NCBI RefSeq assembly: GCF_014695395.1
Contig: NZ_JACJOF010000025.1
Location: 62,001-126,000 of the forward strand
Direction of reading: 5' to 3'
DNA length: 64,000 nucleotides
Source of the DNA: Nodosilinea sp. FACHB-131
GTDB taxonomy: Bacteria; Cyanobacteriota; Cyanobacteriia; Phormidesmidales; Phormidesmidaceae
Made by a program: the position numbers and the translations under genes. The notes under the pieces are model-generated. The model was not told the DNA's origin, ran no database searches, and saw only the letters and a program-made list of their open reading frames with translations. Positions 1 to 64,000 of the stretch are shown one piece after another; the first letter of the stretch is position 1, and every line of letters begins with the position of its first letter.

Positions 1-84
1 TTCGATAGGGGCTTCCGCTTGAAGAACTTTTTAGCATTAACAATGAACGCCTCAGTTTTACCTCTTTAACCCAGCCCTAATCCT

Positions 85-1242
85 ATGAGTTTTCTTTCAC
101 TAGAAGAATTAAAAGAACTCGTCGAACAACCGCAGGGTTTGTGCATATCAATGTATATGCCGACTGTACAAGCGGGTTCAGATACAAAGCAAAATTCTGT
201 CCGATTCAAAAATCTAATTCGGCAAGCGGAAGCGCAGCTAGAACAACATGAATCGCATCCGGTTGATCCAGCTCAATTCCTTGCGCCCGCCCTCGAACTG
301 GATGAAGATGAGTTTTGGCAGCAGCAGAGCGCAGGTTTAGCTTTGTTTGTTGCGGAAGGATTCTTTCGTTTTTATTGCGTGCCGATCGAAATGCTTGAAT
401 TGGTGGTTGTGAGCGATCGCTTCCACCTTAAACCGCTAATTCCATTACTAAGCGGAGATGACCGCTTTTATATTCTCACGCTTGGTCAGCGCGATGTGCG
501 CCTTTTGGAAGGCAATCGCTACGGCATCACTCGTGAAGTTGAAATCGAAGGCTTGCCGAAGGATATGGATGAAGCCTTGCAGTATGACGAAACATCGAAG
601 GATCAACAGCGGCGGCAGGAAGGTGGTGCTGGTCGTGCAGGCTTGCAAGGAGGTGGCTCATATCATGGACAAGGAGCCGATCGCGAAAACGTCAAGGAAG
701 ATTTGTTGCAATATTTCCTGTTAGTAGATAAAGCGCTGCACAACTTTTTCCGCAATCGCCGTGCGCCGCTTGTTTTAGCCGGAGTTAGTTATTTGCTGCC
801 AATTTACCACGAAGCGAATACCTACAACTTCATTGTAGAAGAAGGCATTCAACACAACACAAAGGAACAAACAGCGCAAGAACTTCATGCAGAGGCTTGG
901 GCGATCGTGGAGCCACAGTTTGAGGCAGGCAAGCAAAGTGCGCTCGATTACTATCACGAGTCGATTGCCGCTGGTAAAGGATCAGATGACTTAGACGAAG
1001 TGATTCAAGGTGCGTTTTACGGTCGTGTAGATCAACTTTTCGTTCCTGTTGGGGTGCAGAAATGGGGACATTTTGATCCGGAAGCCATGGAACTTGAAAT
1101 ACACAATGATGCTCAACCGGGTGACGAAGATTTATTGAATGCAGCAGCAATTCAAACTATCTTTCACGGTGGAACTGTGTATGCAGTTGAGCCGCAAGAA
1201 ATGCCGGATGAGGTATCTATCGCGGCAGTGTTTCGCTACTGA
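85..1242 (+). CDS. baeRF-like (bacterial release-factor-1-fold) protein
   Basis: The 385-residue product looks like a bacterial member of the archaeo-eukaryotic release factor (eRF1 domain 2/3) superfamily, probably the baeRF3-type group. The stretch FYILTLGQRDVRLLEGNRYG near residues 130-150 is the characteristic central strand pair, followed by a charged GG-rich loop around residues 175-200 and an eRF1-domain-3-like C-terminus ending in GGTVYAVEPQEMPDEVSIAA. There is no signal peptide or membrane segment, so it should be cytosolic. Family members are proposed to act on stalled ribosomes, but their function is not established. It stands alone, with lower GC than most of the window. The ATG at 85 lacks a strong Shine-Dalgarno. 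Family assignment is moderately sure; the biological role is not. Confidence 0.72.
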   Translation: MSFLSLEELKELVEQPQGLCISMYMPTVQAGSDTKQNSVRFKNLIRQAEAQLEQHESHPVDPAQFLAPALELDEDEFWQQQSAGLALFVAEGFFRFYCVPIEMLELVVVSDRFHLKPLIPLLSGDDRFYILTLGQRDVRLLEGNRYGITREVEIEGLPKDMDEALQYDETSKDQQRRQEGGAGRAGLQGGGSYHGQGADRENVKEDLLQYFLLVDKALHNFFRNRRAPLVLAGVSYLLPIYHEANTYNFIVEEGIQHNTKEQTAQELHAEAWAIVEPQFEAGKQSALDYYHESIAAGKGSDDLDEVIQGAFYGRVDQLFVPVGVQKWGHFDPEAMELEIHNDAQPGDEDLLNAAAIQTIFHGGTVYAVEPQEMPDEVSIAAVFRY

Positions 1243-1362
1243 TTGCGTGTAACAAGTCATACCCTCCTCTGCTCGGTCAGTAGGGATGAATACCTTGCAC
1301 GCGATCGCTTTGCTGTGCCCTCCGTTAAAGGTTTAGAGGGCGATCGCATCATGCTGAAAAAA

Positions 1363-1395
1363 CACGGTGTTGAGTTTGTATCAACTCAATCCGTG
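1363..1395 (+). terminator. Stem-loop downstream of the baeRF-like gene
   Basis: Two stacked perfect stems, cacgg/ccgtg outside and ttgagtt/aactcaa inside, enclose a six-base loop about 120 bases after the stop codon. There is no downstream T-run, so it may be a Rho-independent-like end, an RNA-stabilising hairpin or a remnant. Confidence 0.35.
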
Positions 1396-1547
1396 AGCGG
1401 GGCGATCGCAAGGAGGGCACTCCTACCCTAGCCACCTCAGTTTGCACTTCATTGATGGGTAGCCAGGATTCTTCGTCCTGTTTTCCTCCACCTTGCCCCC
1501 TCCTGGGACAAGGCTTGCTCACTGCAACACAGAAGGAAACAGACCCC

Positions 1548-1750
1548 ATGCCCTCAATACCTTGAAACAGACGCCAATGGGGCGCTAATCTTCCGTCTGC
1601 CTAGCTGACAAACTCCATCCTCGGCCAAAGCGAGTGCACCACATGCTTTACGGTAGTCTCGCCGCTCTAGCCCGCATCATCAAAATCCTCTACACCCTAG
1701 CTACGCCGACCCCAACATATGGAGCTGCCCCATCCCGATGCCGTCCAACG
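1548..1750 (+). pseudogene. Decayed copy of the small conserved gene at 62577-62882
   Basis: Conceptual translation of 1631-1745 gives HHMLYGSLA...IIKILYTL and then, after a one-base deletion near 1700, YADPN.WS.PIPMP. This matches the intact minus-strand gene at 62577-62882 (HMLYGSLAG...TIKILHALGYTDPNDWSDPIPVP). The start-codon region (1548) also aligns, but a one-base insertion just after it brings a stop at the sixth codon. Nucleotide similarity extends upstream into the leader (about 1432-1500, cagtttgcacttca and onwards), so a whole transcription unit was copied and then decayed. The ends are approximate. Confidence 0.75.
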
Positions 1751-1765
1751 CAGCCGACCCAAAAA

Positions 1766-2079
1766 AATGGTACGGTCGCTCGGGGATGAGACATGGATGG
1801 TTATCACAACCAAGACTGTGCGGATCGAGTGAGGCCTTCACTCCTACGAGCGTTGACTAACCAGTTGAATACAGTAGTTTGAGCTACAAACTCTCGCGAT
1901 ATCTCCTCCGAACGGGGGGCCGACTTTGGTTTAGTTTCTGCCCTTAGAGCGAAGGAGACACGCAGCTATTCTCCTAGGCTGAGACCATATTCAACCCGCA
2001 CATTTCTAAACCGCTAAGACCTTCTTAGCCGTAACTGCGGTAACTCCATCTCAAGGTAGTTAATTCACTGAACTTCTCA
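1766..2079. other. Intergenic, no feature recognised
   Basis: No open frame with coding character, RNA gene or repeat is visible here. It separates the decayed small gene from the promoter region of the exported protein at 2145. Confidence 0.5.
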
Positions 2080-2113
2080 TTATTTGCCTTCAATTTTTTT
2101 GACGGGCAAATAA
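2080..2113 (+). promoter_or_regulatory. Inverted repeat upstream of the 2145 gene
   Basis: The perfect 9-bp arms ttatttgcc (2080-2088) and ggcaaataa (2105-2113) lie about 30 bases before the chosen ATG. It could be an operator or a 5'-UTR hairpin. Only the palindrome itself is observed. Confidence 0.35.
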
Positions 2114-2144
2114 CCAGCAATTTTTGAAAATATTGGATAGTGCC

Positions 2145-2639
2145 ATGCTTACACTTTTTCGCTCTCATTTTTCGGCCGAGTTTTATCGTCCGCTCTCTAA
2201 CTTTTTAGCGCGGCTAGGCTTAAGTTTCCAAACTGTGCAGATGGGTCGCCTAGCCACCCAGACGGTCGTTGTCAGCGTGCTAGCCATGGCCCTGTGGGTA
2301 GGCTCCATCGGTACCTACACTCAGGCTGCTCAGGCAGGCGACAATCTCGATGGCAGAGCCTATGAAGCCGAACATGTGCGTCAGTCCCGTGAGCCAGGTG
2401 GCCGCCAAAATGTGTCCGGCAGTGACCAACCCGTAGGAACTCCGAAAGGGCTCTCTCAGGCACCGGAAGACCAGGCTCAGGGTGTTCTAGACAACGTTAA
2501 AGATGCGGTTCAAAGCATCTTGCCCGGCAAGTCTGCCGGTGACGGAGTTGGGCAAAATGCTTATAACCCCAACACCAACCCAGACACCAATCCCAATACC
2601 CATGCCAATACCAATCCCGTCTCTAGCCAGAAGCGCTAG
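2145..2639 (+). CDS. Small exported or membrane-anchored protein, Asn/Pro/Thr-rich C-terminus
   Basis: A product of about 164 residues that I do not recognise as a characterised family. After a basic N-terminus it has one hydrophobic segment (roughly residues 38-58, VVVSVLAMALWVGSIG) with an AQA-type cleavage possibility, so it is probably exported or anchored. The mature part is hydrophilic and contains AQGVLDNVKDAVQSILPGKS, an amphipathic helix like those of small LEA/low-temperature-induced cyanobacterial proteins. The tail is a low-complexity NPNTNPDTNPNT repeat. A TTG at 2124 is in frame upstream, but the ATG at 2145 is preferred. It resembles the protein at 3133 in size, export signal and a KDA-type helix, so the two may be a stress-related pair; that is inference. 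Confidence 0.55.
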   Translation: MLTLFRSHFSAEFYRPLSNFLARLGLSFQTVQMGRLATQTVVVSVLAMALWVGSIGTYTQAAQAGDNLDGRAYEAEHVRQSREPGGRQNVSGSDQPVGTPKGLSQAPEDQAQGVLDNVKDAVQSILPGKSAGDGVGQNAYNPNTNPDTNPNTHANTNPVSSQKR

Positions 2640-3132
2640 GGAATATAGTTGGCAGCCCCCATACAGCATTTCCGAAACGAGTGAAGTACATAGTCGCCCT
2701 AACCTTTGAAATTTAGGTATTGAACTGTACCTCACGCAGCAAAGAAATGCTGCTTTGCTCCCTCTCTCGAGGACACTCTTACCCTTCTACTGGAAAAATG
2801 AGCGATCGCGCTATGTATCGCCTGTTTTGAAAGTAGAGGGGTAAGTTTTTTGCCGTGCAGTTTTTTTGGTAGCAACCGCTCTGCTTAACGCGGATGATTT
2901 TGACAGCTAGTCTTCCCTAAAAAGCGGGTTAACCAATCGAAGTTTTTACAAACCCTCTTTGAAGAGGGATGTGAAGCAGGGGATCCAGAATTAGCGTTAT
3001 TTCACAGATTAACATCAATAGCTAGCAAATTTTCCCAAAATCAGCTCAAGGGAAAGTCTATCTAGAGGATGTTTTAGTAAACGCGGCTAGCAGGGTAGAA
3101 CTAGATAGTTAAATTCTATGAGGACTATGTCT
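2640..3132. other. Intergenic with several imperfect hairpins
   Basis: Between the two small exported-protein genes. Within 2675-2755 there are nested complements (gtgaagtac with gtacctcac; cctaa with ttagg; agcaaag with ctttgct) that probably form the 3' structure of the upstream transcript. 2760-3110 shows no gene. It contains one HIP1 site and should hold the promoter of the next gene. Confidence 0.4.
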
Positions 3133-3579
3133 ATGAAGTCTAATCGTTTTATGAACCAACTTTCGGCCTTAGGTCGTAGAATGACTGCAACCCTGGTCTG
3201 CCTAATTGCGATCGCCTTCGTTTGGCAGAGCCCACTAGTCTCAAATATTTCAGCCATGGCTGCTCCTGGTGGAACCTTAATTGCGTCTGCAGACGCTGGC
3301 AATCAGGTTAAAGGTGCTGCTGAAGATATCAAAGGGGCTTCCAAAAATATAATCCGTGGTACGGAAGATAAAGTTAAAGACGCGGCTAGAAGCAACGCAT
3401 CGAAAGTCGATCAGGCTGATGACACGGGGAGCGGTGTTGAGCGCAAAGCCAAGCGCGATCGCAATCGCATTGAGCAAAAAGCATCCAAAGACGCCGATCG
3501 CACTGAGCAGGCAGCGGAAAAATCAATGAATGCTGTTGAGCGTGCTGTGGACAACATTAAGGGTGCTTTTAGCGACTAG
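3133..3579 (+). CDS. Small exported LEA/low-temperature-induced-like helical protein
   Basis: About 148 residues. An N-terminal export signal (ATLVCLIAIAFVWQSPL..ISAMAA) precedes a charged, Lys/Asp/Ala-rich, cysteine-free mature part. This is built of amphipathic helices (AAEDIKGASKNI, EDKVKDAARSNA, AVERAVDNIKGAFSD) like small LEA-type or low-temperature-induced proteins of cyanobacteria. The ATG at 3133 is chosen because gagga at 3120-3124 sits eight bases ahead; in-frame ATGs at 3118 and 3127 are worse placed. A strong hairpin follows at 3659. Membrane or protein protection under stress is an inference from composition only. Confidence 0.6.
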   Translation: MKSNRFMNQLSALGRRMTATLVCLIAIAFVWQSPLVSNISAMAAPGGTLIASADAGNQVKGAAEDIKGASKNIIRGTEDKVKDAARSNASKVDQADDTGSGVERKAKRDRNRIEQKASKDADRTEQAAEKSMNAVERAVDNIKGAFSD

Positions 3580-3658
3580 TTTTAGCAACTAAGAGTGCTA
3601 AAAACTAAGGTGTCTGGCATCTTAAAAACCACTCTTTGAGCACGTTGTAAGCTCTATT

Positions 3659-3688
3659 TGCCCACTAATTCAAGCGAATTAGTGGGCA
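3659..3688 (+). terminator. Terminator hairpin of the 3133 gene
   Basis: The arms tgcccactaattc (3659-3671) and gaattagtgggca (3676-3688) form a perfect 13-bp stem with an aagc loop, followed by tactttattt. It lies 80 bases after the stop codon and is probably a factor-independent terminator. Confidence 0.65.
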
Positions 3689-3734
3689 TACTTTATTTAA
3701 GGGAACAGGCACAATCAGTCCTACCTATTTCGTT

Positions 3735-3975
3735 CTTTGGCTACGGTTAATAAACCGTAAGCTAGAGCGGCAGGCTCCACGACTTCAGCGTTACTGGGCT
3801 CCCCAACAACTTACTGTGCCTTCGCAGTGAGTTGGGCCATGGGAACTGCCAAAGACGGTCACCGTAACAGGTGAAGTTTGAGTTAAACAGCATAAAATGC
3901 CAAGATTCAGGCTCACAGTGCATTTTTCGCTTTTCTATCTTCGTTCTTTTGCTATACAGCAGACTCTTCGGCATT
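3735..3975. other. Structured intergenic stretch of unknown function
   Basis: Several hairpins lie close together: tacggtt/aaccgta (3742-3759, four-base loop) and aacttactg/cagtgagtt around 3808-3835 (one G-U pair). A cggtcaccg motif sits near 3857. A direct repeat of about ten bases (ttcgttctttkgct) lies at each end (about 3730 and 3944). No convincing coding frame is seen. The pattern suggests a non-coding RNA or mobile-element remnant. 3976-4136 then leads to ilvD and has another aaccgta/tacggtt pair (about 4026 and 4057). Confidence 0.4.
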
Positions 3976-4136
3976 GAGCTGCCCCTTTGAGAAAACTAGA
4001 AGCAGATCATAGGCAATCCGCTAGGCAACTTGAACCGTATAGTCAGCTATTGTGGTTGTTACGGTTTATGGTCTCGCTCATGTCTCAAAGGTGCTAGAGC
4101 CAGACTGTAGACAATCCCTATAGACTAGAACGCGCC

Positions 4137-5981
4137 ATGCCGACCTATCGCTCTAAAACCTCCACCCAGGGACGCAACATGGCCGGGGCTCGCGCCCTCT
4201 GGCGCGCCACCGGCATGCAAACCGCAGACTTTGAGAAGCCCATTATTGCGGTGGCCAACTCCTTCACCCAGTTTGTACCGGGCCACGTTCACCTCAAAGA
4301 TCTGGGCCAACTGGTGTGCCGCGAGATCGAGGCCGCCGGCGGCGTCGCCAAAGAATTCAACACCATTGCCGTCGATGACGGCATTGCCATGGGCCACGAC
4401 GGCATGCTCTACAGCCTGCCCTCCCGCGAGATCATCGCCGACTCGGTTGAGTACATGGTCAATGCCCACTGCGCCGACGCCCTGGTCTGCATTTCCAATT
4501 GCGACAAAATCACCCCCGGCATGCTGATGGCGGCCCTGCGGCTCAACATTCCCGCCGTGTTTGTCTCCGGTGGCCCCATGGAAGCGGGCAAAACCAAGCT
4601 CTCGGAGCACAAGCTCGATCTGGTCGATGCCATGGTGGTGGCGGCCGACAGCAGCATCAGTGACGAGGTAGCCGATGAGTACGAGCGCTCGGCCTGCCCC
4701 ACCTGCGGCTCCTGCTCGGGCATGTTCACCGCCAACTCAATGAACTGCCTCACCGAGGCGATCGGCCTGTCGCTGCCGGGCAACGGCACCACCCTGGCCA
4801 CTCACTTCGATCGCAAAGATCTCTTCCTCACCGCCGCCCGCACCATTGTCGACATCACCCGCCGCTACTACGAGCAGGGCGACGAGTCGGTGCTGCCCCG
4901 CTCGATCGCCAGCTTCAAGGCTTTTGAGAATGCGATGATGCTGGACATCGCCATGGGCGGCTCCACCAACACGATTCTGCACCTGCTGGCTGCCGCCCAC
5001 GAGGCCGAGGTCAACTTTACCCTCACCGACATCGATCGCCTCTCGCGCCAGGTGCCCCAGTTCTGCAAAGTTGCGCCCAATATCCCCGACTACCACGTGG
5101 AAGACGTGCACCGAGCGGGCGGCATCCCCGCCATTTTGGGCGAGCTGGATCGCGCCGGGCTATTGCACACCGAGGTGCCCACCGTTCACAGCCCCACAAT
5201 GAAGGACTCCCTCGATCGCTGGGATGTGCGCCGCACCGACGACGAAGCCGTTCACACCTTCTTTAAGGCTGGCCCGGCGGGCATTCCTACCCAGCAGGCC
5301 TTTAGCCAGTCAACCCGCTGGCCCACGCTGGATTTAGATCGCGAAAAGGGCTGCATTCGCAGTGTCGACCATGCCTACAGTGCCGAGGGCGGCCTGGCAG
5401 TGCTCTACGGCAACCTGGCCGAGCGTGGCTGCATTGTCAAAACCGCTGGTGTCGACGAGAGCATTCTGGTGTTTGAGGGCAAGGCCCGCATCTACGAAAG
5501 CCAGGATGCAGCGGTGAATGGCATTCTCAAAGATGAGGTGCAGGCGGGCGATGTGGTGATTATTCGCTACGAGGGGCCGAAGGGCGGGCCGGGTATGCAG
5601 GAGATGCTCTACCCTACTAGCTACCTGAAGTCAAAGGGCCTGGGCAAGGTCTGTGCGCTGCTCACCGACGGGCGCTTTTCGGGCGGTACCTCAGGGCTCT
5701 CCATTGGCCACGCCTCGCCAGAGGCGGGGGCGGGCGGCAACATTGCCCTGGTGGAAGAGGGCGATCGCATCTTGATCGACATTCCCAACCGCACCATCAA
5801 CGTCGATCTATCGGCGGAGGAGTTGGCCAATCGCCGGGTGGCCATGGAGGCTAAAGGCAAAAACGCCTGGAAGCCCGCTCAGCCCCGCCAGCGGCGGGTG
5901 ACCGCTGCCCTCAAAGCCTACGCGCTGCTGGCCACCAGCGCTGACCAGGGCGGCGTGCGCAACCTGGAGATGCTGGAGTAG
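4137..5981 (+). CDS. ilvD: Dihydroxy-acid dehydratase
   Basis: 614 residues, the length of the long (E. coli-like) IlvD class. It dehydrates 2,3-dihydroxy-isovalerate and 2,3-dihydroxy-3-methylvalerate to the 2-keto acids of valine, leucine and isoleucine synthesis in the cytosol. The Fe-S cluster cysteines are visible in [12 protein letters not shown] (near residue 120) and in [19 protein letters not shown] (near residue 190). The conserved glycine-rich end [20 protein letters not shown] is also present (near residue 515). Codon use is strongly GC-rich. It is a single gene converging on the signalling gene at 5992, with only 10 bases between the stops. The identification is secure. Confidence 0.97.
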
Positions 5982-5991
5982 ATCCTCCCAC

Positions 5992-8900
5992 TTAGCAGGC
6001 TCCGTTGCCCAAACTGGGTGGCCCTTGCTCCAGATGAAATACCTGGTAGCGATCGCGCCCCTGCTGCTTGGCGGCGTAGAGGGCGGCATCAGCCTGGTCA
6101 ATTAGGGTTTGAGGCTGCTGCTCGACGGTGGGCACGACGCTGGCAATGCCGAGGCTGAGGGTGATGCGCTGGCCCAGGGGCGAGGCACCGTGAAACAGCG
6201 CCAGCTCTACCAAGGCCTGCTGAATGGCGCGGGCGATCGCCTCGGCTCCAGCCCGATCAGTGTTGGGCAGCACCAGGGCAAACTCCTCGCCGCCGTAGCG
6301 GGCCACCAGGTCAGCGGGGCGTTTGGCTGCCTGCTCTAGGGCCTGAGCGACCCGCTGGAGGCACACATCCCCTGCTGGGTGACCGTAGGTGTCGTTGTAC
6401 TGCTTAAAGTGGTCAATGTCGCACAGAATCAGGCTCAGGGGAGCCTGTGCTCGCAGCAGACGGCCCCACTCCTGCTGAAGATAGGTATCAAAGCTGCGCC
6501 GGTTGGCCACCTGGGTGAGGCCGTCGTGGGTGGCCAGATGTTCGAGCTGGCGGTTGACGTTTTGAATGTGCTGGTAAAGCTGCGACTGCTGAATTGCGAT
6601 CGCCAGCTGAATAGCCAGCCGCTTCAGCACGTCTAGCTCAGAGGTTTCCCAAGGGGGCGGGCTCTGGCCGTGGTAAGCCAGCAGCATGCCCCACAGGTTG
6701 TTGTTCTGCACAATCGGCACAATCACCTTGGCCTTGGCCTGGATCAAGTGATCCACATGGCTGGGAATCGTCTCCTCCGTCTGGATATCGGCATAGGCTC
6801 TGACCTCGCCTCGTTGATCACTCGCCAGGTGGGTTTTGTCGGCGCTGGTTTGGATTCTTTGACCCAGCAGGGACGGCAGCCCCAGCGTCGCGGCTTCGGC
6901 AATCACCGTGCCACTGCCATCGGCCTCAAACCGATAGATCATCACTCGATCGGTGCCCAAAAACTGCTGCACCTCAGTCACGGTAGTGGTGAGAATTGCT
7001 TTCAGGTCGAGGGTTTGGCGAATGCGTTGGGCAATTTCACTCAGCAGCCGCTCCTGCTCAGCCCGCCGCCGCAGGGCTGCCACCTCCGATCGCCTGAGTT
7101 CAGTAATATCGGTAAACGAAAGCACCACCGCATAGGATTGGGGGTTATTTGGGTGCTGCAAGGGACGGGTGTTGCAGGAAATCCAGGTGGTGCCGTGGGG
7201 TTTGACCAGACCCAGCACCCAATTGTTGACGGGCTGCCCGGTTCTCAACGTGATCCACACTGGGTGGTCGTCGTTGGGGCAGGGAGAGCCATCGTCTTGG
7301 ATAAAGTTCAACGTCATGTCGGCCAGCGATCGCCCTACGATCTGCCAGATCTGTAGTCCTAGGATCTTGGCCGCGCTGGCATTGCAGGTGAGCAGGGTGC
7401 CGTCTGCCTGCACCACAGCTACCCCCTCCGAGAGGGCCGCCACCACTGACCGATAGCGCTCCTCACTGTCTTGAAGCTCCTGCAGTAGGGTAGTTTTGGC
7501 CTCAAACTCCCTGGCTGAGTGTAAGCTGGCCGCCAAAAAGCCCGCCATCAGCTGTAGGGTTTGCCGATCAGACCCCGTAAAGGCGTTGGGCTGGCGTGAG
7601 AAGACTTTGATCACGCCGACCCGTTCTGCCTGATAGGTCAAAGGCACCACCACCATCGATCGGAGCCCCAGAGCCTGAATAACAGAGGACTTGCCCCACC
7701 CCTCGAGATCCACATCGGCGCAGTACAGCGTGCGGCCCTCGGTGAGGCACTGTCCGCCCAGGCTGTCGGTCAGGGGCAGTCGCCAGCCCAAATGGGCTTG
7801 AGCGATGCCGCTGCCGGCCTGGCACACGAGTTCGGTGCCTTCAAGGAGTTCAACGGCGGCCCCATCAGCGCGGGTGAGGGATAGAGCACTTGCGGCGATC
7901 ACCGTCATCACCTGTTCGAGATGGGGATTGACCAGGGCCACCTTTTGCTGGGTCTCGACCACCTCAGACAGTCGCTCTAACTCCTGTTGTAGGGCACTTT
8001 CGGCCTGCCTGCGCTCGGCTTCGAGCTGGGCTCGTTCGCTGATGTCTTTCATAAAGCAGTAGTGACCTTGGCGCTGCTGCCGGTCATCGTAGGCCGTCAC
8101 CATAAACAACTGCTTGTGGAAAATGGAGCCATCCTTGCGCCAGCCTCGAGCTTCGATATTGACACTGCCCTGAACCAGCATGGTGTCATAGGCCTGGTTG
8201 AGCCGACCTAGATCGTCGGGGTGAACGGTAATTTGCCAAGGTTGGCCCACCAGTTCCTCCGGGCTATAGCCCACCATGGCGGCATAGGCCTGGTTGACGC
8301 TGACGTAGCGCCCGGCGTTGTCCAAGCGCGAAATGCCCTCGACGGCATGAGCCAGGGCGGTGCTGATTTCGCGCAGCTCTTGCTCGGCCTGCACGCGATC
8401 GCTAATATCTTGGGCAATGCCGTACAGACGCACGACCTCACCCTGGGCGTTGCATTCAGCCTGACCTCGATCGTTGAGATAGCGGATGGTGCCGTCGCTG
8501 CCGGTACAGCGGATTCGTATGCTGTAGGGTTTGCCAGTCGTCAAGGCGTGTTCGACTGCCTGGCGCAGGTGGTCGCTATCGTCTGGGTGGTAAAGCCGCA
8601 GCAGTTCGTCGAAGCTGGGTTCGCCCAAGGCAGGGTCGCGCCCCAAGATGCGAAATTTTTCGGCGGACCAGATGACGTTTTGGGTGGCAACGTCATACTC
8701 CCAACTGCCGATGCGGCCGACACTCTGGGACTCTAGCAGCATGGCTTGGCTTTTGCGCAGGGCCAGCTCTGACTGCTGGCGCTCGTTGATATCCTGAATT
8801 TGAGACACAAAATAGAGCGGCACCTGATGCTCGTCGGTCACAATTGACACGCTGAGCAGCACCCAAATCCAGTGGCCTTGGCGGTGACGGTAGCGCTTTT

Positions 8901-10119
8901 CTAGGTGGTAGTGGCGAATCTCTTGGTTGAGCAGCTGCCTCACCAGGTCTAGATCGGTGTCTAGGTCGTCGGGGTGGGTAATGGCCTGAAACGTGGTGGC
9001 GAGCAGCTCGGCCTCGCCATAGCCTGTAATTTCGCACAGGGAACGGTTCACTTCCAGCCAATGGCCCTCTAGGCTGACCAAGGCCATGCCAATGCCGGCG
9101 TAGTCAAAGGCGTTGCGAAACCGTCGGTTGCTCAGGTGAAGAGCGCGGTTGCTGGCCTCTAGCTCGGCGTTGCGCTCGGCCAGCTCAGCGGTGCGCTCAG
9201 CCACCTTGACCTCTAACGACTGATTTAGCTGTCGCAGGGCGATCTCGGTGCGTTTGCGATCGCTAATGTTATAGGCTGTCGATCGGCTACTGACGTAGTT
9301 GCCCTGCTCGTCGTACTCAGCGATCGCGTTGAGCAAAATCCATCGGGTGGAGCCGTCGGCCGCCACCAGCTCAAACTCCAGGTCGTCAATGCGGCCTCGC
9401 TGCTTAAACAGAGGAAAGTTGGCGGCAAAGGTAGCCTGGCTGGTTGGGGTAATCACATCCCAAAAGCGCAGCCGGCCCACTACTGCCTCGCGGTCATAGC
9501 CCAGCCACCCCAGCTCGGTGTCGTTAATCTCAATAAATACCCCGTTGCTGTCGAGCGAGTGATAGCCGCAGGGAGCCCGATGGTAGAGGTTTTCGATGGC
9601 CACTCGCTGGGCGACTGTGGTCGCTATCAGCTGGCGGCTCGACAGCTGCAGCTCTAGCTGATCCATCACCACGGCGGCCAAGTCAACCAGGGTTTGGGCT
9701 TCGTCGGCGGTGAGCTGGCGGGGCTGGCGGTCGAGAATGCATAGGGTACCGAGGGTATGGCCATCGGGGGTGATGAGGGGAGCGGCGGCGTAAAACCTGA
9801 GGCCCAGCTCGCCCTGCACCAGACTATGGAACTGCGTGCGCGGGTCCTGACGGGCGTCGGCAATGGCATAGACCTCGCTTTGCAAAATCGCCGAGGCGCA
9901 CAGCCCCAACTCTCGGTCGATCTGCTCCAGGGTCACCCCATGGCGCGACTTAAACCAGATGCGATCGCGATCGACTATGGTCACCAACGCCATAGGCACC
10001 TGAAACAGGCGAGCGGCGATCGCCGTAATCCGATCTAGGGCCCGATCCGACGGCGTATCGAGGATGTAGTAGCGCTGCACCGCCGCCAGCCGTTCAGCGT
10101 CGTCGGTTAAATTATTCAT
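5992..10119 (-). CDS. Multi-sensor diguanylate cyclase (GAF-PAS4-GAF-PAS-GAF-GGDEF)
   Basis: About 1375 residues with no membrane segment, so a soluble sensor. Rough domain order: GAF (20-165), PAS (175-295), a coiled linker, three more PAS (330-715, each ending in a DI(N/S)(E/D)R-type motif), GAF (730-880), PAS (885-1015), phytochrome-like GAF (1035-1185), GGDEF (1200-1365). The catalytic motif is GGEEF in VARYGGEEFALVLP. An inhibitory I-site RxxD (RPAD) lies exactly five residues before it, so the enzyme should make cyclic-di-GMP and be product-inhibited. In the last GAF the bilin-cysteine position is Ser (IPSHVDHL), so bilin binding there is unlikely. The ATG at 10119 is preferred; an upstream ATG at 10164 lies inside an inverted repeat. 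It is followed upstream on the same strand by a REC-EAL gene. Confidence 0.9.
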   Translation of the reverse strand: MNNLTDDAERLAAVQRYYILDTPSDRALDRITAIAARLFQVPMALVTIVDRDRIWFKSRHGVTLEQIDRELGLCASAILQSEVYAIADARQDPRTQFHSLVQGELGLRFYAAAPLITPDGHTLGTLCILDRQPRQLTADEAQTLVDLAAVVMDQLELQLSSRQLIATTVAQRVAIENLYHRAPCGYHSLDSNGVFIEINDTELGWLGYDREAVVGRLRFWDVITPTSQATFAANFPLFKQRGRIDDLEFELVAADGSTRWILLNAIAEYDEQGNYVSSRSTAYNISDRKRTEIALRQLNQSLEVKVAERTAELAERNAELEASNRALHLSNRRFRNAFDYAGIGMALVSLEGHWLEVNRSLCEITGYGEAELLATTFQAITHPDDLDTDLDLVRQLLNQEIRHYHLEKRYRHRQGHWIWVLLSVSIVTDEHQVPLYFVSQIQDINERQQSELALRKSQAMLLESQSVGRIGSWEYDVATQNVIWSAEKFRILGRDPALGEPSFDELLRLYHPDDSDHLRQAVEHALTTGKPYSIRIRCTGSDGTIRYLNDRGQAECNAQGEVVRLYGIAQDISDRVQAEQELREISTALAHAVEGISRLDNAGRYVSVNQAYAAMVGYSPEELVGQPWQITVHPDDLGRLNQAYDTMLVQGSVNIEARGWRKDGSIFHKQLFMVTAYDDRQQRQGHYCFMKDISERAQLEAERRQAESALQQELERLSEVVETQQKVALVNPHLEQVMTVIAASALSLTRADGAAVELLEGTELVCQAGSGIAQAHLGWRLPLTDSLGGQCLTEGRTLYCADVDLEGWGKSSVIQALGLRSMVVVPLTYQAERVGVIKVFSRQPNAFTGSDRQTLQLMAGFLAASLHSAREFEAKTTLLQELQDSEERYRSVVAALSEGVAVVQADGTLLTCNASAAKILGLQIWQIVGRSLADMTLNFIQDDGSPCPNDDHPVWITLRTGQPVNNWVLGLVKPHGTTWISCNTRPLQHPNNPQSYAVVLSFTDITELRRSEVAALRRRAEQERLLSEIAQRIRQTLDLKAILTTTVTEVQQFLGTDRVMIYRFEADGSGTVIAEAATLGLPSLLGQRIQTSADKTHLASDQRGEVRAYADIQTEETIPSHVDHLIQAKAKVIVPIVQNNNLWGMLLAYHGQSPPPWETSELDVLKRLAIQLAIAIQQSQLYQHIQNVNRQLEHLATHDGLTQVANRRSFDTYLQQEWGRLLRAQAPLSLILCDIDHFKQYNDTYGHPAGDVCLQRVAQALEQAAKRPADLVARYGGEEFALVLPNTDRAGAEAIARAIQQALVELALFHGASPLGQRITLSLGIASVVPTVEQQPQTLIDQADAALYAAKQQGRDRYQVFHLEQGPPSLGNGAC

Positions 10120-10142
10120 CCTGAGCCCGTGTGGCGAATTGT

Positions 10143-10164
10143 ATGCAAACATGTGGGTTTGCAT
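10143..10164. promoter_or_regulatory. Inverted repeat ahead of the diguanylate cyclase
   Basis: atgcaaac (10143-10150) and gtttgcat (10157-10164) are a perfect 8-bp inverted repeat with a six-base spacer. It overlaps the upstream alternative ATG and lies about 25 bases before the preferred start, as an operator or leader hairpin would. Confidence 0.35.
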
Positions 10165-10314
10165 GCTTTCTTTATGATGCCCTCACATTCGGCGGGGCGA
10201 TCGACGCGCCCTCGACCTTCACAGTCTGTAGTTAACGGGCTGTAGTTGATAGGTTTGGGCAAACTCAGCGCTGCAGACGCCCCCTGCCTGAACTTTAAAG
10301 CCCAGGGCGGTTTC

Positions 10315-11544
10315 CTAGCTCTCCCTCAGGGCATAACGATCGCGAGCGGCCAGCCAGGGCCAAAAATCGTTGCCGGCTAGGGGGCGAGCGATGTGGTAGC
10401 CCTGGGCCAGGTCGCAGCCAATGGTAGTTAGATAATCGAGAGTTTCAGCGTCCTCAACCCCCTCAGCGGTGCAGCGCAGCCCCAGACTGTGGCCCAGATC
10501 CACAATAAACTTCACCACCGTGCGCGACTCGGGAGACGTCATCGCCGTCATCACAAACGACTTGTCAACCTTAATCTCTGAGAAGGGCAGCCGCACCAGC
10601 TGTAGCATCGACGAAAACCCGGTGCCAAAATCGTCGATCGACAGGTGAAAGCCAATCATCCGCAGTCGGGTGAGCAGATCGAGGGAGGCCACTGGGTCAT
10701 CCATCGCGCTGGTTTCGGTAAGCTCAAAAATCAGCCGGGTAGGGTCGACACTCTGGGCCTGACAGCGCTCCTGCACGCGCTCAAACAGAGCCCCGTTGCC
10801 CAGGGTGCGGGCCGAAATATTCACCGATAGCATCAGCTGGTTGCAGATCGCTGGAGACAGTGGGGTTGCCCCCGCCTTGCAGAGCGGCCCAAACCAGGCC
10901 AGGGCCTGCTCAATGACCTGATCGGTGAGAGGGTCAATCAGGTCACAGCTCTCCGCCAGGGGAATAAACCGCCCCGGCGGCAACAGACCGTAGGCGGGGT
11001 GACGCCACCGCACCAGGGCCTCAACCCCGGCCAGTTCACCCGTGGTACAGAGCACTTTGGGCTGGTAGGCCAGCACAAACTCACGGCGATCGAGGGCCTG
11101 GTGCAGGTCCGCTGGGGTCAGTTCCGGCGGGAGAGGGGCACCGGCAACCGGGGCCGGCAGGAGCGGGCTGGCAACTTGGCCCAGCAGCATTTCTCGCAGC
11201 TGAGGGGGCGAAAAGGGCTTGGCCAGCACCCCGGCAATATCGAGGCCGTGCTCGACCGCCGATCGCCCGGCCGCATCAAGCACTCGACTGCCGACGCCGC
11301 TGGTGATGATGATCTTGGCCCGACAGGATAGCTTGGCCAGCCGTGCCATAACCTGAACCCCATCCATGGTGGGCATCACCAGGTCGAGGGCAATGTGGGT
11401 GGGCCGCCACTCGTGGAGCAGGTCAAAGAACCGATCCGGGTCGGGGGTGAAACACACCTCCAGCCCAGCAAATTCAGCAATCCGCTGAATGGTTTCCCCG
11501 GTCATGGGATCGTCATCTAAAATCAACAGTCGGCGATCGTCCAT
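10315..11544 (-). CDS. Response regulator with EAL cyclic-di-GMP phosphodiesterase output (REC-EAL)
   Basis: About 409 residues. An N-terminal receiver starts with LLILDDDP, has the phospho-acceptor Asp in HIALDLVMPTMDG and the conserved Lys in GVLAKPFSP. After a Pro-rich linker comes an EAL domain with the catalytic signature intact: EALVRWRHP, ELTETSAM, LSIDDFGTGFSS, EIKVDKSFV, AEGVE. It should hydrolyse cyclic-di-GMP to pGpG under phosphorylation control. The family's usual size is about 400, which supports the Met at 11544; in-frame ATGs at 11586 and 11622 would add unneeded residues. It sits about 195 bases upstream of the GGDEF protein on the same strand, so synthesis and breakdown of the messenger are encoded side by side. 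Confidence 0.88.
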   Translation of the reverse strand: MDDRRLLILDDDPMTGETIQRIAEFAGLEVCFTPDPDRFFDLLHEWRPTHIALDLVMPTMDGVQVMARLAKLSCRAKIIITSGVGSRVLDAAGRSAVEHGLDIAGVLAKPFSPPQLREMLLGQVASPLLPAPVAGAPLPPELTPADLHQALDRREFVLAYQPKVLCTTGELAGVEALVRWRHPAYGLLPPGRFIPLAESCDLIDPLTDQVIEQALAWFGPLCKAGATPLSPAICNQLMLSVNISARTLGNGALFERVQERCQAQSVDPTRLIFELTETSAMDDPVASLDLLTRLRMIGFHLSIDDFGTGFSSMLQLVRLPFSEIKVDKSFVMTAMTSPESRTVVKFIVDLGHSLGLRCTAEGVEDAETLDYLTTIGCDLAQGYHIARPLAGNDFWPWLAARDRYALRES

Positions 11545-12138
11545 GCCCTGCCCATTGCCCCCCTCAAACCGTTCTCGTGCTGCCATGGCCCCAGCCAATT
11601 TCCTCTCAGCCTGCCCACCCACACCTACCCATCCAGCACATCGCCAACTTTTTGGACTAAATTGGCCCGCCAGCAGGGCTTACTCAGCACCTTGACTCCA
11701 GAGCGAGCCGCCCTGGGTGAATAATGACCTGTGCTGAACAATTTTCAGGACCGCTGCTGCTAGCCGATGCCCGTAGTTACACACCAGGTTATGGTCTTTG
11801 ACTAGGAAAAACCGTTCTTGACCAATCGCAGAGACTGCCATCGCTACGCTTTCAGAAACGTCTTGGGTTCCGTGATGTTTGGGTGAACATAGCCTAACCG
11901 GCGAGCCCTGCCCCAGCTTCAGCGCGATCGCGATCGATCCGTTGGACTGTTGGGCAAACCTACATACCATGCTAAGCCTTTGCGCGGTGCCCTGGCCCGT
12001 GTCTTTCGTTGTAGATGAGGGCTTACCAGGCTAAATAGATGCGCTCGGGCATTGCCCACATCATGATTGTGTTGGAGACGACAATTAGTTTGGATAGGTC
12101 TGCCGCAGCTCAGCCAGGGAAAAGTTGAGGAGATTAGG
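11545..12138. other. Intergenic between REC-EAL gene and hybrid kinase
   Basis: No gene is supported. A minus-strand open frame of 96 codons (11680-11970) has no recognisable domain, no clear ribosome-binding site and mixed composition, so it is not called. HIP1-like gatcgcgatcg occurs near 11924. The promoter of the REC-EAL gene must lie in the low half and the 3' end of the kinase transcript in the high half. Confidence 0.4.
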
Positions 12139-14802
12139 TCATGGGCAGCGGGGAGCAGTCAGCGCCTCTCGAATCTTTTGCGAGAGTTCGGTGCGGCCGT
12201 AGGGCTTGCTGAGCAGCTGTATGCCCGCATCCAACCGGCCTTGATGGACAATTGCATTTTCGCTGTAGCCCGAGGTGTAAAGCACCCGCAGCCCCGGCTT
12301 GATCTGCTGGGCCAGCTCAGCTAGTTCACGCCCGCTCATGCCGCCGGGCATCACCACATCGGTAAACAGCAGGTCAACGTTGTCTTGCTGGTGGAGCATG
12401 GCCAGAGCAGCCGGACCGCTATTGGCCGCCAGCACCCGGTAGCCCAGGTCAACCAGCTGATCGTGGGCGTAGCTGCGCACTAGCTCGTTGTCTTCCACCA
12501 GCAAAATTAGCTCTGATTGGCCGACCACCACTCCCTCTGGAGCGGGCAGGGAAGGCTGAATATCGCCCCAAAATCGAGGTAGATACATTCTGATGGTGGT
12601 GCCGTGACCCGGCTCGGAGTAGATTTTGATGTGCCCCCCCGACTGCTTGATGAAGCCGTAGACCATGCTCAGTCCCAGGCCGGTGCCCTTGCCCTGTTCT
12701 TTAGTGGTAAAGAAGGGCTCAAACACGCGCTCTAGATGCTCGGGGTCGATGCCTACGCCCGTATCCGACACCGACACCATGACGTAATGCCCCGGCACCA
12801 CCTCCACATGCTGGCTGGCGTAGTCTTGACTGAGGTATGTGTTGGCGGTTTCAAGGGTGAGCTGGCCCCCTTGAACCATTGCATCGCGGGCATTGAGGCA
12901 GAGATTGAGCAGGGCGTTTTCCAGTTGGGCTGGGTCGACTAGGGCAGGCCACAGCTCGGCGTTCTCCACGGTAGCGATGGCAATGTGCTCGCCCAGGGTG
13001 CGGCGCAGCAGCCCATCCATACCGGCCATCAGCCGATTGACATCCACCGCTTCGGGGTCGAGGGCCTGGCGACGGGCAAAGGACAACAGCCGCTGGGTGA
13101 GTTCGGCTCCCCGCTGGGCGGCGCTGCCAATCATCTTTGCCAGGGGGTGCAGGTGTGGGTCAGCTTCTAGCATTTCGCTCAGTAGCTCGGCGTTGCCCAA
13201 GATGACGGTGAGCAGATTGTTGAAGTCGTGGGCAATGCCACCAGTCAGCTGCCCCACAGATTCTAGCCGCTGCGACTGGTGCAGACGCTCTTCAAGGGCC
13301 ATGCGATCGGTAACATCCTGAAAATACACGGTCAGGCCCTCGATAGAGGGGTAGGCCCGCACCTCAAACCAAACGTTTAAGGGGGGATAAAACTCTCGAA
13401 ACTCGACCGATTGCCCCTCGGCCAAGGCCATTTTGTACTGCTGCTCGAAGACAGTCCCAACCGCCTCTGGAAACGCTTCCCACAGGGATTGGCCCAGCAG
13501 ATCGGCTCGCTGGCGCAGCAGCACTTGCTCAGCCCTACGGTTCACAAAGGTGAAGCGCCACTGGCGATCAAGGGTGAAAAAAGCGTCGGTAATGCTCTCC
13601 AGGGTGGTGTTGAGGCGATCGGCAATCTGGCGGGCCTCCTGTTCGAGCTGCTTTTGGTCGTGAATTTCGATCGCAGTGCCGTACCACTTAACGATTTGCT
13701 CGGCTTCGTCACGAATGGGCACTGCCTGCACCAGATGCCAACGGTAGTCGCCGTCATAGCGCCGCGTCCGAAGCTCAACCCGGTAGGGGCTGGCAGACTG
13801 CACCGCCGCCGTCCACATGGCCAAGCAGGGGTCAACGTCGTCAGGGTGCAGCAGGGTCATCCAGATCTGGCTTGGGGGCGTATCAGGGTCATAGATGCCG
13901 GTGTAGACCCGCAGAGCATGGCTGGCGTAGTCGACGGTGCCGTTAGGCTCGGCGGTCCACACGATCAGGGGCATAGCGTCGGCCAGCTGGCGAAACCGCT
14001 GCTCACTGCGCTCTAGAGATGCTTCGGCCTGCTTTTGAGCAGTGATGTCTTGGAATGCCCCCTGCACGGCCACGATGGTGCCCCGGTCGTTGCGCAGGGG
14101 CTGGCCAATGACGCGCACCCACACCCGTCGCTGGCGGGCCGTAATAATTTGCAGCTCTTCGTCAAAGGGCCGGCCGGTTTCGGTGCAGGCAGCAAAGACG
14201 GTGGCAATGCGATCGCGGTACTCAGGGGCATAAAACTCAATTCCTTTTGCCACGGTGGGAGCAAAGCCCGGCTCGACCTCATGGATGCGGCACACTTCCT
14301 CAGACCAACTCACCAATTGGGGGTCGAGGCGCACCATCCAGCCGCCCAATTGACCGCTCTCACTGGCGATTTGCAGCAGAGTTTGCTGAGTCCTTAAGGT
14401 GTCGTAGGTCTCGCTGAGTAACTGCTGGGCCTCTTTAACCCGGTGAAAGTACTGCAAAATTGCCAGAGTGAGACCACCGGTAGTGGCGGTTGCTAGAGCC
14501 GCCACCAGTCGATTGGCGATCGCATAGGCCAGGGCCGACCCCGTCAGATCTGAGGGCGACACAAAAAAGCCCGCCGCCGTTAGCCCCACACCAGCCACGG
14601 TCGCCCCCACAACCCACCGGCTATTGCGAGACAGCCCCGCCCCCGCCACTAGCGGCAGATACAGCATGCCGTGGGCAAACCCCAGGGGGGTGACTATATC
14701 GGCCAGAAACACCCCCACAAACCCAGCGAGGGTCAACCCCCGAGCCCAGCGGGGCGAGGGGCGAGGCACCCGAAATGTTAGAGCTGGGCCGCGAGAAAAC
14801 AT
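12139..14802 (-). CDS. Membrane PAS hybrid histidine kinase with C-terminal receiver
   Basis: 887 residues. About four hydrophobic segments occupy residues 22-120 (GLTLAGFVGVFLADIVTPLG and following), a small MASE-like sensor region. Three PAS domains follow (roughly 138-262, 268-390, 392-510). The kinase core has the phospho-acceptor His in GGIAHDFNNLLTVILGNAEL, an N-box NLCLNARDAM, and G-boxes DTGVGIDPE and GKGTGLGLSMVYGF. It ends in a receiver (LILLVEDNELVR, LLFTDVVMPGGMSG, LLSKPYGRTEL). The HisKA is of the HDFNN type usual in hybrid kinases. It lies eight bases downstream of the kinase at 14811, so the two are surely cotranscribed. The partner response regulator is not identified; the REC-EAL protein is a candidate. 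Confidence 0.9.
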   Translation of the reverse strand: MFSRGPALTFRVPRPSPRWARGLTLAGFVGVFLADIVTPLGFAHGMLYLPLVAGAGLSRNSRWVVGATVAGVGLTAAGFFVSPSDLTGSALAYAIANRLVAALATATTGGLTLAILQYFHRVKEAQQLLSETYDTLRTQQTLLQIASESGQLGGWMVRLDPQLVSWSEEVCRIHEVEPGFAPTVAKGIEFYAPEYRDRIATVFAACTETGRPFDEELQIITARQRRVWVRVIGQPLRNDRGTIVAVQGAFQDITAQKQAEASLERSEQRFRQLADAMPLIVWTAEPNGTVDYASHALRVYTGIYDPDTPPSQIWMTLLHPDDVDPCLAMWTAAVQSASPYRVELRTRRYDGDYRWHLVQAVPIRDEAEQIVKWYGTAIEIHDQKQLEQEARQIADRLNTTLESITDAFFTLDRQWRFTFVNRRAEQVLLRQRADLLGQSLWEAFPEAVGTVFEQQYKMALAEGQSVEFREFYPPLNVWFEVRAYPSIEGLTVYFQDVTDRMALEERLHQSQRLESVGQLTGGIAHDFNNLLTVILGNAELLSEMLEADPHLHPLAKMIGSAAQRGAELTQRLLSFARRQALDPEAVDVNRLMAGMDGLLRRTLGEHIAIATVENAELWPALVDPAQLENALLNLCLNARDAMVQGGQLTLETANTYLSQDYASQHVEVVPGHYVMVSVSDTGVGIDPEHLERVFEPFFTTKEQGKGTGLGLSMVYGFIKQSGGHIKIYSEPGHGTTIRMYLPRFWGDIQPSLPAPEGVVVGQSELILLVEDNELVRSYAHDQLVDLGYRVLAANSGPAALAMLHQQDNVDLLFTDVVMPGGMSGRELAELAQQIKPGLRVLYTSGYSENAIVHQGRLDAGIQLLSKPYGRTELSQKIREALTAPRCP

Positions 14803-14810
14803 TCTCTAAG

Positions 14811-17237
14811 CTAACCTTTGGCGAGGGCTTGACGAACATGGTAGGCCAGCTCAGCTCGCTGGTAGGGCTTGGCTAGCAGTAAGATTCCAGGTTCTTGAGC
14901 CTCCTGGTTCACCAGGGCATTTTCGGTATAGCCAGAGGTGTAGAGGACCCGCAGCTGCGGCCGCAGCTGGTGGGCCGCAGCTACCAGATCGCAGCCAGTC
15001 ATGCCGCCGGGCATGATCACATCGGTAAACAGCAGATCGATTTCAGGCCATTGATGGAGCAGCTCTAGGGCAGTCGGGCCATTTTCTGCCGCTAACACCC
15101 GATACCCCAGACTTTCGAGCTGCTGCTGGGCGTAGTCGCGCACCAGAGCGTTGTCTTCAACCAGCAAAATTAGCTCTGAGCCACTAGAACAAGCGTCCAC
15201 CCATAGAGGAGAAAGCTGTGGGCTGCGACGGCCCTCTAAAGCTGGCCTACCATCACGGCATCGCGGCAAGTATAGCCGCACGGTGGTGCCTACCCCTGGC
15301 TCAGAGTCAATGGTGACGTAGCCGTTGGACTGGCGGACAAAGCCATAGACCATGCTCAGTCCTAACCCGGTGCCCTTGCCCTTGGCCTTGGTGGTAAAAA
15401 ACGGTTCAAAAACCTGGCTCAACAGCTCTGGCCCCATACCCGCCCCATGGTCTGACACAGCAATTACAACATAGTCGCCGGGAGAGAAGTCGCCCTGGGG
15501 CTTGTCGCTGGGCGAGATAATGCAGGTTTGAGCGGTCGTGAGGGTAAGGCAGCCTACGCCACCCATCGCATCGCGGGCGTTGAGGCAGAGGTTGAGCAGG
15601 GCATTCTCCAGCTGGCTGGCATCGACTAGGGCGAACCCTAAGTAAGCGTCGTAGCGACAGCGCACCTCCACCTGTTCTCCCAACGTGCGGCGCAGCATTG
15701 CATCCATGCGGTCAAGTAGCTGGTTGACATCAACGGGTTTGGGGTCGAGGATTTGGCGGCGGGCAAAGACCAGCAGGCGCTGGGTGAGGTCAGCCCCCCG
15801 ATGGGCCGCTCCGCTGATCATATCGGCCAGCGATCGCAGCCGAGGCTGAGTGTCGAGCAGTTCGACCAGCAGCTCGGCGTTACCCAAAATTACCGTCAAC
15901 AGATTGTTAAAGTCATGGGCAACTCCACCGGTTAGCTGGCCAATGGCCTCCATTTTTTGGCTTTGCAGCAGCTGCGCCTCCAGGTTCTTTTGCTCAGTGA
16001 GGTTAAGCATGCCGCCAATCATCCGAATCGCCTGCCCCTGCTCATTGCGAATCACATAGCCGCGATCCATGACGTAGGCATAGCGGCCATCGTGGCAGCG
16101 AAAGCGATACTCATCTGTCCAGCTAGTAGCGTCTCCCTTCAGGGCTGTCTGCATTGAGGCCAGCAGCCGCTGGCGATCGTCGGGGTGCAGGCGGCTACGC
16201 CACCAGTCGTAAGAGGCCTCAACATCCTCGTCGTCGTAGCCAAACAGAGTTTTATACCCCTCGCCTCGCCAGGTGACATCGGTGCTCAAGTCCCAATCCC
16301 AAATGGCATCGTTGGTGGCCTTCGAAACCAGCCGAAACCGCTCTTCACTGGCCCGCAGGGTAGCCTCAGCCGTCTTCTGCGCAGTCACGTCGATTACCGT
16401 GCCTAGCTGCCGGCAGGGTTGCCCCTCGGCGTCTACCTCAATGTTGCCCCGGTCCGACAGCCAGCGCACATCCCCATCGGGGCGACGAATGCGGTAGGTG
16501 ACCTCCAAAATTCCGCTCAACCTACCGACTTGGGCATGGTTGCTCAGCAGTTCGGGCCGATCTTCGGGCAGCACCCGCTCGATGAACCGCTCAAAGCTCT
16601 CAATGGGATCTTCAGGATGCAGGCCAAACAGGCGATAAGTGCCCGCCGACCAGACCAGGTGGTTGGTATTCAAGTCGAGGGCCCAGCTGCCCATGTTGCC
16701 AATGCGTTCGGCGCTGGTGAGCAAGGTGGCCTGCTGACGAATGCGGGTGGTCAAGCGCGCCTCGTTCTGTCGATGTTCAGCGTCAAGCTGCACCCGTTCG
16801 CCAATGTCGCCGTAGGCCGCGATCGCCGACTCCGATCGCGGCCTGCGGCGACGGGCCAGAGCACAGTCCAGGGCTCGACCAATCTCAGCGGCGGTTTGTC
16901 CCCAAATCAGGTAGTCCTCGGCCCCAGACCAAACCGCCTCTAATCCCAAGGCGGTCTGGTCCGGTTTAACTAGCACAACCACCGGCACGTCAGGTGCTTG
17001 GGCCTGAAGCGCCCCTAGCTGAGCCAGTGCCGTCGTTGCCGAGTCAGCCAAATTCAGCAAAATGCCGTCAACTCGATGGCCAGCGGCGAGGTGAGCCAGG
17101 GCAGCATCGACCTGCTCTAGGGCAACTATCGCCAGTTCAGACACAGGACGATCGCGTCCCAATGCCGATGAATTCTCCCCCACCCAAAGAATCTGATTGG
17201 CCAGATGCCCGGTCATAGGATTCCTCTTAGGCTCCAT
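14811..17237 (-). CDS. PAS hybrid histidine kinase with N-terminal pseudo-receiver and C-terminal receiver
   Basis: 808 residues, soluble. Residues about 14-130 have a receiver fold, but the phospho-acceptor position is Asn62 (VDGILLNLADS) and the N-terminal acidic pair is missing, so this is a pseudo-receiver. Two PAS domains follow (165-285, 290-415, each ending ...TAQKTAEATLRASEERF or LTEQKNLEAQL). The HisKA phospho-acceptor is in GGVAHDFNNLLTVILGNAEL. The ATPase domain has NLCLNARDAM, DHGAGMGPE and GKGTGLGLSM. The C-terminal receiver has LLFTDVIMPGGMTG. The kinase core is strikingly close to that of the next gene, so the pair probably arose by tandem duplication. The start could also be the ATG at 17216. 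It is the first gene of a two-gene operon. Confidence 0.9.
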   Translation of the reverse strand: MEPKRNPMTGHLANQILWVGENSSALGRDRPVSELAIVALEQVDAALAHLAAGHRVDGILLNLADSATTALAQLGALQAQAPDVPVVVLVKPDQTALGLEAVWSGAEDYLIWGQTAAEIGRALDCALARRRRPRSESAIAAYGDIGERVQLDAEHRQNEARLTTRIRQQATLLTSAERIGNMGSWALDLNTNHLVWSAGTYRLFGLHPEDPIESFERFIERVLPEDRPELLSNHAQVGRLSGILEVTYRIRRPDGDVRWLSDRGNIEVDAEGQPCRQLGTVIDVTAQKTAEATLRASEERFRLVSKATNDAIWDWDLSTDVTWRGEGYKTLFGYDDEDVEASYDWWRSRLHPDDRQRLLASMQTALKGDATSWTDEYRFRCHDGRYAYVMDRGYVIRNEQGQAIRMIGGMLNLTEQKNLEAQLLQSQKMEAIGQLTGGVAHDFNNLLTVILGNAELLVELLDTQPRLRSLADMISGAAHRGADLTQRLLVFARRQILDPKPVDVNQLLDRMDAMLRRTLGEQVEVRCRYDAYLGFALVDASQLENALLNLCLNARDAMGGVGCLTLTTAQTCIISPSDKPQGDFSPGDYVVIAVSDHGAGMGPELLSQVFEPFFTTKAKGKGTGLGLSMVYGFVRQSNGYVTIDSEPGVGTTVRLYLPRCRDGRPALEGRRSPQLSPLWVDACSSGSELILLVEDNALVRDYAQQQLESLGYRVLAAENGPTALELLHQWPEIDLLFTDVIMPGGMTGCDLVAAAHQLRPQLRVLYTSGYTENALVNQEAQEPGILLLAKPYQRAELAYHVRQALAKG

Positions 17238-17424
17238 AGATGTGGCCCGTTGCTGTGGCTACTCCTTGTAGCGATCGGGCAACACGTTGTTCTTATCTAT
17301 GGTAAGCATCGAGTCATACCCAAAAATATCTATGGCAATAATATCGTCGGGTCTTAGGCTTTCTGGGAAGGTGGCATGAACAGGTTATTCTGAGCATGAT
17401 TTTGCATTCAGAGGGCAGTTCCCT

Positions 17425-18573
17425 ATGGCTCCACCGTTTAAAGTCTGCATTGTGTTGGGCACTCGCCCCGAGGCGATTAAACTTGCGCCGGTGATTCAGT
17501 GTTTTCGTCAGTGCCCCGACTTTGACACCCAGGTGCTGCTCACCGGCCAGCATCGGGAGATGGTGGATCAGGTCATGGCGCTGTTTAACCTAGGCGCTGA
17601 CCAAGATTTAGCGATTATGCAGCCCCGCCAAACCCTGACCGACATCACCTGTCGCAGCCTGCAGGGGTTGGAGGCGCTGTTTCAAGAACGTCGCCCCGAT
17701 ATTGTGCTGGTGCAGGGCGACACTACGACGGCCTTCGCCGCGGCCCTAGCGGCTTTTTATCAAAAGATTCCGGTGGGCCATGTCGAGGCCGGGCTGCGTA
17801 CCGACAACATCTATAACCCCTTTCCCGAGGAGGCTAACCGGCGGCTGGTCTCCCAAATTACCCAGCTGCACTTTGCGCCCACGGCTCTCTCGGTGCAGCA
17901 CCTAGAGCGATCGGGGGTGACCGGCAATCTGCATCAAACCGGCAACACCGTCATCGACGCCTTGCTGTCGGTGGCCGATCGCCATCCCGGCTGCGAGGTG
18001 CCGGGGCTAGACTGGAGCCGCCACCGAGTAATTTTATCGACGGTACACCGGCGTGAGAACTGGGGCGCACCCCTGGGGGCGATCGCCCAGGGGTTTCTCA
18101 AGGTGCTCGAACAGTTCCCCGATACCGCCCTGCTGCTGCCCTTGCACCGCAACCCGACGGTGCGAGAACCCCTCCAGGCCGCCCTTGGCGATCATCCCCG
18201 CGCCTTTTTGACTGAGCCTCTCGACTACACCCAACTGGTGGGCGCAATTCAGCGATGCTACCTGGTGATGACTGACTCGGGCGGCTTGCAGGAAGAAGCC
18301 CCTAGCCTGGGTAAACCGGTGCTGGTGCTGCGGGATAACACGGAACGCCCTGAGGCCGTGATGGCAGGCACCGCCAAGCTGATCGGCACCGATGCCGACC
18401 GCATGCTGGCCGAGGCCGAGACGCTGCTGCTGCACCCCGCGGCCTACCAGACCATGGCCGAGGCGATCAACCCCTTTGGCGACGGTCAGGCCTCCCAGCG
18501 AATTTTGGAGATTACGCGAGCCTACCTGCAACGGACCACAGAGGCGTCGGTTCGGCAGCCTCTGACGTGCTAG
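17425..18573 (+). CDS. wecB: UDP-N-acetylglucosamine 2-epimerase (non-hydrolysing)
   Basis: 382 residues, the normal family length. It interconverts UDP-GlcNAc and UDP-ManNAc in the cytosol to supply N-acetylmannosamine for surface polysaccharides. Visible motifs are LGTRPEAIKLAPV at the N-terminus, QGDTTTAFA, HVEAGLRT, FPEEANRR, STVHRRENWG, LPLHRNP and MTDSGGLQEEAPSLGKPVLVLR with RPE following. The fold is GT-B. It stands alone on the plus strand, divergent from the kinase operon at 17237 and convergent with cobN. No glycan genes flank it. The identification is secure. Confidence 0.95.
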   Translation: MAPPFKVCIVLGTRPEAIKLAPVIQCFRQCPDFDTQVLLTGQHREMVDQVMALFNLGADQDLAIMQPRQTLTDITCRSLQGLEALFQERRPDIVLVQGDTTTAFAAALAAFYQKIPVGHVEAGLRTDNIYNPFPEEANRRLVSQITQLHFAPTALSVQHLERSGVTGNLHQTGNTVIDALLSVADRHPGCEVPGLDWSRHRVILSTVHRRENWGAPLGAIAQGFLKVLEQFPDTALLLPLHRNPTVREPLQAALGDHPRAFLTEPLDYTQLVGAIQRCYLVMTDSGGLQEEAPSLGKPVLVLRDNTERPEAVMAGTAKLIGTDADRMLAEAETLLLHPAAYQTMAEAINPFGDGQASQRILEITRAYLQRTTEASVRQPLTC

Positions 18574-18688
18574 CGGTTGCCCCTTTAGCGGGGTTGGGGC
18601 GATCGCTGGAGAGCGTCCCACCATACAGCCCAATTTTGCGGAAGGGGTATAGTGCCGCCCGACGCTGCTGGGGCGATCGCTCCCAGGC

Positions 18689-21600
18689 TTACTCTGCTTG
18701 GGGTTGGCCCCGATCGAACTGCTGGGTTTCTAGCACCCCTTCCGCCTGGTTGGCGATCTGCCGCAGGCCATCTAGCATGTCGGCCTTAGCTGTGGCCCAC
18801 AGCCCCCGCTGGTTGGCTTCGAGCAGGCGCTCGGCCATATCCCGCAGCGCCCAAGGGTTTGAGGTTTGCACAAAGGCCTGCACCGCTGGATCGAGCAGGT
18901 AGGCCTGGGCCACGCCTTCATACATATGGTCGGCGACGCAGTGGGCCGTGGCATCGTAGGCGAATAGGTAATCGACGGTGGCGGCCATCTCAAAGGCCCC
19001 CTTATAGCCGTGGCGCATGACGCCCTCGATCCACTTGGGGTTGACCACGCGGGAGCGGTAGACCTTGGCAATTTCGGCGTCGAGCGATCGCACCTTGGGC
19101 TTGGCCGTCACCGCGTTGTCGCCAAAGTAAGTGGCGGGCTGCTGCCCCTGGAGAGTTCTGGCAGCTACCGTCATGCCCCCCTGAAATTGGTAGTAGTCGT
19201 CGGAGTCGAGCAGGTCGTGCTCGCGGTTGTCCTGGTTGTGGAGCACCACTTGCAGATGCTTGAGCCGCTGCTCAAAGGCTTCGGGCATGGCGTGGCCTTG
19301 GGCGTCGCGACCGTAGGCGTAGCCGCTCCAGTTTAGGTAGGCACGGGCCAGGTCTTCGTCGCTAGTCCAGTTTTGCGATTCGATCAGCCCCTGCAAGCCA
19401 GCCCCATAGGCTCCTGGCTTAGAGCCAAAGATGCGGTAGCGCGATCGCAGCTCCGCCTGCTCTGCCGTCAGCCCCTGCCGCTGCCATTCGGCACTCTCCT
19501 GCTGCGATCGCGCCGCTAGGGGATTTTGCTCTGGCGGTTCATCTAAAGCCGCCACCGCCACTACGGCCTGGTCTACCAGGTCAATCAGATTGGGGAAAGC
19601 ATCGCGAAAGAAGCCCGAAATCCGCAGGGTGACATCGACGCGGGGCCGCCCGAGCGCCGACAGTGGCAGCACCTCAAAATCGACCACTCGCCGCGAGGGG
19701 CCATCCCACACCGGGCGCACCCCCATCAGGGCCAGGGCTTCAGCAATGTCATCCCCGCCGGTGCGCATGGTGGAGGTGCCCCACACCGACAGGCCCAGGG
19801 TTTGGGGATAGTCGCCGTGATCCTGGGTGTACTGCTCCACCAGCACTTCCGCCGCCCGCCGCCCCACATCCCAGGCGCTCTCGGTGGGAATGGCACGAAT
19901 ATCTACCGAGAAGAAATTGCGCCCGGTGGGCAGCACGTCGGGGCGATTGCGGGTGGGGGCTCCAGCCGGGCCGCTGGGCACGTAGCGCCCGTCGAGGCCA
20001 GCCAGCAAATTGGCGATCTCGTCGGTGGTGCGGGTCAGGGCGGGGATGAGGCTGTGCTGAATCCAGTGGAGTTCAGTGGCGAGGACTGTCCCCCTCTCCC
20101 CCAACTCCTCTTCCCTCTCCCCCAGCCCCTCTCCCTGGGGGAGAGGGGAGCTAGAACGTCCTCCGGTTCCCTCTCCCCGAGGGAGAGGGCTAGGGAGAGG
20201 GCGGCTCGGGGCAGCAACTTGTGGCAATAACTCCTCCACCAAACGCGACGCTTCCTCTTCCAAGGCCTCGACAACGTCTCCAGCGATGCGGCAGGTGGAG
20301 AGGTGAGGGGACGAGGGGATGAAGGGTTCACCTAGATCAACAGTGAGGGGATCGATGTCGAGACTCCAGGATTCTGCGATCGCTCGCGTTAATCCCTGTC
20401 GGCCAGGACCAGGGTGGCGGGCGATCGCCACAATCAAGTCCCGCAGTTGCTGGCCATCGGGGCATTGCCCGAAGATATGTAGCCCGTCGCGAATCTGGGC
20501 TTCCTTGAGGTCGCAAAGATAGGTGTCGAGGGTCGGGAGGAGGGTGGGGATGGGTGGGTGGGTAGATGGGTGGATGGGTGGATGGGTAGGGGAAATTTCG
20601 GTTAGGAGGCTAGTTTCAGTGAGCAGGGTGAGGATGCGATCGCCAATCAGCGCCAACCGGCTCGGATCTAAACTTTGGGCTTCGTAGTATTCGTCCACCA
20701 AACCTTCCAGCTTTTCGAGGGGGCCATAGAGTTCGGCGCGGGTCAGCGGTGGAGTGAGGTGGTCAAGAATGACCGCCTGGGCGCGCCGCTTCGCCTGAGA
20801 ACCTTCGCCGGGGTCGTTGACGATAAACGGGTACAGGTGAGGCATGGGGCCAAACATGGCCTCGGGGTAGCAGTCCTGGGATAAGCCAACGCCCTTGCCA
20901 GGCAGCCATTCCAAATTGCCGTGCTTGCCCAGGTGAACGATCGCCTGAGCCCCAAAGCTATGCCTTAGCCAGAGATAAAAGGCCAGGTAGTCGTGGGTCG
21001 GCTCCAGATCGGGCGAGTGGTAGTTGAGGGAGGGGTCGAGGTCATAGCCCCGGCTGGGCTGAACGCCGATGAAAATGTTGCCGAGCTGGATGCCGGGAAT
21101 GGGGAAGGGGGCGGGTAAGGTGTGGGAAGTAGGGGGTAGAGAGTTTTGAATTTTGAATTTTGAATTTTGAATTTTCCCCTCATCTCTTCCATCTTCCCCA
21201 TCTCCCGCAGGCATGCCCCAACGATCGCTCATACCAACACGCACCGCTTCCGGCAAAGTCTCAAAATGCTGACGGTAATCAGCCAAGGACAGGAACTGGC
21301 GAACTTCCCGAAAATCGCGGCCTTCGGGGTCATTAGTTACCCCTGCGGTGAGCTGGCGAATTAGGTCGTCGCCATTGATGGGAATGTCGCCCAGGGTGTA
21401 GCCCGCCGCCTTGAGGGCGTGGAGAACTTCGATCGCACTCTGAGGCGTGTTTAAACCAACTCCATTCGCCAAACGGCCATCGCGGTTGGGGTAGTTGGCG
21501 AGAATCATGGCGATGCGGCGATCGCCTGCCGGGGTGCGGCGCAGGGTAGCCCAACGGGCAGCTAGGTCAACGACAAAGGCGATGCGATCGCCCACCGGCT

Positions 21601-22690
21601 CGTAGGTGACCACATCGGTTTCTAACGCTTCACTGCGCTGGTTGACCGATTTAAACGAAACAGCGCGGGTGATGATGCGCCCATCCACCTCGGGCAGGGC
21701 CACATTCATCGCAATATCGCGGGGCGAGAGGCCCAGGCTCTGGCTTTCCCATGCGGCTTTGGTACCACCGCTAAGAATCACTTGCAGCACCGGCACGTCC
21801 AGGGTTTCCCACAGATCTAAATTGGGCGTGGCACCGTCCAGTTTCGCCACCGAAAAGCTGGTAGTATTCAGCAGCACGTCAATGCCCTGGCCCTCTTTAG
21901 GCCTAAGCAGAGCAACCAAATCCTTCTGCACCTCAGGATCTTGCAGCGACGACACAAACACAGGCACCGGACGCAGATGCCGTTGCACCAAGGCCGCACA
22001 CAGCGCGTCAATGGGCGCAGTGTTGCCCGCCAAGTAGTGAGCCCGGTAGAAGATCAAGCCGATTTTGGCCGTTGTCTGCTCCAGTTCCCCTCTCCCCACA
22101 GGAGAGGGGCTAGGGGAGAGGGAGCCGGGGTCCAGTTCTTGCTGACCAGTGGGATATACCCCAACTTTGGGAATTTCCTGGGGCTCGGGGGGGTGGTAGG
22201 CGGTGTGGAGAAGGCGATCGCACACCCACATCAACCCGTTCGCCATATTCTCGACGCCGCCTTCGTTGAGGTAGCGCCACAGCTGGTTGGCCACCGTCAG
22301 CGGCACGGTGGAATGGCTGATTAGATCGGGGGCGGGGCGATCGTCGCCGGGCAGCACAATCAGGGCAGCCCCGGTTTCGGTAGCCATATCCCTGACGACT
22401 TCCAGTCCGTAGGGCCAGTAGGCGCGACCCCCCAGCAGCCGCACCACGATGAGTTGGGCGTGGCGCAGCACATCGTCAGCGTAGGTGTCGATCGCCAACT
22501 GCTGTTGAAGCTGAAGCAGGTTGGCCACTCGCAGGGCCGGAAAATCGACCGGAAAACTGGCCCGAGCCAGGCTCTGAATTTCAGTGTCAGCGGCGGTGAG
22601 AAACACCAGCGGTGCTGGGGTCTGCTCGACAAAAATGACGCCCTCAGTATCCGGCGTCCAGCCGCCGGGGGTAGCGGCTAAGCGATGCAT
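18689..22690 (-). CDS. cobN: Cobaltochelatase CobN subunit with in-frame repeat insertions
   Basis: 1333 residues, large subunit of the aerobic cobaltochelatase (CobN/ChlH family). It inserts Co2+ into hydrogenobyrinate a,c-diamide in cobalamin synthesis, or acts as a CobN-like chelatase in cyanobacteria. Family marks are LGKHGNLEWLPGK, GLSQDCYPEAMFGPMPHLYPFIVNDPGEG, LSVWGTSTMRTGGDDIAEALA, DVTLRISGFFRDAFPNLI, KWIEGVMRHGYKGAFEMAAT and VDYLFAYDATAHCV. It is odd in carrying four low-complexity insertions that match interspersed repeats in this genome: near residues 187-204, 498-525, 700-715 and 829-868 (listed as repeats). All keep the frame and lie in variable surface loops. No AAA+ or CobT-like partner is adjacent. 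No clear cobalamin riboswitch is seen upstream. Confidence 0.93.
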   Translation of the reverse strand: MHRLAATPGGWTPDTEGVIFVEQTPAPLVFLTAADTEIQSLARASFPVDFPALRVANLLQLQQQLAIDTYADDVLRHAQLIVVRLLGGRAYWPYGLEVVRDMATETGAALIVLPGDDRPAPDLISHSTVPLTVANQLWRYLNEGGVENMANGLMWVCDRLLHTAYHPPEPQEIPKVGVYPTGQQELDPGSLSPSPSPVGRGELEQTTAKIGLIFYRAHYLAGNTAPIDALCAALVQRHLRPVPVFVSSLQDPEVQKDLVALLRPKEGQGIDVLLNTTSFSVAKLDGATPNLDLWETLDVPVLQVILSGGTKAAWESQSLGLSPRDIAMNVALPEVDGRIITRAVSFKSVNQRSEALETDVVTYEPVGDRIAFVVDLAARWATLRRTPAGDRRIAMILANYPNRDGRLANGVGLNTPQSAIEVLHALKAAGYTLGDIPINGDDLIRQLTAGVTNDPEGRDFREVRQFLSLADYRQHFETLPEAVRVGMSDRWGMPAGDGEDGRDEGKIQNSKFKIQNSLPPTSHTLPAPFPIPGIQLGNIFIGVQPSRGYDLDPSLNYHSPDLEPTHDYLAFYLWLRHSFGAQAIVHLGKHGNLEWLPGKGVGLSQDCYPEAMFGPMPHLYPFIVNDPGEGSQAKRRAQAVILDHLTPPLTRAELYGPLEKLEGLVDEYYEAQSLDPSRLALIGDRILTLLTETSLLTEISPTHPPIHPSTHPPIPTLLPTLDTYLCDLKEAQIRDGLHIFGQCPDGQQLRDLIVAIARHPGPGRQGLTRAIAESWSLDIDPLTVDLGEPFIPSSPHLSTCRIAGDVVEALEEEASRLVEELLPQVAAPSRPLPSPLPRGEGTGGRSSSPLPQGEGLGEREEELGERGTVLATELHWIQHSLIPALTRTTDEIANLLAGLDGRYVPSGPAGAPTRNRPDVLPTGRNFFSVDIRAIPTESAWDVGRRAAEVLVEQYTQDHGDYPQTLGLSVWGTSTMRTGGDDIAEALALMGVRPVWDGPSRRVVDFEVLPLSALGRPRVDVTLRISGFFRDAFPNLIDLVDQAVVAVAALDEPPEQNPLAARSQQESAEWQRQGLTAEQAELRSRYRIFGSKPGAYGAGLQGLIESQNWTSDEDLARAYLNWSGYAYGRDAQGHAMPEAFEQRLKHLQVVLHNQDNREHDLLDSDDYYQFQGGMTVAARTLQGQQPATYFGDNAVTAKPKVRSLDAEIAKVYRSRVVNPKWIEGVMRHGYKGAFEMAATVDYLFAYDATAHCVADHMYEGVAQAYLLDPAVQAFVQTSNPWALRDMAERLLEANQRGLWATAKADMLDGLRQIANQAEGVLETQQFDRGQPQAE
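20090..20205. repeat. cccctctcccc/ggggagaggg repeat inserted in cobN
   Basis: Alternating ccctctcccc and ggggagaggg blocks form an imperfect palindrome inside cobN. Translated, it gives a Pro/Ser/Arg/Gly-rich loop (LPSPLPRGEG..., SSPLPQGEGLGE) with no counterpart in conserved CobN motifs. The same element recurs at 22082-22130. Confidence 0.75.
20541..20592. repeat. Heptamer (tgggtgg/tgggtag) repeat inserted in cobN
   Basis: About seven copies of a degenerate heptamer (gggtgggtggg...agatgggtggatggg) are read on the minus strand as PTHPPIHPSTHPPIP. The same heptamer occurs between genes near 39293, 42498, 47075, 59762 and 60226 and inside the ABC transporter at 57767-59758. Confidence 0.8.
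21138..21178. repeat. ttgaatt tandem repeat inserted in cobN
   Basis: At least four copies of the 7-base unit ttgaatt lie in cobN and are read as [12 protein letters not shown]. The same unit, inverted (aattcaa), lies just before the FecE gene at 49766-49797. Confidence 0.8.
22082..22130. repeat. cccctctcccc repeat inserted in cobN, second copy
   Basis: cccctctcccc followed by ggagaggggc and ggggagaggg makes a palindromic element encoding SLSPSPSPVGRGELE near residue 190 of CobN. It is the same family as 20090-20205. Confidence 0.7.
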
Positions 22691-22868
22691 GGGCGGTCTC
22701 TAGAACAACAACAAATCTGAAGGAACTCTAGCGTAAGCCAGGGTCGGCCCTCAACGGAAGCTACCATAGGGACTCCCCAACATGGGGCTGCCCAAACCTT
22801 AAGGCTTTCTTTGGCAACTCCCCGTTTCGAACCACCGCAGTGGGCGCCCTCGGCCTCAGAATATAGAA

Positions 22869-25040
22869 ATGCCTGACTCTATAGCCCATGGCACCAAACA
22901 GGTCATGCCCAAGGCTGCTCTAGTTTTGCTAGAGCAGTTTTTGCGTCAGTACTGCCAGCAGCACCAGCTGACCCTGCTCTCCGCAGCTGACCTACCCGCC
23001 GACACCCCTGACGACGACAGTTTTTGGTGTCTCGGGGGGCCAGAACTTGCGGTGGTGGTAACGGCGCACCCTCAGGATGACGATCACGTCGTGGTTGGTC
23101 TCACCGCCGAAGCTGCCGTCGTAGAAGCATTTTTGGCCCAGCGGGGCCTGAGCCAGCCCGTATTTGCCACCAGCCTCAGCGCCCTCAGCCAGTTTATGCT
23201 GGCCTGGATTCAGGCCTGTGCCGAGGTGCCGGCTCAAATCGTCATCAACCGGCAGCGAGAGCGTCGCCTGCTGCTCAACCAGGTGATTACCAAAATTCAG
23301 GGCAGCCTAGAGCTAAGCGAAATTTTAGAAACCACTGTGGCCGAGGTGCGCCAGTTTCTCCAGGCCGATCGGTTGCTGATCTACCAATTCGACCAGGTGC
23401 CCAGCACTCCAGTTAAATCGATGGATAGCGCTGCTCCAGACCATTTCAGTGGGGCAGGCCCGATTGGCTACATCACCTACGAGTCGCGATCGCGCGATCG
23501 CCTCGCCTCGGTACTCAACTACACCGAAGACCTCTGCTTTCACGACCACCCCGATTATCCCCACCAGGAGCGTCGCTACCGCCACGGGCACCCCCTCGCC
23601 ATCGACGACGTGGCCCAGGCCTATCCCCATGCCCCCTGCATGGCCACCTTTCTCCAACAGATGCAGGTGAGGTCAAAGGCCGTAGCTCCTATTTTGGTGG
23701 GGCAGCAGCTCTGGGGGCTGCTGATTGTGCACCAGTGCGACTACCTGCGCCAGTGGCAACCCTGGGAAACTGAGTTTTTGCAGCACATCGCCGAACACCT
23801 GGCGATCGCCATTAGCCAGGCCCAGCTCTACCACCAGCTCCAGCAGCAAACCCAAAACCTGGAGGTTTGTGTTGTCGAACGCACCCAAGACCTGCGCGAT
23901 GCCCTGGTGGCCGCCGAGGCCGCCAACCGGGCCAAAACCGAGTTTTTAGCCACCATGAGCCACGAGCTGCGCACCCCCCTCACCTACATCATTGGCATGT
24001 CGGCCACCCTGCTGCGCTGGTCCCTGGGCGAACTCACCCCCCGCCAGCGCGACTACCTCTCCACCATTCAAACCAGCGGCGAGCATCTGCTGCGCGTCAT
24101 CAACGACATTCTCGACGTGTCAAAAATTGAGGCTGGGCGCACCGTTTTAGAAGTGCGTCAGTTTTCCCTCACGTCCCTGTGTCGCCAGAGCGTCGATGCC
24201 TTTCGCACCGAGGCCGCCCAAAACGACATTGACATTGCCCTTGACCTCAAGCTGCCCAACGGCCAAGACGCCTTCTTAGCCGACCCCCGGCGGGTGCGAC
24301 AAATTCTGGCCAACCTGCTCAGCAATGCCGTCAAATTTACCAATGCCGGCGGCAAAGTTGTTCTGCGCGTGCGGCGCGAGCAAAACGACGCCGTCTTTCA
24401 AGTTGAAGACACCGGCATAGGCATCTCAGCCGCTGCCCAATCTTTGCTGTTCGGCAAGTTTCAGCAGCTTGAGAGTGTGCTCCAGCGAGAACACCCGGGC
24501 ACGGGCCTGGGCCTAGCCCTCACCAAGCAGCTGGTCGAGCTCCACGGCGGCGCCATCAAAGTCAGCTCTGAGGCCGGCAAGGGTTCTATTTTTACCGTCA
24601 GAATCCCGCTACAGCGATCGACTGAACCCCTCGTCACTGAGCCATCGCTCACGGCTGAACCCGTCGTGGGGCGCATTGTGCTGGTCGAAGACAACGAAGA
24701 AACTGCCAGCATCATCTGTGACATGCTCACCGCCGCTGGCTACCAAGTCATCTGGATTGTGGACGGATCGCGAGTGCTCGACCAGGTAGAGCTGCTTCAG
24801 CCCGCCGCCATGATTACTAGCCTCAGCCTAGCCAGCGCCGATGGCAACGACATCATTGCCACCCTGCGCCAGCGCTCAAGTTCCCCAGAGCCAAAAATTC
24901 TGGCCCTAGTCGATCTAGACAGCCCCGACCAAACAGAGCAAGCCCTTAGAGCTGGAGCCAACGACTGCGTCAGCAAACCCATCGACCCCCGACGACTGCT
25001 GGCAACAGTCAACGCCGTGATGACGGCCCAAACGGTGTAG
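22869..25040 (+). CDS. Cyanobacteriochrome-like GAF histidine kinase with degenerate receiver
   Basis: 723 residues, soluble. After an N-terminal region (1-125) comes a phytochrome-family GAF (about 135-320) with the extended loop [20 protein letters not shown]. Cys257 ([14 protein letters not shown]) aligns with the bilin-binding Cys of cyanobacteriochromes, although the usual following His is Met258. The kinase core has the phospho-acceptor His in [36 protein letters not shown] and [14 protein letters not shown]. The C-terminal receiver (590-715) keeps IVLVEDNEE and the Lys (CVSKPID), but Ser651 replaces the phospho-acceptor Asp ([14 protein letters not shown]), so it cannot work as a normal receiver. 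It is divergent from cobN (178 bases between starts). The signal and partner are unknown; light sensing is an inference. Confidence 0.88.
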
Positions 25041-25191
25041 TTCAGCATTCTGCTTGGACATTCCCAATTTAGGGAGTTAACAGGCTAACCCCAATGAATG
25101 TCACGGTCTGGAATTGGGGGTTTCGAGTCTAGATGCGGTGGCACCGCTGGTTCAAAGGAGTCAAGCTCTGATCCGGTCACTTCCTCATAAA

Positions 25192-25229
25192 CACAGTGGG
25201 CATCATTCCTCAGAACAATGCCCACTGTG
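25192..25229. terminator. Bidirectional terminator hairpin
   Basis: cacagtgggcat (25192-25203) and atgcccactgtg (25218-25229) form a perfect 12-bp stem. It sits between two convergent genes, the histidine kinase and the TPM protein, and probably ends both transcripts. Confidence 0.65.
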
Positions 25230-25264
25230 CATAGACCAGCGTTGCTTACGTTGAGCCGCCCGCC

Positions 25265-26056
25265 CTAGGTTTCAGAATTGGAGGGCTGATTGCCAAGGAT
25301 GGGTGTGAGGTAGGCCACCAAAGCACCAATCAAAAAACCGGCAATGTTGCGCGTCAGAGGTAGCCAGTCGCTGGTGCGGGTCACCACTGGGCCAATGCCA
25401 AAGGCAAAGAACAAAATTCCCCACAGTGGCGAGAAAATCAGCACCCACTGCCAGGCAAAAATCTGACCGGGCTTGCGGGGATGGGCCGCAAATCCACAGA
25501 TCACGCCGCCGACAATGGAGGTAATCAGTGTCAGCACCCACTGCTCTTGGGGCAGGCCGGGCACCACGTTACAGCCCCCCTGGCGCAGGCAGCCCTGAAT
25601 CGATTCAAGAGCGCTAAGAATGGAATTATCTTCGCCGTTTTCGCGCACAAAGAACTGATTGCCGTAGCGGGTTTGCAGCTCAATCCAGAAGGTGCGGGGC
25701 AACAGGTCGTAGACAGCATCGCCCACGCTGAAGTTGAGTAGGTTGCCGCCGCGCGGGTCAGCTACCAGCATGATGCTGCGATCGTCTAGGCCCCAAAAGT
25801 CTTTTACTGCGCGGCCTGGGGTTTGGTCATACTGGGTCAGCACCCGCAGCTTCCAGCCCGTCTCAGATTCAAAGTCATTGAGCTTAGAGTCGAGGCTCTC
25901 TTCTTGGCGAGCGCTGAGCGACTTGGCCAGGTCGATGATAGCGGTCTGGGTGTCAGGCAAGAGTTCGGGGTTGTCGTAGGCCAGGGCCGGTGCCATCGGC
26001 AGCCAGGCGCAGAGGCTTACTACACAAATGACCAAAATGTTTAGCGCGTGTCTCAT
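25265..26056 (-). CDS. TPM-domain protein, Psb32-like
   Basis: About 263 residues. A signal peptide (LVICVVSLCAWLPMAPALA, cleavage before YDNPELLP) leads a TPM domain (about 25-170) with GWKLRVLTQYDQTPGRAVKDFW, DDRSIMLVADPRGGNLLNFSVG and YGNQFFVRENGED. Hydrophobic segments in the C-terminal part (VLTLITSIVGGVICGF, WVLIFSPLWGILFFAFGIG, AGFLIGALVAYLTPI) should anchor it with the TPM domain in the thylakoid lumen or periplasm. Cyanobacterial and plant relatives (Psb32/TLP18.3) help photosystem II repair; that role is inferred from family and layout. The ATG at 26056 gives the best signal peptide; ATGs at 26077 and 26098 are in frame. Confidence 0.8.
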   Translation of the reverse strand: MRHALNILVICVVSLCAWLPMAPALAYDNPELLPDTQTAIIDLAKSLSARQEESLDSKLNDFESETGWKLRVLTQYDQTPGRAVKDFWGLDDRSIMLVADPRGGNLLNFSVGDAVYDLLPRTFWIELQTRYGNQFFVRENGEDNSILSALESIQGCLRQGGCNVVPGLPQEQWVLTLITSIVGGVICGFAAHPRKPGQIFAWQWVLIFSPLWGILFFAFGIGPVVTRTSDWLPLTRNIAGFLIGALVAYLTPILGNQPSNSET

Positions 26057-26250
26057 ACTGGCTTGCCGTAAGAACATGAAAACGACGAAGGCACCCACCG
26101 CTGGCCCAAGGTAAAGCCAATAGTGGAGTATTTTCCTTAATTTAGTCTATACCTTTGTTAACAGTTGTTTACATAACTCTAATGTTTCTCTGCCCAGGGG
26201 GCAAGGGTACTTAGCTGTCAGATCGGACAGTGCTAGCTAATTTGAAGGCT

Positions 26251-26310
26251 TGGGTGCAGGGTGTAAGGTTTAAGGCAGATTCACACCGTAAACCCTATAC
26301 CCTGTACCCA
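26251..26310. repeat. Interspersed gggtgtagg-type inverted repeat
   Basis: The 22-base arms at 26251-26272 and 26289-26310 are complementary except for about three positions and enclose a 16-base centre. The element lies between the TPM gene and the histidine kinase. Relatives occur at 28515, 47023 and 57902. Confidence 0.65.
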
Positions 26311-26339
26311 AAACCCCTTCTAAAGCCTGTAACTTTCGA

Positions 26340-27755
26340 TTAACGAGAGGGCAGAGGCAGGTGCAAGCTAAAGCACGCCTCACCAGCGGGGCTAGGGACC
26401 AGCACGAGATCGCCGCCGTGGGCGCGGGCGATCTCGCGGGCTAAGCTTAGGCCTAGGCCCAGTCCTTCCGTTTGGCGGGCGCGGGCGGGGTCGCCACGAT
26501 AGAAGCGATCGAACAGGCGGCTGGCTTCACTAGGGGCGAGGGGTGACGTGGCGTTGGTTAGCGTCAGCTGCACCTGTGCCTGAGCGCAGTGGGCTTTGAC
26601 TCGTACCCAGCCCTGGGGCAGGTTGTATTTAGCCGCATTGGTGATCAGGTTTTGGACGACCTGGGCCAGCAGGTCGCGATCGCCCATCACCCCCAGGCCT
26701 AGCTCAATCTCAACGGTCACCGCCAGATCGGGGGCCAGTAGCGAGAGATCCTCCAGCTGATCCTGCACCAGAGCGCTAAAGTCGACCGGCTGGCGATGAA
26801 TGCTCATCTGCCCGGCATCGGCCAGCGACAGCAGCAGCAGTTTGCGCACGATACCGCTCAGGTGGCGCACCTGGTCGAGTAGCTGGCTGAGGGTTTGCTG
26901 GGCTGCTGAGCCGGTTTCGACCTGTTGAATGGCCCGCTCTAGCTCGCCTTGGAGAATGGTGAGAGGAGTCTTAAGCTCGTGGGCAGCATCGCCGCTGAAT
27001 CGGGAGGCCTGCTGAAAGCTGCGCTCTAGCCGCTCTAGCATGGCGTTGAAAGCAGAAATTAGCGGCACAAACTCGGGGTCGGAGTCGGCGGGCACTCGCT
27101 GGTGTAGTCCCTGGGCCGTTACCTGGCCAATGCTATGGCTGAGCTGGCGCACGGGCCGCAGCGCCTGGCCTGCGATCGCCCAGGCTCCGCCCCCAATCAC
27201 CAGCAGCAGGCCGGGAATGGTCAGGACGTAGATGCGTCGCAGGGTGGCCATCTCCTGGCGGAGCGCGTCGAGGTTAGCGGCGATCGCGAGCTGCCCCAGG
27301 GGGGTAGCCCGCACAACCACGCGCCAGGGACCACTGGGAGTTTGCACAGTCATCAGGCGACGCGGCCCTCGGCGACCCTGGGCCGGGTTGGGCGCGGGGG
27401 AGATCTGAGCGATCGCGCTGGGCCACTGAGGCGATTGATAGACCACTTCCCCGGTGCGGCCCACCAGCAAAAGCCCCACCTCGGCATCGGCAGGCAGGCC
27501 CAGGTCCCGGGCCAGGTCCGATTCTGGGTTAGGGGGCAAGCCACTGCGATCGCTCGGCGGCAGTTCACCGCGATCGCCGGGGCGACCCAGGGGAGCCGTG
27601 CGCTCTAAACGAGCGTCGAGGCGATCGAGCTTGGCCTGGTAGATCAGCCAGCTCGACAGTAGGGCAAACCCTAGCAGCGCCCCCCCGGCCAGGGCGGCAG
27701 ACCACAGCGCCAGCCGCAGCTGCAGGGAGAGTCGGGGCAGCAGCGGTCGCGTCAC
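26340..27755 (-). CDS. Sensor histidine kinase (two transmembrane, HAMP)
   Basis: About 471 residues from a GTG start whose first three bases of gtga overlap the stop of the response regulator, a classic coupled pair. A first membrane segment (LALWSAALAGGALLGFALLSSW) is followed by a periplasmic domain of about 130 residues, a second membrane segment (VLTIPGLLLVIGGGAWAIAG) and HAMP (LRPVRQLSHSIG). The HisKA has its phospho-acceptor His in FSGDAAHELKTPLTILQGEL, and the ATPase domain has LITNAAKYN and EGLGLGLSLAREIARAHGG. The architecture matches classic EnvZ/CusS-class kinases such as cyanobacterial RppB/NrsS. The stimulus is not evident. An ATG-started frame from 27839 would overlap the regulator heavily and is not preferred. 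Confidence 0.92.
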   Translation of the reverse strand: MTRPLLPRLSLQLRLALWSAALAGGALLGFALLSSWLIYQAKLDRLDARLERTAPLGRPGDRGELPPSDRSGLPPNPESDLARDLGLPADAEVGLLLVGRTGEVVYQSPQWPSAIAQISPAPNPAQGRRGPRRLMTVQTPSGPWRVVVRATPLGQLAIAANLDALRQEMATLRRIYVLTIPGLLLVIGGGAWAIAGQALRPVRQLSHSIGQVTAQGLHQRVPADSDPEFVPLISAFNAMLERLERSFQQASRFSGDAAHELKTPLTILQGELERAIQQVETGSAAQQTLSQLLDQVRHLSGIVRKLLLLSLADAGQMSIHRQPVDFSALVQDQLEDLSLLAPDLAVTVEIELGLGVMGDRDLLAQVVQNLITNAAKYNLPQGWVRVKAHCAQAQVQLTLTNATSPLAPSEASRLFDRFYRGDPARARQTEGLGLGLSLAREIARAHGGDLVLVPSPAGEACFSLHLPLPSR

Positions 27756-28462
27756 GGGCGTGCCCCCCGAGAAATTGACTGGGTGCTCTCTTCTGGGGGG
27801 CGAAAGCGGTAGCCCACCCCGCGCACGCTCTCGATCCACTGGGCCGCCTCTAGCGGGTCGAGCTTTTTGCGCAGCCGCTGAATGGCCACATCGACGACAT
27901 TGGTGCTGGGGTTAAAGTCGTAGCCCCAGACATGTTCCAAAATTTGGGTGCGGGTCAGCACTCGGCCGGGCGATCGCATCAAATATTCCAGCAGATTAAA
28001 CTCCCGCGCTGTCAGCTCAACCTGCTGCCCGCCGCAGGTAACTTCGCGGGTGATGCGATCGAGGCGCAGGGGGCCAGCGGCCAAAAAATTCTGCCGTTCG
28101 CCGCTGCTGCGCCGTACCACCGCATGCATGCGGGCCACCAGTTCTTCGACATAGAAGGGCTTGGCGATGTAGTCGTCGGCCCCCAGATTCAGCCCGGCCA
28201 GGCGATCGTCTAGCTCGTTGCGGGCGGTAATTAAAATTACCGGCACGGCGTAGCCTGCGCTCCGCAGCGCCTTGAGAATGGCCAGCCCATCCATCCCGGG
28301 CACCATGATGTCGAGCAGCACCACGTCGTAAGTGCGATCGGTGGCCAGGGCATAGCCTTCGGTGCCGTTGGGGCAAGTGTCGACCACAAAGCCCTGTTCT
28401 TGCAGCCCCTGGGCTACAAAACTAGCAATTTTGGCCTCGTCTTCGACTAATAAAACGTTCAT
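27752..28462 (-). CDS. OmpR/PhoB-family response regulator
   Basis: 236 residues. The receiver begins MNVLLVEDEAKIASFVAQGL, with the phospho-acceptor Asp in DVVLLDIMVPGMDG, Thr in ILITARNE and Lys in DYIAKPFYVEEL. The C-terminal winged helix (about 130-225) has VELTAREFNLLEYLMR, TRTQILEHVWGYDFNPSTNVVDV and RGVGYRFRPPE. It is the first gene of the two-gene operon with the sensor kinase and should bind direct repeats as a phosphorylated dimer. It is divergent from the repeat protein at 28741, which is a natural candidate target. A short tail (EESTQSISRGARP) follows the usual end. Confidence 0.94.
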   Translation of the reverse strand: MNVLLVEDEAKIASFVAQGLQEQGFVVDTCPNGTEGYALATDRTYDVVLLDIMVPGMDGLAILKALRSAGYAVPVILITARNELDDRLAGLNLGADDYIAKPFYVEELVARMHAVVRRSSGERQNFLAAGPLRLDRITREVTCGGQQVELTAREFNLLEYLMRSPGRVLTRTQILEHVWGYDFNPSTNVVDVAIQRLRKKLDPLEAAQWIESVRGVGYRFRPPEESTQSISRGARP

Positions 28463-28514
28463 AGGCGCTCACAGCCCAGCACTCGACCAAGCGACTTAGG
28501 ACAAGCTTTGTGAC

Positions 28515-28589
28515 TTGGGGTTCAGGGTTTAAGGTCTCAGGTTCAAGGCAGGTCGTGAACCCTAGGCCCCAAACCCTAGACCTTGCCCC
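28515..28589. repeat. Interspersed gggttcaggg-type inverted repeat
   Basis: G-rich left half (ttggggttcagggtttaagg) and C-rich right half (gaaccctaggccccaaaccc) pair imperfectly. The element lies in the divergent promoter region between the response regulator and the repeat protein, so it could affect expression of either. Confidence 0.55.
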
Positions 28590-28740
28590 CTCACTGGCCT
28601 GTCACTTTTAACTTAACCAAACTACTAGCACTCCCAGCGGGTCGCAAAAATGACAAAGCTGTAATTTGGCGGCCATGGTTGTGCCATAGTGCCCAGGCTT
28701 AATAAAAATCGTCAACCTAAACCACCGGAGCAAATCATCC

Positions 28741-29304
28741 ATGGTAATTCATCGTTCACTGCTGACCGCTGGCCTGGCCGCTGCCCTGGTGGGAGGCCTG
28801 GGTCTGGCCGCCTTTAGCCAAACTACCCAGGGCCAACCTCCGCAGCCCGCAGCTACTCCGACCGAGCCCGCCCAGCGGCCCGAGGGCCAGGGTCGAGGTC
28901 ACGGGGAAGGGTTGGCCAACGCTGCCGCTGAGCTGGGCGTTAGCGAAGCCGCCCTCAAGGCCGCCTTGGGCCTGCCTGCCGAGCCACCACCGCGTCCTGA
29001 CTTGGCCGCCGCCGCTACAGAGTTGGGGGTGAGCGAAACTGAGCTACAGGAAGCCCTGCGCAGCGGCAGAGATGGCGATCGCGGCCAAAGACTGGCCACC
29101 GCCGCTACGCAGCTGGGCGTCAGTGAAGCCGCCTTGAAAGAAGCCCTGGGCCTGCCCGCCGAGCCGCCGCCACGCCCTGACCTGGCCGCTGCCGCCACTG
29201 AGCTAGGCGTCAGCGAAACTGACCTACAGGAGGCCCTGCGCAGCAACATGGGCGGAGGCCGAGGGGGTGGATGCGGTCCCGAAGGCGGTGACCCGCCGCA
29301 GTAA
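28741..29304 (+). CDS. Exported protein with ABAB helical repeats
   Basis: 187 residues. Signal peptide (LLTAGLAAALVGGLGLAAFSQ), then a Gln/Pro-rich spacer. Four copies of a helical unit of about 17 residues follow, in the order A-B-A-B: A = AAxELGVSEAALKxALGLPA, B = AAATELGVSETxLQEALRS. The A-B pair is duplicated with high nucleotide identity (about 28985-29085 against 29155-29255), so the duplication is recent. Each A unit ends in AEPPPRPDL. The C-terminus is GGGRGGGCGPEGG, with one Cys. I do not recognise a characterised family; ELGVSEAAL-type repeats are seen in other exported proteins. It is divergent from the two-component operon and has its own terminator, so it may be its regulated output. 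Confidence 0.6.
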   Translation: MVIHRSLLTAGLAAALVGGLGLAAFSQTTQGQPPQPAATPTEPAQRPEGQGRGHGEGLANAAAELGVSEAALKAALGLPAEPPPRPDLAAAATELGVSETELQEALRSGRDGDRGQRLATAATQLGVSEAALKEALGLPAEPPPRPDLAAAATELGVSETDLQEALRSNMGGGRGGGCGPEGGDPPQ

Positions 29305-29339
29305 TCCTCCACCGACCGTCAATCGTCACTCCCCTACTG

Positions 29340-29369
29340 CGCCCTGGATATCACTCCAGGGCGTTTTTT
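29340..29369 (+). terminator. Rho-independent terminator
   Basis: cgccctgga (29340-29348) and tccagggcg (29355-29363) form a perfect 9-bp stem with a six-base loop and are followed directly by six T. It ends the 28741 transcript. Confidence 0.88.
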
Positions 29370-29415
29370 GGTTCAAGACATTGTTCTCAAGCCCGTACCT
29401 AATCTCAATTGGGGA

Positions 29416-30279
29416 CTAGCTGCCTTTGGCCACATCGGGCAGCGAGCGCCGCCCGACATACAGCCACAGCAGCCCAGCCACCCCCAGCGCTATGCCGGCG
29501 AGGCTCACCACCTGAGCCATTCGCAGCGGCCCCAGCATCAGGCTGTCAAGGCGCAACCCTTCAATCCACAGGCGACCCAGGCTATAGGTAGCAAAGTAAA
29601 CCAAAAAGAGCGTGCCGGTCTTCAGCCGTTCGGGGTGGCGCAGACCCCAGAAAAATAGCCACAGCACCAGGGCGAATACCCCCAGATTCCATAGCGACTC
29701 GTATAGAAAGGTGGGGTGATAGTACTCCACAGCCTCCAGACCGAGGGGGCGCTGGGCGGGGGGAATGTAAACTCGCCAGGGCAAGTTGGTCGGGCCACCA
29801 AAGGCTTCGGAGTTAAAGAAATTGCCCCAGCGACCGATAGCTTGGCCCAGCACCAAAGCCGGGGCCACCACATCCGCCAGTGCCCAAAACGACAGTCGAT
29901 TGAGGCGGGCAAACAACAGCGCCGCCAGCATACCGCCCAAGATCGCCCCGTGAATGGCAATGCCCCCCTGCCAGATGGCGAAGGCACTCAGCGGGTTGTT
30001 GGCGTAGCGATCCCACTCAAAGGCGACGTAATAGAGTCTTGCGGCGGGCAGTGCCCCCAGCACCAGCCAGATCGACAAGTCAGCGATCGCCTCAGGGTCA
30101 AGCCCGCGCCGCTGGGCCAACCGCTGCGCCAGGGTAATGCCAATTGCCAAGGCAATCGCAATCAGCAGGCCATACCAGCGAATGGCCAATGGCCCCAGCT
30201 GAAAGATAATTGGTCCCGGTGACGCCAGCTGCGCTAATCCACCGACCGCTAGCCCCAGTTCTATGCCTGCTAACCCCAT
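29416..30279 (-). CDS. lgt: Prolipoprotein diacylglyceryl transferase
   Basis: 287 residues, the usual size, with about seven membrane helices. It transfers diacylglycerol from phosphatidylglycerol to the lipobox cysteine of prolipoproteins, the first step of lipoprotein maturation. The signature is [13 protein letters not shown] (near residue 143), with [14 protein letters not shown] near residue 33, the His-containing [12 protein letters not shown] and [12 protein letters not shown] near the C-terminus. Several lipoprotein candidates in this window (SbpA, NrtA, the FecB-like protein) are its likely substrates. It stands as a single gene. Confidence 0.95.
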
Positions 30280-30483
30280 TGCCCGCCTACCTGCTTACGT
30301 CTTGGCCTCCGAATCGGGAATGCCAAAACCACTATGACATTATATTGAAGCTCTCCGGTCGACACACCGCTGGACTAAACCAGCTAAACGCCAGTTAGGG
30401 TCAAAGCACTGGGCCAGGGGCAGGTCTTGGCCCAGTTTTACCGATTCGCCAACATTGGGCTGCAACAAAGATGCTCGCAAGCA

Positions 30484-30517
30484 ATTCTCCCACCCCCGAA
30501 AACGGGGGTGGGAGAAT
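30484..30517. terminator. Strong hairpin after cysA
   Basis: attctcccacccccg (30484-30498) and cgggggtgggagaat (30503-30517) are a perfect 15-bp stem with an aaaa loop, about 27 bases after the cysA stop. On the plus strand it is followed by cgaggttttt. It probably ends the cysA transcript. Confidence 0.6.
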
Positions 30518-30543
30518 CGAGGTTTTTACAGTTTTCCTGAGCG

Positions 30544-31575
30544 CTAAGCTACCGATGGCGCGTAGCCCGCCGTGGCTGCAAAGCTGCGAATGAGCTTGGC
30601 CCGCAGGTAAACCGTTTGCCCCGTCTCAACGCCCAGGTCGCGGTACTGCTCTCGGTTGATGTGAGCGGTAATCGGATGGCCGTTTTCGAGGGTGAGTTCG
30701 ATGCGAATTGTCCAGCCCAGGTGGATGATGTGGTTGATCGTGGCAGCGACGCTGCCGTCTTGATGGTCGGTGAAGATCTCGATGTCGTGGGGGCGCAAAA
30801 ACACCTCCCCGTGGGTGGGGGCGTCGCGGTGAAGCGATTTCCAGGTGTTGTCGGGAGAGAGCACGTTGACTGCGCCGATAAAGCTCATCACAAAGGGAGT
30901 GGCTGGGTTCTCGTAAACCTCAGCGGGGGAGCCCACCTGCTCGACTCGACCCTGGCTCATCACCACGATTTCGTCGGCAATTTCCATCGCCTCTTCCTGG
31001 TCGTGGGTAACGAATACAGTGGTGACATTCACATCGTTGTGGAGATGGCGCAGCCAGTCGCGCAAGTCCTTGCGCACCTTGGCATCAAGGGCACCGAAGG
31101 GCTCGTCGAGCAGCAGCACCTGGGGCTCAACGGCGAGGGCCCGCGCCAGGGCCACCCGCTGCCGCTGACCGCCCGACAGCTGAGAGGGGTAGCGATCGCC
31201 CAACCCATCCAGCTGCACCAGATCTAGCAGGGTATCAACCCGATTCTTAATCCGCTCTTTGGGCCACTTTTGTAGCTCTAGGGCAAAGGCCACGTTTTTG
31301 CGAACGGTGAGGTGCTTAAACAGCGCGTAGTGCTGAAACACAAAACCCACCTGGCGGTCTTGCACCGTCTTGTGGGTGGCATCTTGAGCCGAAATGTAGA
31401 TTCTGCCGGTGTCGGCCTGCTCTAAACCGGCAATCACCCGCAGCAGGGTCGACTTACCCGAGCCCGAAGGCCCCAGCAGGGCCACCAAAGAACCACTCTT
31501 AATATCCAGAGTGATGGGCTCAAGGGCCTGAAAATCCCCAAACCGTTTTGAAACGTTGTCTACTCTGATTCCCAC
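30544..31575 (-). CDS. cysA: Sulfate/thiosulfate ABC transporter ATP-binding protein
   Basis: 343 residues. It powers sulfate import with CysT and CysW. Walker A is [18 protein letters not shown], the Q-loop [16 protein letters not shown], the signature [16 protein letters not shown], Walker [13 protein letters not shown], and the H-loop [18 protein letters not shown]-like regulatory domain occupies the last 100 residues ([12 protein letters not shown]..., [10 protein letters not shown]). It uses a GTG start at 31575. It is transcribed away from sbpA-cysT-cysW, sharing a 375-base divergent control region. The family is common to sulfate and molybdate/spermidine importers; the neighbours fix the substrate as sulfate. 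Confidence 0.96.
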
Positions 31576-31855
31576 GGGTGTTTCCTAAAATCGACAGTGT
31601 GCTTCAACGGGGATGCGACATCGGAGCTTAGCGAAGCGGTGCCACGTTTCCCATCACCTCAAACCCAAACCTAGGCAGCAGGGGCAGGGTGCGCCTCAGT
31701 TCTTCAGGGGCGTTCACCAAGTGTCCCCAAAGGGGAATCGCCCACTGACCGAGCTGCAATGTGAACCTACGCTACCCCACCCACAATAAAATTGCAACTC
31801 ATCCCAAAACCAGACCGATCCAATTCTAAAAAAATGTGCAAATGACTTCAACTTC

Positions 31856-31885
31856 ATTTTGGATCTAAGTCCAAAATTTTATGAT
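31856..31885 (+). promoter_or_regulatory. Palindrome overlapping the sbpA promoter
   Basis: attttgga (31856-31863) and tccaaaat (31870-31877) are a perfect 8-bp inverted repeat with a six-base spacer. A tatgat (31880-31885) follows as a possible -10 box, and the left arm falls where a -35 would be. The location in the cysA/sbpA divergent region makes it a candidate CysR operator. The rest of 31576-31950 shows no gene. Confidence 0.5.
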
Positions 31886-31950
31886 ACAGTCCATAGACGT
31901 AATCCTCGAAAACCCTATCGAGATACCGGAGATTCTTTGGAGAGCTACCC

Positions 31951-33027
31951 ATGACATCACCTCAACGTTATATTTCGCGGCGATCGGCAATCTTGTTTGC
32001 GGCCGGTCTAGGGCTGGCGGGTACCCTAGCCGCCTGCGGTAGCACTACATCGACTCCCGAAGCCAGCAATGGCGAATCGACCACCGCTGCCGCCGGCCCC
32101 GTAGAGCTCACTCTGGTCTCCTACGCCGTGACCCAGGCTGCTTACGAGCAAATCATTCCTAAGTTCACCGAGAAGTGGAAGACGGAAACGGGTCAAGATG
32201 TCACCTTTAACCAGAGCTACGGTGGCTCAGGCTCCCAAACTCGGGCTGTGCTCGACGGGCTAGAGGCTGATGTTGTCGCCCTGGCCCTGGCTGGAGACAC
32301 CAAGAAAATTGAAGAGGGCGGCCTGATTGAAGCGGGCTGGGAAAGCGAAGCTCCCAACAGCGCCATTGTGCATTCCTCAGTAGCGGCGCTGGTCACCCGC
32401 GAGGGCAACCCCAAAAATATCCAGGGATGGGAAGACCTGGCCCGCGACGATGTGCAGGTGGTGACCGCCAACCCCAAAACCTCCGGCGGTGCCAAATGGA
32501 ACTTTTTAGCAGCCTGGGGTTTTCAGACCCAGACCGGTGGCGATGATGCCGCTGCCCTAGACTTCGTCACCAAGGTCTATCAGAATGTGCCGGTGCTGCC
32601 CAAGGATGCGCGAGAATCCACCGACGTGTTTTTCAACCGAGGCCAGGGCGATGTGCTCATCAACTACGAAAACGAAGTGCTGCTGGCCGCCCAAAATGGC
32701 GAAGAGCTGCCTTTTGTAGTTCCCGAGGTGAATATTTCCATTGATAACCCCGTTGCCGTTGTCGATGCCAATGTGGATAAGCACGGCACCCGCGAGGTCG
32801 CTGAAGCCTTTGTGGAGTTTCTGTTTACCCCAGAGGCCCAAGAGGAGTTTGCCAAAGTGGGCTTCCGCCCCTCCGACCCAGAGGTGGGTGAACAGTTTGC
32901 CGATCAGTTTCCTAAAATCGAAACCCTGTTTACGGTGGCTGATCTAGGCGGTTGGGAAGAGATCGACAAAAAGTTCTTTGCCGATGGGGCAATTTTTGAC
33001 CAGGTTCAATCCAAGGTCGGCAAGTAG
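31951..33027 (+). CDS. sbpA: Sulfate-binding protein (periplasmic lipoprotein)
   Basis: 358 residues. The N-terminus SRRSAILFAAGLGLAGTLAACG has a twin-Arg and a lipobox (LAAC), so it should be a lipid-anchored periplasmic protein. The mature part is the Sbp/CysP fold: ELTLVSYAVTQAAYEQIIPKF, FNQSYGGSGSQTRAV, DVVALALAGDTKKI, NPKTSGGAKWNFLAAWGF, FNRGQGDVLINYENE, VEFLFTPEAQEEFAKVGFRP. It hands sulfate (or thiosulfate) to CysT-CysW-CysA. The ribosome-binding site ggaga is placed well. A long hairpin follows before cysT and probably sets the binding protein at higher dosage than the permeases. Confidence 0.96.
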   Translation: MTSPQRYISRRSAILFAAGLGLAGTLAACGSTTSTPEASNGESTTAAAGPVELTLVSYAVTQAAYEQIIPKFTEKWKTETGQDVTFNQSYGGSGSQTRAVLDGLEADVVALALAGDTKKIEEGGLIEAGWESEAPNSAIVHSSVAALVTREGNPKNIQGWEDLARDDVQVVTANPKTSGGAKWNFLAAWGFQTQTGGDDAAALDFVTKVYQNVPVLPKDARESTDVFFNRGQGDVLINYENEVLLAAQNGEELPFVVPEVNISIDNPVAVVDANVDKHGTREVAEAFVEFLFTPEAQEEFAKVGFRPSDPEVGEQFADQFPKIETLFTVADLGGWEEIDKKFFADGAIFDQVQSKVGK

Positions 33028-33034
33028 GTAGATG

Positions 33035-33082
33035 GCCCTTACCTCAGCCCTAGTCGATTGAGCGCAGGCTGAGGTAAGGGTC
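33035..33082 (+). terminator. Intra-operon hairpin between sbpA and cysT
   Basis: Arms 33035-33049 (gcccttacctcagcc) and 33067-33081 (ggctgaggtaagggt) pair over 15 bp with one G-U. No T-run follows. It is likely a partial terminator or mRNA-stabilising stem that lowers permease expression relative to SbpA. Confidence 0.6.
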
Positions 33083-33120
33083 ATTAGAAATCGATCAATC
33101 GACATGTTTTCTCTGCACCC

Positions 33121-33966
33121 ATGACTTCATCCCCACCGTCTTCATCCCCGGGTCTTTGGCACCAGATTCTCCATGCTCCCTGGACTTGGCGGGTCACCTG
33201 GTTCTATCTCATTCTGTTTTTGTTTTTGCCGATGGCGGCGCTCGTACTCAAGGCGCTGACCCTCAACCCGGCAGAAATTTGGCGCATTGCTACCGATCCG
33301 GTAGCCATCTCGACCTACAACGTCACCTTTTTTACGGCGCTGGTGGCCAGCATTATCAACGGCTTTGCTGGGCTGATTATTGCCTGGGTGCTGGTGCGCT
33401 ACGAGTTTCCGGGAAAGCGATTTTTAGATGCCATCATCGATCTGCCCTTTGCTCTACCCACGGCGGTGGCTGGCTTAACCCTGTCCACTATCTACAGCAC
33501 CAACGGCTGGATTGGCGGCTTTCTAGAGCCCTTTGGCATCAAAGTATCGTTTACCCGACTGGGGGTGCTGGTGGCGATGATCTTCATCGCGCTGCCCTTT
33601 TCGGTGCGGACGGTGCAGCCAGTGCTGCAAGACATGGAGCCAGAAATGGAGGAGGCCGCCTGGTCTATGGGGGCTTCCCAGTGGCAGACCTTTAGGCGGG
33701 TAATTTTGCCGCCGCTGATGCCTGCCATTCTTACGGGCGTGGCCATGGGCTTTTCGCGGGCGGTGGGCGAATACGGCTCAGTGGTGATTATTGCGGGCAA
33801 TATTCCCTTTCAAGACCTAATCGCCCCAGTGCTGATCGTTCAGCGTTTGGAACAATTTGACTACGCCGGGGCCACGGTAATTGGCACGGTGCTGCTGCTG
33901 ATTTCGCTATCGGCACTGCTGGTGATCAACCTTATTCAAGCCCGCGGGAGGCGCTTCTATGGCTGA
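33121..33966 (+). CDS. cysT: Sulfate ABC transporter permease CysT
   Basis: 281 residues with six membrane helices (first: FYLILFLFLPMAALVLKALTL). It contains the ABC importer EAA motif EEAAWSMGASQWQTFRRVILPP near residue 180, which docks on CysA. FALPTAVAGLTLSTIYSTNG near residue 110 is typical of CysT/CysU. It forms the channel as a heterodimer with CysW. Its stop overlaps the cysW start by eight bases, so the two are translationally coupled. Confidence 0.96.
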   Translation: MTSSPPSSSPGLWHQILHAPWTWRVTWFYLILFLFLPMAALVLKALTLNPAEIWRIATDPVAISTYNVTFFTALVASIINGFAGLIIAWVLVRYEFPGKRFLDAIIDLPFALPTAVAGLTLSTIYSTNGWIGGFLEPFGIKVSFTRLGVLVAMIFIALPFSVRTVQPVLQDMEPEMEEAAWSMGASQWQTFRRVILPPLMPAILTGVAMGFSRAVGEYGSVVIIAGNIPFQDLIAPVLIVQRLEQFDYAGATVIGTVLLLISLSALLVINLIQARGRRFYG

Positions 33967-34831
33967 TTCATCTCTACAACAACCCGTTGCCGCCGCTGGG
34001 TCTAAATCTCAGGGAGCAGCGTTTCAGTGGGGCAAGTGGCTGCTGGTAGCCTTTGTCTTTGGCTTCCTGGGGCTAATTTTGCTGGTGCCGACCCTCAACG
34101 TCTTTGTTCAAGCATTCAAGGCGGGTCTGCCCGGGTTGCTTGAAACGTTTAGCAACAAGTTCTTTTTGAATGCGGTTAGGCTGACGTTGATTACGGCAGC
34201 AATTACGGTACCGCTGAACACGGTATTTGGGCTCTGTGCGGCGCTGTCGTTGGCCAACAAAAATTTTCCGGGGCGATCGCTCCTAATCAGCATCATCGAC
34301 CTGCCCTTCTCGATATCGCCGGTGGTTGCGGGTCTTATGCTGGTGCTGCTGTTTGGCAACCGGGGGTGGTTTGGGCCTCTGCTCGATGCCAACGGCATCA
34401 AGATTATCTTTGCCCTGCCGGGCATCGTCATGGCCAGTATTTTTATCACTATGCCCTTTATTGCCCGTGAGGTGCTGCCCGCCCTCGAAGAAGCGGGCAC
34501 CCAGCAAGAAGAGGCGGCTGCCACCCTGGGGGCAAGTCAGTGGCAGACCTTTTGGCGGGTCACGCTGCCGTCGATTAAGTGGAGTTTGCTCTACGGCCTA
34601 ATTTTGACTAACGCGCGGGCCATGGGTGAGTTTGGAGCGGTAACCGTGGTTTCGGGCAACATTGTCGGCAAAACCCAAACCCTGCCCCTCTTTATTGAAG
34701 AGGCGCACATCCAATACAACAGCCAAGCGGCCTACACCGCCGCCCTGCTGCTGGCCTGTTTGGCTGTAGTCACCCTGGTGGTGAAGTTTGTGCTAGAGCG
34801 CGGCGCCGGCATTCAGAGCAAAAGTCACTAA
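33959..34831 (+). CDS. cysW: Sulfate ABC transporter permease CysW
   Basis: 290 residues, six membrane helices, paralogous to CysT. The EAA motif is EEAAATLGASQWQTFWRVTLPS, and LPFSISPVVAGLMLVLLFGN is the family-specific segment. It starts inside the end of cysT (eight-base overlap) and is followed 11 bases later by the NIL-domain gene with an aggagg ribosome-binding site, so sbpA-cysT-cysW-NIL form one operon. Confidence 0.96.
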   Translation: MADSSLQQPVAAAGSKSQGAAFQWGKWLLVAFVFGFLGLILLVPTLNVFVQAFKAGLPGLLETFSNKFFLNAVRLTLITAAITVPLNTVFGLCAALSLANKNFPGRSLLISIIDLPFSISPVVAGLMLVLLFGNRGWFGPLLDANGIKIIFALPGIVMASIFITMPFIAREVLPALEEAGTQQEEAAATLGASQWQTFWRVTLPSIKWSLLYGLILTNARAMGEFGAVTVVSGNIVGKTQTLPLFIEEAHIQYNSQAAYTAALLLACLAVVTLVVKFVLERGAGIQSKSH

Positions 34832-34842
34832 GGAGGCTTGCG

Positions 34843-35154
34843 ATGGCGTCTATTTCTCCCGACTATGGCCTTGAGGCAATCCACCTTAAGGATCCAGAAA
34901 GCCTGGTGCAAACCCAAGTCAAAATTCGCATTCCCAAGGCGCGCCACCCCGACCCGGTCATCTCAAACCTGATCAACCGCTACGGGCTTAAGGTGAATAT
35001 TTTGGGTGCCCTGCTAGGGGCTAACGGCCAGGAGGACGGCTGGTTTGATCTAGCCATTGAGGGCCAGGCCGGCACAATTCACGAGGCCCTGCTCGATTTA
35101 GTCGAGCTAGATGCCGATTTGTGGTTCAACACTGAAGCCGACGACGGTTACTAA
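34843..35154 (+). CDS. NIL-domain protein in the sulfate operon
   Basis: 103 residues, a stand-alone NIL domain (ACT-like ligand-binding fold, better known at the C-terminus of methionine-transporter ATPases MetN). Visible core: QTQVKIRIPKARHPDPVISN, LINRYGLKVNILGALLG, GWFDLAIEGQAGTIHEALLD, LVELDADLWF. An aggagg lies at 34831-34836. Its place after cysW suggests that it senses a sulfur compound, for example methionine or another end product, and adjusts sulfate uptake; that is inference. Similar small NIL proteins are known beside cyanobacterial sulfur genes, but their job is not settled. Confidence 0.82.
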   Translation: MASISPDYGLEAIHLKDPESLVQTQVKIRIPKARHPDPVISNLINRYGLKVNILGALLGANGQEDGWFDLAIEGQAGTIHEALLDLVELDADLWFNTEADDGY

Positions 35155-35355
35155 GGTTGTCTTGTGATTTTGTTGGGGGGCGGCTTGATGCCCTAGGCGA
35201 TCGCTCGCTGCCCTACCATTTACTGTCAGCTCAGCTGACCCTACGCGGTTCAATTCTCCAATTCAAACACAGGTCAATCGAGATTGCGGTCAAGAATTCT
35301 TGAGCAAGCGTAGTTTTCGAGGGACAATGGCGGGGTAACGAACCTGTAGTGCAGT

Positions 35356-36153
35356 ATGGCAAGGCAAAAAGGCCAGGTTGCGGCGACTGATGCCGTCGAA
35401 ACCTTGACCACAAAAAGTTTTTTGTTTCAGGGCCTAGAGGCCAAGGACCTGCTCAACGGGTTAGACCCTAGCGTCTTGGTCGTAGAAAAGCTGTACTCTA
35501 ATCGGCCGGTGTATACGGCCTTTCGTCCGCAGACCTGGTTAGAGCACCTCTACGTGGTGGTCGAGGGCGGCCCGGTGATCATGCGCAGCACCCCCCTCGA
35601 CCGGGTGATTGCCATGACCTACCCCGGAGCCTGTTTTGGCATGCGCAATTTGCCGGTGGGGTTTGGGCCGGTGGTGCGGGCGTTTCCTAGCTTAGTAGAG
35701 GCTTATAAAACCACCGACGTGATCAAGGTGCCGGTGACGGTGGTGCAATCGCTGTACGACCAGCACGAAGCTTTTCGCGATCGCTACTCGCTTCTATTTG
35801 AGCTACGCGAAAAGTTTCAGTATCACCTGCTCAATTGCAGCACTTATCCCCCCCAGGCGGTGGCGGCGCTGCTGCGGGCGCTGATCTACCAAGAGCGCAG
35901 CCTGGGCAGTCAACCCCAGGGCACCAGCTCCAGCTACTGCTTTGACCTGCCCATCGATCTAATTGCCCGCGCCTGCCAGCTCAACCACCGCACCGTTGAG
36001 CAGGTCTTAAAGGGGCTAACGAAAGCAGGCTACATCAAAACCAGCAAAACCGCCGAGTCGGCCAATGACCAGGTGCAGGTAGTTGACCCCGAGGGGCTAA
36101 AGGAAGTGTACGGGGCCACCCGCGACAAGGTGTCGTGGTGGCCCCTCAAGTAG
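35356..36153 (+). CDS. cysR: CysR-type Crp/Fnr-family regulator
   Basis: 265 residues. A cyclic-nucleotide-binding-like N-terminal domain (about 20-150; LEHLYVVVEGGPVIMRSTPL, TYPGACFGMRNLP) lacks an obvious cAMP-phosphate pocket. A dimer helix follows, and then a Crp-type winged helix-turn-helix (DLPIDLIARACQLNHRTVEQVLKGLTKAG in segments near residues 205-235). Cyanobacterial CysR activates sulfate-permease genes under sulfur limitation, and this gene sits 200 bases after the sulfate operon on the same strand. The symbol rests on context plus family. Confidence 0.82.
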   Translation: MARQKGQVAATDAVETLTTKSFLFQGLEAKDLLNGLDPSVLVVEKLYSNRPVYTAFRPQTWLEHLYVVVEGGPVIMRSTPLDRVIAMTYPGACFGMRNLPVGFGPVVRAFPSLVEAYKTTDVIKVPVTVVQSLYDQHEAFRDRYSLLFELREKFQYHLLNCSTYPPQAVAALLRALIYQERSLGSQPQGTSSSYCFDLPIDLIARACQLNHRTVEQVLKGLTKAGYIKTSKTAESANDQVQVVDPEGLKEVYGATRDKVSWWPLK

Positions 36154-36171
36154 ACCTAACCCCGATCGCCC

Positions 36172-36600
36172 ATGCAGATTAGACCCGGCGCGGCAACAGA
36201 TGGCGTGGCGATCGCGGCCCTGCTCACTGCCCTCGATTACCCCGTCACCCCCGACTTTGTCAGCCACAGCCTCCAGCGGCAGCTCACCCATGCCGATGCG
36301 GCGCTTCTCGTCGCCGTGGAAAATGACGCCGTCGTCGGTTTCATCTCGCTGCACTTTATCCCGCAGCTGGCCCTGCTGGGCGATTTTTGCCGCATCAGCT
36401 ATTTTTGCGTTGCTCCAGAAGCGCGGGGGCAGGGGGTGGGCGCGGCCCTGGAAACAGCGGCCAGTGAGCTAGCTTGGGCGCGGGGGTGCGATCGCATCGA
36501 AGTGCACTGCCACAGCCGCCGCGAGCAGGCCCATCGGTTTTACTACCGGCAGGGCTATGTGGAGTCGCCCAAATATCTGGTCAAGCCTGCCCAGCCCTAG
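36172..36600 (+). CDS. GNAT-family N-acetyltransferase
   Basis: 142 residues, one Gcn5-related acetyltransferase domain. It starts MQIRPGAATDGVAIAALL, and the acetyl-CoA pyrophosphate loop is VAPEARGQGVGAALETAA (residues about 82-100). The C-terminal strand-helix is CDRIEVHCHSRREQAHRFYY..GY. It lies 18 bases after cysR and is probably cotranscribed. The substrate cannot be told; the end HRFYYRQGYVESPKYLVK is typical of the group. Confidence 0.88.
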   Translation: MQIRPGAATDGVAIAALLTALDYPVTPDFVSHSLQRQLTHADAALLVAVENDAVVGFISLHFIPQLALLGDFCRISYFCVAPEARGQGVGAALETAASELAWARGCDRIEVHCHSRREQAHRFYYRQGYVESPKYLVKPAQP

Positions 36601-36641
36601 CGTCGACAGCGAGGCGCTCATACCTGAGCCATCGTCACGGG

Positions 36642-37205
36642 TTATAGCCTGGGCGTAGTCGCTGTAGATGGTTCAATTCCGTTGGTGAACGCTATGATGG
36701 CAGCGCTCAATTCGCTTGAAATCTCTGGCTCAGCTAGAATTCCGGCGGCATCTAAATTTTTGCCCAGCAAAGAAACCGTAACGCAGGCTTCAGGCACAAT
36801 CCGCCCTGCCATCGTAGTCACAATTTCGATCAGCGATGCCTGGGCGTGAGTGGCTCGGGGTGAAGCATTGAATAACGCAACTGGCTTGCCTATAAACTCC
36901 TCGCCACTTACCAACCAGTCCAGCGCGTTCTTCAAGACGCCCGGTACGCCGTGGGCATATTCGGGGGTAGAAATTATGATGCCATCTGCCCCTCTCACCT
37001 GGGCTCGCAGACCGGCTACAGATGGCAGTTCCACGGTCTCCAGGTCGGGGTTGAAGTGGGGCAAGTTACCAAGGCCGTCATACAGATTCATTTCAACAAA
37101 TTCTGGTGAGAGGGCGATCGCCGCCTGTAGCAAAGCGGTGTTGGATGAAACTTGACGTAAACTGCCTAAAATTGCCAAAATTCGCAGAATTCGAGCCGTG
37201 GGCAC
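36642..37205 (-). CDS. NADPH-dependent FMN reductase family protein
   Basis: 187 residues, flavodoxin-like fold. Phosphate-binding loop LGSLRQVSSNTALLQAA, then ADGIIISTPEYAHGVPGVLKNALDWL, which contacts the flavin ring, and KPVALFNASPRATHAQASL. It should reduce FMN or a quinone/azo or chromate acceptor with NADPH. It uses a GTG start at 37205. It is convergent with the GNAT gene (41 bases). Exact substrate unknown; family call is secure. Confidence 0.9.
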   Translation of the reverse strand: MPTARILRILAILGSLRQVSSNTALLQAAIALSPEFVEMNLYDGLGNLPHFNPDLETVELPSVAGLRAQVRGADGIIISTPEYAHGVPGVLKNALDWLVSGEEFIGKPVALFNASPRATHAQASLIEIVTTMAGRIVPEACVTVSLLGKNLDAAGILAEPEISSELSAAIIAFTNGIEPSTATTPRL

Positions 37206-37518
37206 AACGTCTGCAAAGTCACTGTTTTGTCATCCATGACTGAGGGGCTATTTAGGCAGTTGTTAAGAACAAAAAATGGCCACGCGATATGGGTCGAAAG
37301 AGCTAATTTTACCGTCTTAACAGACTGAACTTTGAAGGAGCAAACATCTTAACCAGTAGCTCAGCGATCTGCTCCGCAGTTCAACCTCAATTCGAAGATA
37401 GTAATAATTGCTTGTCTTAACACCGTTGCCAGATGGTCTGCCAAAAGATGGATGGAATCTGTCTTTACACTTCGCAACATGTAGTGGAAGTCCGATGAAT
37501 TGATTTAGTTCAATTCAT
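37206..37518. promoter_or_regulatory. Intergenic with a perfect palindrome before the DUF2267 gene
   Basis: No gene in 37206-37494. At 37495-37503 (atgaattga) and 37510-37518 (tcaattcat) a perfect 9-bp inverted repeat with six-base spacer lies 26 bases before the next start codon, where it would act as an operator or leader hairpin. Confidence 0.4.
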
Positions 37519-37544
37519 TTTCTGAAAAATTGTAGTGAGAAATC

Positions 37545-37991
37545 ATGGCCAGCCAAACCCAGCAACAATCCTTTCTCGATAAAGTCTTAGAGCGGAGTAG
37601 TTTGCAAACCGCTAACGATGCTGAGCGAGCAACAAATATAGTGTTCCGAATTTTGCGGGATATGATGTTGAACAAAACCAGCGATCGGATTGAAGAAGAT
37701 CTCAAAGCAAACGCGTCTGAATCGGAGCAAGAAGTGCTCGATCTTTGGAAAGATCCCAACGTCATGGTCGCTTTTTTTAGCCGCATTAGCCCCGCACAAA
37801 ATTTACACATTAAGCCCGGGACATTTATGCTGCGTCTACAGCAAGAAGGTGCCTTGCCCGCCGGGGTTGCTCCCGAGGAAGTGACAGAAGCCGTATTCTC
37901 AGCCACGAAGGAAATTTTACCTGCCGAACGAAACCAGGAAATTGCTTCAATTCTTCCCGGTGAAATCCGACAAATTTGGGAGCAGGCCTAA
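37545..37991 (+). CDS. DUF2267 protein
   Basis: 148 residues, all-helical DUF2267 domain. Visible: FLDKVLERSSLQTANDAERATNIVFRIL-type first half in segments, NKTSDRIEEDLKA, NVMVAFFSRISPAQNLHI, EEVTEAVFSATKEILP, IASILPGEIRQIWEQA. No signal peptide, so cytosolic. Family function is unknown; the halves resemble each other, as expected of the repeat-like fold. A separate transcription unit ended by a strong hairpin shared with nrtD. Confidence 0.85.
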   Translation: MASQTQQQSFLDKVLERSSLQTANDAERATNIVFRILRDMMLNKTSDRIEEDLKANASESEQEVLDLWKDPNVMVAFFSRISPAQNLHIKPGTFMLRLQQEGALPAGVAPEEVTEAVFSATKEILPAERNQEIASILPGEIRQIWEQA

Positions 37992-38058
37992 TCGCCACCG
38001 CTCAACTGTTAACGGGTGGCCATAGCCACAATCCACTCCTAGCGTAGCCTGTGGGCAA

Positions 38059-38124
38059 AAATCCCAGGGTTTTAGTTCTAGCTCTACAGACCGACCCGTA
38101 GAGCTGACTAAAACCCTGGGATTT
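38059..38124. terminator. Bidirectional terminator between DUF2267 gene and nrtD
   Basis: An 18-bp perfect outer stem (38059-38076 with 38107-38124) and an 8-bp inner stem agctctac/gtagagct (38080-38087 with 38098-38105) form a 66-base stem-loop. It lies between the two convergent stops; the right arm runs to within nine bases of nrtD's end. Confidence 0.75.
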
Positions 38125-38132
38125 AGTAGTTG

Positions 38133-38996
38133 CTAACCTTCGTCGTGGGCAAAGCGATTGTAGAGAAAATCGAGGGCGTGGTTGCGCAACTGGTAGTACT
38201 GGGGATCTTCCATAATCTGATCGCGATCGCGGGGCCGCTCGAAGGGGATATCCATCACCTCGCCGATGGTGGCGGCAGGGCCATTGGTCATCATCACTAG
38301 GCGATCGGCTAGGAATAACGCCTCATCGATGTCGTGAGTAATCATCAAGACCGTACACCGGTGGTCGTTCCAAATCTGCAGCAGCTCTTCCTGAAGTTCT
38401 TCTTTAGTGATGGCGTCGAGCGCCCCAAAGGGTTCGTCGAGAATCAGCACCTCAGGGCGAATGGCTAGGGCACGGGCAATGGAAACTCGCTGGCGCATGC
38501 CGCCGGAGATCTGATCGGGGCGCTTGTCGGCGGCTTCGCTGAGCCCTACCATGGCCAGGTGATCGCGCACGATCGCTCGCTTTTGGGCCTCGGGCTTGTT
38601 GGGCCACACTGTTTTCACCGCCAGGTAGACGTTCTCAAACACGGTGCGCCAGGGCAGCAGGGCGTAGTTTTGGAAGACCACCATGCGATCGGGGCCGGGT
38701 TTGAGGATGGGTTGGCCGTTGAGGGTGACGGAGCCTTGGGTAGCCTGCTGAAAACCTGAGACCAGGCTGAGCAGAGTCGATTTGCCGCAGCCGGAGTGGC
38801 CAATAAAGCAAACGAATTCGCCTTGTTGAATGGTCAGATTGACGTTTTCTAGTACTGGAAATCTGCCCTTGGCAGTGGGAAAGCTTTTGCAGACTTGATC
38901 AAAAACCAGAAAGCCCTGATTGGGGTAGGGCTGGTTATAGTTCACCTCGGACTGAGCGGGGCGACGGGACTTGAGTTTGAGAGGGGTAGGTTGCAT
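38133..38996 (-). CDS. nrtD: Nitrate ABC transporter ATP-binding protein NrtD
   Basis: 288 residues from the ATG at 38996 (an in-frame upstream frame from 39263 encodes intergenic repeat sequence and is rejected). Walker [20 protein letters not shown]-loop MVVFQNYALLPWRTV, signature ISGGMRQRVSIARALA, Walker [14 protein letters not shown]-loop VLMITHDIDEALFLADR. With NrtC it forms the ATPase pair of the nitrate/nitrite importer. Last gene of nrtABCD. Confidence 0.95.
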   Translation of the reverse strand: MQPTPLKLKSRRPAQSEVNYNQPYPNQGFLVFDQVCKSFPTAKGRFPVLENVNLTIQQGEFVCFIGHSGCGKSTLLSLVSGFQQATQGSVTLNGQPILKPGPDRMVVFQNYALLPWRTVFENVYLAVKTVWPNKPEAQKRAIVRDHLAMVGLSEAADKRPDQISGGMRQRVSIARALAIRPEVLILDEPFGALDAITKEELQEELLQIWNDHRCTVLMITHDIDEALFLADRLVMMTNGPAATIGEVMDIPFERPRDRDQIMEDPQYYQLRNHALDFLYNRFAHDEG

Positions 38997-39338
38997 GGTT
39001 TTGCTCCTGAATTTTTGGTTGGGATGTTCTAGGCATTGAGATGTTGGTTGCCGAGGGGATCTGCGAAGGCATGAGTTATATGGCTGACGGAGGTGACGGG
39101 TGAGGAGCCAGAGGTACCGCTGGGGCCATTTCGCTGGCCCCAGACCCCCTTCTCGAAGGGCGTTCCGCCGCCCTTCACCCCACGGAAAGGATTGGCCGAT
39201 CATCGGTTTAAACCCTTGTTCTGCTAATGAAGGTGTTGGGGACAATAAACCCTGAGGTTCCAAACCCTGACTTGGATGAATAAGGAGATAGCGTCACCCA
39301 TCCACCCATCCACCCGCCTACCCCCCACTCTCTTACCC
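38997..39338. other. nrtC-nrtD intergenic: hairpin and heptamer repeats
   Basis: Contains a perfect stem ctggggcc/ggccccag (39120-39127 with 39136-39143) and, directly after the nrtC stop (39290-39340), degenerate cccatcc/cccaccc heptamers of the interspersed type also found in cobN. No gene. The gap is unusually long for an nrt operon. Confidence 0.6.
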
Positions 39339-41345
39339 CTACGCCGCCAAAGCTGCCACTCGCCCATCAAACACCACCTCGGCAATAGTGATGTCGCGCT
39401 TGATAGCGAGGCTGTTGAGGTAGCCGATCGGGTCTTGGGCGTCGAAATCGGTGCCGTCGAACAGGTGAATGCTGCCGCGCGTAAATTTGGCGTCGAGCAG
39501 GCCCAGTTCGCGGGCGGCGGTGCTGTAGACATCGACCCGTACGATACGTTCGAGAATCTCTAGCCAGTTGCGAGGGAAGGGAACGTCGCCCCAGCGAGCA
39601 AGCTGGGTCATGTGCCAGAGGTGCTCGGTGCGGCTGGGGCGGTTAGCTCCGTCGCCAAAGAACAGGTGGTGGGCGTACTCGCGCATGGGCTTTTGTAGCT
39701 CGCAGACTTTGGTGTTGGGGTCGCCCAGGTGAATGTAGTCGATTGGGGTGCCCAGGTAGGCTCGCTGGGAGAGAATCTGGCGAATCTCTAGCTCGTTTTC
39801 GGGGTCGGCGCAGTAGCGGCAGGCGTCGAGCAAGGCCTTGGTAAGGGCGATGTGGGTGTTGGGGTAGGCGGCAGCCCAGTCTTCGCGCACGCCGAGCACC
39901 TTGCCGGGGTGGCCGTCGTAAATTTCGCGATCGGTGGCAATGGTAAAGCCTACCTCGTCCATGGCAGCGCGCAGGTTCCAGGGTTCACCGACGCAGAAGC
40001 CGTCGATCGCGTTGTTCTTCAGATCCACCACCATCTGGGCTGGGGGAATGGTTTGCAGCGCCAGGTCGCGATCGGGGTCGATGCCGCCCGCCGCTAGCCA
40101 GTAGCGTAGCAGCAGGTTGTGCATCGACGACGGATGCACCATACCCATGCGGTGCTGAGTTTCGGGAGTGCGGTGCAGCATATCGCGAAAGGCATTCAGG
40201 CTATGGACGCCCTGCTCGTAGAAGCGCCGCGACAGAGTGATGGCGTTGCCGTTTCGGGTCATAGTCAGCGCACTGACCACGGGCAGCGGAGTATTCTTGT
40301 GGCCGCCGAGAGAAAACCACAGGGGCATCCCGGAGGGCATTTGGGCCGCATCTAGGTAGCCTCCAGCGATGCCGTCCACAATGCCGCGCCAGCTGGTTTC
40401 GCGGGTCAGGTTGACTTCCTCCAGGCCGTGCTTGGCAAAAAAGCCTTTTTCCTTGGCGATCGCCACCGGAGCACAGGCGGTCAGTGGCACAAAGCCAATG
40501 TCCAAGTTCACCTTCTCTAGCCCGTGGCGAGCCACCGCCGTAGTTTTTCTGGCCCGCAGCTTCTTGATCCGCTTTTGCTGGTTGAGGAAGTAAATAATTT
40601 CGCTGCGCAGACTGTAGTAGCTGGGGTGCTCTACCACTTCCATGCGCTGGCGGGGGCGGGGAATATCAACCTCTAAAATGTTGCCAATTTCGGCACCGGG
40701 GCCGTTGGTGAGCATAACGATGCGATCGCTGAGCAGCACCGCCTCATCCACATCGTGGGTAACCATCACGGCGGTAACGTTGTTCTCATCGCAGATCCGC
40801 ATCAGCTGGGTTTGCAGATTACCGCGCGTCAGGGCGTCCAGCGCTCCAAAGGGTTCATCCAGCAGCAGTAGCTTGGGGCGAATGGCCAGGGCGCGGGCGA
40901 TCGCCACCCGCTGCTTCATCCCCCCCGAGAGCTGGTCGGGCCATTTGTCGGCAGCATGCTGCAAGCCCACCAGGTTAATGTGCTCTTCGACAATGGCGCG
41001 GCGATCGCCCTTGGGCATGTCGCCATAGACCGAGTTCACTGCCAGAGCAATGTTCTCGCGCACCGATCGCCAGGGCAACAGCGAATAGTTTTGGAACACC
41101 ACCATGCGATCGGGGCCGGGTTCGGTGATTTTCTTGCCCTCCAGGGTGAGCACTCCCGAGCTGGGCAGCGAGAGGCCAGCAATCATATTTAGCAGGGTCG
41201 ACTTACCACAGCCCGAGTGGCCAATAAAGGAAACAAATTCGCCTGTTTTAATCTTTAAATCAATGCCTTTAAGGGCGATATATTCACCACCATCAGATAA
41301 GGAAAAGATCTTATTAACCTGGTCTACTGCCACCAATAAGCTCAT
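39339..41345 (-). CDS. nrtC: Nitrate ABC transporter ATPase NrtC with NrtA-like sensor domain
   Basis: 668 residues. Residues 1-255 are an ABC ATPase ([76 protein letters not shown]). After a basic linker (RIKKLRARKT) residues about 285-665 are a NrtA-like binding domain (VNLDIGFVPLTACAPVAIAKE, WRGIVDGIAGGYLDAAQMPSG, NAIDGFCVGEPWNLRA). This fusion is specific to cyanobacterial nitrate transporters; the C-terminal domain mediates inhibition by ammonium-derived signals in known cases. The ATG at 41345 matches the family N-terminus MSLLVAVDQVNKIF. Confidence 0.96.
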   Translation of the reverse strand: MSLLVAVDQVNKIFSLSDGGEYIALKGIDLKIKTGEFVSFIGHSGCGKSTLLNMIAGLSLPSSGVLTLEGKKITEPGPDRMVVFQNYSLLPWRSVRENIALAVNSVYGDMPKGDRRAIVEEHINLVGLQHAADKWPDQLSGGMKQRVAIARALAIRPKLLLLDEPFGALDALTRGNLQTQLMRICDENNVTAVMVTHDVDEAVLLSDRIVMLTNGPGAEIGNILEVDIPRPRQRMEVVEHPSYYSLRSEIIYFLNQQKRIKKLRARKTTAVARHGLEKVNLDIGFVPLTACAPVAIAKEKGFFAKHGLEEVNLTRETSWRGIVDGIAGGYLDAAQMPSGMPLWFSLGGHKNTPLPVVSALTMTRNGNAITLSRRFYEQGVHSLNAFRDMLHRTPETQHRMGMVHPSSMHNLLLRYWLAAGGIDPDRDLALQTIPPAQMVVDLKNNAIDGFCVGEPWNLRAAMDEVGFTIATDREIYDGHPGKVLGVREDWAAAYPNTHIALTKALLDACRYCADPENELEIRQILSQRAYLGTPIDYIHLGDPNTKVCELQKPMREYAHHLFFGDGANRPSRTEHLWHMTQLARWGDVPFPRNWLEILERIVRVDVYSTAARELGLLDAKFTRGSIHLFDGTDFDAQDPIGYLNSLAIKRDITIAEVVFDGRVAALAA

Positions 41346-41383
41346 AGTTCTATCCTCGCGATCGTCGTAGAGTAATGCCGTAG

Positions 41384-41400
41384 GGTGGGCAATGCCCACC
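41384..41400. repeat. Small palindrome ggtgggcaatgcccacc
   Basis: A near-perfect palindrome between nrtB and nrtC, with an identical copy at 48604-48620. Typical of short palindromic interspersed elements in cyanobacteria. Confidence 0.7.
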
Positions 41401-41438
41401 ACCTAAATTTGCAAAAGTTGAATAACCCTACAGGTCTT

Positions 41439-42290
41439 CTACTTTCTAGCCGGAGCAATCTTCATCTGCAAAAAGGCGATCGCGCGATCGAGCAGCAGCC
41501 CTACAAAGCCGATATAAAACACCGCCAAAATAATTTCGCTGATGTAGTTCTGCTGGTAGGCATCCCAGATAAAGAAACCGATGCCCACAATCCCCGACAT
41601 CACAATTTCTGCCGCAATAATCGCCAGCCAGGCCAGACCGATTGCAATCCGCAGCCCGGTAAAGATATAGGGCAGCGCCGACGGAAACAGAATGTTTAAG
41701 TAATAGTCTTTGCGAGACAGTTGCAGCACCTTGGCCACGTTGTCGTAGTCCTCAGGAATCTGCCGCACGCCCTCAATGGTGTTGATCAAGATGGGCCACA
41801 CGGCCGTGATGAAAATCACGAAGATGGCGGCGGGTTGGTTTTGTTGCAGCGCCACCAGGGCGATGGGTACCCAGGCCAGGGGTGCCACCATCCGCAAAAA
41901 CTGAAAGATTGGGTAGGTGGCCTTATTGAGCCAGGGGCTGGTGCCCACCAAAACCCCGACCGAAATACCGACCACAGCCGCGGCGGTGTAGCCTTGGGCC
42001 ACCCGACCCAGGCTGGCCCAGGTCTGCCAAAAGAGCCCCTTATTTAACCCGCCCAGATCGTAAAACGGGTAGAGCAGCAGCTCACGGGTTCGAGTGTCAG
42101 TCCAAAGGCTGAGGGGGCCTGGTAGCCGAGTTAGCCCCGACGACGACACCAGTTGCCAGATTGTTAAAAATACCGCAATACCAATGATAGGGGGAACCAG
42201 GTCAGGGCCGCGCTTTTGCCAAAACTGCTGGACCGAAGCCAGAACTGGGTTAGGGCGCGCCTGCTTGCGAACTTGAGAGTGAGTAACCAT
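41439..42290 (-). CDS. nrtB: Nitrate ABC transporter permease NrtB
   Basis: 283 residues with about six membrane helices (IIGIAVFLTIWQLVSSSG first). It carries the binding-protein-dependent permease motif EDYDNVAKVLQLSRKDYYLNILFPSALPYIF in segments near residues 180-215, and ends FYIGFVGLLLDRAIAFLQ. It forms the channel as a homodimer driven by NrtC-NrtD. Start ATG 42290. Confidence 0.95.
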   Translation of the reverse strand: MVTHSQVRKQARPNPVLASVQQFWQKRGPDLVPPIIGIAVFLTIWQLVSSSGLTRLPGPLSLWTDTRTRELLLYPFYDLGGLNKGLFWQTWASLGRVAQGYTAAAVVGISVGVLVGTSPWLNKATYPIFQFLRMVAPLAWVPIALVALQQNQPAAIFVIFITAVWPILINTIEGVRQIPEDYDNVAKVLQLSRKDYYLNILFPSALPYIFTGLRIAIGLAWLAIIAAEIVMSGIVGIGFFIWDAYQQNYISEIILAVFYIGFVGLLLDRAIAFLQMKIAPARK

Positions 42291-42589
42291 AGTTGCCGTA
42301 CCTAAGCTAAAAGGAAAAAATCACAAACGCTTTGAGGAGGAAACCCACCTCGGCCTTTCTTTGGGGAGACCGGCCGAGGTAGGCTGGTTCAGGCACCGAG
42401 GCAAGAGGGAATGGGGCTGCTGTGGACGATGGACCCCATGCTCTCGCCTCTGGTCATCTCTCTCTGAACCAGTGCTGTTGGAAGGATTAGGGGTAGATGG
42501 GTGAATGTCTGGATGTGTAGATGGAGAAAGGAGTTAAGCATGATCACCCACCTACCCATCCACCCGCTTACCCATCTACCCCTCTCCTC
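42291..42589. other. nrtA-nrtB intergenic: two large stem-loops and heptamer repeats
   Basis: acctcggcc/ggccgaggt (42347-42355 with 42372-42380) is a perfect 9-bp stem. A second, larger one has outer arms tggttcag (about 42383) and ctgaacca (about 42466) and inner arms gaggcaagag...atgggg with cccatgctctcgcctc. Just after the nrtA stop lie tggatgg/tagatgg heptamers (42495-42590). The stems probably limit read-through or protect nrtA mRNA, so that binding protein exceeds permease. Confidence 0.65.
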
Positions 42590-43936
42590 CTAGACCCGCT
42601 TAATCTGAAGGCTGTTGAGGTATGCCTCAGGGTTAGCAGGGTCAAACTTGATGCCGTCGAAGAAGGTTTCAACACCGCGAGACGTATCGGCAGGAATGTC
42701 GGCGGTAAACCCTGCTTCGGTAGCAGCCTCGCGCCAGAGGTCTTCGCGGTTGACGGCGTCGACAATGCGTTTAACGGTGTCGATGTCGGCGAGCTTATCT
42801 TTGTGGAAGCCCCAGCGCAGACTTTCGGTGAGAAACCATAGGTCGTGGCTCTTATAGGGATAAGAAACGCTACCCTTGGGGTCTTTCCAGTACAGCGGCC
42901 CAGCATCAAAACTATTGATGTCGGCCTTGCCATCGCCCATGGCGTAATTGCCTTTGAACGGATTCGTCAGCACGTCGGGAGGAATGTTGAAGTAATTGCG
43001 ACCAGCGGTGATCTGCACTAACTCATCGCGGTTTTCGGGCTTATCGGCCCATTGTTGGGCCTCCATAATGCCTTTAAGTAAGGCCTTGGTCGCTTTGGGG
43101 TTAGCATCGACCCAATCGGCTCGGATTGCCAGGTATTCCTCAGGATGAAAGGCCCACATTTCTTGGGTCAGTGCTCCCAAGAACCCAACTTTGTCGCTCA
43201 CAATTCGATAGGGCCAGGGATCACCGGTGCTGAAGGCATCCATGGTGCCGTTGCGCATGCCCTGCAACGTTTCGGCGGAGGGCACTGTCAACAGTTCAAT
43301 GTCTTGGTCGGGGTCAATGCCGCCAGCAGCGAACCAGTAGCGAATCCAAAAATCCTGGTTGGCGTTGGGAAAGGTGAAGGCTGCCTTAAACTTGCGGCCC
43401 TGGCTAGCAGAGAAACCCTTGATGTAGTCTGCCGCCCCAGAGAGATCTAGCCCAAAGCCTTTACCTTGGTGCAGATTGGCAATAGCAATGCCATTCCCTT
43501 GGGTGTTGAGCATAGCCAACACATACATAGGAACTTTTCTGCCGTCGGTAATAATGCCTTCGCTGAGCAGATGGGGCATGGGCATTTGCCACTGGCCACC
43601 GTCAATGCCGCCTCCGGCAGAACCAATGGTGACGTTATCCCGCGCAGCGGCCCAGCTTGCCTGCTTGGCGACTTCTACCTCGGTCATGCCGTACTTGGCA
43701 AAAAAGCCCTTTTCCTGGGCAATGATCAGCGGGGCCGCTTCCACGATGGGAATGTAGCCCAGCTTGACTTTAGGGGTCTCAGGCGTGTCAGCGGCGGATA
43801 AGGGAGCAGCGGCAGCTACCGGCGAGGCGGTAACCGTAGCCGATGGGGGATTGCCCAAACAGCCTTTGAGCAGCAACGAACTAGCCGCCGATACACCAGC
43901 AGTAGCCAGAAACTTGCGACGCGAATAACCGGACAT
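42590..43936 (-). CDS. nrtA: Nitrate/nitrite-binding lipoprotein NrtA
   Basis: 448 residues from the ATG at 43936, which has aggagg five to ten bases ahead. The N-terminus [20 protein letters not shown] is twin-arginine-like and LLLKGC a lipobox, so it is a lipoprotein facing the periplasm. Family marks are [61 protein letters not shown] and [20 protein letters not shown]. It captures nitrate and nitrite for NrtBCD. First gene of nrtABCD. No nirA or narB is present in the window. Confidence 0.96.
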
Positions 43937-44079
43937 AGAACCTCCTTTCAGCAATCTCCGCGGGGGGAGCGCCGGTAGCTAAATGACTATGAGTTAGTTG
44001 AAAAGCTGTGGGTGAGCAGACTAAATCACAAGGCTTACGCCCCAGTGAGCATAGGGCTTTGGCCAGAGAGAACATTTAG

Positions 44080-44110
44080 AATGTGGATTGACTAAAGTCA
44101 ATTGCACATT
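44080..44110 (-). promoter_or_regulatory. 31-base palindrome upstream of nrtA
   Basis: Nested perfect arms aatgtg/cacatt (44080-44085, 44105-44110) and attgac/gtcaat (44087-44092, 44097-44102) around taaa. It lies about 145 bases before the nrtA start and is a candidate site for a nitrogen regulator of the LysR type (NtcB). I see no canonical GTA-N8-TAC NtcA box here. The rest of 43937-44430 holds no gene. Confidence 0.5.
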
Positions 44111-44430
44111 CCCTTTGCATGAAAATGAGTCTATAGCTATTTTCACGTCAGTGGATCATCTTGAAGCGCAGGTTTGCAATGCAATTTTTAATTCAATTGA
44201 TAGGTTTGGCTTATTTAGAGTGATTTATCTATAGCTTCAATTAATGGCGAAGCCACATATACCGGCGTGCACTCGGTTAGTCGTGGCCATACGTTGTCTC
44301 ATGAAACACCCAGAGAATGACGCTGAAGATGTCGAGCCTCGCGCTGACCGGGGTTGGGCCAGAGCAAAACTTGAGAATTAATGGGCGATCGCACCTGCCT
44401 GTCACAGATTCGCTGCTGCACAAAAAGAAC

Positions 44431-44461
44431 GCGCCCCGCGTCGGAAACCAACGCGGGGCGC
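44431..44461 (-). terminator. Rho-independent terminator of tonB
   Basis: gcgccccgcgt (44431-44441) and acgcggggcgc (44451-44461) form a perfect 11-bp GC stem with nine-base loop. On the minus strand it is followed by gttcttttt. It lies about 55 bases after the tonB stop. Confidence 0.88.
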
Positions 44462-44514
44462 ACCAAGACAAACAAGACTTGGCTTCAGAACATAAGTTCA
44501 ACCTTGCTCTACAT

Positions 44515-46071
44515 CTACTCCCCAGTCGGTGCAGCCGACGGAGCCGGCTCCGCCGCTGGCGGAGGACTAGCCGGGGGTGGTGAGGGTGGTGCAACTGGCG
44601 CGGGTGGCGGAGCCGCCGGAGCAGCCGGAACGGGGGCTGGAGGAGCACTGGGCGCAGGTGGAGGGGTAGGCGACTGCACCGGAGGCGGGCTCGCGGGTGC
44701 TGGCTCTGGCTCTACAGGCTCTGGCTTCGCTGGTTCCGGCTCCGCTGGTTCTGCCGGTTCTGCCTCTGCGGGCTCTGTCTCTACGGGTTCTGGCTCTGCT
44801 GGCTCTGGTTCTGACGTCGCTGATGGGGTTGGGGTTGGGGCTGGCTCAGCGGCGTCAACAGGTGGAGCCGGCGTGGTCGTTGGTTCGGGGCTCGGCTCAG
44901 TTGCTGCTGTCTCGGGAGTGGGGGTGGCCTCTGGCGGTAGCTCTACCGCCTGGCGATCGCCCCGACGACGGGCATCGCGGTTGCGACGCGACCCTTCAAT
45001 GGTTAGGTCATACTCGATGGGAACGCTGGCGCCGCCGCTGACGGGTTGAAATTGTGAGTTGCGGGCGGCCTGAATGGCAGCCTGGTCGATCGCCGGGTTG
45101 CCACTGGAGCGAGTCAGGGTGACACTGCGAACGCTGCCATCGGGATTGATATCGACGCTGACCATGGGTTGGCCTTCAGCACCAGCATCTAGGGCGCTTT
45201 GAGGATAAGCGGGACGCACGCAGTTTTGACAGGCTACAGTGCGCGACCCCTGGCCCGTGCCACTACCGCTGCCACTGCCACTGCCACTGCCGGTACCGTT
45301 ACCACTGCCACTACCACTGCCGCTGCCCGTGCCACTACCGCTGCCACTGCCGCTACCTGTGCCGCTACCGCTGCCACTGCCACCACTGCCGTTGGAAGGA
45401 GCAGTGGCGACTCCATTGCCGTCTCCAGCAACACCATCTCCAGCAGCAGCTGAGTCAGCGGCGGTCTGAGCTTGTGCATCGCGCAGACGCTGCAAAAAGT
45501 CGCGCAGGTTTTCAGCTTGAGATTCCGTAGACTCAGCAGTTAGAGCTTCTTGCTCTAGGTCTTCTGTTTCTGAGGTTTCTGGCTCAGTCTCTGGTTCTTC
45601 TTCTGAGATTTCTGGCTCAGTTTCTGGCTCTTCTGTTTCTGAGATTTCTGGCTCAGTTTCAGGTTCCTCAACGACTGAATCGGCTTGGGTATTTCGCTCA
45701 GGTTCAGGCTCCGATTCAACCCGCTCTACAGGAGGTGCGACTCGGGCAGGGGCAGGGGGTGCTGTGACCTGAGCTGCCGTAAAGTTGCCGCCGGCACCTC
45801 CGCCTGGTGCGGAGTCATTGACTTCGGTGCTGATTTCAGCGGGCAGGTTTGGGTCGGGAATGGCTTCAGGTGTATCGGGCAGGGGTTCGACGACAACCAG
45901 CTCAATTGGCTCAATGTCATCGGCAGCCAGCCTCTGCCAAAAATCGAGCTGACTGAGACCAAGACCTACCCCATGCACTCCCACGGAACCTAAAATTCCC
46001 CAAAGCAGAATCTTGCGGAGTTTTTGCTGCTCATGCTGGTGTTGTTGACTGCAAATCTCTGAAAGACTCAT
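44515..46071 (-). CDS. tonB: TonB-family energy transducer with extended C-terminal tail
   Basis: 518 residues. Rough order: cytoplasmic N-terminus, one membrane anchor (ILLWGILGSVGVHGVGLGLS, about 22-41), acidic Glu/Pro/Ser region with EEPETEPEISE repeats (100-170), Gly/Ser linker (about 215-270), then the TonB C-terminal domain (about 275-365: PAYPQSALDAGAEGQPMVSV, DGSVRSVTLTRSSGNPAIDQ, AARNSQFQP). It links proton-motive force from ExbB-ExbD to the outer-membrane receptor. It is odd that a tail of about 155 residues rich in Pro/Glu/Ala (PTPETAATEPSPEP..., EPEPVETEPAEAEP) follows a domain that normally ends the protein. It is divergent from exbB. Start ATG 46071. Confidence 0.88.
   Translation of the reverse strand: MSLSEICSQQHQHEQQKLRKILLWGILGSVGVHGVGLGLSQLDFWQRLAADDIEPIELVVVEPLPDTPEAIPDPNLPAEISTEVNDSAPGGGAGGNFTAAQVTAPPAPARVAPPVERVESEPEPERNTQADSVVEEPETEPEISETEEPETEPEISEEEPETEPETSETEDLEQEALTAESTESQAENLRDFLQRLRDAQAQTAADSAAAGDGVAGDGNGVATAPSNGSGGSGSGSGTGSGSGSGSGTGSGSGSGSGNGTGSGSGSGSGSGTGQGSRTVACQNCVRPAYPQSALDAGAEGQPMVSVDINPDGSVRSVTLTRSSGNPAIDQAAIQAARNSQFQPVSGGASVPIEYDLTIEGSRRNRDARRRGDRQAVELPPEATPTPETAATEPSPEPTTTPAPPVDAAEPAPTPTPSATSEPEPAEPEPVETEPAEAEPAEPAEPEPAKPEPVEPEPAPASPPPVQSPTPPPAPSAPPAPVPAAPAAPPPAPVAPPSPPPASPPPAAEPAPSAAPTGE
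45246..45390. repeat. Gly-Ser-coding tandem repeat in tonB
   Basis: Repeats of the six-base unit ccactg/cctgcc encode the GSGSGTGSG linker of TonB on the minus strand. Such a tract is prone to length change by slippage without frameshift. Confidence 0.75.
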
Positions 46072-46335
46072 TAGTGCTTGCCCAAGTAACGGCAAAAATC
46101 TTCTTAGCTATATTACACAATCGGCAAGCAGTTGCATTAAGACCGACATTTTTAATGCCGGATTATCCTTAAAGACGATCACTAAGAGAATCGAGATTTT
46201 AGTCAAAAGCACCCTTGGGCAAGGTTTCTATACGTTTGCGTCCTTAATTTGCTCCCCGAAATTGCTGCCAAGCCTAGACATGCTGTTGAAAATAATCCTA
46301 ATTTAACCTTGACATTGGCTCGCAAATCGGAGTGA

Positions 46336-47016
46336 ATGCTTCTTGACACCGTTTTTCAACAAAAGCCTATGGGTACTATTTTTGCAGCGGGCGGCATCGT
46401 CATGTGGCCACTGCTGGGGTTCTCGATTCTGGCGATCGCGCTCATCGTCGAGCGGACGGTCTTTTGGTTTCGCATCAATCGCCGCCAGCGTCCAGTGATG
46501 CAAGACGTTTTGCGCACCTATCGGCAAGCCCCGATGGATGTGTACCCCAAACTGCGGCAAAACGTGAATCTGCCCACGGCCCGCATTTTCCTTGAAGCCT
46601 TAGAGCTAGAAGGTGCTAAACCCAGCCAGTTTCATTTGGCCCTGCTCAGCGCTATGCAAGCTGAGCTACCCCATCTGCGCCGGTTTAATACAGTTTTTGC
46701 CACAATTGTCACGCTTTCGCCGTTGCTGGGTCTGTTAGGCACTGTTTTGGGTCTAATTGCAGCCTTTAGTGCCTTAGGGATTGGCGACGTCAACTCGAAT
46801 GCGGCTGCCGTGACGGGTGGTATTGCCGAAGCTCTAGTCTCAACCGCTTCAGGAATGGTTGTGGCTATTTTCACGCTGCTGTTTGCCAATCTTTTCAGGG
46901 GTCTCTACAAGCGGCAGGTATCGTTGATTCAAGAGTACAGCGGGCAACTTGAGATCCTCTATGAAACCCACTACGACCGCAAGACTCAGCTTAGGGAAGA
47001 GACCTTTGCCAGATAG
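46336..47016 (+). CDS. exbB: ExbB/TolQ-family proton channel
   Basis: 226 residues, three membrane helices: GIVMWPLLGFSILAIALIVERTV (about 19-40), FATIVTLSPLLGLLGTVLGL (about 120-140) and a third near 165-185 (ALVSTASGMVVAIFTLLFAN). These carry the conserved MotA/ExbB features (GLLGTVLGLIAAF; TASGMVVAI). With ExbD it forms the stator-like motor that energises TonB. cggag lies ahead of the ATG. The gene is divergent from tonB and first of a run of iron-uptake genes. Confidence 0.93.
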   Translation: MLLDTVFQQKPMGTIFAAGGIVMWPLLGFSILAIALIVERTVFWFRINRRQRPVMQDVLRTYRQAPMDVYPKLRQNVNLPTARIFLEALELEGAKPSQFHLALLSAMQAELPHLRRFNTVFATIVTLSPLLGLLGTVLGLIAAFSALGIGDVNSNAAAVTGGIAEALVSTASGMVVAIFTLLFANLFRGLYKRQVSLIQEYSGQLEILYETHYDRKTQLREETFAR

Positions 47017-47022
47017 GGAATA

Positions 47023-47122
47023 GGTGTCAGGTGTTAGGTACCGGATATAGGTCAAGAAACTATACCTGGCACCCATCCACTCCCCACTCTCCTACCCATC
47101 CACCCTCCCACCCATCCACTCC
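47023..47122. repeat. Mixed interspersed repeats between exbB and exbD
   Basis: First a gtgtcaggtgttaggtacc / tatacctggcaccc inverted element (same class as 26251), then cccatcc/cccaccc heptamers (same class as 20541). They end two bases before the exbD start codon and may influence its translation. Confidence 0.7.
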
Positions 47123-47123
47123 T

Positions 47124-47531
47124 ATGTCCTACCTTCCTGAAGAGCCAGAAGAAGAGTTTGAACTCAACGTCGTGCCCATGATCGACGTTATTTTTGCGAT
47201 TTTGACCTTTTTTATTATGTCGAGCCTGTTTTTAACTCGCTCTGAAGGGCTGCCGGTGAATTTGCCTAAGGCGGTCAGTGCTGAAATGCAAAAACAAAAT
47301 CAGATCACCGTAACGGTGCAGGAGTCGGGAGACATTGCCTTGAACAAAGAGGCGATCGCCTTGGAAAAGCTGCAAACTGGCGTGCGTGATCTGATGGGCA
47401 CATCCCAGGAATCAGTGATTGTGATCAACGCCGATGAAGCCGTTAACCACGGTCGCGTGATCGCGGTTATGGATGAACTGCGGGCGATTGAGGGTGCAAC
47501 CTTGGGGATTGCAACTCAGCGAGGAGAGTAG
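47124..47531 (+). CDS. exbD: ExbD/TolR-family protein
   Basis: 135 residues from the ATG at 47124 (the upstream in-frame extension to 47031 is repeat sequence). One membrane helix with the proton-carrying Asp: ELNVVPMIDVIFAILTFFIM, then a periplasmic domain (GLPVNLPKAVSAEMQKQNQI, VTVQESGDIALNKEAI, ESVIVINADEAVNHGRVIAV). It partners ExbB. Directly precedes the iron permease genes. Confidence 0.94.
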   Translation: MSYLPEEPEEEFELNVVPMIDVIFAILTFFIMSSLFLTRSEGLPVNLPKAVSAEMQKQNQITVTVQESGDIALNKEAIALEKLQTGVRDLMGTSQESVIVINADEAVNHGRVIAVMDELRAIEGATLGIATQRGE

Positions 47532-47561
47532 GGATCGGTTCAGCGTTTTCGACGAATTGAT

Positions 47562-48590
47562 ATGAATGCAAAGACGGTGCAACCCCAATCCCTAGCTCTC
47601 TCTAAATCGCCAGTATCTCTAGCGCTGGGGTTAGGGCTGGGCAGTGGTCTTTTGCTGGTTTGCCTACTGTGCAGCATTCTGCTGGGAGCGGCGGATATTA
47701 GCCCCGAAACAGTGTGGCAGGCCATTTTTCAGTTTGATGGCTCGACGGAGCACCTAATTATTCGCACGGTGCGGCTGCCCAGGGCATTTCTGGCAGTGGT
47801 GGTGGGAGCGGCGCTAGCGGTAGCGGGGGCGATTACGCAGGGGTTGACCCGAAATCCTTTGGCAGCGCCTGACATCTTGGGCATTGATATGGGAGCAGCA
47901 CTGGCAATGGTGCTGGCGATATTTTTGCGGGGTAGCGGCGGCAGCTATGTGGGGTTTGCCTTTGCAGGGGCCGCGATCGCCGCCATCACCGTCTACTGGA
48001 TGGGCTCCATGGGCCGCAGTGGCCTCACACCGCTGAAACTGGTGATCGCTGGCTCGGCCATTTGGTATCTGCTCAGCTCGCTCACCTATGGCATTCTCAT
48101 CCTCAGCCAGCGCACCCTAGATGAAATTCGCTTTTGGCTAGCCGGGTCGCTGGCCGGGCAGGATCTGGCCTCTATGCTGCCAGTGCTGCCCTACATCGCG
48201 GTGGGGCTAGTGGCTTCCCTGGCTCTAGGGCGACAGCTGACGCTGATGAGCCTGGGAGAAGAGGTAGCCCAGGGCTTGGGGTTGCAAACGGCTTGGGTAA
48301 AGGTGGGAGCGGCGATCGCAGTCGTTCTGCTGGCGGGCAGCGCCGTCGCCTTGGCTGGCCCCATTGGTTTTGTTGGCCTGGTGGTGCCTCACGTGGTGCG
48401 TTTTGCCGTCGGTGTCGACTACCGCTGGATTTTGCCATACTCAATACTTTTTGGAGGCATTTTGCTGTCGGTGGCCGACCTCGCTGCGCGCCTGATCATT
48501 CGCCCCCAGGAGCTGCCGGTAGGCATTATGACGGCACTGGTAGGAGCACCATTCTTTATTTATTTGGCCAGGTCGAAGCTCAAGCGGTAG
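47562..48590 (+). CDS. FecCD-family siderophore ABC permease, first subunit
   Basis: 342 residues, about nine or ten membrane helices. FecCD/BtuC marks: [57 protein letters not shown] and the closing [19 protein letters not shown]. It imports Fe3+-siderophore across the inner membrane with the next permease. 30 bases after exbD, so same operon. FecD/FhuB-type assignment cannot be refined from sequence alone. Confidence 0.93.
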
Positions 48591-48603
48591 GGCACAGGTT
48601 GAT

Positions 48604-48620
48604 GGTGGGCAATGCCCACC
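48604..48620. repeat. Small palindrome ggtgggcaatgcccacc, second copy
   Basis: Identical to 41384-41400, here between the two permease genes and extended by ctaccaagct. Confidence 0.7.
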
Positions 48621-48665
48621 CTACCAAGCTTAAAACTTAAACCCGACACCTCAAACCCTTTCCCC

Positions 48666-49712
48666 ATGTCCACTACAAAACCCTGGATCTCCCTTCGACC
48701 CCGGCGATTCCCGCTCTCTTTTCGGGTTGATCGCCGTGTCCCTGTGGTGCTGGTGGCGCTGCTACTGGTTGCTTTACTGTCGCTAGTGCTCAACGTTAGC
48801 CAGGGAGAATATCCAGTGCCGCCGCTGGAGGTGGTGAAGACGATTTTGGGCTTCTCAGCGAACCCTGACTACGCCTTTGTGATAAATACCCTGCGACTGC
48901 CCCGCGCCCTGGTGGCGCTGCTGGTGGGGATGGGGCTAGCAGTAGCGGGGGCAGTCTTACAAGGCATAACCCGCAACCCCCTAGCCGCTCCAGAAATCAT
49001 CGGCATCAATTCAGGAGCCAGTTTAGTGGCGGTGGCGCTGATTGTTCTGTTCCCGCAGGTGGCGACGGGCTGGCTACCGATCGCCGCTTTTTTGGGCGGG
49101 CTGGTGGCGGCGATCGCCCTCTACCTGTTGGCCTGGAATGGTGGCAGTTCTCCCATTCGGTTGATTCTAGTAGGCATTGGCCTGACGGCTCTGACTGGTG
49201 CCCTCAGCAACCTGATGATAACTTTTGGCGAAATTAACACGGTCAGCCAGGCGTTGGTGTGGCTGACCGGCAGCGTCTACGGCCGCAGTTGGGAACATTT
49301 TTGGCCGCTGCTGCCCTGGCTAGCCATTTTTTTGCCGCTGACCATGGTGCTGGCTAGAGATCTCGATACCCTCAACCTAAGCGATAACCTAGCCCAGGGG
49401 CTCGGCAGCCGAGTGGAATGGACCCGCAGCCTGCTGCTCCTCTGCAGCGTGGCGCTGGCTGGGGCGTCGGTGGCCACTGCTGGCACGATTGGGTTTGTCG
49501 GCCTGATGGCTCCGCACCTGGGGCGGCAGCTGGTAGGGCCTTCCCACGCAGGGCTAATTCCGGTGGCAGCTCTGACCGGGGCCTGCATTGTTGAGCTGGC
49601 CGACTTGGTAGGCCGCCTGGCCTTTGCCCCCATCGAGCTACCCTGTGGTTTGATTACGGCGGTAATTGGCGCGCCCTACTTTTTGTGGCTACTCTACCGC
49701 GATGGTCGGTGA
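48666..49712 (+). CDS. FecCD-family siderophore ABC permease, second subunit
   Basis: 348 residues from the ATG at 48666; family helices with [60 protein letters not shown] and [20 protein letters not shown]. It pairs with the preceding permease as a heterodimer. In both, the conserved gly-rich EAA-like loop that contacts the ATPase is present. Confidence 0.93.
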
Positions 49713-49765
49713 CCGGCCCAAGGGGGCCATCGCAACCAGTAAGGCGAAGAAGATCGAAGGCAGAA

Positions 49766-49797
49766 ATTCAAAATTCAAAACTCAAAGTTCAAACCTT
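49766..49797. repeat. aattcaa tandem repeat before the ATPase gene
   Basis: Copies of aattcaa/actcaaa/gttcaaa directly ahead of the FecE-like start. It is the inverse of the ttgaatt element inside cobN. Confidence 0.7.
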
Positions 49798-49801
49798 CCC
49801 C

Positions 49802-50614
49802 ATGCTGACTAACACCGCTACCCAAATCGCCCTCACCACCCGCAAGCTCACCCTGGCTTACGACGGAAACGTAATTATTCAGGGGCTTGATCTGGCCATT
49901 CCCCAGGGGCAGATCACCACGCTGGTAGGGCCAAACGGCTGTGGCAAGTCAACGCTGCTGCGGGGCATGGCGCGTCTGCTCAAGCCTCAGGGCGGCACGG
50001 TGTATTTAGATGGCGATGCGATCGCCCACCTGCCCACCAAAGAACTGGCCAAACGCCTGGGCATGTTACCCCAAAGCCCCGCCGCCCCAGAAGGGCTAAC
50101 CGTGCGCGAGCTAGTCGCCCAGGGTCGCTACCCGCATCAAACCTGGCTACAGCAGTGGTCGAAGGACGATGAGCTGAAGGTGGAGGAGGCGATCGCCACC
50201 ACCCACCTGCACGAGTTTGCCAATCGCCCCCTCGATACCCTCTCCGGCGGCCAGCGCCAGCGGGCCTGGATTGCCATGGCCCTGGCCCAAGACACCGAAA
50301 CCCTACTGCTGGATGAGCCCACCACTTACCTCGATCTGGCCCATCAAATTGAGGTGCTGGATCTGCTTTACCAGCTCAACCGCCAGGCCAAGCGCACCAT
50401 CGTCATGGTGCTCCACGATCTAAATATGGCCTGTCGCTACAGCCATCATCTGGTTGCTCTGCGCGACGGACAGGTCATCGCCCAGGGTCAACCCGCCGCA
50501 GTGGTAACCGAAACCATGGTGCAGCAGGTTTTTGCCTTGAAGAGCCGCATTATTACCGACCCCGTGTCTAACACCCCGCTATGCCTGCCCATTAGCCAGT
50601 CTATCGAGAATTAG
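49802..50614 (+). CDS. Siderophore ABC transporter ATP-binding protein (FecE-like)
   Basis: 270 residues from the ATG at 49802. Walker [22 protein letters not shown]-loop [20 protein letters not shown], signature [17 protein letters not shown], Walker [22 protein letters not shown]-loop [18 protein letters not shown]. These are typical FecE/FhuC/FepC residues. Powers the two FecCD permeases. The upstream in-frame extension to 49685 overlaps the permease and encodes repeat sequence, so it is rejected. Confidence 0.95.
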
Positions 50615-50649
50615 TCTTATCATCGTGTCAGTAGGAGGACCAGCGGCTT

Positions 50650-51636
50650 GTGACGATTACCTTTCAGGATGGCGAATTGCGCCAGCTCCTTCGAGAGCAT
50701 GTTCAGCACACGCAGCCAGAGCTATTGGCGAATGAAAAAGACCAAACCCTAACCTATCCTGACTGGCTAGGTACTGGCTACAAGCGCGATGTTGGCCTGC
50801 CCAGCGGTATTGATCTAACCCTGCATCGCTACCGTTTGCATCAAAATCTAGTGCAAACCTGTTCGCCCCAGCAAAGCAGCTGTTTTGAATTTGTCTTTAG
50901 CCTGACAACTCACAGTCAATACAACGAAGGGCCGGTATTTTGCGATCGCCACGCCCATCTGCTTGGCCCAGAATGGCAAGACAGCCGTTGGCGAGAATTT
51001 GCGGATCAAGATTATCTAGCGGTCGATATTCACCTCGACCCATCCTTGCTAGCGGCGTTAACTGAAAGTCATAGCGACAAGCTACCAAAAACGCTGCAAA
51101 CCATGCTGGCGGGAGAACACAAATTTCCCTTTGTTGACCCCATCTCGATCACCCCAGAGATGCAGACTGCCCTCTGGCAAATCCTACAGTGCCCTTACCA
51201 AGGAATAACCCAAACCCTTTATCTGGAGGCTAAATCCCTCGAACTGATTGCTCTTTTTCTAGACGCAATCGACGATGGGGTCACCGCTAAGCCTATCCTT
51301 CATCAAGGCGATCTAGAACGTATCCACCAGGCGCGACAAATTTTGCAAAGCAACCTTCAAACTCCCCCTTGCTTAGTCGATTTGGCACGGCAGGTGGGCC
51401 TCAACGATCGCAAGCTCAAAGAAGGATTTCGTCAGGTATTTAACACTACCGTTTTTGGCTACCTCACCCAGCAACGGATGGAAAAAGCTTGCCAACTACT
51501 CGGGCAACAGCGTTCCGTTGCGGCTGTTGCGGCGATCGTTGGTTACGCCAGCCCAACCGCCTTTAGCGGTGCCTTTCGGCGCAAGTTTGGGGTGACGCCA
51601 AAGGCGTATCAGTTAGCAAGTTGTCGGGGAGCTTAG
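50650..51636 (+). CDS. AraC-family regulator (PchR-like) of siderophore uptake
   Basis: 328 residues from a GTG start with aggagg at 50633-50638. The N-terminal part (1-220) is a sensor domain of PchR/siderophore-regulator type (FEFVFSLTTHSQYNEGPVFC..., ILQCPYQGITQTLYLEAKSLEL). The C-terminal AraC domain has two helix-turn-helix motifs: PCLVDLARQVGLNDRKLKEG and VAAVAAIVGYASPTAFSGAFRRKFG. Such regulators sense a ferric siderophore and activate its receptor gene. It stands between the ABC genes and the receptor, and direct repeats upstream of the receptor are likely targets. Confidence 0.9.
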   Translation: MTITFQDGELRQLLREHVQHTQPELLANEKDQTLTYPDWLGTGYKRDVGLPSGIDLTLHRYRLHQNLVQTCSPQQSSCFEFVFSLTTHSQYNEGPVFCDRHAHLLGPEWQDSRWREFADQDYLAVDIHLDPSLLAALTESHSDKLPKTLQTMLAGEHKFPFVDPISITPEMQTALWQILQCPYQGITQTLYLEAKSLELIALFLDAIDDGVTAKPILHQGDLERIHQARQILQSNLQTPPCLVDLARQVGLNDRKLKEGFRQVFNTTVFGYLTQQRMEKACQLLGQQRSVAAVAAIVGYASPTAFSGAFRRKFGVTPKAYQLASCRGA

Positions 51637-51665
51637 AGGTTAGGTTTACGGCTGAAGATGTAGGG

Positions 51666-51691
51666 CCTACGGCTGAAGCAGTAGCCGTGGG
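51666..51691 (+). terminator. Hairpin after the AraC-type gene
   Basis: cctacggct (51666-51674) pairs with agccgtggg (51683-51691), nine pairs including one G-U, about 30 bases after the stop. No T-run, so it is a moderate terminator candidate. Confidence 0.4.
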
Positions 51692-51726
51692 CTCGGCGCT
51701 TTGCGTGACTATCTTCTTGCTGCTTC

Positions 51727-51768
51727 AAAAAGTCCCGATTGAAGAGAAAAAAGTCCGGGTCGCAGAGA
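51727..51768 (+). promoter_or_regulatory. Two adjacent 21-bp direct repeats, candidate AraC/PchR operator
   Basis: 51727-51747 and 51748-51768 share the first nine bases aaaaagtcc and the last five agaga, 17 of 21 positions in all. The exact 21-bp spacing places both on one face of the helix, as usual for AraC-family half-sites. They lie about 100 bases before the receptor start. Confidence 0.6.
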
Positions 51769-51805
51769 AAAGCCCTGCCTAAACCCCATAGTCTAAAGTT
51801 GGCTT

Positions 51806-51827
51806 AATTGAGAATGCTTCTCGTTTG
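51806..51827 (+). promoter_or_regulatory. Fur-box-like palindrome
   Basis: gagaa/ttctc around tgc (51810-51822) within attgagaatgcttctcg resembles Fur sites (alternating gagaat/attctc). Its position between the direct repeats and the receptor start fits iron repression. Confidence 0.5.
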
Positions 51828-51866
51828 TAAGCGCCGACGAACTGATGGCTAGTTGTGGTGTGGAGC

Positions 51867-54398
51867 ATGATGACTTCGAAAACCTTCGGTTTTGGACTGT
51901 TTGTAATGAGTCTGCTGGCGGGCGTGACCGCCCCTTTGGCTGGAGCAGAGTCACTATTTCAAGAGGCTGAGCCAGTTCCAGCGTCGGCCCAGAACCTCGA
52001 CTCAGCGGCACTCACTGTGGAGGAGTGGATCGCCCAGGAACAGAGCGCCGCAGCGGTGATTAACGACGTGCAAATCACTGATACTGCCGGGGGCTTGAGA
52101 ATTGAACTGGTCAGCGATCGCCCCTTGGCGATCGGCACCTCTCGCACCGAGGGCAACGCGCTGATTGCTGATATTCTCAATGCAACGCTGGAGTTAACTG
52201 ACGAGGCTGCCGCCGAGCAGTTTGCCCCTGCGGAGGGCATTGCCCTGGTTCAGTTAACGAGCCTGCCTGACGGCACTGTGCGGCTGTCCATTACCGGCAC
52301 CGACGGGCCGCCCACGGCCCAGATTGACACAGCCGCAGGAAACTTGGTCTTTAACATAGCGCCAGGAGTTGCCCAGCTTGACGGTGCTGAAGACGCCATT
52401 CAAATCGGAGTTACGGGCCAGGGGCAACAGGATTACCGAGTTCCCAACGCCGCCGTCGGGAGCAGAACCGATACCCCCCTGCGCGATTTACCGTTTTCGG
52501 TGCAGGTAGTGCCCCAAGAACTTCTGCGAGATCGCCAGGTACAAAGCGTCAACGAAGCCTTGCGGACGGTGGTGGGCGTTACCCCCGACAACTCGTCTCA
52601 GTCGGCCTTTGAGGGCTATACCATTCGCGGATTCTCGGGTAGAAACATCTTGCGTAATGGATTGCGAGATGACACCAACGTGACGTCTCGCATCGCGATT
52701 CCTAACATTGAGCGGATTGAGGTTTTGAGAGGTCCAGCGGGAGCCTTGTTTAGCCAGGGTTCCCCCGGTGGCACCGTCAACATTGTGACCAAAAAGCCGT
52801 TGGCAACCCCCCACTACATTGTAGAGGGAACGGTTGATAATTTTGACACCTATGGCGGCTCCATAGACTTTACCGGGCCGCTCAACCAGTCTGAAACCCT
52901 GCTCTACCGCCTCACTGCCGGTGCTTCTAGTTCGTCAACCTTCATTGACTTGTTTGAGCGCCGAAACTATGTCATTGCGCCCACTATCAGTTGGCAAGTT
53001 GGACCTAACACCCAAATCAACTTTGAAGGCGAGTATACGATTTCTGAACAGCCCAACGATCGCGGGCTGCCCGCAGTGGGCACAGTGCTGCCTAACATCA
53101 ATGGTCAGCTGCCCCGCAACCGATTCGTTGGAGAACCCAATAATGATTTAGATAAAAACGATCGCTACTTGCTGCGGCTTGGGTACACCCTTGACCACCA
53201 GATCAATCCTGACTGGCAACTGCAAAATTCGTTTCGAGCTAGTTTTCAGCAGACGCCCCAAAATTCACTTTTCCCAACGGCGCTGCTTGATGACCAGCGC
53301 ACGTTAGAACGAAGTATTTTCAGCACCAGTGATCAATCTCAAGATAACTACTCCTTTGATACCAACCTGACCGGCACGGTGCAAACGGGCAGCATTTCCC
53401 ATCGACTCTTGCTCGGCTTTGATGTCAACCGCGATATCTATGCGTCCAGTAGTCAAGAATTTAGCCTTGATCCCATTGACATCTTCAACCCAGTGTATGG
53501 AGTAGCTCAGCGGCAATTCATTGCTGACTATCCGAGAGAGCCCTTTATTACTAACTCGGTAGGAGTTTACGTTCAAGATCAAATCGACCTATTGCCTCAG
53601 CTAAAACTGTTGTTAGGTGGACGGTTTGACTTAGTGAGTCAGCAAACGCTCTTTGTCGATGGGTCAGAAGCTTTCCAGGACGATCAAGCGTTTAGCCCGC
53701 GTTTGGGGTTAGTCTATCAACCCAGTGATGAACATGCGCTTTATGCCAGCTATAGCCGCTCGTTCTTGCAGAGCGTGGGCACAGCCTTCGACAATACTCT
53801 CTTTGAGCCTGAGCGAGGCAACCAGTACGAAGTTGGAATTAAATCGGACTGGCTTGACAACCGGCTGTCGACCACTTTGGCACTCTATCAAATTACGCGG
53901 ACTAACGTATTAACAGAAGACCCCATTAACCCCAACTTCTCGGTGCAGACAGGGGAGCAGAGAAGTCGCGGGGTTGAACTCATGGCGATGGGTGAAATTT
54001 TGCCGGGGTGGAACATTGCCGCTGGCTATGCCTATACCGATGCCCAAATTACGGCCGATAACACCTTAGCCGTGGGCAATCGCCTCAGCAATGTGCCAGA
54101 ACATGCCGCTAGCCTTTGGACAACCTATGAGCTGCAATCGGGAGCACTTCAGGGGTTAGGCTTTGGCCTAGGGCTGTTTTATGTGGGCGATCGCCAGGGC
54201 GATTTAGACAACTCATTTCAAGTGCCAGGCTATACCCGCACCGATGCCTCTGTGTTCTATAGGCGAGATGATTTTCGGGTTGGGTTAAACATCGAGAACC
54301 TATTCGATATCACCTACTTTGAAGCCGCAGAAAGCCCGCTGCGCGTTTTTTACGGCGCGCCTTTTACCATTAGAGGCACGGTTTCCTGGTCATTTTGA
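51867..54398 (+). CDS. TonB-dependent siderophore receptor with AMIN domain
   Basis: About 843 residues. Signal peptide (TFGFGLFVMSLLAGVTAPLAGA), then an AMIN domain (about 55-150; AAVINDVQITDTAGGLRIEL, IALVQLTSLPDGTVRLSITG) known from cyanobacterial envelope proteins. Then comes the plug (DLPFSVQVVPQELLRDRQVQ, SVNEALRTVVGVTPDNSSQS, RIEVLRGPAGALFSQGSPGG) and a 22-strand barrel ending NLFDITYFEAAESPLRVFYG..FTIRGTVSWSF, with a C-terminal aromatic residue. It imports ferric siderophores with TonB-ExbBD energy. The ATG at 51867 is chosen over a GTG at 51855. Confidence 0.94.
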   Translation: MMTSKTFGFGLFVMSLLAGVTAPLAGAESLFQEAEPVPASAQNLDSAALTVEEWIAQEQSAAAVINDVQITDTAGGLRIELVSDRPLAIGTSRTEGNALIADILNATLELTDEAAAEQFAPAEGIALVQLTSLPDGTVRLSITGTDGPPTAQIDTAAGNLVFNIAPGVAQLDGAEDAIQIGVTGQGQQDYRVPNAAVGSRTDTPLRDLPFSVQVVPQELLRDRQVQSVNEALRTVVGVTPDNSSQSAFEGYTIRGFSGRNILRNGLRDDTNVTSRIAIPNIERIEVLRGPAGALFSQGSPGGTVNIVTKKPLATPHYIVEGTVDNFDTYGGSIDFTGPLNQSETLLYRLTAGASSSSTFIDLFERRNYVIAPTISWQVGPNTQINFEGEYTISEQPNDRGLPAVGTVLPNINGQLPRNRFVGEPNNDLDKNDRYLLRLGYTLDHQINPDWQLQNSFRASFQQTPQNSLFPTALLDDQRTLERSIFSTSDQSQDNYSFDTNLTGTVQTGSISHRLLLGFDVNRDIYASSSQEFSLDPIDIFNPVYGVAQRQFIADYPREPFITNSVGVYVQDQIDLLPQLKLLLGGRFDLVSQQTLFVDGSEAFQDDQAFSPRLGLVYQPSDEHALYASYSRSFLQSVGTAFDNTLFEPERGNQYEVGIKSDWLDNRLSTTLALYQITRTNVLTEDPINPNFSVQTGEQRSRGVELMAMGEILPGWNIAAGYAYTDAQITADNTLAVGNRLSNVPEHAASLWTTYELQSGALQGLGFGLGLFYVGDRQGDLDNSFQVPGYTRTDASVFYRRDDFRVGLNIENLFDITYFEAAESPLRVFYGAPFTIRGTVSWSF

Positions 54399-54433
54399 GG
54401 ATGTTGAATGAGCGGTTTGAGAACGTAAAGCTT

Positions 54434-55408
54434 ATGACCTATAAATCTTGGTGGCGACGTATTCAACTATTCTGGGTCGGAGTCTTGATGGTAGCTCTAA
54501 TCCAGAGTTGTACTGGTTCAGAAAACCAACCGCCTGCGAGTTCAGCGCCCGAGTCGTCAAACTGCCACATGGTTCGCCATGCTTTGGGAGAAACCTGTGT
54601 GCCAAATCAGCCGCAGCGGGTCATTACCCTGAGTGTGCCTAGTCTGGGAGATGCGATCGCCCTAGGGGTTAAACCAATCGCCACCATTGTCTATTTTGAC
54701 GAGCCACCACCTTACCTAGCAGAACATCTAAACTCGATTCAAATATTGGGCCAAGAAGAACAACCCAATCTTGAAAAAATAGTGGCCTTAAAACCCGACC
54801 TCATTATTGGCATCAAATATTCTACCGAAGCCATTTATGATCAGCTAGCGCAAATTGCCCCTACAGTCGCCGATGACTGGGAAGGGTATCCCTCCTGGCG
54901 TCAGCACGTTGACTTTGTTGCTAACGTATTGGGAAAAACAGACTCAGCTCAGCAGGTTTGGAGTCAATACAACCAACGCATTGAGTCTTTGAAGGGTGCC
55001 CTAGAAAGTAGCCAGCAAAACCTAGAAGTCTCCTTTGTCCACACGTGCTGTGGCACGATTGACCTGGACTTAAAAAATTCTTTTAACGGCAGCATTCTGG
55101 CCGATGCAGAGTTGCGTCGACCACCGGCTCAAGCTGTACCAGTTGCTGGTGGCCTTGTGAAATTGTCTGAAGAACGACTGATGGATATTGATGGCGATGT
55201 TCTATTTGTTGCCACCGATGGCCCTGAAGCAGCTCAGACAGTCACTGAACTCAAACAAAATCCGCTATGGCAGCAGCTGAGGGCTGTTCAGAACGATCGA
55301 GTTTACTCAGTTAACTATCCAACCTGGAGAGGCGGCAATCCCCTGGCTGCGGATGCGGTAATAGACGATTTATTTAAGTATTTAGTGGAAGATAAGCAGC
55401 CAGCTTGA
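54434..55408 (+). CDS. Siderophore-binding lipoprotein (FecB/FepB-like)
   Basis: 324 residues from the ATG at 54434. Signal peptide with a lipobox (FWVGVLMVALIQSC) gives a lipoprotein; then the helical-backbone binding fold of class III: HALGETCVPNQPQRVITLSV, DAIALGVKPIATIVYFD, ILGQEEQPNLEKIVALKPDLII, VADDWEGYPSWRQHVDFVAN, DGDVLFVATDGPEAAQT. It delivers the Fe-siderophore to the FecCD permeases. In-frame starts at 54395 and 54401 exist; the first residues would overlap the receptor stop. Coupled with the receptor gene. Confidence 0.92.
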   Translation: MTYKSWWRRIQLFWVGVLMVALIQSCTGSENQPPASSAPESSNCHMVRHALGETCVPNQPQRVITLSVPSLGDAIALGVKPIATIVYFDEPPPYLAEHLNSIQILGQEEQPNLEKIVALKPDLIIGIKYSTEAIYDQLAQIAPTVADDWEGYPSWRQHVDFVANVLGKTDSAQQVWSQYNQRIESLKGALESSQQNLEVSFVHTCCGTIDLDLKNSFNGSILADAELRRPPAQAVPVAGGLVKLSEERLMDIDGDVLFVATDGPEAAQTVTELKQNPLWQQLRAVQNDRVYSVNYPTWRGGNPLAADAVIDDLFKYLVEDKQPA

Positions 55409-55577
55409 TTGGCGTATTCCGTTAGAGTCGTCTATGTTTTAGCGGCTTAAATGCTTGTAAAAAAGCTTTTTCGCCCTGTAAATTTTTGCTCTTGGGCAGA
55501 TGGGTTTGTGTTGGGTGCTAGCCCGTATACCATCACCTCCGAAAACACCTTTAACTAAAGTAGCCTCTGGACCAGTC

Positions 55578-55988
55578 ATGTCAAAATCCACACTCTTTAT
55601 TTGTCGCTCTTGTCATCACTCAGAGCAAAGGCCTCCAGAACAGCCTGCGGACGGCACAGTTTTGTGCGATCGCATCCAAGCCTTGCATCAAACCTGGCCG
55701 CGCCAGTCAGAGCTAGAGGTTCGTGGCGTAGATTGTCTGTGGACTTGCGATCATCCCTGCTCCATTGCGTTGGCGGCAGACAGCAAGTCAACCTACGCCC
55801 TGGCAAAAGTCTTAGTCAAAGACGGCAACCATAGCAAAATTGCTGAAGCAGTTCTGCAACTGAGTGAACGCTATCTCGATAGTAAGAGCGGCACCATTCC
55901 CTGGAAGCAATTCCCAGAGGTCTTAAAAACTGAGTTTATCGCTTGCGTTCCACCCACAACTTCTAGCGATTTAAACGAAGCATCCTAA
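55578..55988 (+). CDS. DUF1636 metal-binding-like protein
   Basis: 136 residues from the ATG at 55578. DUF1636 is a ferredoxin/thioredoxin-like-fold family with conserved cysteines: LFICRSCHHSEQRPPEQPAD near the N-terminus and GVDCLWTCDHPCSIALAADS near residue 55. Such Cys spacing suggests metal or Fe-S binding. Family members lie next to TonB-dependent iron and cobalamin genes in cyanobacteria; the exact role is unknown. Here it is between the FecB-like lipoprotein and an MFS gene. Confidence 0.82.
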   Translation: MSKSTLFICRSCHHSEQRPPEQPADGTVLCDRIQALHQTWPRQSELEVRGVDCLWTCDHPCSIALAADSKSTYALAKVLVKDGNHSKIAEAVLQLSERYLDSKSGTIPWKQFPEVLKTEFIACVPPTTSSDLNEAS

Positions 55989-56005
55989 GGCTATACATTA
56001 ATTTT

Positions 56006-57268
56006 GTGCGTACTTTTACGATTATTTGGCTCGGTCAGCTCGTCTCGACTATTGGCAGCTACATGACCGAGTTTGCCCTCACTGTCTGGGCCTGGGAAGC
56101 TACCGGATCGGCCACTGCCCTAGCGTTGGTGGGGTTCTTTTCTCAGCTTCCTCGCATCCCCATCACCCTTTTCGCAGGGCTGATTGTCGATCGCTTCAAC
56201 CGTAAGCACCTGATGATGCTGGGGGATGCTGTCGCTGCCCTCTCCACAGTTGGCATTGGCCTACTTTACTTAACAGGTGACCTACAAATTTGGCACTTGT
56301 ATCTAGCTACCACGCTAAATGGTGGCTTTTGCCAAATTCAAAGTTTGGCCTATCAGACCTCAATTTCTAGCCTGGTGCAACCCTCTCAACTAACTCGGGC
56401 CAACAGCATGAACTCGGCAGTACATTACGGGGCGGCTATTTTTGGCCCGGCCTTAGCTGGGGTGCTCTATCCGCTAGTGGGCCTGCTGGGGATTGTAGGG
56501 ATTGATATGGCGAGCTTCGGCGTGGCGATCGCCACGCTCCTCTTCCTCCAAGTTCCTCAGCCTTTGCCTCCAGCTACCGTTGAAATTGAAACGCTGTCGA
56601 CTAAGCTGACCTTTGGCTTTCGTGAAGTTTGGCGACAGCCTAGGCTGCGGGCCTTGCTGCTGATCAGCACCCTGTTTTGGTTTTTCCACGATCTGGGTGG
56701 TGCCATCTATGAACCCATGATTTTGGCCCGGTCCAACGGCAGCGCTCAGGTGCTGGCCAGCACTGCAACGGCAGCCGGCGTTGGCGGTGTAGCTGGGGCA
56801 GTCATTCTCAGCGTTTGGGGTGGCCCAAAGCGAAAAGTGGGCGGCATGCTGGCCGGATTTATCGGGGCTGGGTTGAGTAAGACGGTATTTGGGCTGGGGC
56901 GATCGCCCCAAATCTGGGTGCCGGCTCAGTTTTGCTCGTCGCTCAACTTTCCTCTGCTGGGCAGCTCCGAAACAGCAATTTGGATGACCCAGATTGCCCC
57001 TGCACAGCAGGGCCGAGTCTTTGCCGCCAATGCCCTGGTGGTGCAGGTCGTGAGTGCCGGGGCAGCCGTGATCGCTGGCCCTCTAGCAGAGCACATCCTA
57101 GAGCCAGCCATAGCCCCTACGGGATATTTAGTCGGCATTCTTGGCGGCTTGGTGGGCACCGAGCCTGGTGCAGGAATGGCACTGCTTTTCGTGGTTTGTG
57201 CAATGGCTATGGTGGGAGTAGGGCTGGGCGGTTATTGGATACCAGCACTGAAGCGAATTGAAGCTTAG
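56006..57268 (+). CDS. MFS transporter, EntS-like
   Basis: 420 residues, twelve membrane helices. Start GTG 56006, 17 bases after the DUF1636 stop. N-terminus TFTIIWLGQLVSTIGSYMTE and loop DRFNRKHLMMLGDAVAALST (the RxxR/DRxxRK motif A of MFS) match enterobactin-exporter-like (EntS) MFS proteins. The setting in an iron cluster suggests a siderophore exporter, or export of the emptied siderophore; no substrate can be proven. Ends shortly before the convergent EamA gene. Confidence 0.88.
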   Translation: MRTFTIIWLGQLVSTIGSYMTEFALTVWAWEATGSATALALVGFFSQLPRIPITLFAGLIVDRFNRKHLMMLGDAVAALSTVGIGLLYLTGDLQIWHLYLATTLNGGFCQIQSLAYQTSISSLVQPSQLTRANSMNSAVHYGAAIFGPALAGVLYPLVGLLGIVGIDMASFGVAIATLLFLQVPQPLPPATVEIETLSTKLTFGFREVWRQPRLRALLLISTLFWFFHDLGGAIYEPMILARSNGSAQVLASTATAAGVGGVAGAVILSVWGGPKRKVGGMLAGFIGAGLSKTVFGLGRSPQIWVPAQFCSSLNFPLLGSSETAIWMTQIAPAQQGRVFAANALVVQVVSAGAAVIAGPLAEHILEPAIAPTGYLVGILGGLVGTEPGAGMALLFVVCAMAMVGVGLGGYWIPALKRIEA

Positions 57269-57313
57269 GAAAATTCCACCGAATCAGTTAACCCCAAGCA
57301 GGAGCAACATTAA

Positions 57314-57742
57314 TTACAGGACTAAAACCAAGGTTCCAGCTAACACCAACGCCGTGCCCACAACAACCTGAATCGTTAACGGTTCACCCAAAAACCAAAC
57401 AGACAGCAATAGTACCAAAATCAACCCAGACTTATCTACAGGCGCGACTAAAGAGGCATTGCCAAGCTGTAGGGCCCTAAAGTAGCAAAGCCATGACAGT
57501 CCGGTCGCTATTCCCGACAGTACCAAAAACACAAGCGTCCTAGGCGAGAGCGTCAACAGCCCCTGCAATTGCCCATCCGCCCAGACTATGCCCCATGCGA
57601 GCGCCAAAATGACCACTGTACGAATTGCCGTGGCCAAATTAGAGTTGATGTTTTCAACGCCAATTTTCGAAAAGATGGTGGTCAATGCGGCAAAAAAAGC
57701 AGAAAGCAGGGCAAAAATCCACCAAGCTTTTTCGTCGGCCAT
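57314..57742 (-). CDS. EamA-family transporter, single-domain
   Basis: 142 residues, five membrane helices, one EamA/DMT half: KAWWIFALLSAFFAALTTIF, NSNLATAIRTVVILALAWGI, FLVLSGIATGLSWLCYFRAL, VAPVDKSGLILVLLLSVWFL, VVGTALVLAGTLVLVL. Small EamA proteins of about 140 residues work as homodimers. Convergent with the MFS gene (45 bases) and 24 bases upstream of the ABC gene's end in the same direction. Substrate unknown. Confidence 0.88.
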   Translation of the reverse strand: MADEKAWWIFALLSAFFAALTTIFSKIGVENINSNLATAIRTVVILALAWGIVWADGQLQGLLTLSPRTLVFLVLSGIATGLSWLCYFRALQLGNASLVAPVDKSGLILVLLLSVWFLGEPLTIQVVVGTALVLAGTLVLVL

Positions 57743-57766
57743 GCCGGTTAAACCTCAAGATTACGA

Positions 57767-59758
57767 CTACGTTACAGACTCAATGCGTCCATTCTCTAAA
57801 AGCAGAATTTGATCAGCGCGCTTGAGTACCGCAGGGCGATGGGAGACGACGAGGCAGGTGGGTGGATGGGTGGATGGGTAGGCGGGTGGATGGGTAGGCG
57901 GGTTTTGGGTATCAGGTGTTGGGTACTGGGTATTGGGTTTTGCCTTATACCTTGTACCTTGCACCCTATACCGTTCACCCCCCGCCTCTTCTCTATTCTC
58001 AAATAACTGCTCCCAAAGACGTTGCTCGGTTTCGACATCGAGGGCGCTGGAGAGGTCGTCGAACACCATCAGGGCGGGCTGGCGCAGCAGCATGCGGGCG
58101 GCGGCGGTCCGTTGTTTTTGCCCCCCAGAAAGGCGAAAGCCGCGCGTGCCGATTAGGGTCTCTAGCCCCTCGGGCATTTGGGCGAGATCGCGATCGAAGA
58201 CGGCGGTGGCGATCGCTCGCTCAAACTGTTCTGGGCCAACGGCATCCCCTAGCCCCAGCAGCAGATTCTCCCGCAGTGAGGCGCTGAAAAGTTGGGGAAT
58301 CTGCGGCGTGTAGGCGGCTCGCGGCGGCACCAAAAAATTTGCTGGGTCGAGAATCGGCTGACTATTCCAATACAGCGCGCCAGATTGCTTGGGCAGCAGG
58401 CCCAACAGCACCCGCAACAGAGTGGTTTTGCCCGCACCCACCCGCCCGGTGATCACCGTCAAACTGCCCTGGGTGAGGGTAAAACTGATGTCGCTGATGC
58501 CACCACCGCCTGGATAGTGGTAGGTCAACCCTTCGACCCGTAGCTCGTTAAGGGGTTCGGATGCGATCGCCGTCGTCATCGATGGCAGCACAGGTTGTGA
58601 GCTCAGGAGGGGTTTGAGGTAGAGGGGGTGGGGGTGGGTAAGAGGGTGAGGGGTGGATAGGTGGATGAGTGGATGGGTAGGTGGGTTGGTGGGTTGGTGG
58701 GTTGGTGGGTTCGGTTCGGTTATTTCATGGGTGCTGGTCTCGCCTACGCTCCCACGCGCCCACCCACCTACGCTCCCACGCTCCCACGCGCCCACCAACT
58801 TCCCCATGCGCTCAAAAGAGACCTCACTCTGCTTAATGGTGGCGATAAAGCCGCCGAGGAAGGCGAGAAAGTAGGTGACAAACGATAAGTAATAGACAAA
58901 CAGGGCAAAGTCGCCCACGGTGAGGTCGCCTTGGGCACCGAGGCTTTGGGAGGCGACCAGCAAGATTAGCCCGGTGCCGATGCTGACGATATTCTCAAAG
59001 CCGGAGTTGAGCACGGCGGTGAAGACCTGGTCGCGCACCATCAGATCGCGGCGGCGATCGCACCTTTTCCGCAATTCCTCCAGCATTTGGGCCTCGGCCC
59101 CGGCCACCTTCACCGCTTGCACGGCGGTAAACAATTCGCCAATCAGCCCAGTGACCTGCTGAGTAGCATGGCGGCTGGCGCGGCGGTAGCGTTTGAGGCG
59201 GTGCTCGGCCTGGTGGGCCAAGAGGGCGATCGCGCACAGCGGCAAAAATACCAGTAGCGTCATCGTCGGGTTGACGCTGATCAGCAGCGCCACGGAGCCC
59301 ACGGCAAACACCCCAGCGCCAAAGATCTCGTTGGTGCCCACCACCACATCCTCAATCTGCGCTGCATCGTCACGAAAGTAGCTGAGAATTTCACCGGGGG
59401 AAGCATTTTGGCCGTCGGCCCCACCCGTCGCCAGCTCGGCCCCAGGACGCTTGAGCAGTTCGTGCAGCAGATTGTGTCGCACCAGGCCACTGATCAAAAA
59501 TCGGTGCTGAGTCTTGGTAATGCGCCCGATAAAAATTGCCACCACCCGCGCCAGCCCCACCGCTAGCAGCAGCCCAATCCACACCCAGGGCGAACTGCTA
59601 AGGCGAGACTCCCTAGTGAGGGTGTCAAAAAATTCGCGAATGATCAGCCCTGGCACCGCTGGCAGGCCGAGAATGAACAGCCACAGCAGCGTATCGACCC
59701 AGTAGAGCCGCTGGGCGTAGCGGATGAGCTGCCAGAGGAGGTGGGTGATGGGGGGCAT
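57767..59758 (-). CDS. ABC exporter (fused membrane and ATPase domains) with repeat insertions
   Basis: 663 residues. Residues about 20-320 are a six-helix exporter membrane domain (LFILGLPAVPGLIIREFFDT, VGLARVVAIFIGRITKTQHR). The ATPase domain follows (about 405-663) with VITGRVGAGKTTLLRVLLGL, YTPQIPQLFSASLRENLLLG, LSGGQKQRTAAARMLL, LMVFDDLSSALDVETE and the H-loop LVVSHRPAVLKRAD. Walker B has Asp-Asp instead of Asp-Glu. Two low-complexity insertions match interspersed repeats: one between the domains (about 323-390) and one between the D-loop and H-loop (about 593-630), each still in frame. It resembles multidrug/lipid exporters; the substrate is unknown. Confidence 0.88.
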   Translation of the reverse strand: MPPITHLLWQLIRYAQRLYWVDTLLWLFILGLPAVPGLIIREFFDTLTRESRLSSSPWVWIGLLLAVGLARVVAIFIGRITKTQHRFLISGLVRHNLLHELLKRPGAELATGGADGQNASPGEILSYFRDDAAQIEDVVVGTNEIFGAGVFAVGSVALLISVNPTMTLLVFLPLCAIALLAHQAEHRLKRYRRASRHATQQVTGLIGELFTAVQAVKVAGAEAQMLEELRKRCDRRRDLMVRDQVFTAVLNSGFENIVSIGTGLILLVASQSLGAQGDLTVGDFALFVYYLSFVTYFLAFLGGFIATIKQSEVSFERMGKLVGAWERGSVGGWARGSVGETSTHEITEPNPPTHQPTNPPTHPLIHLSTPHPLTHPHPLYLKPLLSSQPVLPSMTTAIASEPLNELRVEGLTYHYPGGGGISDISFTLTQGSLTVITGRVGAGKTTLLRVLLGLLPKQSGALYWNSQPILDPANFLVPPRAAYTPQIPQLFSASLRENLLLGLGDAVGPEQFERAIATAVFDRDLAQMPEGLETLIGTRGFRLSGGQKQRTAAARMLLRQPALMVFDDLSSALDVETEQRLWEQLFENREEAGGERYRVQGTRYKAKPNTQYPTPDTQNPPTHPPAYPSTHPPTCLVVSHRPAVLKRADQILLLENGRIESVT
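57855..57985. repeat. Heptamer and gggtattgggt repeats inside the ABC ATPase domain
   Basis: tggatgg/tgggtag heptamers (57855-57900) then a gggtatcaggtgttgggtact / tataccttgtaccttgcacc element (57902-57985). Read on the minus strand as a basic/Thr-Pro-rich insert between the D-loop and H-loop of the ATPase. Confidence 0.8.
58630..58800. repeat. Heptamer and gttggtggg repeats between membrane and ATPase domains of the ABC gene
   Basis: Copies of gggtggatagg/gttggtggg (58630-58720) and of ccacgcgcccacc (58740-58800). Read on the minus strand as a Pro/Thr/His-rich linker (NPPTHQPTNPPTHPLIHLST). Confidence 0.8.
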
Positions 59759-59761
59759 AGG

Positions 59762-59805
59762 GGTGTGGGGGTAGATGGGTGGATGGGTAGATGGGTGGAC
59801 GGGAA
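59762..59805. repeat. tagatgggtggatggg heptamer repeat
   Basis: Upstream of the ABC gene and of the four-helix-bundle gene, same heptamer class as in cobN. A short inverse copy (cccatccactcatc) follows at 60226-60262. Confidence 0.75.
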
Positions 59806-59841
59806 TTATTTGGAGGGAGACGGTTAGGGAAAGGGTGGGAG

Positions 59842-60225
59842 ATGACTAGGGAATTGGTGAGGAGTTATCGGGATTTAGAGGTTTATCAGGTGGCTTTTGC
59901 CACAGCTATGGAAGTTTTTGAGGTGTCTAAACGGTTTCCAGTTGAGGAGAGATATTCCTTGACTGACCAAATTCGAAGGTCGTCTCGGTCAGTGTGTGCC
60001 AATTTGGGAGAAGCTTGGCGAAAACGGCGATATCAAGCTGCCTTTGTTGCAAAAATCAGTGACTGCCAGGCTGAAGCAACAGAAACTCAAATTTGGCTAG
60101 AGTTTGCAGTTAAATGCCAATATTTAGATGCCGAATCCGGTAGGAACCTCTATCGCAACTACGCCCAAGTCTTAGGACAACTCGTCAACATGATCAAAAA
60201 CGCTTCCACCTGGACAATCCAATAA
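59842..60225 (+). CDS. Four-helix-bundle protein (23S rRNA intervening-sequence type)
   Basis: 127 residues from the ATG at 59842. Family marks: YRDLEVYQVAFATAMEVFEV, FPVEERYSLTDQIRRSSRSV, ANLGEAWRKRRYQAAFVAKI, ECQ-like DCQAEATETQIWLEFAVKC and the C-terminal LGQLVNMIKN. These proteins were first described inside intervening sequences of 23S rRNA but are widespread as free genes of unknown role. Here flanked on both sides by heptamer repeats. Confidence 0.85.
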   Translation: MTRELVRSYRDLEVYQVAFATAMEVFEVSKRFPVEERYSLTDQIRRSSRSVCANLGEAWRKRRYQAAFVAKISDCQAEATETQIWLEFAVKCQYLDAESGRNLYRNYAQVLGQLVNMIKNASTWTIQ

Positions 60226-60355
60226 CCCATCCACTCATCTACCCATCCACTCTCCCACTCCCCCTCTCCCCCCAGGGCTCCCCGCCGGATCTTTTTGGCT
60301 GCTCAGCGGAGTTTCTGTAGAGAGCGGTTCTTGGGGCTACACCGCTGGGTTAACT
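60226..60355. other. Intergenic with heptamer repeats
   Basis: cccatccactcatctacccatcc at 60226-60250 in segments, then ccctctccccccag, of the two interspersed classes. The remainder shows nothing. Confidence 0.5.
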
Positions 60356-60390
60356 AGACGCGCCGCAGGCATTGGGTTCGAGATATTTAA
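60356..60390 (-). pseudogene. Fragment of the small gene family of 62577-62882
   Basis: gcgccgcaggcattgggttc plus gagatattt matches the intact gene's start region (gcgccgctggcatcgggttcgagatattc at about 62850). On the minus strand it reads KYLEPNACGAS against EYLEPDASGAS and then meets a stop. Third copy of this family in the window. Confidence 0.6.
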
Positions 60391-60480
60391 TAGCAAAAGT
60401 GCTAGATAATACGGAAAATATAGGGTCTTATCTGACAAATCTGATACTTAATACATAGTTGTGCTGCTGAGGTATGGGTT

Positions 60481-61038
60481 ATGAAAAAGTCGAACTCTAT
60501 CCTCTGGGCGATCGCAGGCGCAGCACTTCTATGGGGAAGCGTCGCACTCGTTAGCGCCAGTGATGGAGTGTCCATGTTGGATTACGTATTCTATTTCCTT
60601 GGCGGCCTCGCTTTTGGTGCAGTCACAGTCGCCACTGCTGTTGGCCTGATAGGAAGATGTCTGAGGAAACGCGAGCGGCTGATTAAAATACTCCCTTACC
60701 CCTTCGTAATCCAGTTAGTTTTTCTTGTCATTGTCTTTGCGGGCGTCAGTTTTGATCTCGCGTTTGCGGCTAGATTTGCTGCGAGTCGCTCTGCGCTTGA
60801 GAGGGCGGCAACAGACACGCGCTCAGGGACAGGGATAGGTGCACCGACGTGGATTGGCTTCTTTAAAGTTAGCGAGATAGACAAGGCTGGCAACGCGGTA
60901 CGCTTCATTATTGGTGAGTGTGGTCTGGCGGATGACTGCGGCGTCGTCTATAGCCCGGACGGTACACCTCCAATTGTTGGAGAAGATTGGTACGTGCCGA
61001 TAAAAGGCTCGTGGTGGCGCTGGAGGCGGAGCTGGTAG
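60481..61038 (+). CDS. Hypothetical membrane protein
   Basis: 185 residues; I recognise no family. Three hydrophobic stretches (ILWAIAGAALLWGSVALVSA, LDYVFYFLGGLAFGAVTVAT, YPFVIQLVFLVIVFAGVSF) are followed by a soluble C-terminal part of about 85 residues that contains two Cys (GECGLADDCGVVYSPDGTPP) and ends in a Trp/Arg-rich tail (GSWWRWRRSW). Probably three membrane helices. It stands alone and has lower GC than the iron region. Whether it is expressed is unknown. Confidence 0.5.
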   Translation: MKKSNSILWAIAGAALLWGSVALVSASDGVSMLDYVFYFLGGLAFGAVTVATAVGLIGRCLRKRERLIKILPYPFVIQLVFLVIVFAGVSFDLAFAARFAASRSALERAATDTRSGTGIGAPTWIGFFKVSEIDKAGNAVRFIIGECGLADDCGVVYSPDGTPPIVGEDWYVPIKGSWWRWRRSW

Positions 61039-61223
61039 ACCGGGGAAAAGATTGTATGGGTGCTGCAACCTAACATCGGCATGCAGCAGACGTGCACCGG
61101 CAGGCCTCTCTTCATCAAGGGCTATAGCGCGCCGCTGATGCCCGACATTAGCTTTTACTCTAGATGCGGAATTGCTTGATATCTATTGAATCTATTGGGT
61201 AAATAAGTAAAGGAGTCGCCGTT

Positions 61224-62075
61224 TTGAAAGAATGGAAACGATCTCTACGTATTAGCCTCAAGTACGCTAGGAGCCTGCTTCGTGGCTACCCTTTCTTTTA
61301 TGCTCGGCAACAAACTCCTGATCAGTCACATCTTTTCCCTCATTTATGGTGTGATTCTGTCACAGCTATTCCTGACCGTGGCAGTCCAGAAATTCGGGAA
61401 AATCGTGTCTTAAATTTGCAACTGGCTGCGAGCAAAATTCACCAACTTCAACTTAACCCTGGGCAAATCTTCAGCTTCTGTAATTGCGTAGGCGATCCAA
61501 GCTTAAGCAATGGGTTTAAGACAGGACCCGTGTTTGTGCGCGGTCAAGTGCAGACGGGAGTTGGTGGCGGACTATGCTTAATTGCTACCAACCTGTTTCA
61601 TACGTTTTTGGTTTCAGGCTGCCAGATTTTGGAGCGGCACTGCCATAGCATTGATGCTTATGGGGGCGATCGCTTTTACCAGCTTGGCCAAGATGCTTCG
61701 ATCGCCTATGGCTACAAAGACTTGATCGTTCGGAATCACAGTGCTGTGGCACTACAGTTGCGCTTGCAAGTGCTGCCGGAGACGGGTCAGGTGGTCTCTA
61801 GTTTATGGGGGCAGTCTCCTTGCCCCTGGAAGGTTAAGGTTGACTCTGTGGTTTTGCAGGAGTTGTTGCCTTCTTCAACAACTGATATTTCTGGTTGGAT
61901 TGTTGAAACTCGACGATCTGTGTGCGATCGGGCAGACGATTCAAGAGCAGGGACTAACTCGGAAACCATGACTGAAGAACTTTCATGGCAACTTGATTAT
62001 CGCGCCATTAGTGTTTACAAACCCTGTGCTGACAGCAGTTTGGAGACTCCTGTTGAGGTCGATAAAATGGTATGA
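61224..62075 (+). CDS. VanW-family protein
   Basis: 283 residues from a TTG start preceded by aaaggag at 61209-61215. VanW core (about 70-175): RVLNLQLAASKIHQLQLNPG, IFSFCNCVGDPSLSNGFKTG, QTGVGGGLCLIATNLFHTFL, SGCQILERHCHSIDAYGGDR. No signal peptide is evident. VanW proteins accompany vancomycin-resistance clusters but also occur alone; their function is unresolved. The conserved GGGLC motif is intact. It stands alone, followed by the 42-bp repeat array. Confidence 0.85.
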   Translation: MKEWKRSLRISLKYARSLLRGYPFFYARQQTPDQSHLFPHLWCDSVTAIPDRGSPEIRENRVLNLQLAASKIHQLQLNPGQIFSFCNCVGDPSLSNGFKTGPVFVRGQVQTGVGGGLCLIATNLFHTFLVSGCQILERHCHSIDAYGGDRFYQLGQDASIAYGYKDLIVRNHSAVALQLRLQVLPETGQVVSSLWGQSPCPWKVKVDSVVLQELLPSSTTDISGWIVETRRSVCDRADDSRAGTNSETMTEELSWQLDYRAISVYKPCADSSLETPVEVDKMV

Positions 62076-62165
62076 GCAATGACTGTGAAAGTGATGGCCA
62101 TTGTTCATGAAAGCTGTTAGTGACAAAAACCAGCTTTTCTAAACAGCGACCTCAATAAGCTATAC

Positions 62166-62460
62166 AGCTATGCCACTTCGCTATACAGCTGTGCCACTTT
62201 GCTATACATCGGCCTGTGCAAGCTAAACAGCTGTGCCACTTTGCTATACATCGGCCTGTGTAAGCTAAACAGCTGTGCCACTTCGCTATACATCGGCCTG
62301 TGTAAGCTAAACAGCTGTGCCACTTCGCTATACATTGGCCTGTGTAAGCTAAACAGCTGTGCCACTTCGCTATACATCGGCCTGTGTAAGCTAAACAGCT
62401 GTGCCACTTCGCTATACATTGGCCTGTGTAAGCTAAACAGTTGTGCCAGTTTGCTTTACG
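62166..62460. repeat. 42-bp tandem repeat array, six full units
   Basis: Full units begin at 62187, 62229, 62271, 62313, 62355 and 62397, with a 21-base half unit before (62166-62186) and a decayed unit after (from 62439). Units differ at two or three positions (cttc/cttt, atcgg/attgg, tgtgc/tgtgt). Because 42 is a multiple of three, frames stay open on both strands (14-residue periods). No spacers, so not CRISPR. These open frames are not called as genes. Confidence 0.9.
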
Positions 62461-62528
62461 GCGGTCTTAGTTTGTGAAACGGGCTGCTCAGTAGGCCAAG
62501 TTGCGAGCGGTGGGCTTGATGTTGGTCG

Positions 62529-62566
62529 CCGCCCCCGACGAAAAAGGGTGCTGCCATCGGGGGCGG
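62529..62566 (-). terminator. GC-rich stem after the small conserved gene
   Basis: ccgcccccga (62529-62538) and tcgggggcgg (62557-62566) are a perfect 10-bp stem starting 10 bases after the minus-strand stop at 62577. No T-run follows. Confidence 0.5.
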
Positions 62567-62576
62567 ACAAAGTGCA

Positions 62577-62882
62577 TTACTCAATCAGCACGGTTTTGGT
62601 GGCGATTCGCGAAGCGATCCGTCCCGGAATCGCCATCCAGACAGTTCCTGCTGAGGAGGTTGCGCCGCTGATATCGCTGGTAGGCGGCACGGGGATGGGG
62701 TCGCTCCAGTCGTTGGGGTCGGTGTAGCCGAGGGCGTGGAGGATTTTGATGGTGCGGTCTATGCCTGCGAGGCTGCCGTAGAGCATATGGCGCACCCGCT
62801 CGGGGCGAATTTGAGGAGTACTGTGTGAAGACGGCGGAAGATGAGATGCGCCGCTGGCATCGGGTTCGAGATATTCAAACAT
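62577..62882 (-). CDS. Small conserved cyanobacterial protein, intact copy
   Basis: 101 residues from the ATG at 62882 (an upstream ATG at 62936 would read through the conserved leader). N-terminus MFEYLEPDASGASHLPPSS, then the conserved core RPERVRHMLYGSLAGIDRTI, KILHALGYTDPNDWSDPIPV and a tail AGTVWMAIPGRIASRIATKT. Similar small cyanobacterial proteins carry an IRHLLxGSPxxVxxTIxxLHxLGYA-type core; their function is unknown. Two decayed copies exist at 1548-1750 and 60356-60390. Confidence 0.7.
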   Translation of the reverse strand: MFEYLEPDASGASHLPPSSHSTPQIRPERVRHMLYGSLAGIDRTIKILHALGYTDPNDWSDPIPVPPTSDISGATSSAGTVWMAIPGRIASRIATKTVLIE

Positions 62883-63595
62883 GGGTTCTGTCTCCAGTTG
62901 TTGTTTAGGAAGACAGAACGCGAAAACCCCAGCCACCCGCAGTTGAAGTGCAAACTGTGGGGGCTAGGGTACGATGAGCCTAGCTTCGCAATCTGCGCCG
63001 TAGATTTGCGGAGTTAGCTGTCGTTGGTGTTACCAGCATCTTCAGGCAGCGCTAAAGTTTTCGAGTTCTGCGTAAGCACCGCTCTGCTGAACGGCTTAAT
63101 GTAAGAGAATAGTGGTACAAAAGCTCCCCATAACCGTAGGACAGCCTTGGTTAAGAAATCCAGCATCTATGAACAAAAAAGAATCTGAAGCCTGGAGATA
63201 CTTCAGCGCTCGGGCGTTCATACAAAAAATATTTCTATATTAAGATCCTATGTTCTGCGTTTAGACCAGAATCTTTCCGCCTAAAATCCATATAAAGATA
63301 TTTAAGCTGATAGACTTCCACCTAAGCTCCCACAGGAGAGTATTAGGCAGAATTTTTCCCTCTAATTATGAGTTAGATCACTTGAGTTGTCTGTGAGGAC
63401 AGCCGCTTGAGAGCTATCTGTAGAATGATTTCAAGAACAGAATAGACAACATATAAGTACTTTCATCAGAATCATCTAACAGCAATGTTGGGGGAGTTGA
63501 AAATATTAATTTTGGATTAAGTTTATATTTTGTACTCCTTGTAAAAGCTTTTATAACTACGCACCAGTTCTCTAAATTCTAAAGAGGAAGTTTCA
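62883..63595. other. Intergenic; conserved leader then AT-rich stretch
   Basis: 62883-62990 (minus) is the leader shared with the decayed copy at 1432-1547 (cagtttgcacttcaact and ttctgtcttcct). From about 63100 base composition becomes clearly AT-richer than in the rest of the window. No gene or RNA recognised; it must hold the promoter of the gene at 63596, for which gaggaag (63583-63589) is a ribosome-binding site. Confidence 0.45.
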
Positions 63596-64000
63596 ATGAC
63601 ACGATTACTAAGACAGCCAGGTTTCATTCGACGTGGATTACTCGTTGCTTTCGTAGTTACCTTACCTGCTTCTGGCTTCTTTATTTGGCTGAGTCTCGTC
63701 TTCTTCGCTGCTCCATCTCTGCTTAATTCAGATAGTATTATCCCAGCTTATGTTGGATTTCACATTAATTATCCATATCCAAGTCTTATGGGAGCCGTGC
63801 ACAATCTCCGCTGCCGCACTAACGGAGTAGTTATTCCGGATGGCTTTTCCTACTCCTGCCGCTTTAGTATGAAACCATCGAATGTTGAGCAGTTTATTCA
63901 GTGGAGGGAACTAAGCTCTACCAAAAGTAACCACTGTATAGAACGGTTAGCTAAACCTGGACCAGAGTTAGCTAAAACGAGTTGGTTTCCTCCAGAGGAT
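63596..64000 (+). CDS. Hypothetical membrane-anchored protein, cut by the window edge
   Basis: An open frame from the ATG at 63596 with gaggaag ahead runs 135 codons to the window end without a stop. N-terminus RLLRQPGFIRRGLLVAFVVT is basic, then one hydrophobic helix (LPASGFFIWLSLVFFAAPSL), then a soluble part with several Cys (HNLRCRTNGVVIP, FSYSCRFSMKPSNVEQF). I recognise no family. AT-rich composition unlike the iron and signalling genes suggests a different origin. Confidence 0.6.
   Translation, partial: MTRLLRQPGFIRRGLLVAFVVTLPASGFFIWLSLVFFAAPSLLNSDSIIPAYVGFHINYPYPSLMGAVHNLRCRTNGVVIPDGFSYSCRFSMKPSNVEQFIQWRELSSTKSNHCIERLAKPGPELAKTSWFPPED

Follow-up and report, generated by a model that had tools for sequence, protein, structure and literature searches.

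Dispersed 7- and 8-nt repeats at two segments of a Nodosilinea ABC exporter are most likely absorbed as harmless disordered loops

Can a conserved ABC exporter take up repetitive DNA inside its ATPase domain and keep working? The question is raised by a gene on the minus strand of the window (the whole stretch of 64,000 nucleotides that was analysed), for which the first-pass annotation had proposed repeat insertions at the domain linker and within the ATPase core. The ORF, the Pfam matches, the repeat arrays and the orthologues bear this proposal out, and the repeat inserts in the exporter gene are confirmed. The features of the locus are:

57767..59758, minus strand: ABC exporter half (TMD and NBD), 663 aa, bearing the inserts (ORF, Pfam, predicted fold)
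58634..58795, minus strand: site-1 insert region, residues 322-375, in the TMD-NBD linker (orthologue alignment, mostly 7-17 residues there)
58743..58799, minus strand: site 1, octamer arm, G-rich on the coding strand
58647..58714, minus strand: site 1, octamer array, C-rich on the coding strand
57863..58000, minus strand: site-2 insert region, residues 587-632 (orthologues mostly 6-15 residues)
57897..57983, minus strand: site 2, heptamer-family hairpin, approximate limits (G-rich arm called at 57941-57974, C-rich partner taken from the fold)
57852..57906, minus strand: site 2, octamer array, C-rich on the coding strand
59761..59806, minus strand: third octamer array, C-rich on the coding strand, ending 2 nt before the exporter start codon

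As had been stated, the gene is fully open: its 663 codons hold no internal stop and the frame continues throughout both inserts. Pfam places ABC_membrane at residues 38-294 of the protein and ABC_tran at 422-568, and the Pfam matches together with the predicted helices and NBD strands give the layout of a type IV half-transporter, an N-terminal six-helix TMD followed by one NBD. Among the Foldseek matches listed, the top ones are type IV ABC exporters (TM-score by query 0.57-0.67) and the predicted fold is closest to the heterodimeric exporters TmrAB, TAP and TM287/288, which the protein resembles in fold, domain order and motifs; a search of NCBIfam gave no equivalog above cut-off among the matches listed. 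Conserved in all 40 rows of our alignment are G438..K444-T446, Q486, LSGGQ (543-547), D567, SALD (571-574) and H640, which we take to be the Walker A, Q-loop, LSGGQ, Walker B, D-loop and H-loop motifs. Among named relatives, that of Nodosilinea sp. WJT8-NPBG4 (L104) is nearest to the protein, with 93% identity in the alignment. A heterodimer partner beside the exporter gene is unsupported: an adjoining gene for an ABC exporter subunit with all the motifs searched for was absent in 8/8 named relatives inspected, one of which has a short ABC ORF of 308 aa. At 57314-57742 of the window a single EamA domain (142 aa) is encoded as a separate gene.

Site 1 comes after the last transmembrane helix. 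Site 2 lies between helix 575-594, which follows the D-loop, and strand 634-638, leading to H640. The earlier placement of this second insertion at 57855-57985 is close to the extra residues relative to orthologues (approximately 587-632, or 57863-58000), and it was right in reading two repeat families as fused there: a heptamer-type hairpin comes first, then a C-rich octamer array. In two alignments to PDB sequences the long loop that the exporter has between D-loop helix and H-loop strand is absent.

To compare orthologues we used two sets, which overlap and are not independent, at least nine of the named loci being contigs of the first set. For the first set, 63 genomes of the order, this one among them, were searched; matches with an E-value of 1e-100 or lower came from 17, and 16 of these were aligned, L025 being omitted because of frame-shifted pieces. 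The second, named set held 48 loci, of which 46 were examined (the distant non-cyanobacterial matches L150 and L151 were left out); 45 gave an ORF match, 40 with at least 560 residues. The 40-row alignment consists of 39 named-set ORFs and the window, with L109 omitted since a contig end cuts its gene. Most orthologues are without inserts: site 1 measures 7-17 residues in 29/40 rows and 54 in the window, and site 2 measures 6-15 residues in 33/40 rows and 46 in the window. Repeat-free orthologues of equal length at site 2, named in the first-pass annotation as the finding that would speak against its reading, did not appear, as 41 residues or more are reached in the 40 rows only with repeat-coded peptide (window, L104, L105 and L107). 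Three rows of middle length have no obvious repeats, L110 (26 residues at site 1, 22 at site 2), L117 (21 at site 2) and L119 (33 at site 1); the sites were therefore permissive, or loosely variable, before the repeats arrived.

Both sites are recurrent insertion hotspots in relatives, and within the own-family set they are filled by differing repeat families in differing genomes. Within the first set, L009-L013 have a site 1 made of octamers and L014-L016 one made of an AATTCAA-like heptamer; L022-L024 have no repeat insert. A gene tree on 547 columns, with the insert columns removed, places L014 and L015 among the octamer genomes and the octamer-bearing L019/L107 apart from the other octamer genomes, beside L110, which has no repeats; several supports are low (0.06-0.31), so that any count of gains and switches from it would be tentative. 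L025/L141 is frame-broken near site 2, in an assembly that is low-coverage and broken elsewhere too. We rejected the truncation of L116 as a sign of a broken gene, as its break coincides with an unknown base (an assembly gap) at site 1.

The exporter was modelled with AlphaFold on the 40-row alignment, at moderate overall confidence (mean pLDDT 75.2, pTM 0.59). pLDDT falls below 50 at residues 106-115, 325-368, 395-398, 486-488 and 593-628, and around site 2 the model runs from helix 575-594 through disorder at 593-628 to strand 634-638 and then the H-loop, with a normal core fold. The structure prediction with and without the insert, which had been proposed as a check, took the repeat-free orthologue L112 as the insert-free form: its model (mean pLDDT 81.5) has the same core helices and strands in the same order, with low-confidence stretches at 107-113, 367-370 and 548-552. 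The long low-confidence stretches that differ between the two models are the two inserts, both of which are predicted to be disordered in an otherwise normal exporter fold.

Selection was measured as dN/dS (Nei-Gojobori) against L009. Values are 0.042-0.148 for the TMD (14 comparisons), 0.088-0.192 for the NBD (12 comparisons with finite dS) and 0.04-0.35 for the 23-codon H-loop segment that follows the insert (633-655; again 12 comparisons of this kind). The exporter core on both sides of the inserts is under purifying selection. Within the inserts, where repeat alignments make dN/dS unreliable, site 2 gives 0.68-0.80 among L009, L104 and L010, which share the hairpin (cores approximately 0.08-0.16, on small counts), and 0-0.81 in comparisons on 12-17 codons, while site 1 gives 0.22-0.62 (eight comparisons). 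Most comparisons show weaker constraint on the inserts than on the core; as the insert values are not uniformly near 1, some constraint on the inserts may exist, at site 1 in particular.

These data bear on the two outcomes between which the first-pass annotation had not chosen, a harmless bulge or an altered ATPase. That the NBD insert kills or alters ATPase function, in a gene that is decaying, is highly improbable. An insert this large is unusual in this loop, and an Asp at the position following Walker B is typical of degenerate sites, e.g. that of TM287; Asp568 in place of the usual Glu would presumably make for a weak or degenerate ATP site in the exporter. However, D568, directly after the Walker B aspartate D567, is invariant in 40/40 rows, insert or not, and is therefore no consequence of the insert; the motifs and the predicted fold are intact, and purifying selection flanks the insert on both sides. 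The predicted disorder, the intact motifs and the selection past the insert thus favour a bulge.

How can such repeats stay in a coding sequence? A unit of 7 or 8 nt encodes one cyclic peptide, identical in all three frames. ACCCATCC is read as THPPIHPS and its complement as GWVDGWMG, with no stops on either strand; stops are present in AGGTATA and in the complements of AATTCAA and ACCCGCCT. As a stop-free unit reads alike in every frame, the array can sit in any frame, which helps explain the survival of repeats in genes. Each one-unit change shifts the downstream frame, so that only in-frame totals would remain; read in either of the other two frames, the protein would end 6 or 24 residues past site 1, or 20 or 14 residues past site 2.

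The same arithmetic would allow phase variation, in which gain or loss of one unit toggles the exporter off and on. Neither 7 nor 8 is a multiple of 3, slippage at site 2 would cost the H-loop segment, and array lengths differ between species. Against this, the units are degenerate, with approximately 2-5 near-perfect copies in a row, the aligned full-length orthologues of the first set are all in frame, and phase variation was judged unlikely for related heptamers in the account of Rehm et al. (PMC4692102). We regard it as very unlikely here.

To place the inserts among the repeats of the genome (6.16 Mb), we scanned 1,250,526 bases, 20% of it, in which a simple hexamer caller gave 1036 genes with caller-based starts. 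A scan with unit consensuses superseded two others, one for strict 7/8-nt autocorrelation, which gave 11 arrays in 461 kb, and one for simple C/G skew, which gave 174 regions vs 105 in the Markov control. The consensus scan found 60 arrays of the octamer family in the 1.25 Mb; the 787 kb contig C20 holds 25, vs 0 in one third-order Markov copy. Of the 60, called genes contain 21 and a gene edge is straddled by 10; under a stricter rule 19 arrays lie inside genes by 30 nt or more, and 14/45 merged elements are inside. Octamer arrays within 100 bp of each other are ordered G-rich then C-rich 11 times, the reverse 0 times and GG 3 times; C-to-G pairs number one at 200 bp and two at 1000 bp. Relatives give G-then-C 7, the reverse 0, GG 1 and CC 2.

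The heptamer family of the site-2 hairpin has 46 arrays in the 1.25 Mb (31 in C20 vs 0 in one Markov copy), and each of its 15 array pairs has the G-arm first. Only 1/28 of its hairpin elements in the sample is inside a gene, the exporter site-2 copy. The mean number of open frames per element, out of six, is 1.64 for these hairpins vs 3.09 for octamer elements. The AATTCAA family has 11 arrays in the sample, 2 of them in genes. Heptamer hairpins of the site-2 family are also found at 26249-26316 and 28515-28591 of the window, outside called genes.

The octamers were compared with the short G-rich repeats of Rehm et al. 2015, who describe heptamers of sequence GGGNATC in Xanthomonas and GGGGA(C/T)T in Nostoc, 68% intergenic in Nostoc, with the G-rich strand antisense before starts and sense after stops (PMC4692102). 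Counted on the coding strand from -12 to +40 nt, the octamers of this genome are C-rich at starts in 15 cases and G-rich in 0, and at stops G-rich in 19 and C-rich in 4; 16 stretches of relatives give C/G 11/1 at starts and G/C 7/3 at stops. The G-rich strand of the octamers is thus antisense near starts and sense near stops, and the family forms dispersed arrays. As far as the account of Rehm et al. (PMC4692102) extends, the octamers are like its heptamers in being short, G-rich, tandem and genome-wide, in their orientation at gene ends and in a sizeable intragenic share as in Nostoc. In contrast, the Nodosilinea unit is 8 nt and not 7, neither the octamers nor our heptamer have the sequence GGGNATC or GGGGA(C/T)T, hairpin pairs are frequent here and paired repeats are described as few in Nostoc, and the comparison with orthologues documents copies within conserved protein domains here (PMC4692102). 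The octamer family in Nodosilinea-type cyanobacteria thus extends the published gene-end pattern of G-rich repeats.

The exporter is one of several repeat hosts and no special target; it is the NBD position that is unusual. A CobN-type cobaltochelatase gene at 18689-22690 of the window (TIGR02257, 1651 bits) holds three repeat-like inserts in frame, an octamer-coded PTHPPIHPS, a heptamer-coded one and one of PLPRGEG type. Two further ABC exporters carry octamer inserts, at L100 3644-5428 and 16862-19204 (C18, approximately 24-40 kb beyond the window); in the NHLM-type one the insert lies between TMD and NBD, as at site 1, and in the other just before ABC_tran. Further in-frame hosts are PriA, CobA-HemD (between its two domains) and a WD40 protein.

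At the RNA level the two inserts differ. The site-2 insert folds at -50.8 kcal/mol (z -4.73), with 0/200 shuffles as good. Its hairpin is common to three genomes, with a degraded copy in L104 (-38.0 for the segment vs -51.0 and -56.1). These three do not form one group in the gene tree, where the nodes concerned have supports as low as 0.3. At site 1, the insert of the window is a weak hairpin (z -1.37, 19/200 shuffles as good); in the orthologue comparison its z is -1.78 against dinucleotide shuffles and -1.08 against half-wise shuffles. Partial site-1 segments gave no signal (z 0.50 and -0.08), owing to the loss of the G-rich arm from them. Among orthologues, site-1 z is -2 or lower in 9/13 against dinucleotide shuffles and in 8/13 against shuffles within each half, and the L018 insert folds worse than its shuffles (z +1.02). 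A site-1 hairpin is a frequent but not constant feature.

Removal of the repeats at the RNA level, or ribosomal skipping of them, would keep them out of the protein and would suit the site-2 insert, a strong hairpin of a family otherwise extragenic in the sample. An open frame, however, would be needless if the inserts were skipped, and the frame is open through them here and in the other aligned orthologues; in the Rfam search no family reached cut-off (one sub-threshold miRNA match, 26.1 vs 78 bits). Removal or skipping is extremely improbable.

We also considered that the inserts are functional, as a long Pro/Thr/His linker and an NBD loop kept for partner binding, NBD spacing or hairpin-paused translation. 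In keeping with this, all five own-genus-like rows with site-1 repeats (window, L104, L105, L106 and L115) are long, at least at site 1, site-1 RNA structure recurs in orthologues, and site-1 dN/dS is below 1. On the other hand, the peptide is wholly different between relatives (octamer- or heptamer-coded), L022-L024 do without a repeat insert, both inserts are predicted to be disordered, the site-1 fold is weak in the window and worse than its shuffles in L018, and the same repeats occur in unrelated proteins and spacers. We consider a function of the inserts unlikely. Decidedly unlikely is a composite reading, with the two loops as docking sites for successive unrelated hairpins, slow switching of the H-loop and the NBD heptamer hairpin as a captured regulatory RNA; were it true, the C-terminal H-loop segment would be lost and regained, and the captured hairpin would still act in the mRNA.

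Very probably, going by the alignments and the models, dispersed repeats have been absorbed at two permissive exporter segments as translated disordered bulges, with the core working. Cyanobacterial-type repeats, octamer arrays and heptamer hairpins, would have entered two permissive surface segments of this exporter half in the Nodosilinea group and then grown at both, by slippage or by recombination between units. The inserts would be transcribed and translated within the protein, only in-frame lengths would survive since a one-unit change shifts the frame, and the resulting bulges would leave an exporter that is made and keeps working.

Absorption of this kind would be an example of repetitive DNA taken into a conserved ATPase between two catalytic loops, with insert-free orthologues as built-in controls and natural protein pairs available for testing the tolerance of the NBD loop. 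It would also have a simple reason, a stop-free unit of 7-8 nt giving the same harmless peptide in any frame. Rickettsia palindromic elements are hairpin repeats in frame within functional proteins, and their sequence is, by description, unrelated to the exporter repeats; the exporter inserts differ from them in consisting of tandem 7-8 nt units of variable length. A search of the open-licence literature with limited terms gave no paper on octamer inserts inside conserved Nodosilinea or Leptolyngbya proteins.

Related cases have been published. Kaasalainen et al. 2015 describe, in the Nostoc trnL intron, a P6b stem of heptamer repeats that switches class among relatives (PMC4476775). The likeness to that account is one site, a repeat-built stem and a class switch; P6b lies in intron RNA, whereas the exporter inserts are in a coding frame. 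MacGregor 2015 describes direct repeats of the heptamer TAACTGA in Beggiatoaceae and cyanobacteria, most of them a few nt upstream of start codons and some in ORFs (PMC4679880); the unit is another one, and the intragenic cases in that account mainly affect the ends of proteins rather than domain cores. In Nematomorpha mitochondria, coding palindromes (inverted repeats) have arms that reportedly encode conserved regions (PMC6649704). Both they and the exporter inserts are inside coding sequence; unlike the palindromes as that source presents them, the exporter inserts are extra, weakly constrained residues.

Other elements of the window were noted besides. A four-helix-bundle gene at 59791-60225 matches PF05635 (23S_rRNA_IVP, E 1e-27) and bAvd at 21.7 bits, below cut-off; it is flanked by inverted octamer arrays (59768-60270 of the window), like the loop of a large hairpin. 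We rejected this gene as the cargo of the arrays, since the genome has just 2 PF05635 matches, too few to account for the 60 arrays in the 20% of it that was scanned. Longer-period tandem repeats, probably coding, are found at 28913-29238 (90 bp) and 45258-45660 (30 and 33 bp), and 62180-62459 holds a tandem array of a 42-bp unit, with 6.7 copies and 95% matches.
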